This document shows positions 1 to 42,642 of a stretch of 42,642 bases of DNA, one piece after another. The notes beneath the pieces were generated by a model. It saw nothing but the letters and a program-made list of their open reading frames with translations, made no database searches and was not told where the DNA came from. The stretch covers positions 1 to 42,642 of the forward strand of contig REEQ01000088.1 in the NCBI GenBank assembly GCA_007695005.1, in the 5' to 3' direction. Source of the stretch: Wenzhouxiangellaceae bacterium (GTDB taxonomy: Bacteria; Pseudomonadota; Gammaproteobacteria; Xanthomonadales; Wenzhouxiangellaceae). Made by a program: the position numbers and the translations under genes. Position 1 is the first letter of the stretch, and the number at the start of each line of letters is the position of its first letter.

Positions 1-55
1 ACCTGTGACCCCTGCCTTCGGAGGGCAGTACTCTATCCAGCTGAGCTACGGGCGC
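1..55 (-). tRNA. tRNA-Arg (anticodon CCG), 3' part outside window
   Basis: Read on the minus strand from base 55, the sequence gives a 7-base acceptor strand (GCGCCCG), TA, a D arm starting GCTCAGC, and an anticodon stem CTGCC/GGCAG around the loop CTCCGAA (bases 17-23). The anticodon at 19-21 is CCG, which reads the CGG arginine codon. The variable and T arms and the 3' acceptor strand lie beyond the left edge, so the gene is partial only because of the window. Confidence 0.93.
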
Positions 56-66
56 CTGAGCTTCGT

Positions 67-96
67 ATTGTACTGCGAAAGGTGGGCGTGTTGCAG
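67..96 (-). promoter_or_regulatory. Probable promoter of tRNA-Arg
   Basis: On the minus strand, TACAAT (67-72) is a good -10 hexamer about 12 bases before the tRNA 5' end, which suits a very short leader. The matching -35 (CTGCAA at 91-96, 18-base spacer) is weak. The assignment rests mainly on the -10 and its position. Confidence 0.45.
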
Positions 97-171
97 TGAT
101 GCGTGAAGCTGGCAGAAGTACTTTGTGATAGATTCAAACTTGGTGTTGTAATACGGCTCTCCTGGAGCCTT

Positions 172-220
172 AAAAAAGGAGGCCGGCGCCCGAAGTGCAG
201 GGAGGGTGTGGGCGCCGGCC
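172..220 (-). terminator. Rho-independent terminator after the GGDEF-EAL gene
   Basis: An 11-bp perfect stem (GGGCGCCGGCC, 210-220, with GGCCGGCGCCC, 181-191; 18-base loop) is followed on the minus strand by TCC and a run of six T (172-177). This is a classical intrinsic terminator for minus-strand transcription. It lies between the end of the GGDEF-EAL gene (299) and the tRNA promoter. Confidence 0.75.
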
Positions 221-300
221 AGAACGGTGGTGTGGACCGTTCTATCTAGTAAAACGGAAACGGCGCCCATTTTGGGTCAGCGAGATGAGAAATTCATCTC
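221..300. repeat. Two further small hairpins between GGDEF-EAL gene and terminator
   Basis: AGAACGGT (221-228) pairs with ACCGTTCT (236-243). GAGATGA (282-288) pairs with TCATCTC (294-300), which touches the stop codon of the upstream gene. With the terminator, this makes three stem-loops in the 3' region of the transcript. No open reading frame here is convincing. Confidence 0.5.
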
Positions 301-2560
301 AATTTTTTTCATCGATCAGCTTTTGCCAGGGTAGCTGGCCTGCCAGCAGCTCGGCGATCTGTTCGGCGGGGAGCGGCTGCGAGAACAGGAAACCCTGGGC
401 AAACTGGCAGCGGAACCCGCGCAACAGCGCCAGTTGTTCCTGTTTTTCAACGCCTTCGGCGACGGTTTGCATGCCCAGATCTTCAGCGAGGCTGCAAATT
501 GTTCGGGTGATGGCCTGATCCTCCCGGTCACAGGCCAGATCCTTGACGAAGCTGCGGTCAATCTTGACCACCGAGATCGGAAAGTTCTTCAGGTAGGCGA
601 GCGAAGAGTAGCCAACACCAAAGTCATCAACGACAATCCGCATGCCAATGTCGTTCAGCTTTTTCAGCAGGCGGCGGTTTCGCATCAGGTTTTCGATCAG
701 GATTTCTTCCGTGATCTCGATATGCACCAGGCCCGGATCAATCCGGTACTTGTGCAGTAACAGGCTCAAATCCTCTGCAAAGTGGTCCTGCCGCACCTGG
801 GAGCCGGACACGTTGACAGCCAGCGCTGGCGGAGTCGGCGTGAGCTGCTTCCACTGGGCCAGGTCACTCAGAGACCTTTCCAGCACGAATTGTCCAAGGC
901 GGTCGATCACGCCGGTTTCCTCGGCGACCCGTATGAATTCCTGCGGCGGCACCAGGTAGCCTTTTTCATGCTGCCAGCGCAGCAAAGCTTCCACACCCGC
1001 CATGGACAGGTCATTCAGGTTGACAATGGGCTGGTAGACGACCTTGAACTGGTCTGCATCAAGGGCGTGTCGGATGTCACGACTGAGGTGCAGGCGATGC
1101 TGGGCCTGGCTGAACATTTCCCGGGTAAAGACTGCGAACTGGTTACGCCCGGCATTCTTGGCCTTGAACAGGGCGGTGTCGGCGTTCTGGATCAGGTCGC
1201 TGACCGTTTCTCCCGACTCCGGGTAATAGGCGATACCGAGGCTCGCAGAGACGAAAAAACGATTGTCGTCGATGGCGAAGCCGCGATCCAGTGAGCGCAG
1301 GATATTGACCGCCAGCTGTTCGATGTCTTCACGGGTCGGACGATGCACGGCAATCAGAAACTCGTCGCCACCATGGCGCCCGATGAAGTCGCGATCATTG
1401 AGGACGCCGGCCAGACGCTTCGGGATCTGGCACAGGAGTTGGTCACCCAGCTGATGGCCGAGCGAGTCATTGATGTCCTTGAACTGGTCGAGGTCAAAGA
1501 AGACGAGCGCCATTTGACCCGGCTTGTTACGGCTATCAGCAAGGATGCGTTCCAGATAGCGCGTTGAACCGGTGCGATTGGGCAGACCGGTCAGCGGGTC
1601 ATGGGTAACCAGGAACTCCATTTCCTGCTCGGCCAGCTCGCGCTCGCGAACTTCTTCTTCCAGGCGTTGGTTGGAACTGGCCAGAACCTTGGCATGACGG
1701 GCTGCGTTGATGGCCAGAAAGGTGATTGTTGCCAGTAGCAGCGATAGTGCAATACCACCAATAAGCGCAACCTGGGGCAGCGCAGAGGCGTACTGGAGAC
1801 GAGCATCTTCGCTTAAGCCGAACTCGAAATCGAACGCTTCTCCATCGCCATCGAGGTCAATCGAGAAACCGGCCTGCCAGTCATAGTGTTCGAAAGAAAT
1901 TGGCTGGGGATGGGGGTAAATGATCTCGCCTCGGGCGCGAACGCGCAGCTTGAGCTCATCGCGAAACATGTCCGAAATCATGCTGTCGACAGCATCGGGC
2001 ACGCTGAAGGTCGCCAGCAAGAAACCCTGGTGGGCATCGCCGATGCCGATCGGATGATAGAAGGTCAGGGTAAAACGGCCGTTAGGCAGCACCACCGGTC
2101 GGGAAACGACCAGTGCACCAGTGACGCTGGCGTCGCGAAGGGCGGCCCGGTACTGATCGATTGATGCGGTCAACCATTCAAGACTGGCTTTGGCATCACC
2201 GTCCTGGCTGATCCAGCGCGTACTGAGATCCGGCCACAGCACCCCCATGGCCAGGTAGTAGTTGTGATGTTGCTTGAACAGAGTGACCTCGCGCTGCCAG
2301 CTCGACGCTTCTTCCAGACCGTGGTAGACCAATCTTGCTGCCATGCGCTGCTGGGAGCGGATCTGGTTGCCGACCCCATCAAGCAGATCGACGCGCACAT
2401 AGTCGGCAAGTTGACGAACCTGCCGATTGATCGTGTCCTCCTGATTCTGAACCAGAGATCGGTGGAACAAGGCCGTCGACAACAGCGTGGTGGCCAGCAT
2501 CACCGCCGTCAGCACAATGGCCAGCGGTGCGCGGGAGAATGCAGCATGGTCCATGCTCAT
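299..2560 (-). CDS. Membrane-anchored diguanylate cyclase/phosphodiesterase (GGDEF-EAL)
   Basis: This 753-residue protein is predicted to make and/or degrade cyclic di-GMP. A membrane segment near residues 12-32 and a second near 263-284 bracket a periplasmic sensor domain of about 230 residues that I do not recognise. The GGDEF domain has an intact GGDEF motif at residues 397-401. The RxxD inhibitory site expected just upstream is absent. The EAL domain carries EAL at 524-526, an EITEE segment, DDFG and KIDRSFV, so it looks catalytically competent. Which activity dominates cannot be told from sequence. The start ATG at 2560 is followed by another at 2554; either would work. The gene stands alone and ends before a strong terminator. 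Confidence 0.93.
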   Translation of the reverse strand: MSMDHAAFSRAPLAIVLTAVMLATTLLSTALFHRSLVQNQEDTINRQVRQLADYVRVDLLDGVGNQIRSQQRMAARLVYHGLEEASSWQREVTLFKQHHNYYLAMGVLWPDLSTRWISQDGDAKASLEWLTASIDQYRAALRDASVTGALVVSRPVVLPNGRFTLTFYHPIGIGDAHQGFLLATFSVPDAVDSMISDMFRDELKLRVRARGEIIYPHPQPISFEHYDWQAGFSIDLDGDGEAFDFEFGLSEDARLQYASALPQVALIGGIALSLLLATITFLAINAARHAKVLASSNQRLEEEVRERELAEQEMEFLVTHDPLTGLPNRTGSTRYLERILADSRNKPGQMALVFFDLDQFKDINDSLGHQLGDQLLCQIPKRLAGVLNDRDFIGRHGGDEFLIAVHRPTREDIEQLAVNILRSLDRGFAIDDNRFFVSASLGIAYYPESGETVSDLIQNADTALFKAKNAGRNQFAVFTREMFSQAQHRLHLSRDIRHALDADQFKVVYQPIVNLNDLSMAGVEALLRWQHEKGYLVPPQEFIRVAEETGVIDRLGQFVLERSLSDLAQWKQLTPTPPALAVNVSGSQVRQDHFAEDLSLLLHKYRIDPGLVHIEITEEILIENLMRNRRLLKKLNDIGMRIVVDDFGVGYSSLAYLKNFPISVVKIDRSFVKDLACDREDQAITRTICSLAEDLGMQTVAEGVEKQEQLALLRGFRCQFAQGFLFSQPLPAEQIAELLAGQLPWQKLIDEKN

Positions 2561-2646
2561 GGACTGCCTGGCAGGTATCGGCTGGTAGCCGCAGGTTGCG
2601 GGTAGGTCATCATCTGGCCTTGAAGCCGGATCTGAGGATGTCGGCG

Positions 2647-2652
2647 ATTATA
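2647..2652 (-). promoter_or_regulatory. Possible -10 element for the GGDEF-EAL gene
   Basis: The minus strand carries a consensus TATAAT here, about 87 bases upstream of the ATG at 2560. No convincing -35 lies 16-18 bases further up, so this is tentative. Confidence 0.35.
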
Positions 2653-2748
2653 CGCCGCTGGCTGGTCCCCGCGAGCCCGCCGCTGTGGCTTACACTCACA
2701 GACCGTGAACGATTCGGCCTGAAGACCGATGACCTGGAGAACCCGACG

Positions 2749-3153
2749 ATGCTGGCCTTCCCGCCGACCCGACTGCTAGCCGGCATTGCTGCCGGGCTGG
2801 CAGTATCGCTGGTGCTCAGTGAGGGACTGCTGGCGCTGCTGGCCCTGTCCGTGGGTGAGTTTTCCCGGCTCGCTCCCGAATCGGGCCCACCCTATCCGTC
2901 TGCGGCCAGCCTGGCTCTTAATCTGCTGGTCTGGATGATGGCTGCAGCGACAGCTGCCGCCCTGGCCAGCGCGGTTGACGGCCTGCGAGCCCCGGGCTGG
3001 ATTGCGGGCGGGCTGTGGCTGCCGTCGGCCATTCTTGTCGCCGGCCTGGGCAGCACCCAGGAGGTGCTCCCGACCCTGGCCGGCCTGGTTGTGAGCATCG
3101 GCGCCATTGCCGGGACTGAGGCTGGTGTGCGTATCGAACGGGCGGGCGACTGA
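2749..3153 (+). CDS. Small integral membrane protein, function unknown
   Basis: A 134-residue hydrophobic protein with about four predicted membrane helices (roughly residues 7-30, 55-75, 82-104 and 108-127) and Gly/Ala/Leu-rich composition. The ATG at 2749 is chosen because GGAG (2736-2739) sits 9 bases upstream. The frame stays open further upstream, but that part is not hydrophobic and lacks a ribosome site. No catalytic motif is seen and I do not recognise the family. It precedes a cytochrome c gene on the same strand, 111 bases away, so the two may be separately transcribed. Confidence 0.65.
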   Translation: MLAFPPTRLLAGIAAGLAVSLVLSEGLLALLALSVGEFSRLAPESGPPYPSAASLALNLLVWMMAAATAAALASAVDGLRAPGWIAGGLWLPSAILVAGLGSTQEVLPTLAGLVVSIGAIAGTEAGVRIERAGD

Positions 3154-3264
3154 GCAGCGCGCTTCCTTCAGCGGGCTGCGATATACTTTGCAATTGAACT
3201 TCAATCTGACAGGCCTCGCGCCTGGCTAGTGGCCCAATTCGACTACCAACGAGGTTGATCCGGC

Positions 3265-3768
3265 GTGTCTGCGGAGCATGATCGTATTTTCATAAGGAAT
3301 TTCAGCCTGACCCTGGTCGGTCTGGTGATTTTTACCTTCATTATTGTTTTTGTTGCACGGTCCATCCATGGCCAGCTCGAGTTGAGCGAAAACCCGGCCC
3401 GGGAGACGGCGCGAATTGAGCGTCTGCAGCCGGTTGCTGGCGTCTGGGCCGGTGAGACCGGCAGAGCAGCGGCACAGGCCGCAGCCGCCGCTGCGGCAGC
3501 AGCCGCACCCGAAATCGCTTTTGGCGGCTCGCTGGACGGCGCTTTGATTTACGAGCGCGCCTGCGCAAGCTGTCACGAAGTGGGCGCGGCCGGGGCTCCG
3601 CTGATGGTTGCCAGCGCCTGGGCAGGTCGTCTCGAGCAAGGCATGGATACGCTGGTCGCCAATGCAATCAACGGCATTGGCGCGATGCCGCCGCGTGGCG
3701 GTCGCCGTGACCTCAGCGACGAGCAGATCGAGATCTCAGTCGCCTACATGCTCGACATGCTTGAGTAG
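3265..3768 (+). CDS. Cytochrome c5-like monohaem protein, membrane anchored
   Basis: A 167-residue c-type cytochrome. It has an N-terminal membrane anchor (about residues 12-33), an alanine-rich linker (about residues 67-82), and a C-terminal cytochrome c domain with the haem-binding CASCH motif and a downstream Met in GAMPPRGG as likely axial ligand. Class I cytochromes of the c5 group carry electrons in the periplasm. The GTG start at 3265 follows AACGAGG (3248-3254). A TATACT at 3182-3187 could be its -10. The last 33 bases overlap the convergent acpH gene. Confidence 0.88.
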   Translation: MSAEHDRIFIRNFSLTLVGLVIFTFIIVFVARSIHGQLELSENPARETARIERLQPVAGVWAGETGRAAAQAAAAAAAAAAPEIAFGGSLDGALIYERACASCHEVGAAGAPLMVASAWAGRLEQGMDTLVANAINGIGAMPPRGGRRDLSDEQIEISVAYMLDMLE

Positions 3769-4350
3769 CTGTTCCCTGAATGACTGCGCCCGGGCCTGAA
3801 GGTCCGGGAACAGCTCCAGAAAAACCCGTTCGATCTGCTGCTCATGGCGGTCGAGCAGTTCAAGCCCGCTGGCCAGCGGGCTTTTTCGTCCGTGCCGACG
3901 CGCCAGACCCTGAAAGATCATGGCCAGCATGTCCCGGTCGTCATAGCGCTGCCAGAGACGGTGCTGACGAGCCCAGGCGGCAAACAGGGCCAGGCGCGGC
4001 GGCAACGCCTGCGCATGCCTGGCCAGCAGTGCATCAATTCCTCGGGCATAGTCCGGCATCGACTCGGGCCCAAAGCGTTTCCAGTGCCTGCTCAGGACGC
4101 TGTCGAACAGCACATCCGAGATAACGCCACCGTAACGCCTCCAGGGTGGGTCCAAACGCTCGAGAAACCGGCCAAGCGCCGGGTGGCGGTCTGACCAGGC
4201 GTCAATGCGCCGATGCAGCAGCACGCCCCGGGCCCAGGCCGGCGGCAATGCAGACAGCGCCAGCCTTCCCTTGACATGATCGCCGAGCAAGGCGCCCAGT
4301 CGCAGGCCCTCGTCCTCGCCGGCCAGGACCAGATGGGCCAGGTGATTCAT
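3736..4350 (-). CDS. acpH: Acyl carrier protein phosphodiesterase (AcpH family)
   Basis: A 204-residue protein with the family N-terminus MNHLAHLVLA, then LLGDHVKG and HRRIDAWSDRHP, the conserved His/Asp-rich segment of AcpH. The enzyme family removes the 4'-phosphopantetheine group from holo-acyl carrier protein. Escherichia coli AcpH is 193 residues, so the length fits. The start is set at 4350 because the family begins with MNxLAHL; the frame stays open upstream without such similarity. It is divergent from the COG2945-type hydrolase (78 bases apart) and overlaps the cytochrome c5 gene at its 3' end. Confidence 0.88.
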   Translation of the reverse strand: MNHLAHLVLAGEDEGLRLGALLGDHVKGRLALSALPPAWARGVLLHRRIDAWSDRHPALGRFLERLDPPWRRYGGVISDVLFDSVLSRHWKRFGPESMPDYARGIDALLARHAQALPPRLALFAAWARQHRLWQRYDDRDMLAMIFQGLARRHGRKSPLASGLELLDRHEQQIERVFLELFPDLQARAQSFREQLLKHVEHVGD

Positions 4351-4428
4351 CGACCTGCATGCCATGTGGGAGTGGGTTATCATGATCGCCGTTTCCAGGC
4401 CGCTCAGGCAAGTCCAGCAGGAGCCAGG

Positions 4429-5085
4429 GTGCTCGATCCCGACACGTTTCCAACCGAGACCGCCGAGTTCTTTCTGTCCGGCCCCGCCGGCAAGCTCGAG
4501 GTTCTGACCGATTTTCCGGAAGCCGGCAGCGAACGCGCAGCCACTGCCGTCCTGTGCCATCCGCACCCACGCCACGGCGGCACCATGCGCAACAAGGTGG
4601 TGACGATCATGGAGCGCGCGCTGCGCGAGCTGGGCCTGCCCACGGTTCGCTTCAATTTCCGCGGCGTGGGCGAAAGCGAGGGTGAATTTGACGATGGCGA
4701 CGGCGAAACCGGCGATGTCGCCGCGGTGGTCGAGTGGGTCCAGCGGGTGCGTCCGGCGACCGATCTCTGGCTGGGCGGCTTTTCCTTTGGCGCCTACATT
4801 ACCGTTCGCGCCGCTCAGGATCTGCCCGTTCGCCAGCTGATATCCATCGCTCCGCCGGTCGAGCGCTACGGCTTCGAGAACTTCGTACCGCCGAATTGCC
4901 CGTGGCTTGTGGTTCAGGGTGACGAAGACGATGTCGTGTCACCTGAAGCCGTGATTGCCTGGGCCAACGCGCTGGACCAGCAACCCAGCCTGGTGATCAT
5001 GGAGGGAACCGGCCACTTTTTCCACCGCCGGCTGATGGACCTGCGCGGCCTGATCAAGAACCACGTTCAACCCAATCTGCCCTGA
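4429..5085 (+). CDS. Alpha/beta hydrolase, COG2945 type
   Basis: A 218-residue cytoplasmic alpha/beta hydrolase. Visible landmarks are CHPHPRHGGTMRNKVV (oxyanion region typical of this group), FNFRGVGESEG, the nucleophile elbow GGFSFG, an acidic GDEDDVV segment and the catalytic His in GTGHFFH. The substrate is unknown. The start is GTG at 4429, because AGGAG (4419-4423) lies 5 bases upstream and the more upstream reading frame is antisense to acpH. zapE begins 7 bases after its stop, so the two are probably cotranscribed. Confidence 0.85.
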   Translation: MLDPDTFPTETAEFFLSGPAGKLEVLTDFPEAGSERAATAVLCHPHPRHGGTMRNKVVTIMERALRELGLPTVRFNFRGVGESEGEFDDGDGETGDVAAVVEWVQRVRPATDLWLGGFSFGAYITVRAAQDLPVRQLISIAPPVERYGFENFVPPNCPWLVVQGDEDDVVSPEAVIAWANALDQQPSLVIMEGTGHFFHRRLMDLRGLIKNHVQPNLP

Positions 5086-5092
5086 ATCCGGC

Positions 5093-6187
5093 ATGGCGGC
5101 AGCGGCTGAACTCGGGCCCGAAAGAGCTTATCAGTCCCTGGTGGGAGCGGGCCGGCTGAGCGCCGACCCGGCCCAGCGGCAGCTGGCCACCGTCCTGCAG
5201 CAGCGCTTTGAGGAACTGGCTTGCGTCCGCAGCGGCTGGCTGGCGCGGCTGCGCAAGCGTCAGCCCCCGGTGCGCGGGCTTTACCTGCACGGCCAGGTGG
5301 GGCGCGGCAAGACCATGTTGATGGATTTGTTTGCCAGCAGCCTGGATGACGCCGGGATTGCAGTCTGGCGCATCCACTTCCATCGCTTCATGGACCATGT
5401 CCACACCCGCCTTGCCGCACTTGGCCACAAGCGCGATCCGCTGGACCTGGTTGCTGCCGAGATCGCAGGGCGTGCGCGCGTGATCTGTTTCGACGAGTTT
5501 CATGTCGGCGACATTGGCGATGCGATGATCCTGGGCGAACTGTTGCGCCACCTGTTCGATCAGGTCACCCTGGTCGCGACCAGCAACTGCGCACCCGAGC
5601 AGCTCTACGCCGATGGCCTGCAACGCGCACGCTTCCTGCCGGCGATCGCCGCCATCCAGCAGCATTGCGAGGTCGTTTGCCTGGATGCACGCGACGACTA
5701 CCGCCTGCGCGAGCTGGTTCGGCACCCGGTTTACTACGCGCCCCAGACAGCTGCCGCCGAGCAGGCGCTGGAAGAAGAGTTTCAGGCCCTGGCCACCGGC
5801 GAGCGGATCAGCACCGAGCCGATCAAGGTGCGCGGCCACAGCATCCCGCCGCGCAAGCGCGCCGGCAGTGTTGCCTGGTTCGACTTTGCCACGCTGTGCG
5901 AAGGGCCGCGCGCCAGCGCCGACTACATCGAACTGGCACGGCGTTTCGGCACCCTGCTGATCAGCGACGTGCCATGCCTGGGCAACGACAACAACGATGC
6001 CGCGCGCCGTTTCATTCACCTGGTGGATGAATGCTATGACCGCGCCGTCAAGCTGATCATTGCCGCAGCGGCCGGCCCGGAACAGCTCTACAGCGGCACC
6101 CGCCTGAAGGACCTGTTCGAACGCACCTCGTCACGCCTGATCGAAATGCAGAGCCGGGACTACCTGGCCCTGCCGCACCAGCCCTGA
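5093..6187 (+). CDS. zapE: Cell division protein ZapE (AFG1-like ATPase)
   Basis: A 364-residue AFG1/ZapE-family ATPase (Escherichia coli ZapE is 375 residues). It shows Walker A GQVGRGKT (about residues 67-74), Walker B ICFDEFHV with the adjoining GD, a sensor-like TSN, and the conserved C-terminal DVPCLGNDNNDAARRFIHLVDE segment. In E. coli the protein associates with FtsZ and Z-ring dynamics; the eukaryotic relatives act in mitochondrial protein turnover. It sits directly downstream of the COG2945-type hydrolase. Confidence 0.92.
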   Translation: MAAAAELGPERAYQSLVGAGRLSADPAQRQLATVLQQRFEELACVRSGWLARLRKRQPPVRGLYLHGQVGRGKTMLMDLFASSLDDAGIAVWRIHFHRFMDHVHTRLAALGHKRDPLDLVAAEIAGRARVICFDEFHVGDIGDAMILGELLRHLFDQVTLVATSNCAPEQLYADGLQRARFLPAIAAIQQHCEVVCLDARDDYRLRELVRHPVYYAPQTAAAEQALEEEFQALATGERISTEPIKVRGHSIPPRKRAGSVAWFDFATLCEGPRASADYIELARRFGTLLISDVPCLGNDNNDAARRFIHLVDECYDRAVKLIIAAAAGPEQLYSGTRLKDLFERTSSRLIEMQSRDYLALPHQP

Positions 6188-6205
6188 CCGGGACCGGCCG
6201 GCGTT

Positions 6206-6808
6206 TCAGCCCCCGGGGAGATCGACCAGGCTTTCGATCACATGCTGCACGTAGTCGTTGAAAGCCGGATCGTCGCGGTCAGGCACCAGGCGCTGGGCCT
6301 GGAGCTGCAAATACCCGACGTAGGATGAATAAACCAGATTGGCGCGCTGACGGGCATCGGTCGCATTCAACCCCAGCTCTTCGAAAGCCCCACTCAGGTA
6401 GTCGATGCGGCGCGCCGTGACCCGCCTGAGCACCGGACCGACGCGCGGATCATCCGGCGCGGCACAGAGGGCGACATAAATGCGGTGGGTGAGGGTTTGG
6501 CGACTGGTGCGCCAGACAAACTGGGACAGGCGCTCGACAGGCTGCTGGTCAGCCTTCAGTGCCAGCTGCAGGTGATAGCTGTCCTGGTTCTCCCAGCGCG
6601 CCAGGGCTCTTTCCAGCAGCTCGTCCCGGCCGGGAAAGTGCCAGTAGAAACTGCCCTTGGTAATGCCCAGGCGCCTGGCCAGCGGCTCGACGCCGAGAGC
6701 GCTGACGCCTTTTTCCGCGATCAGTTCGAGGGCAGCCTGCTCCCAGTCAGCCGGGGTCAAGGTTGCCCGATCGGTACTGGAGCGCTTGGCAGGGGTGGAA
6801 CTGGACAT
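6206..6808 (-). CDS. TetR family transcriptional regulator
   Basis: A 200-residue regulator. The N-terminal helix-turn-helix is recognisable at about residues 20-65 (ALELIAEKGVSALGVEPLARRLGITKGSFYWHF pattern split over the HTH). The rest is a helical ligand-binding domain. The gene is divergent from the alpha/beta hydrolase-fadE pair, 122 bases apart from the chosen hydrolase start. TetR regulators in this position usually control the divergent genes. A fatty-acid or acyl-CoA ligand is inference from the neighbouring fadE. Confidence 0.92.
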   Translation of the reverse strand: MSSSTPAKRSSTDRATLTPADWEQAALELIAEKGVSALGVEPLARRLGITKGSFYWHFPGRDELLERALARWENQDSYHLQLALKADQQPVERLSQFVWRTSRQTLTHRIYVALCAAPDDPRVGPVLRRVTARRIDYLSGAFEELGLNATDARQRANLVYSSYVGYLQLQAQRLVPDRDDPAFNDYVQHVIESLVDLPGG

Positions 6809-6894
6809 GGTCAGCCATCATACTCTGAAACAAGGGCGGCAGTGCGCCAATGGAGACCGGAATGCAGCAATCAAAAAAGCGGCGTGGAGCACCA

Positions 6895-6923
6895 TTGACT
6901 AAAGGCAAGGGTAACCCCATACT
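6895..6923 (+). promoter_or_regulatory. Predicted sigma-70 promoter for the hydrolase-fadE operon
   Basis: TTGACT (6895-6900) and CATACT (6918-6923) are separated by exactly 17 bases. Transcription would start near 6930, at or next to the ATG at 6931. The position in the divergent region with the TetR gene makes it a natural target for that repressor. No clear operator palindrome is visible. Confidence 0.5.
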
Positions 6924-6930
6924 GAGCCGT

Positions 6931-7815
6931 ATGGAAGCAGTTCGCAAATTGAATGACGATATTCGACGGCGCCAGATCTGGACCGATGACGGTGTCCGGC
7001 TAAGCCTGCGCTACTACGGGGATGACCGTGCGCCGTGCATACTCATGGCCCATGGCTTTGGCCAGACGCAGTACGCGTGGGAAGAAACCGGGCGACGCCT
7101 GGCAGCGGCCGGCTGGCAGGCAGTCAGCTACGACGCCCGCGGCCACGGCGAGTCTGATCGCGCGCCGCGCAACGACTACGACTTTGAGCAGTTCGTGGAA
7201 GATTTTCGCCGCGTCTGCGACTCCCTGCCCAACGTACCGGTGGTGATTGGTGCCTCCATGGGCGGGCTTATCGCGCTACTGGCGCATTCGGAAAAACCCA
7301 AGGTAGAACTGCGTTCACTGGTACTGGTCGATATTGCCCCGCGCTGGGATGAACGCGGGGTAACGGCCATGCTGGCCTTCATGCGCCAGCACCCGGAAGG
7401 CTTCGCCAGCCTGGAAGAGGCCTCCGAGGCCGTGCGCGCCTTTCTGCCGCATCGCCGGCGCTCCGGTCGAAGCACCAACCTGGATCGCAACCTGCGCCAG
7501 GCGGCGAACGGACGCTGGTACTGGCACTGGGATCCGGCAATGCTGGCCCTGGCAGAAAAGAGCAGCAACCTGCAAACGCGGCTGCAGTCAGCCAGCCGGC
7601 GACTGAAATTGCCGGCACTGCTGGTCTCCGGCGGTATGAGCGAGCTGATCGGTGCAGAGCATGCCGAGGAGTTTCTGAAGCTGGCGCCGCACGCCGAGCA
7701 CGTCGAGGTGGCTGACGCCAGCCACATGGTTGCCGGCGATGCCAACGATCATTTTCTCGCGGCCATCAGTCCGTTCCTGAAACGCCAGGCCGCGCAAGGA
7801 GGAAGCAAGTCATGA
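6931..7815 (+). CDS. Alpha/beta hydrolase upstream of fadE
   Basis: A 294-residue alpha/beta fold hydrolase. Landmarks are AHGFGQTQYAWE (oxyanion hole), YDARGHGESDRA, the nucleophile elbow GASMGG and the catalytic His in ADASHMV. At the usual acid position the sequence reads GGMSELI, so Glu may replace Asp. Upstream ATGs at 6850 and 6862 are in frame, but 6931 matches the usual beginning of such proteins and lies just after a predicted promoter. The stop overlaps the fadE start (ATGA), which points to translational coupling. A role in acyl-ester or acyl-CoA hydrolysis is inferred from context only. Confidence 0.82.
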   Translation: MEAVRKLNDDIRRRQIWTDDGVRLSLRYYGDDRAPCILMAHGFGQTQYAWEETGRRLAAAGWQAVSYDARGHGESDRAPRNDYDFEQFVEDFRRVCDSLPNVPVVIGASMGGLIALLAHSEKPKVELRSLVLVDIAPRWDERGVTAMLAFMRQHPEGFASLEEASEAVRAFLPHRRRSGRSTNLDRNLRQAANGRWYWHWDPAMLALAEKSSNLQTRLQSASRRLKLPALLVSGGMSELIGAEHAEEFLKLAPHAEHVEVADASHMVAGDANDHFLAAISPFLKRQAAQGGSKS

Positions 7816-10292
7816 CCCTGTTGCTGTTTTTGCTCGCGCTGCTTGGTGCAGCCCTGGCCTGTGCCTACTTCAAGACCAGCGTGCTGGTCTGGACCATCGC
7901 CACGGCGGTGGTGCTGATCGGCTTTTCGATTGCCGGGCAGCCGGGCTGGATCAGCCTGACCCTGGCCTGGCTGGCGTTTGTGGCCGTGGCCCTGCCGCTG
8001 AATCATCTGCCCTGGCGGCGCCAGTTCATCACTGCACCGATCCTGAAGGTGTTTGCAACGATGACGCCCCAGATCTCGGAGACCGAGCGGGTAGCGCTGG
8101 AAGCCGGCACGGTGGGCTTTGAGGGCGAGCTGTTTTCCGGTCGACCGCGCTGGAGCCGCTTCATCAAGAAGCCGTTGCATGAGCTCAGCGTCGAAGAGCA
8201 GGCTTTCCTGGACGGCCCGGTCGAGGAACTCTGCGACATGATCAATGAGTGGGAGATTTCCCACTACCGGGCCGGCCTGTCGGATCAGGTATGGGATCAC
8301 CTGCGCAAGTCCGGATTCCTGGGCATGATCATTCCGAAAGCTTACGGTGGCCTGGGGTTTTCCGCGGTCGCTCATCGTGCGGTGCTGGAAAAAGTGGCTG
8401 GCCTGAGTTCCACCGTGGGTTCCGTGGTTGCCGTCCCCAACTCTCTCGGCCCGGCCGAGCTACTGCTTCATTACGGTACCGAAGAGCAAAAGAAGCACTA
8501 CCTTCCGCGCCTGGCTGACGGCCGCGAGATTCCCTGCTTCGGTCTGACCAGCACCACGGCCGGCTCCGATGCCACCTCAATCGCCGATTACGGCGTGGTT
8601 TGCAAGCAAAAGTACAAGGGCAAGCAGACCCTGGGGATCAAGCTGAATTTTGAAAAGCGCTACATCACCTTGGCTCCGGTAGCAACCGTCGTTGGCCTGG
8701 CGTTTCGACTCTACGACCCCGATGGCCTGATTGGCGACAAGGAAGACATCGGCATTACCCTGGCCCTGCTGCCGGCCGACACTCCGGGAATGGAGATCGG
8801 CCGCCGCCACTTCCCGCTCAACAACCCGTTCCCGAACGGCCCAATCATCGGCAAGGACGTATTCATCCCGCTGGACTATCTGCTCGGCGGCACCGAATAT
8901 GCTGGTCAGGGATGGCGGATGCTGATCGAATCCCTGTCGGTGGGCCGGGCCATTTCACTGCCCTCCTCGGCCACCGGCGGCTCAAAATCTGCCGCCCTGG
9001 CCACCGGCGCCTATGCCCGCATTCGCAAGCAGTTCAACATGCCGATCGGTCGCTTCGAGGGCGTCGAAGAGGCACTGGCGCGAATCGCCGGCTACACCTA
9101 TGCCATGAGCGCGCTCAGCCGTCAGACCGCATCGGCGGTGGATGACGGTGAGAAGCCTTCGGTGCCGGGTGCAATTGCCAAATACCATGCCACCGAACTG
9201 TCGCGCGAGATCATCAAGGATGCGATGGATGTGCACGGCGGCAAGGGCATCATCCTGGGCCCGAAAAATTATCTGGGCCGGGCCTGGCAGGGGGCGCCGA
9301 TCTGGATCACCGTCGAAGGCGCCAATATCCTGACCCGCTCGATGATGATCTTCGGGCAGGGCGCGATCCGCTGCCACCCCTACGTGCTCAAGGAGCTCGA
9401 GGCTTTGCAGATCGAAGACGAGCGCGAGCGTCTGGTTGAATTCGACCGTTTGCTGTTTGCCCATATCGGTCACAGCATTTCCTGCGCGGTTCGCTCTTTC
9501 ATCCTCGGCCTGAGTTTTGCCCGCTTTGCAGCGGTGCCCGGCGACCGCCGCACCCGCAAGTATTACCGCAAGCTGACCCGCTACAGTGCCGCCTTTGCCT
9601 TTCTGGCAGACATCGCCATGCTGACCTACGGCGGCAAACTCAAGCAAAAAGAAAAAATCTCTGGTCGCCTGGGCGACATCCTGAGCCAGCTCTACATCTG
9701 TTCGGCCATGCTGCGACGCTTCGAGCATGACGCCCGGCCCGCCGCAGACCAGCCGATACTGGCCTGGGCCTTCCATGATGCCGTGTACAAGATTCAGCAC
9801 GCTGCGCGCGGAGTGATCGACAACTACCCGCTGAGCTGGGTACGTCCCTTCCTGCGCCTGATCATCTTCCCGCTCGGCAGGGTTGAACGGGCGCCGAATG
9901 ATCGCCTCGGGCACAAGGTCGCAGCACTGCTGTTGTCACCGTCCGAAACCCGGGACCGCCTGACTCGCGGCATTTACCTGTCCGACCGCAGCGGTTATCC
10001 GATCGGCGTCATGGAGAAGCTGCTGCCTGACGTGATCGCCGCCGAGCCGCTTGAGCGCAAGCTGCTCAAGGCCCAGCGGAATGGCCAGATCAAGGGCCAT
10101 ACCTTCGAAGAGCAGCTTGATCAGGCCCTGGACCAGGAGTTGATCAACGAGCGTGAACGTGACTTCCTGCTCGACGTGCGCCGCCGCACCCTGGACATCA
10201 TTTCGGTCGACGATTTCGAGCTCGAAGAAATCCAGGCCGGCCTGAGTGCCACTGGCGACAAGATTCGCGGCCAGCGCAAGAAAGCTGCCTGA
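7812..10292 (+). CDS. fadE: Acyl-CoA dehydrogenase FadE
   Basis: An 826-residue protein of the large FadE type (Escherichia coli FadE is 814 residues). Two or three hydrophobic N-terminal segments (about residues 3-65) anchor it at the membrane. The acyl-CoA dehydrogenase core follows, with IIPKAYGGLGF, FGLTSTTAGSDAT and SVGRAISLPSSATGG segments, and then the family-specific C-terminal domain. The enzyme introduces the first double bond in beta-oxidation and passes electrons to electron-transferring flavoprotein. It is coupled by a 4-base overlap to the preceding hydrolase and is followed by an intrinsic terminator. Confidence 0.95.
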   Translation: MTLLLFLLALLGAALACAYFKTSVLVWTIATAVVLIGFSIAGQPGWISLTLAWLAFVAVALPLNHLPWRRQFITAPILKVFATMTPQISETERVALEAGTVGFEGELFSGRPRWSRFIKKPLHELSVEEQAFLDGPVEELCDMINEWEISHYRAGLSDQVWDHLRKSGFLGMIIPKAYGGLGFSAVAHRAVLEKVAGLSSTVGSVVAVPNSLGPAELLLHYGTEEQKKHYLPRLADGREIPCFGLTSTTAGSDATSIADYGVVCKQKYKGKQTLGIKLNFEKRYITLAPVATVVGLAFRLYDPDGLIGDKEDIGITLALLPADTPGMEIGRRHFPLNNPFPNGPIIGKDVFIPLDYLLGGTEYAGQGWRMLIESLSVGRAISLPSSATGGSKSAALATGAYARIRKQFNMPIGRFEGVEEALARIAGYTYAMSALSRQTASAVDDGEKPSVPGAIAKYHATELSREIIKDAMDVHGGKGIILGPKNYLGRAWQGAPIWITVEGANILTRSMMIFGQGAIRCHPYVLKELEALQIEDERERLVEFDRLLFAHIGHSISCAVRSFILGLSFARFAAVPGDRRTRKYYRKLTRYSAAFAFLADIAMLTYGGKLKQKEKISGRLGDILSQLYICSAMLRRFEHDARPAADQPILAWAFHDAVYKIQHAARGVIDNYPLSWVRPFLRLIIFPLGRVERAPNDRLGHKVAALLLSPSETRDRLTRGIYLSDRSGYPIGVMEKLLPDVIAAEPLERKLLKAQRNGQIKGHTFEEQLDQALDQELINERERDFLLDVRRRTLDIISVDDFELEEIQAGLSATGDKIRGQRKKAA

Positions 10293-10300
10293 CGCGATCG

Positions 10301-10328
10301 GCGACACCCCCCATTCTTGAGCTATACT
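10301..10328 (+). promoter_or_regulatory. Possible promoter of the btuB leader
   Basis: GCGACA (10301-10306) and TATACT (10323-10328) are 16 bases apart. Initiation near 10335 would fall within the fadE terminator hairpin, so the btuB transcript would escape that terminator. The -35 is weak (four of six matches), so this is a suggestion. Confidence 0.35.
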
Positions 10329-10358
10329 CGGCCCCGGTCCTTCGGGGCCGATTTGTTT
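10328..10358 (+). terminator. Intrinsic terminator after fadE
   Basis: A GC-rich stem (TCGGCCCCG, 10328-10336, with CGGGGCCGA, 10343-10351) with a 6-base loop is followed by TTTGTTT. It lies 35 bases after the fadE stop and immediately before the riboswitch. Confidence 0.72.
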
Positions 10359-10559
10359 GCAGGTGCCTTGACCTTCATCGGTCGGGGTGAAACGGGAAGC
10401 CGGTGCAAGCCCGGCGCTGCCCCCGCAACTGTTACCGACGTCGCATTGCATCTGCGACGCAGCCTGTCAGCACCACTCGGCCACCTGGTCGGGGAAGGGA
10501 TAGGCTGAAGCCATGACCGCAGGGTCAAGGCTGTTCGGAAGCCAGGAGACCGGCCTGCA
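10358..10559 (+). ncRNA. Cobalamin riboswitch controlling btuB
   Basis: The leader carries the hallmark blocks of the B12 element: GGTGAAACGGGAAGCCGGTGC, then GCTGCCCCCGCAACTGT, and near the 3' end GAAGCCAGGAGACCGGC (the B12 box region). Outer helix P1 is formed by TGCAGG (10358-10363) and CCTGCA (10554-10559). In this family, adenosylcobalamin binding reduces expression of uptake genes. The downstream expression platform (10560-10685) contains a CGTCCC/GGGACG hairpin (10628-10649) but no clear T-run terminator, so control of translation initiation is more likely than termination. Confidence 0.93.
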
Positions 10560-10685
10560 TTTTGTCCAATGATCACGCGGCTGCGGCGGGCGGCCGGGGT
10601 GTTGATCGTGCAGGTTGCACGGGCTTCGTCCCAGGCACTCGTCGGGACGCGACCATGGCGCGGGTGAGCGCTGGGAGTGCATGGC

Positions 10686-12491
10686 ATGAATCCATTCAAG
10701 TTTGCCGGTCAGGCATCGCTGATGCTGGCCGGTGTTTCCGTTTTGTTAGTCACTGTTGTTTCCACCGAAACGGCTCAGGCCGTCGAGCAAGACGAAGCGC
10801 CGATCGTTGTTACCGCAACCCGCGCCGAGCAGGCGCTGGCCGACAGCCTGGCATCGGTCTCGGTCATTGACCGGGCAGCCATAGAACTAAGCCAGGCACC
10901 TGACTTGCTTGAACTGTTGCGCCTGCAGGCAGGTGTGGATGTGGCGCGGACCGGGGGCGCCGGTGATCAAACCAGCGTTTTTCTGCGCGGCGCCAACTCG
11001 AATCATGTGCTGGTAATCATCGACGGCGTGCGGGTATCGGCCTCCGGTACCGGCGCTTTTGCCTGGGAGACCCTGGATCCGGCGACGATAGAGCGCATCG
11101 AAATCGTGCGTGGGCCGCGCGCTGCGCGCTGGGGATCAGACGCGATCGGCGGTGTCATTCAAATCTTTACCCGGCGTACTGAGGGCGTCAGCCTGCGCGC
11201 CGGCTATGGCCGCTATCGGGATCGCAGCCTGGTGGCTTCTGCCGGCACCGGCAGTGCCGGCATTACCGCAGCCGTCCGTCGGGTCGGCGGTTTTTCCTCC
11301 CAGAATGAGCGCGGTTTTGCGTTCGACCCGGACAAGGACGGCTTCGAGAGCGTCACTCTGGCCGGCTCGGCTCGGCAGGCGCTTGGCGCCGGGTTGCTGG
11401 AAGTCAGCGCCCGCCTGGCGACCGGCGACAATGAGTTCGACCAGGGCGAGTCCGACTTTCTCAACTATGCGGCTCGAGTCGCCTACCACACCGACAGCAG
11501 TGCCGCATGGCGCTGGCAGTACAGCCTGGGTGCCGCTCGCGACCGCCTGGAGACCGAAACACCCTTCGGTGAATCGGAGGCGATTACCCGTCGTGTCCAG
11601 GCCGGCATGCAGACCGAAACCGCCCTGGGTGCCGGCAGTCGGCTGTTGCTGGGTGTCGACGGCTGGCAGGAGTCCGGTGTCAGCCGAGGTGAATGGTCGG
11701 AATCGCGCTACAACATCGGCGCCTGGGCGGGCCTCGACGGTAGACGGGAGGCACTGGACTATGAGTTCAGTCTGCGCCTGGACCAGGACGAGCTGTTTGG
11801 GTCAGCGCTCACCGGCAACCTCGCCGCCGGCTGGCGCATCAACGACAATTTTCGTCTTCTCGGCAGCCTGGGTCGCGGATTTCGGGCGCCGAACTTCAAT
11901 CAGCTGTTCTCACCGGGCTTTTTCGGAGCCTTCGCCGGCAATCCGGATCTCGACCCTGAAACCAGCTGGTCAAGCGAACTGGGTCTGCAGTGGCAGCCTG
12001 GCCGTGGCCAGCGTGCGCGCTTGTCACTGTTCGAGAATCGTATCGACGACCTGATCGACTTCGCTGGCGAAAACTTTCAGGCGATCAATATCCGCGAAGC
12101 CCGGATTCGCGGCATCGAGTTGCATTACGCGATCAACCTGCAAGCCTGGCGCGGCGATGTCCAGCTGACCTGGCAAGACCCCGAGGATAGAAGCAACGGC
12201 CAGGACCTGTTGCGCCGGGCACGGGAGAAGGGCAGCGTCAGCCTGGACCGGCTCTGGGCTAACGGTGCCTGGCTGGGTACCGAACTGATCCATGTCGGCC
12301 GCCGCTTCGATGTCGGCCAGGCGCGCCTGCCTTCATACACGCTGGTCAACCTGCGTACCGGTCTGCCGCTGACTTCCAGCTTGCGGCTGGAAGGCCGCGT
12401 CGAAAACATCACTGATCGTGACTACGAACAACTGGTTGGTTTCAACACCCACCGCCGCTCGCTGTTTGTCGCTCTCTCCTGGACCAACTAG
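10686..12491 (+). CDS. btuB: TonB-dependent vitamin B12 receptor BtuB
   Basis: A 601-residue outer-membrane receptor. The signal peptide ends near residue 32 (AQA) and the TonB box is APIVVTA at about 38-44. The plug domain contains SVFLRGANSNHVLVIIDGVR and IERIEIVRGPRAARWGSDAIGGVI. A 22-strand-type barrel follows, with RGFRAPNFNQLF and a C-terminal strand ending in SWTN. The ATG at 10686 is preferred because GGGAG lies 8 bases upstream; a GTG at 10677 is an alternative. Cobalamin as substrate is supported by the riboswitch in its leader and by family similarity. The btuC and btuD genes lie 4.3 kb downstream in a separate unit. Confidence 0.92.
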   Translation: MNPFKFAGQASLMLAGVSVLLVTVVSTETAQAVEQDEAPIVVTATRAEQALADSLASVSVIDRAAIELSQAPDLLELLRLQAGVDVARTGGAGDQTSVFLRGANSNHVLVIIDGVRVSASGTGAFAWETLDPATIERIEIVRGPRAARWGSDAIGGVIQIFTRRTEGVSLRAGYGRYRDRSLVASAGTGSAGITAAVRRVGGFSSQNERGFAFDPDKDGFESVTLAGSARQALGAGLLEVSARLATGDNEFDQGESDFLNYAARVAYHTDSSAAWRWQYSLGAARDRLETETPFGESEAITRRVQAGMQTETALGAGSRLLLGVDGWQESGVSRGEWSESRYNIGAWAGLDGRREALDYEFSLRLDQDELFGSALTGNLAAGWRINDNFRLLGSLGRGFRAPNFNQLFSPGFFGAFAGNPDLDPETSWSSELGLQWQPGRGQRARLSLFENRIDDLIDFAGENFQAINIREARIRGIELHYAINLQAWRGDVQLTWQDPEDRSNGQDLLRRAREKGSVSLDRLWANGAWLGTELIHVGRRFDVGQARLPSYTLVNLRTGLPLTSSLRLEGRVENITDRDYEQLVGFNTHRRSLFVALSWTN

Positions 12492-12862
12492 GGCACTGCA
12501 CGCCCCAGCTGGAGCACGGGGGCAAAAAGCACCATCAGAATGAACAGCGACAGTAGCAGGTAGACCAGAACACGCAAGGGATTGCGCCGGGCCATTGACC
12601 ACCAGGTCTCGGCCCGGCCTTCCCGGCGGGCCTGTTCCAGCTCGGCCCGCGAGCGTGCCTGGCGATCGCGCTGATAGTCATCCAGCAGGCTGCGGGCCCG
12701 GGCATGCTCGGTGTCATGACGCAACCAGATACCGCCAGCGGTGATCCCGAACGGCCCGGGTGGGGTGCGGTAATGACTGATGCCGTTGGCTTCCATCAAG
12801 GCCTCTACCTCTTCGGCTTCGTCCTCCGGCACGTTTCGCAGATTCATCAGCAGTCGGGGCAT
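12488..12862 (-). CDS. DUF6164-type membrane-tailed protein
   Basis: A 124-residue protein beginning MPRLLMNLRNVPEDEAEEV, with GPFGITAGGIWL and LLDDYQRDR segments that I associate with the DUF6164 family. One C-terminal membrane helix (about residues 97-118) follows a basic, helix-prone stretch. The function is unknown. The ATG at 12862 fits the family N-terminus; a TTG at 12883 is in frame upstream. Its stop overlaps the convergent btuB stop by 4 bases. Confidence 0.75.
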   Translation of the reverse strand: MPRLLMNLRNVPEDEAEEVEALMEANGISHYRTPPGPFGITAGGIWLRHDTEHARARSLLDDYQRDRQARSRAELEQARREGRAETWWSMARRNPLRVLVYLLLSLFILMVLFAPVLQLGRAVP

Positions 12863-13033
12863 GACATCAATCTCGGACAGCAACTGGCCCTGGATTTTAC
12901 CGAAGGCAAGTCCAGGCCGAGGCGTCGAGACCTGACCGGATTTGCCATGAATCCTCAGCTGGTTTACATTGGCATATTACCTGTAGCTGATTTGGCAGCC
13001 ACGAGGTAACTGGCCTTGGGGGCTTGCGGTGGA

Positions 13034-14764
13034 ATGATGTCATGGATTCGGTTTCGCAAATATCTTGCCGTTGCGGCCCTGGTTCCTGTGGTCGCCTGGG
13101 CATCGGGTGATCTGGAAGGCAAGCTTGACCAGATCCGACAGCTCAACTACACCGGTCAGATCGCCCAGGCAAGGTTGCTGCTTGATCAACTCGCGCCGAC
13201 CCTGCGTGCCACCTCGTCTGCTGCCGTCGAGCACGCGCTGCTCGACGCCCACAACCTGGCCCTGTCCGGCAATCTGGATGCCGGGCTTGACAGCGTCAGC
13301 GCCCTGCTCGACATCCCGCTCGATGACCTGACCCGGACCCGCGCCCTGACCCTGGCAGCCAACATCGCCGCTGCCAACCGCGAGCACGAGCAGGCTTTCG
13401 GCTTCCTGCGCGACGCCCTGACGATGCGTGACCGGATCGACGACCCCCGCACCCTCAGCCAATTGTTCAGCAATGGCGCCCAGATGCTGGCTGCGGCTGG
13501 CGAGGTCCAGTCGGCGCTGGCGCTGGGAAGGGAAGCAGCGCAAGCCGCCCAGGCCAGCGGCATCGCCCGCGAACAATGCACTGCAGGCCAGCGCCTGGCC
13601 TGGGTCAAACAACTTGCCGGCGACCTTGATGCAGCTGCCGAAGCAAGCCTGGCTGCGCTTGCCTATTGCCGCCAGGCTGGCGATCGCGTCTTCTCAGCCA
13701 CGCTTGCCCTGCAGAAGGCCGAACTGCTGGAGAGCCGGGGCGATCGACTTGCCGCCCTGGAATACCTGGCCCGCTCCAGGCAGTTGTTCGCGGATGCCGG
13801 CTACGACAGAGGCTTGAGCATTGCCAGACTGCGCGAAGCCGCCATTCTGGCCGACCAGGGGCATTTCGAGCAAGCGCTGGTGCTGGCCGAGGCCCAGCTG
13901 CCGACACTGGCCCAAGCCCGGCTCTGGGATCACCTGGCCGAAGCCCATGGCCTTGTGGCCAGTGCGGCTCGACAGCTGGGCCAGAAAAGCCGGGCACTGG
14001 AACATCTGGATGAGAAAGTCATCGCCGAGCAGCGTCAGCATGAGCGCGAACGCAGCCATCGCCTCGCTTACCTGCAGATTGCTCTGGAACTGGACAAGCA
14101 TGCCACCCGCATGGCCCAGCTCCACCAACAGGCCCGGCGCGAGGCGCTGCTGCGCCAGAGCCGCGAGCAGGACAGTCAGCTGCAGCGCCTGTCCTATCTC
14201 GGCGCCGGACTGCTGGGCGTGATTCTGACCTTGCTGGTCGTTCAGGCCAGCCGCGAGCGACGCCACTACCGACAGCTGGCCCGTCGCGATGCCCTGACCG
14301 GACTGGTCAATCACAGCCGCTTCTTCGAGCGCCTGGACCAGGCGATCAAGCGGTCTCGAGCACGAGATCAGGCGTTGACCCTGGTGCTTGGCGATATTGA
14401 TCATTTCAAACGGGTCAATGACCAGCATGGGCACCAGACCGGCGATGCCGTACTCAGGCGAGTGGCCGCACGCCTTCAGGCAAGCTTCCCGTCACCTGCG
14501 TTCTGCGGTCGAATCGGCGGCGAAGAGTTCGGGATTGCCCTGCCCGGCCTGGATACCGACCAGGCGCTGAAGGACATCGAAAACCTGCGCCAGTCGATCA
14601 ATCAGCAGCGACGCCATGACGGAACCATTCGGATCAGCATGAGCTTTGGCCTGGCCCAGCTGCGCGACGGCGATCAGCTTCTGGAGCTGCGCCAGCGGGC
14701 CGATGAGGCGCTCTACCAGGCCAAGCGCGAGGGCCGGGACCGAACGGTGCCGGCCCGGCCCTGA
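13034..14764 (+). CDS. TPR-containing diguanylate cyclase (GGDEF)
   Basis: A protein of about 576 residues. The N-terminal signal sequence or anchor (residues 6-24) is followed by a long all-helical, tetratricopeptide-like sensor region (about 25-370). A predicted coiled coil rich in Arg/Gln/Glu (about 335-385) precedes a membrane helix (about 390-410). The C-terminal GGDEF domain has an intact GGEEF motif at about 495-499 and a GDIDHFKRVNDQHGH signature, so cyclase activity is likely. This architecture places the sensor in the periplasm and the enzyme in the cytoplasm. Adjacent ATGs at 13034 and 13037 are both possible starts. Confidence 0.88.
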   Translation: MMSWIRFRKYLAVAALVPVVAWASGDLEGKLDQIRQLNYTGQIAQARLLLDQLAPTLRATSSAAVEHALLDAHNLALSGNLDAGLDSVSALLDIPLDDLTRTRALTLAANIAAANREHEQAFGFLRDALTMRDRIDDPRTLSQLFSNGAQMLAAAGEVQSALALGREAAQAAQASGIAREQCTAGQRLAWVKQLAGDLDAAAEASLAALAYCRQAGDRVFSATLALQKAELLESRGDRLAALEYLARSRQLFADAGYDRGLSIARLREAAILADQGHFEQALVLAEAQLPTLAQARLWDHLAEAHGLVASAARQLGQKSRALEHLDEKVIAEQRQHERERSHRLAYLQIALELDKHATRMAQLHQQARREALLRQSREQDSQLQRLSYLGAGLLGVILTLLVVQASRERRHYRQLARRDALTGLVNHSRFFERLDQAIKRSRARDQALTLVLGDIDHFKRVNDQHGHQTGDAVLRRVAARLQASFPSPAFCGRIGGEEFGIALPGLDTDQALKDIENLRQSINQQRRHDGTIRISMSFGLAQLRDGDQLLELRQRADEALYQAKREGRDRTVPARP

Positions 14765-14772
14765 AGACCGAC

Positions 14773-14789
14773 GGCCCAGCTACTGGGCC
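14773..14789. terminator. Hairpin between convergent genes
   Basis: GGCCCAG (14773-14779) and CTGGGCC (14783-14789) form a 7-bp stem with a 3-base loop that includes the M28 peptidase stop codon. It sits between two convergent genes and could slow transcription from both sides, but there is no T-run. Confidence 0.4.
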
Positions 14790-16195
14790 CGACTGCGTTC
14801 CTGCTCCAGCAGGGCCGGACCGGAGCCGAAATCCACCGGGGACTGCGCCGCCAGCCAGGCAAGGACGGCGTAGGCTGCGGCGTTCTGGGCAAGATCGACC
14901 GGGTCGATCTTGTCCAGCGTATCGTTCTCGGTATGGTGGTAGTCGAAATAGGTAGTCCCGTCCTGGCGCAGGTCGACCACGGCCAGGCCGTGCGGCAAGG
15001 ATGGCAGAAAGTCCGGCCCTCCCGAGGCCTGGCGACGCCCCAGATCGATACCCAGAGGCGCGAGTTCGCGCTGTATCGCCTCGATCACCGGCCAGGCTTC
15101 GTCAAGTACTCGGGCACCAATTTCATAGATTTGACCGGCACCGAAATCGGACTCGGCACCCAGCTGCAGATTCTCGAAGTTCTGATGGTGGGCTTCGGCC
15201 CAGGCCCGGCCACCCCACAGCCCGACTTCCTCGGCCGCAAAGAAGATCAGATGAATGGAACGATCCGGCCGCCGGTCAAGGTCCAGAATCAGGCGCCCTG
15301 CCTCGGTGATGATGGCAATGCCAGCGCCGTCATCGAGGGCGCCGGTGCCGACATCCCAGGAATCCAGGTGAGCGCCCAGGGCGACGATCTTTTCCGGTGA
15401 CGTTGCCCCGGTAATCTCGGCAATCACGTTATGGCTGGTGTAGGCCTCGGTTTTCTGCGCATCGATTTCCATGTGCAGGCGAACCGGCTCGCCCAGGGCA
15501 ATCAGGCGTTCGAGCTGGTCTGCATCGGGATTGGAGATGGCCGCGGCCGGCAGCCGGCGCTGACCCAGATCAAAGCGCATGCCACCGGTATGGGCAAAGC
15601 GGTTGGTCGAAGTACCGATCGAGCGAATGATGACACCGACCGCTCCTTTCTCCGCGGCCACGATGGCGCCGCGCGACCGGGCCTGGACAGCCGGTCCGTA
15701 GCCGGAGCCATCGCGGCTGCGCTCCATCCTGTTGCGGATGAAAACGATCCGGCCTGCCACATCTTCTGGCTCTGCGTTGAGCAGTGCATCCAGGTCATCG
15801 AACATGACCACTTCGGCTTCGATGCCGCCTTCCGGGGTGGCTGGCGAGTAACCAATAGCCAAGGCCTCCATGCGCTGCTCGACTGGCGAGGTCACCCGGA
15901 CCCGCTCGAAGTTGCGCGACCAGGTCGGGAAAGTGACTGGCTCCTTCCAGACCCGATCAAAGCCCAGCCCATTGAGCAGTTCCACTGCCCAGGCGACGGC
16001 CCTGGCGTCGGCCTCGGTGCCTGCCAGGCGCGGGCCAACCCGTGTGGTCAGATCCTCGACCACATCGAAACCGCCGTCTCTGACCAGTGCGCGCTCGCGC
16101 AACTCGCGGGCTATGGCCAGATCTTCGTCGGAAAAATAGTCAGCGGACAGCGGGGCAGACAAGCCCAGAACGACAAGCAACAGGATCAATCTCAT
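14780..16195 (-). CDS. M28 family zinc metallopeptidase, exported
   Basis: A 471-residue protein with a signal peptide (residues 1-18, cleavage near SADYF). A protease-associated insert (about 130-250, with GAIVAAEKGAVGVIIRS) is followed by the M28 catalytic domain. Zinc-ligand candidates appear in order: His/Asp in GAHLDSW, Asp in GALDDGAG, the catalytic and metal Glu pair in FFAAEEVGLWGG, Asp/Glu in GAESDFG, and His in DYHHTENDTLDKI. All are conserved, so it should be an active aminopeptidase or carboxypeptidase of periplasmic or secreted location. It starts 36 bases after rppH on the same strand and may be cotranscribed with it. Confidence 0.93.
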   Translation of the reverse strand: MRLILLLVVLGLSAPLSADYFSDEDLAIARELRERALVRDGGFDVVEDLTTRVGPRLAGTEADARAVAWAVELLNGLGFDRVWKEPVTFPTWSRNFERVRVTSPVEQRMEALAIGYSPATPEGGIEAEVVMFDDLDALLNAEPEDVAGRIVFIRNRMERSRDGSGYGPAVQARSRGAIVAAEKGAVGVIIRSIGTSTNRFAHTGGMRFDLGQRRLPAAAISNPDADQLERLIALGEPVRLHMEIDAQKTEAYTSHNVIAEITGATSPEKIVALGAHLDSWDVGTGALDDGAGIAIITEAGRLILDLDRRPDRSIHLIFFAAEEVGLWGGRAWAEAHHQNFENLQLGAESDFGAGQIYEIGARVLDEAWPVIEAIQRELAPLGIDLGRRQASGGPDFLPSLPHGLAVVDLRQDGTTYFDYHHTENDTLDKIDPVDLAQNAAAYAVLAWLAAQSPVDFGSGPALLEQERSRAQ

Positions 16196-16231
16196 AACAA
16201 CTCCGAAACAAGCACCGGTCGGCGCACGGCC

Positions 16232-16726
16232 TCAATCGCCGTTGTCGACCTGCCTGGCAGGCAGATGGGGTTCAAAATGCTTTAGCGCGCGAATATAGAC
16301 CCGGCGCTTGAAGGTGATCACCTTTCTGGCAGGGTACCAGAAATCGACCCAGCGAAATTCGTCAAACTCAGGCTTGGCGGCAGCGTCCAGCCGGAATGCG
16401 GCATCATCACCGAGGAAATGAAGAAGAAACCAGACTTGCTTCTGACCGATGCACATCGGCTTCTGGTGGCGCCTGCGATAACGCCGCGGCAGGCGATAGC
16501 GCAGCCAGCCGGGGGTCGTGGCCAAAACGCGGACATGCTCGCCCGCCAGGCCGGTTTCCTCGGCCAGCTCGCGGTACATCGCTTCCAGCGGCGTTTCATC
16601 ACTGTTCATGCCGCCCTGCGGAAATTGCCAGCCGTCCTGGCCTGCACGGCGCGCCCAGAACACGCGCCCATCATCGCGGGCAAGCACGATCCCCACGTTG
16701 GGGCGGAAACCGTCTGGATCTATCAT
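16232..16726 (-). CDS. rppH: RNA pyrophosphohydrolase RppH
   Basis: A 164-residue Nudix hydrolase very close in pattern to Escherichia coli RppH. It begins [14 protein letters not shown], carries the Nudix box [23 protein letters not shown], and then [28 protein letters not shown] and [12 protein letters not shown]. The enzyme converts 5'-triphosphate mRNA ends to monophosphates and so starts RNase E-dependent decay. The start is placed at 16726 because the family begins with MID; the frame stays open further upstream. Confidence 0.95.
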
Positions 16727-16815
16727 CGCTATTGTTCGGGCGCCGGCTGTGATACCGTGCCGCAAATTCATCAACTGCCCTGAATGTTAATCAATTCAAT
16801 CGTTTCTTGCCAGCC

Positions 16816-17781
16816 ATGGCGAAATTTCTGAGCTCGAACCTGGTCTGGGCCTTGCTGGTCATGGCCGTGCCGCTGAGCCTGCTGCTGGCCGCCAGTGCCG
16901 GCAGTACCGGCTGGCACTGGCCCTGGGCGCTGGATGAAACCATGCAGCGGGTGGTGCTGGAGCTGCGCCTGCCGCGGGCGATTGCCGCCCTGGTCGTCGG
17001 CAGCCTGCTGGCCCTGGCCGGTTGCCTGATGCAGGTGCTGCTGCGCAACCCGCTGGCCGACCCCTACGTGCTGGGGCTGTCCGGTGGCGCGGCCGCCTTT
17101 GCCCTGGCCGGGATGATGTTCGGCCTGAGCTTCATTCCCGTACCCGTACTGGCCTTTTGCGGCGCCCTGCTCAGCCTGCTGGTGGTGTTCGTGCTGGCCC
17201 GCGGGCGCGGCCCCTGGAGTACGACCCGAGTGCTGCTGACCGGGGTGGTGGTGGCCGCCGGCTGGGGCGCGCTGATTTCGCTGATGCTGGCCACCGGCCC
17301 GGATGCCAGCCTGCGCAGCATGCTGTTCTGGCTGATGGGCGATTTGAGCCATGCCCGCCTGTCGGCCTGGTGGCTGTTGCCGCTTGGCGCTGGTCTCGCC
17401 CTGCTGTGGCTGCGCGCGCGCAGTCTGAACGTGATGAGCGCCGGTGCACTGCAAGCCGCCCTGCTCGGCGAATCCAGCCAGGCGCGGTTCTGGGAAATCT
17501 ACCTGGTTGCCTCGCTGCTGACCGGACTGGCCGTGTCGATGGCCGGCGCCATCGGCTTTGTCGGCCTGATCATTCCGCACCTGATGCGCCTGATCGTCGG
17601 CAGCGATCATCGTCGCCTGCTGCCGGCCGCGGCGCTGTTCGGCGGCAGTTTCCTGGTCCTGGCCGATACCCTGGCCCGCACCGTGCTGGCGCCACGTCAG
17701 CTCCCGGTGGGGGTACTGACCGCCCTGATCGGCGTGCCGCTGTTTCTGCTGCTGCTCAACCGTGCGGTGAGGATTCGCTAG
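16816..17781 (+). CDS. btuC: FecCD-type ABC permease, probable cobalamin permease BtuC
   Basis: A 321-residue polytopic membrane protein of the FecCD family with about nine or ten helices. The signatures LALAGCLMQVLLRNPLADPYVLGLSGGA, GAIGFVGLIIPHLMR and RQLPVGVLTALIGVPLF are present. The family imports B12, haem or ferric siderophores. B12 is inferred from the nearby riboswitch-controlled btuB. ATG 16816 is chosen over the in-frame TTG at 16807. The TAG stop (17779-17781) is part of the CTAG flanking the palindromic element that separates this gene from its ATPase partner. No gene for a binding protein (BtuF) lies nearby. Confidence 0.85.
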   Translation: MAKFLSSNLVWALLVMAVPLSLLLAASAGSTGWHWPWALDETMQRVVLELRLPRAIAALVVGSLLALAGCLMQVLLRNPLADPYVLGLSGGAAAFALAGMMFGLSFIPVPVLAFCGALLSLLVVFVLARGRGPWSTTRVLLTGVVVAAGWGALISLMLATGPDASLRSMLFWLMGDLSHARLSAWWLLPLGAGLALLWLRARSLNVMSAGALQAALLGESSQARFWEIYLVASLLTGLAVSMAGAIGFVGLIIPHLMRLIVGSDHRRLLPAAALFGGSFLVLADTLARTVLAPRQLPVGVLTALIGVPLFLLLLNRAVRIR

Positions 17782-17811
17782 TGTACCCCGCCAAACACTC
17801 TGTGACTTATA

Positions 17812-17907
17812 GAGCGCGCCTGAGCCGACAGTGCAAGGCGCGACCCGCAGTGAATGGCAAGCCCTTTACAAGGGGCGCAACGCCGCAATGTCGGTTCAGG
17901 CGCGCTC
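17812..17907. repeat. Internal hairpin 1 of the palindromic element
   Basis: A 19-bp arm (17812-17830, starting GAGCGCGCCTGAG) pairs with 17889-17907 with one G/T-type mismatch. The 58-base loop contains TGCAAGGC, GAATGGCA and AACGCCGCA. These blocks reappear, in inverted orientation, in the loop of hairpin 2. Confidence 0.8.
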
Positions 17908-17914
17908 CCGAAGG

Positions 17915-18013
17915 GCGAGTCGGAGAGCGTTCACCTGCGGCGTTCTATCTCTTGGCAAGGACGCTGCCATTCCCAGCGAGACAGGCCTTGCAGCTAAACG
18001 CTCTCCGACTCGC
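17915..18013. repeat. Internal hairpin 2 of the palindromic element
   Basis: A perfect 17-bp arm (GCGAGTCGGAGAGCGTT, 17915-17931) pairs with 17997-18013. The loop, read on the minus strand, has TGCAAGGC, GAATGGCA and AACGCCGCA in the same order as the loop of hairpin 1. The stems of the two hairpins are unrelated in sequence. Confidence 0.8.
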
Positions 18014-18046
18014 TAGAAGTTACAGAGTGTTTGGCGGGGTACACTA

Positions 18047-18823
18047 GTGGCGCTGCTCAGTACCAAGGGTTTATCCGTCCAGATCGGCGATGTCGTCGTC
18101 GTCGAGAACTTGAGCATCGAGGTGGGCCCGGGCCAGTTCTGGGGCCTGCTCGGGCCGAACGGGGTCGGCAAGACCACCTTGCTGAAAACACTGGCCGGAG
18201 TGCATCCCGCCCGCGCCGGCCAGGTACTGCTGGACGGCAAGCCGCTGGGCGCGCTGAAACGGCGCACGATTGCCCGGCGCCTGGGCATGTTGCCGCAGCA
18301 CACCCAGTATGTCTTTGAAGCCTCTTGCGAACAGACCGCGCTGGTCGGTCGCCACCCGCACCTGCGCGCCTGGGACCGGGAAAGCGCGGCCGACCGGGCC
18401 ATGGCCCGGCAGGCACTGGCATCGCTGGGGCTTGAAGAACTGGCCGAGCGCAGCTGCATGAACCTGTCCGGCGGTGAATCCAGGCGCCTGGCCCTGGCCA
18501 CGGTACTGGTCCAGGATCCGGCGGTGATGCTGCTGGACGAACCCACCAATCACCTCGACCCGGCCAACCAGGTCACCATCCTGGACGTGCTCGGACGCCA
18601 GGTCAGAGGGCACGACAAGGCCGCGGTGATGGCGCTGCACGAGGTCAACCTGGCCACCTGCTATTGCACCCATGTTTTGCTGCTGTACGGCAATGGGGAG
18701 TACGAGGCCGGGCCGACGGAGCAGCTACTGGACGAGCAGCGGCTCAGTCGCCTGTATCAGTGCAAGATGCGACTGGTCGACGACGGCAGCCAGCGGGTGT
18801 TTGCCGTCGCCGGTCAGTCCTGA
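18047..18823 (+). CDS. btuD: ABC transporter ATPase, probable BtuD
   Basis: A 258-residue ABC ATPase with Walker A GPNGVGKTT (about residues 36-44), a Q-loop, the signature LSGGES, Walker B VMLLDEPTNHLD and the switch His in ALHEVN. It would power the FecCD permease encoded by btuC. The start is GTG at 18047, whose G is the last base of the right CTAG. Its likely ancestral ribosome site (GTGAGGA near 17768-17774) is now 262 bp further away, on the other side of the inserted element. GGCGGGG (18033-18039) within the right terminal repeat is the only nearby purine-rich replacement. The gene ends overlapping the convergent methyltransferase by 10 bases. Confidence 0.88.
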   Translation: MALLSTKGLSVQIGDVVVVENLSIEVGPGQFWGLLGPNGVGKTTLLKTLAGVHPARAGQVLLDGKPLGALKRRTIARRLGMLPQHTQYVFEASCEQTALVGRHPHLRAWDRESAADRAMARQALASLGLEELAERSCMNLSGGESRRLALATVLVQDPAVMLLDEPTNHLDPANQVTILDVLGRQVRGHDKAAVMALHEVNLATCYCTHVLLLYGNGEYEAGPTEQLLDEQRLSRLYQCKMRLVDDGSQRVFAVAGQS

Positions 18824-19884
18824 CGCCGGCACACCAGCAAGCTGTGGCCCTGGCCGATCTGCTCATGCTCGCTTTCCAGCTTGAGCCCGGCCTGGTCCAG
18901 CAGGGGCAAAAGCTGGTCGCGGCGATAGAAGCGGCTGTTGCCGGTGGCCATGGCCGTGAAGTACAGGGAAATGGCATTGAGACTATAGCGGGCGGCATCG
19001 TGAATCTGCACATCGGGAAACAGCTCGATGATGTACAGGCGCGTTTCCGGGCCCATTGCCGACACGGCCCGTTTCAGTATCGAGACAATCTCGGGCTCTG
19101 AAAAGCAGGCCAGCAGCTGGCTCATGACCATGGCATCGGCACCGGCCGGCAGTTCCAGAGCGGGATCCAGCAATTGGGCCGGGTGGAGCCTGATTCGGTC
19201 AGCAAGGCCCTCGTCGCTCAAGCGCTGCTGGGCCAGCGCGAGCACGTCCGGCAGGTCAACCAGGGTTACCTGCACCTCGCGATCATGGCGCAAGACGCGA
19301 GAGGCCAGGTTACCGGTATTGGCGCCGACGTCGACCACGTGGGTCGGATGGCGCTCGAAGATGCGCGGCACCAGGGCTTCAAATGCGCGTTCGGAGAAAA
19401 ACTGGTCAAAACGAAACCAGCTGCTGGCCGCCGGGTCCTTCAGCTCGGACAGGCCCTCGTACAGCGTCGCCCAGGGACCGAAGTGCGCCAGGCCGGCAGG
19501 CCGTTCTTCGGCCAGGGCTTCCGGCAGACGGGCCATGCCGTGATAAGCAAAATCGCGGGTGAAATCCATGTTGACCCGGGTCAGCTCGTCGTTGAGCAGC
19601 ACGCTGCCCAGGGCAGCCAGGGCCAGGCGCTCGCCGTTGCGCTCGATCAGCCCGATATCCAGGGCGAAGTCGGTCAGCACCGATACCGCGTAAGTACTCA
19701 GGCCACTGGCCTCACCCAGGGCTTGCTCGCTCAAGCCCTCGGCACCGGCTCGCTCCAGCGCATCCAGCAGGCCCTGGTCGCGCATGGCAATGGCGGCCCA
19801 GAAGGCGAACGGGGCAAACGCCAGGCTCTGGGCAGCCGACCGGGCCTGGCCGGTAGGCAGACGGGTTCTTTTTTTTCTAATCAT
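18814..19884 (-). CDS. SAM-dependent methyltransferase, O-methyltransferase type
   Basis: A 356-residue protein. The N-terminal half (about 15-110) is a winged-helix dimerisation-like domain, and the C-terminal half is a class I methyltransferase fold. It has VVDVGANTGNLASRVL (SAM-binding motif I), TLVDLPDVLALAQ, DAMVMSQLLACFSE and FYRRDQLLPLLDQAG. The layout resembles the acetylserotonin/hydroxyneurosporene O-methyltransferase group; the substrate is unknown. ATG 19884 lies in the first unit of a 13-bp tandem repeat and is followed by a run of eight A. The region upstream is AT-richer than its surroundings. A TATACT (20002-20007, minus strand) may be its -10. Confidence 0.85.
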   Translation of the reverse strand: MIRKKRTRLPTGQARSAAQSLAFAPFAFWAAIAMRDQGLLDALERAGAEGLSEQALGEASGLSTYAVSVLTDFALDIGLIERNGERLALAALGSVLLNDELTRVNMDFTRDFAYHGMARLPEALAEERPAGLAHFGPWATLYEGLSELKDPAASSWFRFDQFFSERAFEALVPRIFERHPTHVVDVGANTGNLASRVLRHDREVQVTLVDLPDVLALAQQRLSDEGLADRIRLHPAQLLDPALELPAGADAMVMSQLLACFSEPEIVSILKRAVSAMGPETRLYIIELFPDVQIHDAARYSLNAISLYFTAMATGNSRFYRRDQLLPLLDQAGLKLESEHEQIGQGHSLLVCRRQD

Positions 19885-19959
19885 TGACGGTAGTGATTGG
19901 CGATAAGTGATTGACGATAGTGATTGACGATAGTGATTGACGATAGTGATTGGCAATAG
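19881..19959. repeat. Tandem repeat, six copies of a 13-bp unit (TGATTGACGATAG)
   Basis: Units lie at 19881-19893, 19894-19907 (14 bases), 19908-19920, 19921-19933, 19934-19946 and 19947-19959. The three central units are identical and the outer ones have one to three changes. On the minus strand the array forms the immediate 5' leader and start codon of the methyltransferase gene. Confidence 0.92.
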
Positions 19960-20055
19960 CGGTGCTGTTTGGGCATGGGTACTTTGTTTTTTTGCGGTCG
20001 CAGTATAAGAAATCCTGGGCTTGCTGCTGTACGGATCGGGTTACCGACATTACTG

Positions 20056-20074
20056 AATGCGAATGATTTGCATT
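20056..20074. promoter_or_regulatory. Fur-box-like palindrome
   Basis: AATGCGAATGATTTGCATT is a 19-bp dyad with one mismatch. It matches the AATGnnAATnATTnnCATT form of many Fur sites in Pseudomonas-like bacteria. It lies 107 bases before the plus-strand gene at 20182 and 171 bases before the divergent methyltransferase. A weak plus-strand promoter (TTGCAT 20068-20073, 17 bases, TAGCCT 20091-20096) overlaps it. A further 7-bp hairpin GTCTCCA/TGGAGAC lies at 20098-20115. Confidence 0.5.
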
Positions 20075-20181
20075 TAGGATGATTGCTTGGTAGCCTTGTC
20101 TCCAGGCATGGAGACCGGCAGAGATCAACCTGCCTGATCAAACATCACAATCGAGCCCCTCGGCGACCAGGAATCATCGGC

Positions 20182-20805
20182 ATGAAGTTCTTCACCCACA
20201 GCTACGCACCGACCATCTCGGACCTGCCTGCCGGGCCCCGGGCCCGTCTGGCGCTGACAGAACTGGCAACGCACGACACGGTTGCCAGCCGCAAGCGAGC
20301 GCCCAACAAAAGCATTGCCCTGACCGACCCACAGTGCTGGCTGTTCTGGCTGCTGCGCTCCCGGCAGCCGTGCCTGGCCCTGGCGACGGGCGAGCTCCAG
20401 GCCGACTGGCTGATCCTCGCTGGCGCTGCAGTCACCGCCAGCGCCGGCAGCCGCCTCTTGTTCGAGCCGGAATCGACAGCGGCCGGGGCGCTGGATTGTG
20501 CTGTCATTCGCGCCGGCCTTGATTGGGGCGTTCGGCGCATGACCCACGGCGAGAGCATCCGCGATGGCAGCTTGCAGGCCCTGATTCTGGCCTCGGGGGC
20601 TGCCGGCTTTGTCGACCAGCTGCTTGCTCGCCTGCCCAAGCTGGCCAATGGCGCCATCGTGGTCGGGCTGCTACCGAAAAACGACCGTGATCGTGCCCAG
20701 GATGTGCTTGCCCGTCTGAGTGGCATGGCACCCGGCTTCGATGCCATGGCCGTGGACTGCCAGCACCAGGCCTTGATCATTGCTGAATACAAGGGGGCCA
20801 ACTGA
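20182..20805 (+). CDS. Uncharacterised protein, first gene of the ATP-grasp run
   Basis: A 207-residue protein that I do not recognise. It has no signal peptide or membrane helix. The C-terminal half alternates hydrophobic strands and helices (LQALILASGAAGF, GAIVVGLLPKNDRDRAQ, HQALIIAEY), which suggests an alpha/beta fold. The N-terminal third is basic, with RKRAPNKS. ATG 20182 is chosen because AGGA (20169-20172) lies 9 bases upstream and the more upstream frame looks non-coding. It shares one base with the next gene (TGATG), so the two are probably translationally coupled. A Fur-like site precedes it. Confidence 0.72.
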   Translation: MKFFTHSYAPTISDLPAGPRARLALTELATHDTVASRKRAPNKSIALTDPQCWLFWLLRSRQPCLALATGELQADWLILAGAAVTASAGSRLLFEPESTAAGALDCAVIRAGLDWGVRRMTHGESIRDGSLQALILASGAAGFVDQLLARLPKLANGAIVVGLLPKNDRDRAQDVLARLSGMAPGFDAMAVDCQHQALIIAEYKGAN

Positions 20806-21242
20806 TGTGCCAGGCAACGCCTACCGGCCTGCTGGCGCTCGAGGCGCTGCGTCATCTGGCCCATGGCAGCTGCGACCCGAGCATCGAGCGCTGGTTGATC
20901 GAAACGGAGCTGCTGGAGCCGCTGACCGCGTTGGTCGATGTGGTCAGGGCAAGCGACCTAGTGGTCCTTCAACTTGATCAGCACAGCTTCGCGCCGCCTG
21001 GCAGCGGTGCAGCAAGGCCATTGGAAGAAGCCTTGCTGAGCGCCATGCGAGCAGCAACGACCCATCCCGAAGACATCCACGCCCGTCTGCAAGCCTGGCT
21101 GCCCGCAATGGCCTGCCAGGCTGCTGAAGACGCCCTGGTTGCGACCAGCGAATGCCTGATCTGCGCCAGCTGTCGCCAGCAGCGTTGGGCCGGAGTACAG
21201 GTTGGGGAGAAGGACAGAAGGCGGCGTAAACGCGACAATTGA
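20805..21242 (+). CDS. Uncharacterised protein with C-terminal CxxCxxC
   Basis: A 145-residue, mostly helical protein that I do not recognise. Near the C-terminus is ECLICASCRQQRW, a CxxCxxC cluster that could bind metal or an Fe-S cluster, followed by a highly basic tail. A further Cys is at position 2. It overlaps the preceding gene by one base and ends 25 bases before the ATP-grasp gene, so it probably belongs to the same transcript. Metal binding and any link to the ATP-grasp protein are inference. Confidence 0.7.
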   Translation: MCQATPTGLLALEALRHLAHGSCDPSIERWLIETELLEPLTALVDVVRASDLVVLQLDQHSFAPPGSGAARPLEEALLSAMRAATTHPEDIHARLQAWLPAMACQAAEDALVATSECLICASCRQQRWAGVQVGEKDRRRRKRDN

Positions 21243-21267
21243 CTTCGGATGCGCTAGGCTTGGGTGC

Positions 21268-22710
21268 ATGGACTTCAGCGATTACACGGTCGGTGAGCTC
21301 CATGATGAGCTGATCGGCAAGGGTGGCCGGCCGCGGGCGGCGGCACGGGCGCTATGGAAGTATCTCAAAAGCCTGGACGCTGACGAGCTCAGCGAGCGGC
21401 GCAGCGCCTGCGAGGTGGCGGCCATGGTCGCCGGCATTACTTTTCGGGTGTATTTCGAAGACACCGGCGTTGATCGGGCGATGCCGTTTGACCTGATTCC
21501 GCGCGTGATCGCGCTGCGTGAGTGGCAGCAGATCGAGGCCGGGCTGAAGCAGCGCGTACGCGCGCTCAATCTGTTTATTGACGATCTCTACAACGACCAG
21601 CGCGTCATCAAGGATGGCGTGTTTCCGGCCGAACTGCTGACCGGCTCGGCCAATTTCCGCGAGCAGTGCCGCGGCTTTTCGCCACCGCTGGGGATCTGGG
21701 CCCATATCTGCGGCTCGGACCTGGTGCGCGATGCCGAGGGCACCATGTACGTGCTTGAAGACAACCTGCGCATACCTTCCGGGGTGTCTTACATGCTTGA
21801 GAACCGGCAGGTCATGAAGCGGGTCTTCCCCGAGCTGTTCGAAGACTCGGGCATCCAGCCGGTCGACGACTACGCCTCGCAGCTCTATGACACGCTCGCC
21901 TCCCTTTCGCCGCGGCCGGCCGACTATCCCAGCGTGGTCGTGCTGACGCCGGGCATGTACAACTCGGCCTACTTCGAACACGCCTACCTGGCCCAACAGA
22001 TGGGCGTGCAACTGGTCGAGGGGCGCGACCTGGTGGTCGATGAAAACGACGAAGTCTACATGCGCACCATCTCGGGGCTGGAGCCGGTGAATGTGATTTA
22101 TCGGCGCATCGACGATGACTTTCTCGACCCTGAAGCATTTCGCGCCGACTCACTGCTTGGCGTGCCCGGCCTGATGCGGGCCTGGCGCTCCGGCAAGGTC
22201 GCCCTGGCCAATGCGCCCGGCGCCGGGGTGGCCGACGACAAGGTGGTTTATTCGTGGGTGCCGGACATCATTCGCTACTACCTCGGCGAGGAGCCGCTGA
22301 TCAAGAACGTTCCGACCTACCGTTGCGAGGACCCGGACCAGCGCGCCTGGGTCATCGAGCGCCTTGACGAACTGGTGGTCAAGCCGGCCAATGAGTCTGG
22401 CGGCTACGGCATGCTGATCGGACCGCGCTCGACAAAGCGCGAACGCAAGGAATTCGCCAAGCTGATCGAAGCCGATCCGCGCAACTACATCGCCCAGCCG
22501 ACCCTGGCACTGTCAACCTGCCCGACCATTGTTCCGGGCGGGGTGGGCCCGCGCCACATCGACCTGCGGCCCTTCGTGCTGTCGGGCCAGGACACCTATG
22601 TCACCAACGGCGGCCTGACCCGGGTGGCCCTGAAGGCCGGATCGCTGGTCGTCAATTCATCCCAGGGCGGCGGCAGCAAGGACACCTGGATCGTGGACAC
22701 GGACCGCTGA
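21268..22710 (+). CDS. Circularly permuted type 2 ATP-grasp protein
   Basis: A 480-residue protein of the circularly permuted ATP-grasp family (DUF404/DUF407 type). Recognisable segments are MPFDLIPRVI, NLFIDDLYND, GIWAHICGSDLVRD, EDNLRIPSGVSYMLENR, ELVVKPANESGGYGM and GGGSKDTW. ATP-grasp enzymes form amide or ester bonds through acyl-phosphates. This group is predicted to ligate amino acids or modify peptides and occurs with alpha-E, transglutaminase and Anbu genes. The alpha-E gene starts one base after the stop. ATG 21268 is preferred because the family begins just there; 66 more bases upstream are in frame but overlap the preceding gene. Confidence 0.92.
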   Translation: MDFSDYTVGELHDELIGKGGRPRAAARALWKYLKSLDADELSERRSACEVAAMVAGITFRVYFEDTGVDRAMPFDLIPRVIALREWQQIEAGLKQRVRALNLFIDDLYNDQRVIKDGVFPAELLTGSANFREQCRGFSPPLGIWAHICGSDLVRDAEGTMYVLEDNLRIPSGVSYMLENRQVMKRVFPELFEDSGIQPVDDYASQLYDTLASLSPRPADYPSVVVLTPGMYNSAYFEHAYLAQQMGVQLVEGRDLVVDENDEVYMRTISGLEPVNVIYRRIDDDFLDPEAFRADSLLGVPGLMRAWRSGKVALANAPGAGVADDKVVYSWVPDIIRYYLGEEPLIKNVPTYRCEDPDQRAWVIERLDELVVKPANESGGYGMLIGPRSTKRERKEFAKLIEADPRNYIAQPTLALSTCPTIVPGGVGPRHIDLRPFVLSGQDTYVTNGGLTRVALKAGSLVVNSSQGGGSKDTWIVDTDR

Positions 22711-22711
22711 C

Positions 22712-23644
22712 ATGCTCTCACGCCTGGCCGAAAACCTTTACTGGCACGGACGCTACCTGGAGCGGGCCGAAGATCTTGCCCGCCTGATCAACGTCAATGC
22801 CCATCTCAACCTCGATCTTCCCTCGGGCTTGAGCGCCGGCTGGGAACCGCTGGTGCGGATTACCGGCAACGCCGCCCGGTTCAAGGCCGAGGAGCGGGAG
22901 GCCGGCGAACGCCAGGTGGTGCGTTTCCTGTTGTCCGACGAGGCCAACTCCGGATCGCTCAAGGCCACGCTGGAGAATGCGCGCGAAAACCTGCGCTCGG
23001 CCCGTGACCTGCTGCCGCGCGAGGTCTGGGAGCAGATGAACGGTCTTTACATCAAGGGCAACGAGCAACTGACCGGCAACCTGTCCAAGCGTCGCCGGCA
23101 CGAGTTCCTGCGCGAGCTGATCCTCGACTGCCAGCAGATCGCCGGCACCCTGCTGGGCTGCATGAGCCAGGATCATGCCTACGATTTCATCCTGATTGGC
23201 CGCTACCTGGAACGGGCCGACATGACCACCCGCATTCTCGAGGTGCGCGGCTACGACCTGCTGCCGGATGACATCGAGAACCTGAGTCCCTACGAGTCGA
23301 TTCAGTGGATGAGCGTACTGAAGTCGCTGACCGGCTACCAGATGTACCGCCGCCATGTGCGCTTGCGCGTCAACGGCAGCGACGTACTTCGCTTTCTGCT
23401 GCGCAACGATCAGTTCCCGCGCTCGGTGATGTTCTGCCTGCGCGCCCTGGAAGCCCTGATCGAGGGCCTGCCGGGCGAGGACGACCAGGCCCTGAGAGCG
23501 ATCACCCGCCTGCAGCGCACCCTGAATGAAACCAAACTGGTCGGACTGCGCGGTGAGCCGCTGGGCAAGCTGATGGACAAGCTCCAGATCGAACTGGCCG
23601 ACACCCACGAAGCGGTACGCCAGACCTGGTTCCCGTCGCTGTGA
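22712..23644 (+). CDS. Alpha-E domain protein
   Basis: A 310-residue all-helical protein of the alpha-E family. It begins with MLSRLAENLYWHGRYLERAEDLARLI, typical for the group, and has an internal echo in FILIGRYLERADMTTRILEVR, consistent with an internal duplication. The biochemical role is unknown. It nearly always accompanies circularly permuted ATP-grasp proteins and is presumed to work with them in the cytoplasm. The spacing to the upstream gene is one base. Confidence 0.92.
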   Translation: MLSRLAENLYWHGRYLERAEDLARLINVNAHLNLDLPSGLSAGWEPLVRITGNAARFKAEEREAGERQVVRFLLSDEANSGSLKATLENARENLRSARDLLPREVWEQMNGLYIKGNEQLTGNLSKRRRHEFLRELILDCQQIAGTLLGCMSQDHAYDFILIGRYLERADMTTRILEVRGYDLLPDDIENLSPYESIQWMSVLKSLTGYQMYRRHVRLRVNGSDVLRFLLRNDQFPRSVMFCLRALEALIEGLPGEDDQALRAITRLQRTLNETKLVGLRGEPLGKLMDKLQIELADTHEAVRQTWFPSL

Positions 23645-23675
23645 CAGCGACCGTCGACGCGGCCTTGAACAATTC

Positions 23676-24725
23676 ATGAAAACCTTTCGCTGCACCTGCG
23701 GCAATACGCTTTATTTTGAGAACACCCAGTGCGTGCAGTGCGGCCGGAAGCTCGGCTTTCTGCCCGATGTACTGACCCTGTCGGCGCTGGAGCCCGCTGA
23801 CCAGGGTCAATACCTGGCGCTGGCACCAGAGGCCGACGGCCGGCACTACAAGGCATGCCTGAACTACTCGGCGCAGGATGCCTGCAACTGGATGGTGCCG
23901 GTAGACGACCCGGAGCCGTACTGCATCGCCTGCCGTCTCAACCAGGTCATTCCCAACCTGGAAAAGCCTGGCAACCGGGCCCTGTGGATCCGTGTAGAAC
24001 AGCGCAAGCGCCGCCTGGTCTATGACCTGAGACGCTACCGCCTGCCGGTTTTTCCGCAAAGCAGCCACCCGGACACGGGCCTGGCGTTCGCCTTCCTGGA
24101 AGACAACCCCGGCGACCTGGAGTTTGCCGACAGTCACCAGGGCAGCCAGATCATGACCGGCCACGCCAATGGCCTGATCACGATCAACATCGCCGAGGCC
24201 GACGATGTCGAGCGCGAGCGCATGCGCCTGCAGATGAACGAGCAGCAGCGCACGCTGCTGGGACATTTCCGCCACGAAAGCGGTCACTATTACTGGGATC
24301 GGCTGGTGGCCAACGGCCCGTTCCTGGCGCGCGTCCGGGACCTGTTCGGCGACGAGCGCCAGGACTACACGCAGGCCCTGAACAACTATTACAACAACGG
24401 TCCACCGGCCAACTGGCAGAACACGCACGTCAGCGCCTATGCCAGCTCGCACCCCTGGGAAGACTGGGCCGAGTGCTGGGCCCACTTGCTGCAGATCACC
24501 GACACCCTGGAAACGGCCGTAGCCATCGGCCTGGCCCCGCCCGAGGCGATGGACAGCGACATGGACAAGCGCATTGCCCAATGGGTCAAGCTGGCGCTGA
24601 AGATCAACCTGATCAACCGCTCGCTGGATCAGCCCGACCCCTACCCCTTCGTGCTGTCACCGCCGGTGGTCGACAAGCTCAAGCTGGTTGACGAGATCAT
24701 CCGCCACAGCGGCTTTACGCCGTAA
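23676..24725 (+). CDS. Zinc-ribbon zinc metallopeptidase (Peptidase_Mx type)
   Basis: A 349-residue protein. The N-terminal zinc ribbon (CTCGNTLYFENTQCVQCGRKLG, broken over about residues 6-27) is followed by a second Cys pair (CIACRL). The peptidase part has HESGH at residues 200-204 (HExxH), then YYWDRL, and an acidic WEDWAECWAH segment that may supply the third zinc ligand. This family is often encoded beside ATP-grasp/alpha-E genes. It takes the position where a transglutaminase gene is commonly found. It starts 31 bases after the alpha-E gene and is convergent with the Anbu gene. Confidence 0.88.
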   Translation: MKTFRCTCGNTLYFENTQCVQCGRKLGFLPDVLTLSALEPADQGQYLALAPEADGRHYKACLNYSAQDACNWMVPVDDPEPYCIACRLNQVIPNLEKPGNRALWIRVEQRKRRLVYDLRRYRLPVFPQSSHPDTGLAFAFLEDNPGDLEFADSHQGSQIMTGHANGLITINIAEADDVERERMRLQMNEQQRTLLGHFRHESGHYYWDRLVANGPFLARVRDLFGDERQDYTQALNNYYNNGPPANWQNTHVSAYASSHPWEDWAECWAHLLQITDTLETAVAIGLAPPEAMDSDMDKRIAQWVKLALKINLINRSLDQPDPYPFVLSPPVVDKLKLVDEIIRHSGFTP

Positions 24726-24731
24726 CGCCTC

Positions 24732-24757
24732 CGGCGCGGTGGGCCAGAACCGCGCCG
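24732..24757. terminator. Hairpin between metallopeptidase and Anbu genes
   Basis: CGGCGCGGT (24732-24740) and ACCGCGCCG (24749-24757) form a 9-bp perfect stem with an 8-base loop in the 35-base gap between two convergent genes. There is no T-run on either strand, so its strength as a terminator is uncertain. Confidence 0.5.
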
Positions 24758-24760
24758 CAA

Positions 24761-25486
24761 TCACTCCCAGTCGAAACGCGGCAATTCGGCAAACAGTCGA
24801 TTCAGCCCCTCGGCCCAGGCACCGCTCAAGGCTTTCAGGTAGGGATTGTCGGCGTCGAACAACTGTCGCTGAACCGGCGCCAAACTGTCGGTCTGGTACA
24901 GCAAAAGCTCGATTGGTGGACCCACGCTCAGGTTGGAACGCATCGAGGCATCCATCGACAGCATGGCGCAGCGCCCGGCCCGCTCCAGGGTAATGTCGGA
25001 GCGAATCATCCGATCGAGAATCGGCTTGCCGTACTTGGTTTCACCGATCTGCAAAAAGGGTTTGGCCCGGGAGGCGGCGATGTAATTGCCCTGCGGGTAG
25101 ATCAGGAAGGCTTCATGCGGCTGCCCCTGAATCTGACCGCCGAGAATGAACGAGGCCTCCATCAGACCGCTGGCCTGTTCCGACTGGCCGGAAAAATCTG
25201 TCTGCACCTGCTGGCTGAGCTCACCCACGTAGCGAGCCACTTCATCCAGATGCCCAATGCTGTTGAGATTGCGATCGCCCCCGGCCAGGTCGCGCTCCAG
25301 GCGCGTGGTCACGGCCTGAGTGGTCGCCAGGTTGCCCGCCGACAGCAACACCATGAAGCGATCGGCGGCCGTGTCGAAGACGTGCATCTTGGAATACACA
25401 CTGACATCATCGACGCCAGCGCTGGTACGCGAGTCGGAACAAAACACAAGACCGGCCTCAAGCCGGATGGCCACGCAGTAGGTCAT
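24761..25486 (-). CDS. Proteasome-type peptidase Anbu
   Basis: A 241-residue protein of the bacterial Anbu family, related to HslV and proteasome beta subunits. It begins MTYCVAIRLEAGLVFCSDSRTSAGVDD. Removal of Met would expose Thr as the N-terminal nucleophile; the following Asp and the Lys in SKMHVF fit the catalytic set. Anbu forms a ring or helical assembly and its substrates are not established. In other bacteria it is linked to ATP-grasp, alpha-E and transglutaminase genes; here it faces that operon from the opposite strand. It lies 42 bases downstream of the RND adaptor gene but has its own promoter-like sequence. Confidence 0.92.
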   Translation of the reverse strand: MTYCVAIRLEAGLVFCSDSRTSAGVDDVSVYSKMHVFDTAADRFMVLLSAGNLATTQAVTTRLERDLAGGDRNLNSIGHLDEVARYVGELSQQVQTDFSGQSEQASGLMEASFILGGQIQGQPHEAFLIYPQGNYIAASRAKPFLQIGETKYGKPILDRMIRSDITLERAGRCAMLSMDASMRSNLSVGPPIELLLYQTDSLAPVQRQLFDADNPYLKALSGAWAEGLNRLFAELPRFDWE

Positions 25487-25513
25487 GCAAGTCCTGCTGA
25501 GCTTAATCGGCAG

Positions 25514-25519
25514 ATTATA
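25514..25519 (-). promoter_or_regulatory. -10 element likely for anbu
   Basis: The minus strand reads TATAAT here, about 28 bases upstream of the ATG at 25486, with AGGA 6 bases before that ATG. The -10 lies within a small dyad (GCAGA/TCTGC). The -35 would fall inside the end of the adaptor gene and is not clear. Confidence 0.45.
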
Positions 25520-25528
25520 GTCTGCTCG

Positions 25529-26566
25529 TCAGCCGCGCACCGACACTTCCTGACCCGGACGCAGGCGCTCATTGCCGCGAATCACAACCTTGTCACCCGC
25601 CTGAATCGGCCCGCGCACTTCGATCCACTCGCCCTCACCGATGCCGGTGGTAACGCGAATGCGCCGGGCCTTGTTTTCGTCGTCGACAATGAATACGGCA
25701 ATGCCGTCACCGCGCAGCACCAGCGCATCGCGCGGTACCGCCAACACCTCGCGCACATCGGCCGTCGGAATGGTCACGCGCACAGTCTGGCCGACCGGCA
25801 AGACGGCGTCTACATCCAGGCGAAGTTCAAAGACATGGCGTGACTCATCGCCAACGCTGACCACGGTCCTGACCGGTGCCTGGTAGACCTCATCGAGGCC
25901 CGCTGTAATCGCCAGCTCATCGCCGGGGCGGACGTAGCGATAGTAGTTCAACGGCGGGCGCGCAACCACTTCAAGGCTCTCCGGGTTGACCAGGCGAACG
26001 ACACGTGTGCCGGTGGCGACGCGCTCACCCGCCTGGGCCAGGCGCTCGACCACTACGCCGGGGAACGGCGCGCGAATCTGCGTGCGCCCAAGCTGATCTT
26101 CAATCTGGCTCAAGCGGCTGTTGACCACGGCCAGATCGGAGGCAGCAATATCGCGCTCGGAGCGGGTCTGCTCGATCTGACTGGCCGCCGCCAGGTTGGT
26201 TTCGGCCAGGCGCTCGAAGCGCACCAACTCGGCCTCGAGAAAATTGAGCCTGGCCCGGGCGCGCGCAACTTCGGCGGCCAGCTCCTGGGCACGCAGGCGC
26301 AGATTGGTGTCTTCGACTCGTGCAATCACATCATCAGCAGCAACCCGAGTACCGACATCGGCGACGCTCACCAGGCGGCCCTCAACCTCGGCCGACAGAA
26401 AGGCGTCAGAGCGCGACACCACGGTGCCAGCAACCTGCATGGTCGGCGACATCGCGGTGACCCTGGCCTCTCCAATTTCGACAATCGATGCTCCGCCCCA
26501 CTGGGCCTGAGCACTGGCAGCAGCGACCAGCACGGCGCCGGCCATCAGGGTTTTGAAACTACGCAT
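25529..26566 (-). CDS. RND efflux periplasmic adaptor subunit
   Basis: A 345-residue membrane-fusion protein with a signal peptide (about 1-21). It shows the two halves of a lipoyl/barrel-sandwich domain (around TVVSRSDAFLSAEVEGRLVSV and RTQIRAPFPGVVVERLAQAGE), a long coiled-coil hairpin between them (about 75-150), a beta-barrel domain and a membrane-proximal C-terminus. ATG 26566 is preferred over 26581 because AGGAG lies 7 bases upstream; the earlier ATG lies inside the RND stop (ATGA). It follows the pump gene in one operon. No outer-membrane channel gene is adjacent. Confidence 0.9.
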   Translation of the reverse strand: MRSFKTLMAGAVLVAAASAQAQWGGASIVEIGEARVTAMSPTMQVAGTVVSRSDAFLSAEVEGRLVSVADVGTRVAADDVIARVEDTNLRLRAQELAAEVARARARLNFLEAELVRFERLAETNLAAASQIEQTRSERDIAASDLAVVNSRLSQIEDQLGRTQIRAPFPGVVVERLAQAGERVATGTRVVRLVNPESLEVVARPPLNYYRYVRPGDELAITAGLDEVYQAPVRTVVSVGDESRHVFELRLDVDAVLPVGQTVRVTIPTADVREVLAVPRDALVLRGDGIAVFIVDDENKARRIRVTTGIGEGEWIEVRGPIQAGDKVVIRGNERLRPGQEVSVRG

Positions 26567-26577
26567 TGCTTGGCTCC

Positions 26578-29500
26578 TCATGCCGGCACCACTTCGCCAC
26601 TGACGGATGGCACCTTTTCTTCATTGACCCGCAGCAGACTGGGCAACAGTATCAGGGTAAACAGGGTGGACAAGGCCATGCCACCCACAATCACCGCGGC
26701 CAGGCCACGGTAAAGTTCAGTGCCGGCGCCGGGTAACAACAACAACGGCAGCATGCCGAACAGACTGGTGAAAGTACTCATCAAGATCGGCCGCAATCGC
26801 AGCCGCACCGCCTGCTCCACCGCATCACGCCGGCCCAGCCCCTCGCGCTCCCCGTCGCGGGCGCGGTAGACCAGCAGAATGGCATTGTTCACCACCAGGC
26901 CGAGCAGAATCACAAAGCCGATCATGGTCAACATGTCCATTGCCTGCCCGGTAGCCGCGCCCACCAGACGCAGCGCAAGAATGCCGCCCACAGTCGCCAT
27001 CGGGATCGTCAACAAAACCAGCACCGAGTCCCGGAATGACCGGAACAGCGCCGAGATCAACAAATACAGGATGATGATCGCCAGAATGAAACTTCCGGCC
27101 AGATTGCGCAGGGTCTCGCCCAGCGCCTCGGCGGTGCCGCGGTAGGTGATCACGCCATCGGACGGCAGCACCGCACGGATCTGCGGCTCGACCTCGGCGC
27201 GCAGGATCTCTATCGCCGTTTCCATCGGCATGTCCGAGGGCGGCGTGACCTGCAGCGACAGGGTGCGACGCCGGTCAATGCGACGGATCTGGTTGGGGCC
27301 TGCGGTCTGTTCCAGGCGGGTCAACTCGCCCAGCGTGGCGACCCGACCGGACGGCGTCGACACCGGCATGGCCATCAGTTCTTCCGGAGTCAGCCAGCTC
27401 TCACCGCGCAGAATCACATCCAGACGCCGATCACCATCGAAATAGTCTCCGAGGAAAGCGCCGTTGCCCAAGGCACGAATCAGCGTTGCCACATCGTTGC
27501 GGGTCCAACCCAGTTCGGCGATCCTGCGATCATCCGGGATCAGGCGCAGCTCAGGCTCGGACAGATCCAGCCCGGGCTGGGGCCGGACGCTGGCCTGCGG
27601 CATGGCCTGGCGAATTGCCGCAAAGCCTACCTGCCCGGCGTCAAGAAGGTCTTCGAAGTCGGCTGCCTGCAAGTCGACATCGATTCGGCGCCCGCCGCGG
27701 CCCCCGAAAATCGGCGAGCGGTTGGCAAAGCCGATCGTATCAGGCAGATCAACCAGAAACTCGCGGTTGACGATCTCAAGGAGCTGATCGACTTCATTGT
27801 CATTCTCGGCGCGCACGCCCATGAAGGCACCAGACCCGAAGAAGCCAAGGAAGGCATTGAAGATGCGGGGCTCCTTCTCTCCTTCGATATAGGGCAACAT
27901 GCGTTGGTTGATCACATCAATCAACTCACGTTCAGCAGTATCCGGACCCATGCCCGGCGGGGTCTGGATAAATCCGAAGATGAAATTGCGCTGCCCTTCA
28001 GGCAGATAGTCGGCCGGCGGCAGCAGCAACAGGGCCACCAGCACCGGCACCGTGGTCAATCCCGCAATCCAGCTCCATCGCCGACGCGGAGTGTCGGTCA
28101 GGCGCATCACTACGCCGGTGGCCTTCTGCCACCATTCCTGGTGCCTATCCACCAGCCGCTCCTCGCCGAGCAAGCGATAGCTGGCCGTGGGCAGCACGAC
28201 AATGGCGACCAGCAGCGAACACACGATGGCAGCGGCAATGACTACCGCGAGGTCGGCGAACAGCTGGCCGGCCTCGTCCTGCAGAAAGATCACCGGCAGA
28301 AAAATGGCAACGGTAGTCGCGGTCGAGGCCAGCAGCGCGCCCCAGACCTGGCTGGTGCCGCGATCGGACGCCTCCATTGGTTCTCGTCCCATTTCGCGTT
28401 GTCGGACGATGTTTTCCAACACCACAATGGCGGCATCCAGCACCATGCCGGTCGCAAAGGCCAGGCCGGCCAGGGAAATGACATTAAGGGTGCGCCCGAC
28501 ACCGTCGAGCACCATGAAGGAGAAGCACAGGCATAGCGGAATGGCCAGCGCCACCATCATGGTCGCACGCAGCTTGCGGAAGAAAAACCACAGCACGAGA
28601 ATCGCCAGGCCCATGCCCAGCAGCAGGTTGGTGGCCACCATGCGAATCGACTGGCGAATGTAGATCGTGTCATCGGACACCTGAACGATATACAGCCCTG
28701 CCGGCCGCAGATGGGATTCTTCGAGGTCGCTGATGGTCGCACGCAGTTGCGCCATCACCTCGAGCACGTTGACCCCGGGTTCGGCGATCACGTTCATCGA
28801 TATCGACGGACCGGCGTTCTGGGTCATCACACCGCTACTGTCACGCATCACCCGCTCGACCGTGGCAACGTCGCCAAGAAACACCGGCCGACCCTCGCGC
28901 CAGTCAAGGACAAGGTTCTGCAGGTCGGCAATCTGGTACTGGCCGGCGAAACGCAGGGTATATTGTCGACGTCCTACTTCCTGGAAACCGCCCGAGACAT
29001 CGGCATTCTGCCCCAGACGTTGGCCGATACGAGTCAGGTCAATGCCGATCGCAGCCGCGCGGAACGGATCAAAGGTGATCCGGACTTCAAACGGACGTCC
29101 ACCGCGCGGATTGGCCGAAGACACGCCCGGGATCCGTTCAATGCGTTCCTTGATGATTTCTTCAACGAAGTCCTGGTACTCGATGATCGGCCGGCTGTTG
29201 CCGGGCAGCGGTCGAATCGAGAACCAGGCAATCGAGTCGCCAAACTGGTCCGAACCAACCCGCACGGTGGGTTCACTGGCGTCTGCCGGATAGCGTTGCA
29301 CCTGATTGAGGCGATTGATGACTTCGATCAGGGCGCGATTGATATCGGCGTCAACGCCAAATTCCAGCGTGATGGAGCCTCTGCCCTGACTGGCCGTCGA
29401 TTGCATGCGCTGCAGGCCCGGAACATCACGCAGCTGATTTTCCTGCGGCTCGATGATTTCAGACTCGATCTCGGCCGGAGAGGCCGCGCGCCAGCCCGTT

Positions 29501-29643
29501 GATATGGTGATCGACGGCCGATCGATGTTCGGCGTCATCTGGACCGGGAGGCGGGCCAGACTGATCAAGCCGAATATAAGCAGCAGGATACAGCCTACGG
29601 CTACCGCGACAGGGTTTCCCAGACCTAGACGGGTCAATGGCAC
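26578..29643 (-). CDS. RND efflux transporter, inner-membrane pump
   Basis: A 1021-residue RND transporter with the usual twelve helices and two large periplasmic loops. The N-terminus is PVAVAVGCILLLIFGL, TM4 has GMVLDAAIVVLENI and TM10 has LGLVVNNAILLVYRARD. In the AcrB numbering, Asp407 is kept, Asp408 is Ala and Lys940 is Asn, as in other RND subgroups that do not follow the AcrB proton relay. Substrate range cannot be inferred. The GTG start at 29643 has AGGAG 8 bases upstream. The gene is the first of an operon with the adaptor. Confidence 0.93.
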   Translation of the reverse strand: MPLTRLGLGNPVAVAVGCILLLIFGLISLARLPVQMTPNIDRPSITISTGWRAASPAEIESEIIEPQENQLRDVPGLQRMQSTASQGRGSITLEFGVDADINRALIEVINRLNQVQRYPADASEPTVRVGSDQFGDSIAWFSIRPLPGNSRPIIEYQDFVEEIIKERIERIPGVSSANPRGGRPFEVRITFDPFRAAAIGIDLTRIGQRLGQNADVSGGFQEVGRRQYTLRFAGQYQIADLQNLVLDWREGRPVFLGDVATVERVMRDSSGVMTQNAGPSISMNVIAEPGVNVLEVMAQLRATISDLEESHLRPAGLYIVQVSDDTIYIRQSIRMVATNLLLGMGLAILVLWFFFRKLRATMMVALAIPLCLCFSFMVLDGVGRTLNVISLAGLAFATGMVLDAAIVVLENIVRQREMGREPMEASDRGTSQVWGALLASTATTVAIFLPVIFLQDEAGQLFADLAVVIAAAIVCSLLVAIVVLPTASYRLLGEERLVDRHQEWWQKATGVVMRLTDTPRRRWSWIAGLTTVPVLVALLLLPPADYLPEGQRNFIFGFIQTPPGMGPDTAERELIDVINQRMLPYIEGEKEPRIFNAFLGFFGSGAFMGVRAENDNEVDQLLEIVNREFLVDLPDTIGFANRSPIFGGRGGRRIDVDLQAADFEDLLDAGQVGFAAIRQAMPQASVRPQPGLDLSEPELRLIPDDRRIAELGWTRNDVATLIRALGNGAFLGDYFDGDRRLDVILRGESWLTPEELMAMPVSTPSGRVATLGELTRLEQTAGPNQIRRIDRRRTLSLQVTPPSDMPMETAIEILRAEVEPQIRAVLPSDGVITYRGTAEALGETLRNLAGSFILAIIILYLLISALFRSFRDSVLVLLTIPMATVGGILALRLVGAATGQAMDMLTMIGFVILLGLVVNNAILLVYRARDGEREGLGRRDAVEQAVRLRLRPILMSTFTSLFGMLPLLLLPGAGTELYRGLAAVIVGGMALSTLFTLILLPSLLRVNEEKVPSVSGEVVPA

Positions 29644-29885
29644 GACTCAATCTCCTCTTCCAGTCTGCGCAGCTTAATCATCATCATGTGTCCGCATCGT
29701 CAACAGCAACTTATCCAGCAGTGGACCATGGCGGCGGCGAATAGTGCCGAGGGAATGTAAAGATTTCGTTCACAAGCCACCCAAACCGCGACTTCCGTCA
29801 CTTAAATCGGGTAATGTAAGCTGCGGGACAGGGCAGCGACGGCGGGGCAAACACCTGACCAGCAGAAGCAGGAGTGCTCCACTCG

Positions 29886-31979
29886 GTGCAAGACATTGAA
29901 ATGATCGTGGCCGTTCAGGTCACCCAGGCCGTGTTCAGCCTGCTACTGGCTGCGCTGCTGCTTGCCTTTCTGATCGCGTTCAAGCATCGCTTTCTGCGTC
30001 ACTGGGCGTTGAGCTGCCTGGCCATGTCCCTGTACCTGGCCTCGGCCGCCGCGCTGACCCAAATGCTCGCCGGTTCCACGCCGGACCCCCAGCTTCGCCT
30101 GCTGTTGTCGATGTTTTCCCAGATCATGGCCTATCTTCATGTCCTCTGGCTACTGATGGGTGCCTGGGAAGCGGCTTCCGACCGTGATGTACCGAGGCCA
30201 TTGAACATCGCGCTGGTCACCATGGCCGTGGCCATTGGTGTAGGCAGCAGCCTGATCGTGCCGTTCGATGAACAGGGGGCCGCCCTGCGCAACCTGATTC
30301 GCTTTTCCCTGCTGCATGCGATCACCGGAATCGCTTTCGCCGTGACTGCGGTGATGCTGTTTCGAGCCCTGCGGGTGGCCGGCTCGATATCTTCCTACCT
30401 GGTGCCACTGGCGTTCAGCGGCTACGGGCTTTACATGATCTACCTGGCCGGCGCAAGCGCCTGGATGACCCTGAACAACGCCCTGCTCGGGCACGTTCGA
30501 CTGCTTGGCCTGGGCGGGTTTCTGCTGCAGATACTGATCGGCTACAGCATCGTGATCTGGTTGCTGGAAATCGAACGCAGGCGTGCGCTACGTGCGCGCA
30601 GCGATGCCGAAACCGCGCAACAGCGCCTGGTCCATTTCCGCATGCATGACCCGGCGACCGGACTGCCCAACCGCCGCCAGCTGCAGGATCAACTGGCTAC
30701 CGAGGTCAGTGCTGCCACCATCAAGCGCAACCGCGTCGCCGTGCTGGCCATTGGCCTGCACCGCTTCAAGTTGATCAGCCAGGCACTGGGCTGGCAAGAG
30801 ACCGACCGCATGGTCCGGCGCTTGTCCGTCCAGCTGCGCCAGCGCCTGCCGGCCGATGCCACCCTCGGTCGCATCGGCGACCGCGACTTCGTCGTCATCC
30901 TGCCCAATGTCGGTTCACGCCAGCGCGCGATTGATCGTTGCAAGGAGATCCTGGGCGCCTCGGCCGAACCGCTCGTCCATCATGGCCAGGAGGTATTCCT
31001 GGCCCTCAGCGGCGGCTTGTGCATGGCGCCTGACGATCAAATCGACGCTGTCGCCCTGATCGAGCTGGCCCAGCAGGCGCAGATGCGAGCGGTGTCCAGC
31101 GGTCAGGCGCTGGTGGTCCATCAGAGTGTCCGCGCTGCCAGGCAGCCGCATGACCTGATCAGGCTGGAACAGGAACTGAGAGCGGGCGTACGCGAGCGCC
31201 AGTTCGAACTGCACTTCCAGCCGCTGGTCAGCATTCGGCAGCGGCGAGTGACCGGATTCGAAACCCTGCTGCGCTGGAACCACCCGCAGCGCGGCCTGCT
31301 GACACCGGGCACTTTTCTCCAGGAAGCGGTCCGCCTCGGCATCCTGGACGACCTGGAAGACCAGATCCTGCACCAGGCGCTGAGCCAGCTTCACGAGTGG
31401 CAGAACGACCTGGCAGTGCCGACGGTCACCGCCTCGATCAATCTGTCGGCACAGCGCTTTCAGCAGCCGGATCTGCCCGGCAAGCTGGCCGAACTGTGCG
31501 AGCAGATGCAGGTCGACCCGCACGACCTGCACCTGGAGATCACCGAGAGCACGGCCATGCAGGACTTCGAGGCCGGACTGAACACTATTTCCCGCTTGCG
31601 CGAGCTGGGCTGCAAAGTCTGTCTTGACGATTTCGGCACCGGCTACAGCTCGCTGTCTCACCTGCGTCGGCTGCAGGTCGACTACGTCAAGCTCGACCGC
31701 AGCTTTATCGCCAACCTGGAGCGCGATCGCCACGAGCGAGATCTGACCCGGGCGGTGGTCGACTTGATCCACAGCCTCGGCATGACGGTTCTGGCCGAAG
31801 GCGTCGAGACACGCCAGCAGCTGGGCTGGCTGATCCAGTGCCGGGTCGACGTCGTCCAGGGCTTCCTGCTCGGCAAGCCGCGCCCGGCCGCCGCTTATCG
31901 CAGGGCCTTGCTGGACCCGCAGCTGATCATGCGGGCGGCGGCGCCGGAAAGGACGCGCGCAACTGCGCAATCCGATTGA
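29886..31979 (+). CDS. Membrane EAL phosphodiesterase with degenerate GGDEF
   Basis: A protein of about 697 residues. The N-terminal part (about 1-225) is a membrane sensor of roughly seven helices, not clearly one of the named MASE types. The GGDEF domain has GDRDF in place of GGDEF (about residues 331-335), so cyclase activity is unlikely. The EAL domain has ETL at about 459-461, EITES, LDDFGTGYSSL, KLDRSFI and AEGVET, which fits an active cyclic di-GMP phosphodiesterase. The start is uncertain: GTG 29886 has AGGAG 11 bases upstream, while GTG 29874 and ATG 29901 are also in frame. The end overlaps the convergent cca gene by 53 bases. Confidence 0.9.
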   Translation: MQDIEMIVAVQVTQAVFSLLLAALLLAFLIAFKHRFLRHWALSCLAMSLYLASAAALTQMLAGSTPDPQLRLLLSMFSQIMAYLHVLWLLMGAWEAASDRDVPRPLNIALVTMAVAIGVGSSLIVPFDEQGAALRNLIRFSLLHAITGIAFAVTAVMLFRALRVAGSISSYLVPLAFSGYGLYMIYLAGASAWMTLNNALLGHVRLLGLGGFLLQILIGYSIVIWLLEIERRRALRARSDAETAQQRLVHFRMHDPATGLPNRRQLQDQLATEVSAATIKRNRVAVLAIGLHRFKLISQALGWQETDRMVRRLSVQLRQRLPADATLGRIGDRDFVVILPNVGSRQRAIDRCKEILGASAEPLVHHGQEVFLALSGGLCMAPDDQIDAVALIELAQQAQMRAVSSGQALVVHQSVRAARQPHDLIRLEQELRAGVRERQFELHFQPLVSIRQRRVTGFETLLRWNHPQRGLLTPGTFLQEAVRLGILDDLEDQILHQALSQLHEWQNDLAVPTVTASINLSAQRFQQPDLPGKLAELCEQMQVDPHDLHLEITESTAMQDFEAGLNTISRLRELGCKVCLDDFGTGYSSLSHLRRLQVDYVKLDRSFIANLERDRHERDLTRAVVDLIHSLGMTVLAEGVETRQQLGWLIQCRVDVVQGFLLGKPRPAAAYRRALLDPQLIMRAAAPERTRATAQSD

Positions 31980-33204
31980 TCCGTTCGCGCCGAATGGCTT
32001 CTGCGATGCGCGACCCGGTCAGGCCTTGGGCCAGGAAGGGGGCGGCGCTGACGACAGCTGCCTCGAGCTGGGCTCTGCTCAAGAAATCCGCCTGCGGGTA
32101 AGGATCGTCCTCGCGCCCCGTTCGGCCCCGGATATCGGCCTTGCAGGCCAGCAGAAAGTCGGCCAGGCGGTCGGGTCGGCGCCAGCCGTCCAGCTGTCCG
32201 ATCAAGCGTTCGACCGTGCTCGGCTTGAGCTCGAAGGCGCGGTGCGCCATGAGATGAAACTCCCCAACCTTCAACGCCAGCTCGCGGCACTCGGTCGGCA
32301 CTGCCAGGCGCTGGCAGACCTCGGCGATGGGCTTGAGCCCGCGCCGCTCGTGCCCGCGGTGCGAGGGCAACTCTCCAGGCGGCGTCAATGCCTTTCCCAG
32401 GTCATGAACCAGGCAGGCAAAGCGCACGGCGAGCGCTGCCTCCAGGCGCGCGGCCTGGTCAAGCACCATCAAGGTATGCTGGCCGCTGTCGATCTCGGGA
32501 TGATGCCGCGCTGGCTGGGGCACGCCAAACAGCGCATCCACCTCCGGCAAGATGACCCGCAGCGCACCGATTTCACGCAGCAAATCGAAGAATCGCGATG
32601 GTTTCGGATACATCAGCGCGCCGCGCATTTCCTGCCAGACGCGCTCGGGCACCAGGTGCTCAACTTCACCATCCCTGACCATCTGCGAGCACAGCTCCAG
32701 GGTCTGGTCGGCGACCGTAAAGCCTGCGAAGCGAGTCGCAAACCGGGCCAGGCGCAGAATCCGGACCGGGTCCTCGCGAAAAGCGTCACTGACATGCCTC
32801 AGACGCCCCTGGGACAGGTCAAGACGGCCATTGTAGGGATCGATCAGGCGCCCCTCGCTATCCAGCGCCATCGCGTTGACGGTGAGATCGCGCCGGGCCA
32901 GGTCCTGTTCCAGCGTCACTTCCGGCCCGGCCTGGAAGACGAAACCGCGATAGCCGTGCCCACTTTTTCGCTCGGTGCGGGCCAGGGCATACTCCTCGTG
33001 GGTCTCAGGGTGCAGAAACACCGGAAAATCACGACCCACCGGCCGAAAACCCCGCGCCTCCATGATCTCGGGGCTGGCGCCAACGACCACGTAATCCCGA
33101 TCCGGCGCTTCCAGCCCGAGCAGCTGGTCGCGGACCGAGCCGCCAACCTGGTAGACCGCCAGCCCGGCCAGCGGATCAGTACCGTCAGCGCGATCCACGG
33201 TCAC
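31927..33204 (-). CDS. cca: CCA tRNA nucleotidyltransferase
   Basis: A protein of about 425 residues that adds or repairs the 3' CCA of tRNAs. It shows VYQVGGSVRDQLLG, DRDYVVVG, RRDLTVNAMA and RILRLARFATRF of the nucleotidyltransferase core. A C-terminal HD domain follows, with VHDLGKALTPPGELPSHRGHE, as in the multifunctional gammaproteobacterial enzymes (Escherichia coli 412 residues). No ATG lies close before the conserved core; GTG 33204 (or 33198) is chosen because CAGG lies upstream and the frame further up overlaps the epimerase. It overlaps the 3' end of the epimerase gene by about 20 bases, which suggests coupling. Confidence 0.93.
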   Translation of the reverse strand: MTVDRADGTDPLAGLAVYQVGGSVRDQLLGLEAPDRDYVVVGASPEIMEARGFRPVGRDFPVFLHPETHEEYALARTERKSGHGYRGFVFQAGPEVTLEQDLARRDLTVNAMALDSEGRLIDPYNGRLDLSQGRLRHVSDAFREDPVRILRLARFATRFAGFTVADQTLELCSQMVRDGEVEHLVPERVWQEMRGALMYPKPSRFFDLLREIGALRVILPEVDALFGVPQPARHHPEIDSGQHTLMVLDQAARLEAALAVRFACLVHDLGKALTPPGELPSHRGHERRGLKPIAEVCQRLAVPTECRELALKVGEFHLMAHRAFELKPSTVERLIGQLDGWRRPDRLADFLLACKADIRGRTGREDDPYPQADFLSRAQLEAAVVSAAPFLAQGLTGSRIAEAIRRERINRIAQLRASFPAPPPA

Positions 33205-34159
33205 CGCGACCGGCCTGACTGCGATAGGCCTGGTAGCGTCGCTGGCGACCAGCTTCACCCAGCCAGCTGGGTGCCATCTGGGACATGCCCCAGGGCTGTA
33301 TGTCCAGCCGCAGGAAACCATTGTCACTGCAGACACTGTCGAGCAGCAGCGACTTGTAGTTATCACTCGAAAAGGGCTTGCCGGGTACGAAATCGAAGGC
33401 CAACCCCTGGAGGCGACCCAGCCAGTCAGGCAGGCCGATGACCCAGCGCCGCAGTCCGAGCTGGTCGCGCAACCAGACCACCAGCTCCTTCAGGCTCCAG
33501 ACCTCGGCCCCGCACAGTTCATACACTTCACCGCCGAGGCGCTCGGCTTGAATCACCCGGCTGAATGCCTCGACCACATCGCCCACGTAAACCGGCGCAA
33601 AGCGAGCCTCGGGACGAGCCAGCGGCAGCAGCGGCGAGATCCGCAACAGGCTGGCAAATCGATTCAGGAAGCTGTCGTCCGGGCCAAAGATGGTCGATGG
33701 CCGGAAGATTGCCGTATCAAGCAGGCCATCGGTCTGGGCCTTGAGCACCAGCTGCTCCGCCTGGCCACGACTTTGCAGGTAATGGCTGCTGCCCTGGCCG
33801 GCATTGATCGAGCTCATCTGAATGAAGCGACGCACTCGGGCAGCATCACAGCCGATGATCATCTTCTCTACCAACTCAACGTGGGCGCGCCTGAACCCCT
33901 TGCCGCCAAAACCGCGCTCATTGAGAATACCGACCAGGTTGATGGCCAGATCGTGCCCTTCCAGGCTTGCTGTCAGGGAGTCGAGATCATGGGGCCGGCA
34001 TTGCCGAATACTGACCCCTGGAACCACGCTCAGCGATCGCGCCGACGGCGCATGACGCGTCGCCACGGTCACCGCGTGGCCATCGGCCGCCAGGCGCCGA
34101 ACCAGGTGCGACCCGACAAAGCCGGAGCCGCCAAGAATGAAAATGCGTTGTCCGCTCAC
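33185..34159 (-). CDS. NAD-dependent epimerase/dehydratase, NDUFA9-like
   Basis: A 324-residue extended SDR protein with the Rossmann signature ILGGSGFVGSHLVRRL at about residues 7-22, followed by INLVGIL, FIQMSSINA and FRPSTIFGP. This pattern is that of the atypical SDR group related to complex I subunit NDUFA9, whose bacterial members are presumed NAD(P)-binding proteins without a proven substrate. GTG 34159 immediately precedes the Rossmann strand. The gene lies 37 bases downstream of slt and overlaps cca. Confidence 0.87.
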   Translation of the reverse strand: MSGQRIFILGGSGFVGSHLVRRLAADGHAVTVATRHAPSARSLSVVPGVSIRQCRPHDLDSLTASLEGHDLAINLVGILNERGFGGKGFRRAHVELVEKMIIGCDAARVRRFIQMSSINAGQGSSHYLQSRGQAEQLVLKAQTDGLLDTAIFRPSTIFGPDDSFLNRFASLLRISPLLPLARPEARFAPVYVGDVVEAFSRVIQAERLGGEVYELCGAEVWSLKELVVWLRDQLGLRRWVIGLPDWLGRLQGLAFDFVPGKPFSSDNYKSLLLDSVCSDNGFLRLDIQPWGMSQMAPSWLGEAGRQRRYQAYRSQAGRGDRGSR

Positions 34160-34196
34160 GATCCGGTCCGTTGGTGGAGTGGGCCTGATTGTACTC

Positions 34197-36170
34197 TCAG
34201 GGCGTGCAGACGAAGCCGTACGCATTGCCGCCATGGCCGGGCAGCATGTTGGCAGCAAGCACCCGCGGCTCGGCCTGCAACCGCCATTCGTAGAGCGTGG
34301 CAAAAGCCAGCACCCGCGGGACGTAATCGCGTGTTTCGAAAAACGGCAGGGTTTCCAGCCAGATATCGGGGTCAACGAAGGGCCGACTGTCGAGCCAGCG
34401 GCTGACAGCGCCGATGCCGGCATTGTAGGCAGCAGCGACATGAATCCAGGCGCCCTCGTAGCGCTCCTGCAGCTCGGCCAGGTGAGCGACTCCGAGCGGG
34501 ATGTTGATCGCCGGTGACATCAGATCGCCCTGACCGTTGTAGCTCAGGCCTTGGCGCCGTGCCACCGCCTGGGCTGTCCCTGGCATGAGCTGCAGCAGCC
34601 CGCGGGCACCGGCCGGCGACAGGGCATCTGGCTGCATGGCAGACTCGGCTCGCATCAGCCCGTACACCAGCGCCGGATCAACGCCCCAGCGCTCGCTGGC
34701 GGCCTGTACCCGGGCCTGCTCGACCAGGGGAAAGCGCCAGGGATAGGCGCGCATGTCGCCGGTATTGACCAGCACGTGTATCGCCCGGTCATACCACTGC
34801 TGCCCTGACGCCAGCAAGGCCGCCTGGCGCAGCTCGGACTGACTCAAGCGACGGCTGACACCGGTCCAGGTGCGGCGGGCATGCCCATTCAGGCCTACCT
34901 GCCACAGCTCCAGCGCCCGCTCGAACTCGGCATCGCGCATCAAGCGACGTTGAACCGCAGGGTCGGCACTCAAGTCCTCGCTGCAGACGGTCAGCCCCTG
35001 ATTCAGGCGCAAGGCAGAGAGAAAACCGTAGTAGGTGGACTCAGCCGCCAGGCTGGCAAATGCCAGCGCAGCGTCCGGGCGCCCCAGCTCTGCCAGCGCC
35101 CGGCCACGCCAGTAGCGCCAACGTCCACTGGCCTGGTCAGTCAGGCTCATCGCCTGAATCGAATCCAGGACCACATCCCAGCGACCGTGCGCCATGGCGG
35201 CGCGCGCGCGCCACTCCAGCACCTGTTGGTCCAGCGCCTCAGCCGGCAGGGCATCGATGGCATCCAGCGCAGCCGGTTCCAAAGCCACGGCCTTGAACAG
35301 GGCGATCTCACGCTCGATGCGTTGGCGATCCTGCTCGGCCCAGTCAAAACCCGACTGCACGTTGCGCCAGATCGTTGCCGCCTGCGGCCAATCAGATCGG
35401 GCCAGTCGGACCAACCCGGTCTCAATGATCAGACGCGCCTGCTCATGGTCGCGCCAGCGACGCGCCTCGCGCAGGGTCTGGCTGGGGCGCGAGTGCAGTC
35501 CCAGCCAAAGATCAGACCAGTAGCGGCGGTCATCATCAAGATAACGCCGCAGGTAGCGAGCCAGGCCTTCTTCATTGGCACGCAGGGCCAGATGGAAACG
35601 TTGCCAGGCGACTTCCGGCCGCGGATTGCCCTGCCGTCGCCACCAGGCGAACACCGGGTCGCAGGCACGGTGCTGGGATTGCCCGACCAGCCATAGCGAT
35701 TGCACGGTATCGGCCAGGCCATCGGTGCGCCCGGCCAGCTGATCGGCTCTGGCCAGATGGCATTGAACTTCTGCAATATTGGAGCCGCGTCCGTGCCTGG
35801 TCAGGGCTTCGTATTCACCGCGCCGGGCGAGGCTCCGCAGCCAGGCGCCTTCCAGAGAAGCAGCAAAGGACCAATCCCGGTGCCGGGCCAGAAATTGCTC
35901 GACCACGACCTCCGGCACCTGGTCAATACGCTGGCGCAGCAGTTCGAACTCCAGAAAGGGGGTCAGCGGATAGCCCTGCAATTCAATGATGGCCTCGAGC
36001 AAGGCCGCTTGATCACCGCGACCGCCGGCCGCCCAGGCCGCACGAAAACGCTCGCGCTCGGCATCACGGTCAGTCGGCTGCAGCTCGGGCTCCATGCCCG
36101 AAGCAGCCGCCATCACCAGCAGCAGCACCGCCGACAGCAGTGTCAGCGTTTTTCCCAGCCTTGCCATCAT
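34197..36170 (-). CDS. slt: Soluble lytic murein transglycosylase (Slt70 family)
   Basis: A 657-residue periplasmic enzyme with a signal peptide (MMARLGKTLTLLSAVLLLVMAAASG, residues 1-25). A long alpha-helical superhelix occupies about residues 30-450 and a C-terminal goose-lysozyme-like domain follows. The catalytic Glu is in LMRAESAMQPDALSPAGARG, followed by LLQLMPGTAQAVA and VAAAYNAGIGAV. It cleaves peptidoglycan to 1,6-anhydromuropeptides. Length matches Slt70. The tandem ATG at 36170/36167 is chosen because the signal peptide begins there. It is divergent from the TSUP gene with a 57-base gap. Confidence 0.93.
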   Translation of the reverse strand: MMARLGKTLTLLSAVLLLVMAAASGMEPELQPTDRDAERERFRAAWAAGGRGDQAALLEAIIELQGYPLTPFLEFELLRQRIDQVPEVVVEQFLARHRDWSFAASLEGAWLRSLARRGEYEALTRHGRGSNIAEVQCHLARADQLAGRTDGLADTVQSLWLVGQSQHRACDPVFAWWRRQGNPRPEVAWQRFHLALRANEEGLARYLRRYLDDDRRYWSDLWLGLHSRPSQTLREARRWRDHEQARLIIETGLVRLARSDWPQAATIWRNVQSGFDWAEQDRQRIEREIALFKAVALEPAALDAIDALPAEALDQQVLEWRARAAMAHGRWDVVLDSIQAMSLTDQASGRWRYWRGRALAELGRPDAALAFASLAAESTYYGFLSALRLNQGLTVCSEDLSADPAVQRRLMRDAEFERALELWQVGLNGHARRTWTGVSRRLSQSELRQAALLASGQQWYDRAIHVLVNTGDMRAYPWRFPLVEQARVQAASERWGVDPALVYGLMRAESAMQPDALSPAGARGLLQLMPGTAQAVARRQGLSYNGQGDLMSPAINIPLGVAHLAELQERYEGAWIHVAAAYNAGIGAVSRWLDSRPFVDPDIWLETLPFFETRDYVPRVLAFATLYEWRLQAEPRVLAANMLPGHGGNAYGFVCTP

Positions 36171-36227
36171 CCGCCCGAGTATTTCCGCATCTCTTACAAT
36201 CATCAGCCTTTTGACCGTCGCCGACAA

Positions 36228-37013
36228 GTGCTGTTCACGCTCATTCTCCTTTTTGCAACCGGGCTGGTAGCCGGCGTTCTGGCCGGACTGCTGGGGATCG
36301 GTGGCGGTCTGGTCATTGTTCCCGCACTGACCTGGATCCTGCTCGCCCAGGGTGCCTCCGGGGAGGTCGCGGTGCCGATGGCCGTCGCCACCTCACTGGG
36401 CACGATGCTGCTGACCTCGGCCAGCGCGATCTGGTTCCATGACCGTCGCGGCGGGGTGGACTGGGCCTGTGTCGGAAGACTGGCACCTGCGGTCGGGCTG
36501 GGCGCGCTGCTTGGTGCCTGGATGGCGGTGCTGCTGCCAGGACCATGGCTCGCCAGGGTGTTTGCGCTTATCGCCGGATTGATCGGTTTACGCATGCTGT
36601 TGGCCCGTGGCACACGCGTGCTCGATCGCCCGCCCTGGCCACGCGGCTGGTTTCTGTTCGGACCACTGATCGGGGCCGTGTCGGCAATGATCGGCATTGG
36701 TGGCGGCAGCTTCAATGTGCCCTACCTGGCGAGGAACGGATATCCCATGGTACGCGCCGTTGCCATTGCCTCGACCTGCGGCTGGCCGATTGCGTTGGGC
36801 GGGGTAATCGGCTTTCTTGTTCTGGGCAGTGCCGAAGTCCAGCATCCACAAAGCTTCGGCTATCTGTACGTTCCGGGTCTGGTGATGATAGGACTGGCCG
36901 GCACGCTCGGCGCCCCGGCCGGCGTGGCACTGGCGCATCGCTTGCCGCAAGGCCGTCTAAAGCAGCTGTTTGGTCTGATTCTGATCCTGGTTGCCATTCG
37001 GATGGCGTGGTAG
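36228..37013 (+). CDS. TSUP family permease (TauE/SafE)
   Basis: A 261-residue integral membrane protein with about eight helices. It carries the duplicated family signature: GLLGIGGGLVIVPALTW in the first half and AMIGIGGGSFNVPYLARNG in the second. The family transports anions such as sulfite or organosulfonates, or other small molecules; the substrate here is unknown. GTG 36228 starts directly before the first helix, but no good ribosome site is visible. The 3' end overlaps the convergent EEP gene by 57 bases. Confidence 0.88.
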   Translation: MLFTLILLFATGLVAGVLAGLLGIGGGLVIVPALTWILLAQGASGEVAVPMAVATSLGTMLLTSASAIWFHDRRGGVDWACVGRLAPAVGLGALLGAWMAVLLPGPWLARVFALIAGLIGLRMLLARGTRVLDRPPWPRGWFLFGPLIGAVSAMIGIGGGSFNVPYLARNGYPMVRAVAIASTCGWPIALGGVIGFLVLGSAEVQHPQSFGYLYVPGLVMIGLAGTLGAPAGVALAHRLPQGRLKQLFGLILILVAIRMAW

Positions 37014-37796
37014 ATCGACCGTGCCTTCCAGATTGACGGTCATCGCCAGCGGGCGGTGATCGGAATAGGTCACAGGCAACACCTCCAGGCTGGCGATATT
37101 CATCCGCGGTGACACCAGGATGTGGTCGATGGCCCGCTGGGGATCCCAGGAGGGGAAGGTCAGAATGCCCTGATCCGGGATGATCAGGCCGGCCTGGTCA
37201 CAAAACTCCAGCAGCTCACGCGAGCGCGGACCGGTATTGAGATCGCCCATCGCGACCACGTTCGGGTAATCCCGCACCAGGCCGGCGACGTAGCGCAACT
37301 GCTGGGAACGCGCCCGTCGACCCAGGGCCAGATGCAGGATCACCAGCCACAGGGCCTGCGGCCCGTCGCCATAGCGCACGAACATCGCGCCCCGGCCGGG
37401 GATGGCACCGGGCAGCTTGTGCTCTTCGATGGCGCTGGGCTGGATTCGGCTCAGCAAGCCGTTTCCGGCGTGGGCGAGCATGCCGACCTTGCGATTGCCC
37501 TGATAGCTCCAGTGCTCGAAACCCGCATGGGTGGCGAGGTACTTGGCTTGATTGAGAAAGCCCGAACGCAGGCTGCCGCAGTCAACTTCCTGCAAGGCCA
37601 CGATGTCGTAGCTGGCGACCAGCTCGGCGATGGCGTCGAGATTGGCGATGCGCTGGTTGTTGGGCAGAACCTGACGCCAGCTCGACGTCAGGTATTCCCG
37701 ATACTTGCCGGTGGTGGTTCCGGCCTGGATGTTGTAGCTCAGCAGCCGCAGCTGGCGCGAGCCTTCCTGATCCTGCACGTGGTCGCCGTCAGGCAC
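36957..37796 (-). CDS. Endonuclease/exonuclease/phosphatase family protein
   Basis: A 279-residue protein of the EEP superfamily. Landmarks are LSYNIQAG (N-terminal Asn), VALQEVDCG (metal-binding Glu), GDLNTGP (Asp/Asn pair), RAIDHILVSP (Asp/His) and YSDHRPLAM (catalytic Asp/His). All key residues are present, so it should hydrolyse a phosphodiester or phosphomonoester; nucleic acid, inositol phosphate or sphingomyelin substrates are all possible. The GTG start shares one base with the dsbA TAG stop (TAGTG), which indicates coupling. This neighbour order after dsbA is common in gammaproteobacteria. Confidence 0.9.
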   Translation of the reverse strand: MPDGDHVQDQEGSRQLRLLSYNIQAGTTTGKYREYLTSSWRQVLPNNQRIANLDAIAELVASYDIVALQEVDCGSLRSGFLNQAKYLATHAGFEHWSYQGNRKVGMLAHAGNGLLSRIQPSAIEEHKLPGAIPGRGAMFVRYGDGPQALWLVILHLALGRRARSQQLRYVAGLVRDYPNVVAMGDLNTGPRSRELLEFCDQAGLIIPDQGILTFPSWDPQRAIDHILVSPRMNIASLEVLPVTYSDHRPLAMTVNLEGTVDLPRHPNGNQDQNQTKQLL

Positions 37797-38494
37797 TACT
37801 CTGACGCGGTGCCTGCCGTCTCAGGCTCCGGTTCGGAGTCGCCTTGCCGCGCTTCGGCCGCGCTGCCATTCAGGCCCAGCGCCTCGGCTTCGCGTGCGAC
37901 CAGGTAATCGACCGCGTCCAGCATTTGCTGGTAGGACTCGAAGTTCCCCGGGCTGAGCAGCCACTTGCCCTGAACCACCATGGTCGGGGTTTGGCGGATG
38001 CCGAAACGAGCAACATCGGTACGGTTGCGTCCCATGTGGGATTCGACCGCGAAGGACTGCGAGGTATTGATGAAGGTGCTGGTTTCGACACCGAAGTCCG
38101 CGTAGATGGCAGCAATGTCCTCGAAATTGCGAATCGCCCGACGCTCATCGTGCAGCACCTTGAACACGGCTTCATGGGCATCCTCACCCAGACCCAGCAC
38201 CTTGGCTGTGTAGTAGGCGCGGGCAAACAGGTCCCAGCCGCGTTGCAGGGCAATCGGCAGACGCGAGAATTCGACGTGTTCCGGAACATTGCTCTCCCAG
38301 CGCGCGATGATCGGATGGAATGCGCGGCAGGCCGGACAGGGATAGGCAAAGGCCTCGATCACCTGTACACGGTCATCCGGAGTGGCGGCCGGGGTACCAA
38401 TACGCTGGTAGTGGCGGCCTTCCTCGAAATTCTGGGCGGCGACTGGCAGCGCGATCAGCGCAAACAGTCCGGCAAGTGCTGCAATCGGTTTCAT
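37796..38494 (-). CDS. dsbA: Thiol:disulfide interchange protein DsbA
   Basis: A 232-residue periplasmic oxidoreductase with a signal peptide (about 1-20, ending PVAAQ). It has the thioredoxin-fold active site YPCPAC near residue 53, a helical insert, and the cis-proline loop RQTPTMVV. A short acidic C-terminal tail follows. DsbA forms disulfide bonds in exported proteins. ATG 38494 is chosen for the signal peptide start. It lies 55 bases after cytochrome c4 and overlaps the EEP gene by one base. Confidence 0.93.
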   Translation of the reverse strand: MKPIAALAGLFALIALPVAAQNFEEGRHYQRIGTPAATPDDRVQVIEAFAYPCPACRAFHPIIARWESNVPEHVEFSRLPIALQRGWDLFARAYYTAKVLGLGEDAHEAVFKVLHDERRAIRNFEDIAAIYADFGVETSTFINTSQSFAVESHMGRNRTDVARFGIRQTPTMVVQGKWLLSPGNFESYQQMLDAVDYLVAREAEALGLNGSAAEARQGDSEPEPETAGTASE

Positions 38495-38549
38495 GCGAAA
38501 GTCCAGGTTGCTCAAAGGGAGTAGAGCTTACAGACCGGGCAAGCTCCGA

Positions 38550-39185
38550 TCAGTTCCCGGCGGTCGTCGGCCAACGGGCCACGTGCAGACCTTCCATGTA
38601 GGAACTGACGGCGTCGATTTCTTCATCGGTCAGGCGCGCGGCAACGCCAACCATGATCAGGCTGTACATGTCATCATCGCCGTTATGTTCGCCGGCACGG
38701 TAGCGACGCAGGCGATCGGCAGAGTAATCGGCATGCTGGGCTCGAACCATGGGGTAATGCGCCCCCGGGATGCCCATACCGGCCGGGCCGTGACAGGCGG
38801 CACAAGCCGGCACACCGGTCTCGCGGTTGCCGTCGTGGTAGATCTTGCGACCCAGTGCCACCAGGTCCTCATCGGCCACGCCGGGCTCGATCGACTGCTG
38901 CTCGTAAAAAGCGGCAATGTCGGCAATGTCCTGGTCGGTCAGGTTCATCACGAACGGAATCATTTCCGGCACATCGCGCAGACCATCGCGCACCAGACGG
39001 GTCTGACGGGCGGTGTAGTCCGCATGCTGCTCGGCCAGCTTCGGCCAAATGCTGACCGGGCTGTTGCCGTCCGGCCCGTGACAGGCCGCGCAGGACGCCG
39101 CTTTCTGCTCTCCAGCCTCGGGATTCCCAATGGCCAGCGCCATCAGCGGGGCCAGAGCCAGTAACATCACCACGATTCGAGCCAT
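38550..39185 (-). CDS. Dihaem cytochrome c4
   Basis: A 211-residue periplasmic dihaem cytochrome. The signal peptide ends near residue 19 (ALA). Two cytochrome c domains each carry CAACH (about residues 32-36 and 128-132), with Met ligands likely in MIPFVM and SLIMVG. Cytochrome c4 carries electrons to terminal oxidases. ATG 39185 is followed directly by the signal peptide and preceded by a GGAG-containing leader. The divergent engB and downstream dsbA form the usual gammaproteobacterial arrangement. Confidence 0.93.
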   Translation of the reverse strand: MARIVVMLLALAPLMALAIGNPEAGEQKAASCAACHGPDGNSPVSIWPKLAEQHADYTARQTRLVRDGLRDVPEMIPFVMNLTDQDIADIAAFYEQQSIEPGVADEDLVALGRKIYHDGNRETGVPACAACHGPAGMGIPGAHYPMVRAQHADYSADRLRRYRAGEHNGDDDMYSLIMVGVAARLTDEEIDAVSSYMEGLHVARWPTTAGN

Positions 39186-39263
39186 TTTCCGCTTCACTCC
39201 GTTTCCAGGGTCGTTCGATTCAAACCTGATATTATCGCCGCTGACCACCGTTGGCGCCAGCCC

Positions 39264-39896
39264 GTGACCAATATTGTAGCCCTGCTAGAGCGCGCACAGT
39301 ACCTCGACAGTGTCCACAATCTGTCACAGCTGCCGCCGGATGCCGGTATCGAGGTAGCAATCGCCGGCCGATCGAACGCTGGCAAGTCCAGCCTGATCAA
39401 CCGGCTGTGCCGGCAGAATGCACTGGCCAAGACCAGCCGCACGCCCGGCCGCACCCGCCAGCTGGTGTTTTTCCGGCTTGATCCACTGCGCCACCTCGTC
39501 GACCTGCCGGGCTACGGCTATGCCAAGGTCAGTGGCGAGTTGAAGCGTCACTGGCAGGGCTTGATCCAGACCTATCTGGACCGGCGCCGGGCTCTGGCGG
39601 GACTGGTCATTGTCATGGACATCCGTCATCCGATGAAGCTCACCGACGTCGAGTTGATCGAATGGGCGGGCAGCCGCGGCCTGCCCCTGCACCTGGTGCT
39701 GACCAAAGCCGACAAACTGGGCCGCGGCAAGCAGAAAGAGGCTTATCTGAAGGTCAGCCGCCAGCTCGCAGCACAGGTCGGATTGCAGGTCTTTTCTGCG
39801 ACCAACGGCCAGGGCCTTGAGGAACTTCAGGGGGTATTCGAGCGCTGGTTCGAGCCGGATCAGTCGCCCGGCGAAATCGACAGTCCGGGCCAGTAG
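39264..39896 (+). CDS. engB: Ribosome biogenesis GTPase EngB (YihA/YsxC)
   Basis: A 210-residue small GTPase. G1 is GRSNAGKSS (about residues 35-43), G2 lies in SRTPGRTRQ, G3 is DLPGYGYAKV, G4 is TKAD and G5 is SATNG. The family is needed for large ribosomal subunit assembly and cell division. The start is GTG 39264; the length fits the family. The 3' end overlaps the PilZ gene by 37 bases. Confidence 0.95.
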   Translation: MTNIVALLERAQYLDSVHNLSQLPPDAGIEVAIAGRSNAGKSSLINRLCRQNALAKTSRTPGRTRQLVFFRLDPLRHLVDLPGYGYAKVSGELKRHWQGLIQTYLDRRRALAGLVIVMDIRHPMKLTDVELIEWAGSRGLPLHLVLTKADKLGRGKQKEAYLKVSRQLAAQVGLQVFSATNGQGLEELQGVFERWFEPDQSPGEIDSPGQ

Positions 39897-40300
39897 TCGA
39901 GCTGGGTCAGCTCCCGCTCGAGCAGGCGGTCATCGCCAAGATTGTCGGCCACCAGGGCCTTCAGCGCGGCAAAGCTTTCGTGATCAATCGACTCGAACCG
40001 ACAGGCAAGCAGGCCGGCATCCATCCACACCGCCCGGACCCGCATCATCATCGACACCTGATCGCCGCGCACTTCACCTTCTAGTCTCAGCTCCAGCCCG
40101 GCTCGATCAACCGGCCCGGCACCGGCACCCGGCGCTGGTGCTTCCGGCGGCATTCGCAGCAAGACACCGTTGAGCGACAGGTCCAGCAGATCGCAACGCC
40201 ACTGACCGGCTGCGCCCATATCCAGGCTGCAGTCGGCGTCAAACGGAAAGCGATGAAATCGACGGCGCTCCTCGCGCCCCGCCCTGCCATCCTGTGCCAT
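39860..40300 (-). CDS. PilZ domain protein, cyclic di-GMP effector
   Basis: A 146-residue protein. The cyclic di-GMP binding pieces of PilZ are present: the arginine-rich segment RRRFHRFPFDADC (about residues 12-24) and DLSLNGVLL (D-x-S-x-x-G, about 38-46). The rest is a single PilZ barrel plus a C-terminal helix. It is therefore a likely reader of the second messenger made or destroyed by the three GGDEF/EAL-type proteins in the window. ATG 40300 is chosen because GGAG lies 9 bases upstream. The partner is unknown. Confidence 0.88.
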   Translation of the reverse strand: MAQDGRAGREERRRFHRFPFDADCSLDMGAAGQWRCDLLDLSLNGVLLRMPPEAPAPGAGAGPVDRAGLELRLEGEVRGDQVSMMMRVRAVWMDAGLLACRFESIDHESFAALKALVADNLGDDRLLERELTQLDYWPGLSISPGD

Positions 40301-40438
40301 GATCATCATCTCCGTGGTGAGCCCTGATGGACCAGGATCATACACCGCAGGGCCGCCAGCCCGATAATCCGCTACACTGGCGCCGGCTCCGGTCAACGCG
40401 CCGGGGCACTTCCACGATCGGCAAGCAAGGCATACGGC

Positions 40439-41419
40439 ATGTTCATCGGCCCGCACCGAATCAGCCCCGCTATAGGACTGGCGCCCATGGCTGGCGTTAC
40501 CGACAAGCCGTTTCGCCTGCTGTGCAAACGGCTCGGCGCCGGGCTGGCGGTATCTGAGATGACCACGGCCGACCCCAGCCTCTGGCACACCCGCAAGTCG
40601 CGCAAGCGCATGGACCATGCCGGCGAGCCAGAGCCGATCAGCGTCCAGATCGCCGGCACGGATCCGCAGCGCATGGCCGCAGCCGCCCGTTACAACGTCG
40701 ATCACGGGGCCGACATCATCGACATCAACATGGGTTGCCCGGCAAAGAAAGTCTGCAAGGCCTGGGCCGGCTCGGCCCTGATGCGCGACGAAGCCTTGGT
40801 CGAGCGTATTCTCAAAGCCGTGGTCGCGGCGGTTGATGTACCGGTCACGCTCAAGATTAGAACCGGCTGGGCGGCCGGGCAGCGCAATGCGCCAGCGATC
40901 GCCAGGATTGCCGAAGACTGTGGCATTGCCGCCCTGGCCGTGCATGGCCGAACCCGCGACCAGAAGTATGAAGGCCATGCCGAATACGACACCATTGCCG
41001 GGATCAAGCAGGACATCGGCATTCCAGTAATGGCCAATGGCGATATCGACTCACCGGTCAAGGCCAGACAGGTACTCCGACAGACGGGTGCCGATGGCCT
41101 GCTGATTGGACGCGCAGCGCAGGGCCGCCCATGGATTTTTCGCGAGATCGCGCACTTTCTGGCCAGCGGCGAGATTCTGCCGCCCCCCTCCCCCACCGAG
41201 ATATGTGCCCTGCTGATCGAGCACCTGCAGGCCCTGCATCACTTCTATGGCGAGCAGGCGGGTGTGCGCATCGCGCGCAAGCACCTGGGCTGGTACGCCA
41301 AGAACCGACCCGAAAATGCTGCCTTTCGCGCCGTCGTCAACCGCGCCGACAGCGCCGCTGAACAAATCGAGCTTACCTGCCGGTACTTCGAACAGCTTGC
41401 TCAAGCCGAGGCAGCCTGA
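40439..41419 (+). CDS. dusB: tRNA-dihydrouridine synthase B
   Basis: A 326-residue flavoenzyme that reduces uridine in the tRNA D-loop. It has LAPMAGVTDKPFR at the N-terminus, EMTTADPS, the catalytic Cys in NMGCPAKKV, KIRTGW, AVHGRTRDQ and ANGDIDSP, followed by the C-terminal helical RNA-binding domain. It matches DusB in length (Escherichia coli 321 residues). In many gammaproteobacteria, fis follows dusB; here the next gene is convergent and only 9 bases away. Confidence 0.94.
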   Translation: MFIGPHRISPAIGLAPMAGVTDKPFRLLCKRLGAGLAVSEMTTADPSLWHTRKSRKRMDHAGEPEPISVQIAGTDPQRMAAAARYNVDHGADIIDINMGCPAKKVCKAWAGSALMRDEALVERILKAVVAAVDVPVTLKIRTGWAAGQRNAPAIARIAEDCGIAALAVHGRTRDQKYEGHAEYDTIAGIKQDIGIPVMANGDIDSPVKARQVLRQTGADGLLIGRAAQGRPWIFREIAHFLASGEILPPPSPTEICALLIEHLQALHHFYGEQAGVRIARKHLGWYAKNRPENAAFRAVVNRADSAAEQIELTCRYFEQLAQAEAA

Positions 41420-41428
41420 GCAGGCAGC

Positions 41429-42571
41429 CTACCAGCTCAACTCCACGTTCCACCTGACCTGCTTGTCATCGACACCGCGGGCATCCTCGACATGCTCCCA
41501 GGAGGCAGACATGCTGGCCTCGACCTGGGGAAGCTTCTCGACCAGCCACTGGCTGAAGTCAAGCAGCAGGGAGACCCGCTCCCGTTCAACCGGGGTGGCA
41601 AGGGGAACAAACCATAGCGGATCATTGGCATGCAGCCAGCGGGCCGTCAGAGCAACCAGGCCAAGCTGGCGGCTCAGCATCAGATTCATCGCCCAACGCG
41701 AGCCGGCTGGCAAATCATCGGCCAGTTCGTCCGGCTTTTCAGCCTGGCGCCAGGCCATGTCCAGCCCCATTCGCCAATCGGATCGCGCAAACTGCTGGCT
41801 AAGGCCAAGCTCGTAAGCCGGCTCGATCGTGGCCAGTCCGACCTGCCCCCACTGCGAGAGCACTCGCTGCAATCGCAGCCCGCTGTCCAGCCCCTCGCCC
41901 CAGCGCCAGACCAACTGCTGAGAGCGAGCCTCGAGCTGGCTGACGCCACGTGCCGGCGAATGAACCAGGCAATTTCGTCCGCTCAGATCCAGAGCGCCGT
42001 CGCCTCCCACCATCTCGACCAGCGCGGGCAGGCGCAAGTTCGCCTGCAGATAGCAATCCAGCGGCTGACCGGAAAGCAGCATTTGCCGGGGCGGGCTCCA
42101 ACGCAAGTCCAGCGCAAGATAGTCGGGGTTCCACTTCAGCTGAGCCGCCTGGCTCTCCGACCTGGACTCGCCATTGGCTGACCAGCTCAGCGCCTGCTGA
42201 TTGCGGAAATCCAGCTGGACCGGTGCCCCCAGCGCCGAAGGCAGCTGGAAGCGCAGCGACTGACTCAATGACTGTCTCCCCAGCTCGGCAGGCAGCGCCG
42301 TTGCCTGGTAATCACCAAGCAGTCCATCGGCAAGCACGGTCGAACGCAGCGAATAGCTGGCATCGTAGCTGACGATTTCATCAGCCCCGAGCTTGATCCG
42401 GCTGTAGAGGAGATTGTCCAGGGCCGCTGTTCGACCATCGAGCAAGCTGCCCGCCTCCAGTTCAACCAGGCCGCCACCATCGGCTGCCGAACCGCCTTCT
42501 TTCAGCGGCGCACCAGCGCAGCCGGCCAAAGCCATAGGCGTCAGCACGGCAAAAAGCACGAGCAATCGCAT
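41429..42571 (-). CDS. Outer-membrane lipoprotein, predicted beta-barrel, unknown
   Basis: A 380-residue lipoprotein. The signal sequence MRLLVLFAVLTPMALAGCAG has a lipobox LAGC. A Gly/Ser linker is followed by many short amphipathic strands with aromatic residues (for example QLDFRNQQALSW, LALDLRW, WRMGLDMAW) and a C-terminus ending VRWNVELSW, typical of outer-membrane barrel proteins. Two internal Cys (CYLQANLRL and RNCLVH) could form a disulfide. I do not recognise the family. ATG 42571 is chosen because the lipoprotein signal begins there. The gene ends 9 bases from the convergent dusB. Confidence 0.75.
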   Translation of the reverse strand: MRLLVLFAVLTPMALAGCAGAPLKEGGSAADGGGLVELEAGSLLDGRTAALDNLLYSRIKLGADEIVSYDASYSLRSTVLADGLLGDYQATALPAELGRQSLSQSLRFQLPSALGAPVQLDFRNQQALSWSANGESRSESQAAQLKWNPDYLALDLRWSPPRQMLLSGQPLDCYLQANLRLPALVEMVGGDGALDLSGRNCLVHSPARGVSQLEARSQQLVWRWGEGLDSGLRLQRVLSQWGQVGLATIEPAYELGLSQQFARSDWRMGLDMAWRQAEKPDELADDLPAGSRWAMNLMLSRQLGLVALTARWLHANDPLWFVPLATPVERERVSLLLDFSQWLVEKLPQVEASMSASWEHVEDARGVDDKQVRWNVELSW

Positions 42572-42642
42572 CGAAGTCACTAAAAAAACAACAATTCCTG
42601 ACCCAGCCTTCAAACATAACGCCTCGCGGTCGGCAGGGCAAG

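What the first reader, a model, noticed from the sequence alone, without database searches (positions are those of the whole stretch)
17778..18050. A palindromic element inserted exactly at the btuC-btuD stop/start junction while keeping both reading frames intact
Seen: perfect 22-bp terminal repeats, CTAG on both sides, btuC stop TAG within the left CTAG, and btuD GTG beginning on the last base of the right CTAG. Deleting the element plus one CTAG gives CTAGTG, a one-base stop/start overlap like that between dsbA and the EEP gene (37796). The target duplication itself therefore preserved both genes. Consequence (inference): the ancestral ribosome site inside btuC is now 262 bp from btuD, coupling is lost, and translation of btuD may rely on GGCGGGG in the right terminal repeat. 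The palindrome could also attenuate or stabilise the transcript.
Basis: partly seen in the sequence, partly recalled or inferred. Interest (0 to 1): 0.82.

Follow-up and report, generated by a model that had tools for sequence, protein, structure and literature searches.

The report
Foldback mobile element between two genes
A short folded piece of mobile DNA landed exactly on the stop codon between two vitamin B12 transport genes and left both readable, probably because its preferred target word CTAG is rare and, where an insertion does no harm, is often a stop codon.

Summary
Window 17778-18047 is one copy of a dispersed, near-palindromic, non-coding repeat of about 264 bp with 22-bp perfect terminal repeats. 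The genome belongs to the Wenzhouxiangella genus group, where 20 of 30 genomes carry the repeat's ends. W. sediminis has a separate insertion at the same btuC stop codon.

In 49 two-ended copies the terminal G and C never vary while the outer bases do. So the element is probably G...C with a duplicated TA inside CTAG, as for IS630, rather than a duplicated CTAG. No partner transposase was found.

The stop-codon placement is expected. CTAG is about 15-fold depleted, and 33 of 116 CTAGs outside gene interiors are TAG stops (28%). 13 of 49 copies sit on stops (27%).

The right repeat carries a Shine-Dalgarno-like GGCGGGGU as strong as the displaced site (-6.8 versus -6.5 kcal/mol). The fold covaries strongly, but G.U is no commoner than A.C (46 versus 48), so RNA-level selection is not shown. 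It is a new MITE family of a known kind; regulatory effects are untested.

The parts
16807..17781 (+). btuC-like permease gene (FecCD family); its stop TAG is 17779-17781
   Evidence: PF01032 E 9.3e-82; ORF
17779..17780 (.). left copy of the duplicated target TA (inside CTAG 17778-17781)
   Evidence: flank tally of 49 copies; empty site in G012; length of the duplication is inferred
17781..18044 (.). MITE, 264 bp, from terminal G to terminal C; near-palindromic, non-coding
   Evidence: family matches
17782..17803 (+). left 22-bp perfect terminal inverted repeat
   Evidence: 0 mismatches
17812..17907 (.). first internal hairpin; arms 17812-17834 and 17885-17907
   Evidence: 91% complementary; covarying helix
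17915..18013 (.). second internal hairpin; arms 17915-17938 and 17990-18013
   Evidence: 92% complementary; covarying helix
18022..18043 (-). right 22-bp perfect terminal inverted repeat
   Evidence: 0 mismatches
18033..18040 (+). GGCGGGGT, Shine-Dalgarno-like stretch in the right repeat, 6 nt before the btuD GTG
   Evidence: read; pairing energy -6.8 kcal/mol
18045..18046 (.). right copy of the duplicated target TA (inside CTAG 18044-18047)
   Evidence: as for the left copy
18047..18823 (+). btuD-like ATPase gene, start GTG
   Evidence: PF00005 E 2.2e-32; the start position is matched in G012 and G009

Best explanation
It is a non-autonomous, palindromic DNA transposon (a MITE). Shown: it belongs to a dispersed family, the site is empty in close relatives, and both reading frames are intact. 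Strongly suggested: it inserts at TA within CTAG, duplicates TA and, because it begins with G and ends with C, rebuilds CTAG at both ends. At btuC-btuD this rebuilt the btuC stop TAG on the left and left the btuD GTG intact on the right. The placement is what target choice plus loss of harmful insertions predict: CTAG is rare, and more than a quarter of the CTAGs outside gene interiors are TAG stop codons. Inferred: btuD is now initiated from GGCGGGGU in the right repeat, replacing the displaced site inside btuC. Inferred and untested: in the mRNA that site pairs with the left repeat just behind the btuC stop, so a ribosome finishing btuC could open the outer stem and expose it.
For: Repeat family: 29 matching stretches in the own genome; end pattern in 20 of 30 genus genomes with no hit for the reversed control. 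Empty junctions in 24 of 25 relatives, including CGA TAG TGG in G012. Terminal G 49 of 49 and C 49 of 49, outer C 40 of 49 and outer G 44 of 49. Stop-codon share: 13 of 49 copies against 33 of 116 CTAGs outside gene interiors. Of 44 gene 3' ends that face a copy, none runs on into the element. The right repeat pairs with an anti-Shine-Dalgarno at -6.8 kcal/mol, more strongly than 73% of 642 predicted starts.
Against: No transposase with matching ends was found, so the mobiliser is unknown and movement was not observed. Many older copies have unlike flanks (22 of 49 are not CTAG on both sides), so the duplication is read statistically, not site by site. Most copies in the own genome are cut by contig ends. 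The predicted RNA buries the new Shine-Dalgarno in a long stem, which could as well silence btuD.
Confidence: 0.85

Rival explanations
1. Same kind of element, but with a 4-bp CTAG duplication, moved by an IS5-like transposase, as reported for MITEPsy1 of Pseudomonas syringae (CTAG or YTAA, 4 nt).
For: 27 of 49 copies have CTAG on both sides, which fits either length because CTAG is its own complement; a CTAG-duplicating MITE is on record (PMC3189936, passages).
Against: Deviations fall on the outer base (14 of 98) and never on the inner one (0 of 98); with a 4-bp duplication both should decay alike.
Confidence: 0.12
2. The element is ancestral at btuC-btuD and conserved as a regulatory spacer; the relatives without it have lost it.
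For: Two genomes, G000 and G003, have it on the same stop codon in the same orientation.
Against: 1 of 25 relatives has it, and the nearest ones (G009, G012, G015, G019) are all empty. The two copies are 90.7% identical to each other, while the G003 copy is 94.8% identical over 268 bp to another copy in G003, and the G000 copy 95.9% over 218 bp to a copy in G016.
Confidence: 0.05
3. The structure has been taken over as an RNA device: the btuC stop and btuD start are brought together by the stem, and termination on btuC opens it so that btuD stays coupled across 265 nt.
For: The predicted mRNA pairs the region just behind the btuC stop with GGCGGGGU and GTG. Six tandem copies have a stop within 8 nt on the left and a start within 16 nt on the right, two of them at btuC-btuD.
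Against: No excess of G.U over A.C among mismatches (46 versus 48). The placement is explained without it. An abstract seen in a listing says coupling by termination-reinitiation requires overlaps or very short distances (PMC10666635). No expression data.
Confidence: 0.15

Closest known systems
Chunjie MITE of Geobacter uraniireducens
   Same: A MITE of similar size (178-235 bp) reported in an operon; the cited title says it was inserted 'without disturbing the operon structure' (passages and reference list of PMC10969869; the original paper is not held)
   Different: Sequence and target could not be compared here; that review says the full-length copy disrupts one of two phosphate uptake operons
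RUP of Streptococcus pneumoniae with IS630-Spn1
   Same: Small element with terminal repeats at TA targets, thought to be moved by an IS630-family transposase (passages of PMC2229807)
   Different: 107 bp, 9-bp repeats, and a partner IS is known; no partner was found here
IS630 of Shigella
   Same: Prefers TA in CTAG (title in the reference list of PMC2170065; that paper itself is not held)
   Different: An autonomous insertion sequence; this element has no transposase gene
MITEPsy1 of Pseudomonas syringae
   Same: A MITE that inserts at CTAG (PMC3189936, passages)
   Different: 100 bp, other terminal repeats, 4-nt duplication, thought to derive from ISPsy2
Correia/NEMIS and ERIC repeats
   Same: Palindromic, dispersed, with TA at the ends, often beside genes, affecting transcripts (passages of PMC2229807 and PMC10969869)
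   Different: Other hosts, sizes and repeats (as given in those passages); no transcript data here

Membership tests
MITE (non-autonomous DNA transposon) | short element with terminal inverted repeats and no transposase gene | tested here: met
   264 bp, 22-bp perfect repeats
MITE (non-autonomous DNA transposon) | dispersed copies at unrelated sites, with empty sites in relatives | tested here: met
MITE (non-autonomous DNA transposon) | flanking target duplication | tested here: met
   TA (or CTAG) on both sides; the empty site has one copy
MITE (non-autonomous DNA transposon) | an autonomous relative with the same ends | tested here: not met
   none found near the ends examined; the search was not exhaustive, and many known MITEs also lack one (recalled)
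MITE (non-autonomous DNA transposon) | observed transposition | not testable with these tools
   needs an entrapment experiment
Element moved by an IS630/Tc1-mariner transposase | 2-bp TA duplication | tested here: inconclusive
   supported by 49 flanks, but CTAG cannot be excluded
Element moved by an IS630/Tc1-mariner transposase | matching IS630-family transposase or ends in the host | tested here: not met
   PF13358 in 3 of 30 genus genomes, 2 over the cut-off; the four copies in G023 end in TTATTAACCCGGCA-like repeats; for G024 no clear ends were found
IS5-type element with 4-bp CTAG/YTAR duplication | all four bases duplicated alike | tested here: inconclusive
   inner bases invariant, outer bases variable, which speaks against it
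Known structured RNA (Rfam) | match to an Rfam model | tested here: not met
   no match up to E 1 in window 15000-21000

The most novel reading that the evidence does not exclude
The three-stem fold is a working part of the mobile DNA itself. Sub-families with different stem sequences keep the same fold through paired changes (56 of 95 pairs), while G.U is no commoner than A.C, which points to a folded DNA form (hairpin or cruciform) used in movement, or kept up by arm-to-arm correction, rather than to RNA. Sister families with other ends share the two-hairpin layout, so this would be a superfamily of CTAG-seeking foldback elements in which each insertion also makes a new CTAG target.
Probability: 0.25. 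Interest if true: 0.65.

Novelty: new member of a known kind. Interest (0 to 1): 0.42.

Why it matters
It turns a striking coincidence (an insertion exactly on a stop/start junction) into a countable prediction: a transposon that seeks a depleted word ends up on stop codons about as often as that word is a stop codon. It also gives a natural series of operon-junction insertions (btuC-btuD in two genomes, rpoZ-spoT in two, DUF484-xerC in two sister genomes) in which the terminal repeats appear to supply stop, Shine-Dalgarno or start signals. That series could be used to test how translation copes with a long foldback between neighbouring genes.

Tried and rejected
Rfam RNA: no match. Promoter or terminator in the element: 0 promoter-like sites; the single terminator-like site, at 17730, lies in btuC. 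IS630 partner: PF13358 in 3 of 30 genus genomes and, where ends were found, with other ends. Autonomous partner: solitary ends in G023 and 20 stretches of G103, G076 and G155 showed no pair of ends around a transposase-sized gap. In the 61 named loci, seven held a loose pair 700-3500 bp apart with one end at 2-3 mismatches; 10 proteins in or across six of these gaps are ordinary or unmatched in Pfam, none a transposase (the gap in L184 was not scanned). Plasmid and phage collections: no match.

Orientation bias in operons: one search gave 21 versus 8, but nine G023 copies were wrongly oriented there. Corrected it is 19 versus 10, and for several other copies the orientation rests on weak scores; I claim no bias. 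RNA-level selection: G.U 46, A.C 48, other mismatches 64; not supported. In one search one of five measures goes against the fold: further pair types, 102 observed against 105.2 shuffled (441 of 500 shuffles as high). 'No copy inside a gene' is weak, because an interrupted gene would be called as two; the stronger fact is that none of 44 facing 3' ends runs into the element. Three copies have a called start inside the element: xerC in two sister genomes, and L048. The CTAG count used a small gene finder of my own, which can misplace genes; one search counted 37 gene stops on CTAG where one search counted 33 sites (convergent genes sharing one CTAG, and btuC itself, explain part; I did not reconcile them fully).

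In print: Wenzhouxiangella with 'miniature inverted-repeat', 0 papers; with 'transpos', 7 papers, none about such repeats by title (listing only). The listings showed no paper with a Wenzhouxiangella count above 0, and those no description of this family by title. The library holds open-licence papers only.

Rows dropped: alignment A1 used 27 of the 32 references prepared (left out: L143, L144, L146, L147, L201); L129 and L160 (which holds a masked run of N) were excluded by the script. The 49-copy catalogue covers loci L001-L216 only; of 121 candidate end pairs, 72 with arm identity under 20 of 30 were discarded.

Full report
What is there. CTAG lies at 17778-17781 and 18044-18047, the 22-bp perfect inverted repeats at 17782-17803 and 18022-18043, the btuC stop in the left CTAG, and the btuD GTG on the last base of the right one. 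As single-stranded DNA the element folds into one long terminal stem carrying two hairpins, at -103.4 kcal/mol against -47.7 for shuffles.

It is a repeat family. There are 29 matching stretches in its own genome (one copy can give several) and 18 ends by pattern, many at contig ends, which suggests that assembly broke there. Of 30 genomes in the genus, own included, 24 match by sequence (some only through a core shared with sister families) and 20 carry the end pattern, with no hit for the reversed control. In a sample of 200 genomes of the order, 21 have the pattern; these 21 are among the 35 of the same family, and none of the 165 others has it. A scan of named genomes returned 61 stretches: 34 titled Wenzhouxiangella or Wenzhouxiangellaceae, 22 unnamed Gammaproteobacteria MAGs, two Thioalkalivibrio denitrificans, one Halioglobus MAG, one Marinimicrobium and one MAG labelled as an archaeon.

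Empty sites. I read the btuC end in 25 relatives. G009 reads TGATGG; G015 and G019 have 1 and 0 nt before the next ATG. Only G003 carries the element. It sits on the same stop codon there, yet its closest full-length match is another copy in G003 (94.8% over 268 bp), and the window copy's best long match is in G016 (95.9% over 218 bp); the two btuC-btuD copies are 90.7% identical to each other. Two independent insertions at one homologous target are the simpler reading.

Where it cuts. Among 49 two-ended copies (30-nt arms agreeing at 20 or more positions), the base next to TGTACCCC/GGGGTACA is G on the left in 49 of 49 and C on the right in 49 of 49. The outermost bases are C in 40 of 49 and G in 44 of 49, and the T and A differ in 3 to 8 copies each. 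If CTAG were the duplicated target, inner and outer bases should decay alike. I therefore place the ends at G...C and the duplication at TA, with CTAG as the preferred target. IS630 is described that way (title of Tenzen and Ohtsubo 1991, seen only in the references of PMC2170065). A 4-bp CTAG duplication, as in MITEPsy1 (PMC3189936, passages), remains possible. Because the element starts with G and ends with C, insertion into CTAG rebuilds CTAG on both sides; the btuC stop TAG is then TA from the target plus G from the element.

Why exactly on the stop codon. In 842,642 bp (40 stretches of five genomes, plus the window) CTAG occurs 182 times against 2,777 expected from base composition: 66 inside genes, 83 intergenic and 33 on TAG stop codons. 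So 33 of 116 sites outside gene interiors (28%) are stops. Of the 49 copies, 13 (27%) have a neighbouring gene's stop codon as the edge TAG. Target choice and survival explain the placement without anything more.

Other junctions. Of 27 rpoZ loci read, two carry the element before spoT: the window's own genome, and G026 at another position, directly before the spoT ATG. Of 28 DUF484 loci read (L272 did not align), two carry it: the sister genomes G011 and G014, where, judged against the empty sites in G013 and G018, it lies in codon 3 of xerC and its right arm offers an ATG in frame with xerC. Six tandem copies have a stop within 8 nt on the left and a start within 16 nt on the right. The gene names spoT, rpoZ, xerC and DUF484 rest on recognising the protein sequences (recalled), not on a family search.

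Translation of btuD. The right repeat pairs with a canonical anti-Shine-Dalgarno (recalled, not taken from this genome) at -6.8 kcal/mol, more strongly than 73% of 642 predicted starts and than 93% of 600 random 20-mers, against -6.5 for the empty junction. In the predicted mRNA this site and the GTG are buried in the terminal stem opposite the sequence behind the btuC stop. A terminating ribosome would cover that left arm and could free the site; this is inference. It is equally possible that btuD output simply falls.

The fold. On 27 copies that fall by eye into three sub-families, 95.5% of cells pair and 56 of 95 pairs show changes on both sides. The covariation score is 0.459 against 0.165 for shuffles and at most 0.103 when slid; one of five measures, further pair types, does not exceed the shuffles (102 against 105.2). 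Mismatches are symmetric: 46 G.T, 48 A.C, 64 other. RNA selection should favour G.U over A.C on the transcribed strand, so the fold looks like a property of the DNA element (needed for movement, or kept by arm-to-arm correction). Copies lie in both orientations relative to genes, which weakens this test.

Verdict. A real, well-placed insertion of a MITE family of which I found no description. Its closest precedent is Chunjie in a Geobacter operon. The insertion is established, the exact placement is ordinary once the target is known, and any regulatory effect is open.

Noticed in passing
L138 1833-1993, L343 2351-2511, L332 1673-1850, L339 695-896, L335 end at 2881: A second small element, about 160-200 bp, with ends CCCGCATTATTCATGA, also flanked by CTAG-like sites and several times sharing a CTAG with an end of the first family, as if each insertion offers a new target.
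   Followed up: partly
L050 1501-1675, L053 1501-1672, L057 1501-1552, L056 416-463; G023 (20 ends): Sister families with other ends (TAGTGGTCCTTCAACCTGAT..., TAGTGG.CCATGCGG...) fold into the same kind of long stem with two hairpins.
   Followed up: partly
L049 1504-1744 and L198 918-1314: xerC of two sister genomes seems to start inside the element: the right arm gives an in-frame ATG (MLQNER...), and the right flank has become CTG in one and CTC in the other, both leucine codons.
   Followed up: partly
L132, L133, L135, L137: Four solitary ends in the complete genome G023 match only about the first 13-18 bases of the repeat, with no second end found nearby.
   Followed up: no
L187: A contig labelled as a Methanomassiliicoccaceae MAG carries the end of this element (94% identical over 104 bp to the window copy); probably a binning error.
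   Followed up: no
L041, L061, L048: Longer copies (about 330 bp) carry an extra stretch of about 70 bp, itself palindromic, in the loop of the first hairpin.
   Followed up: no
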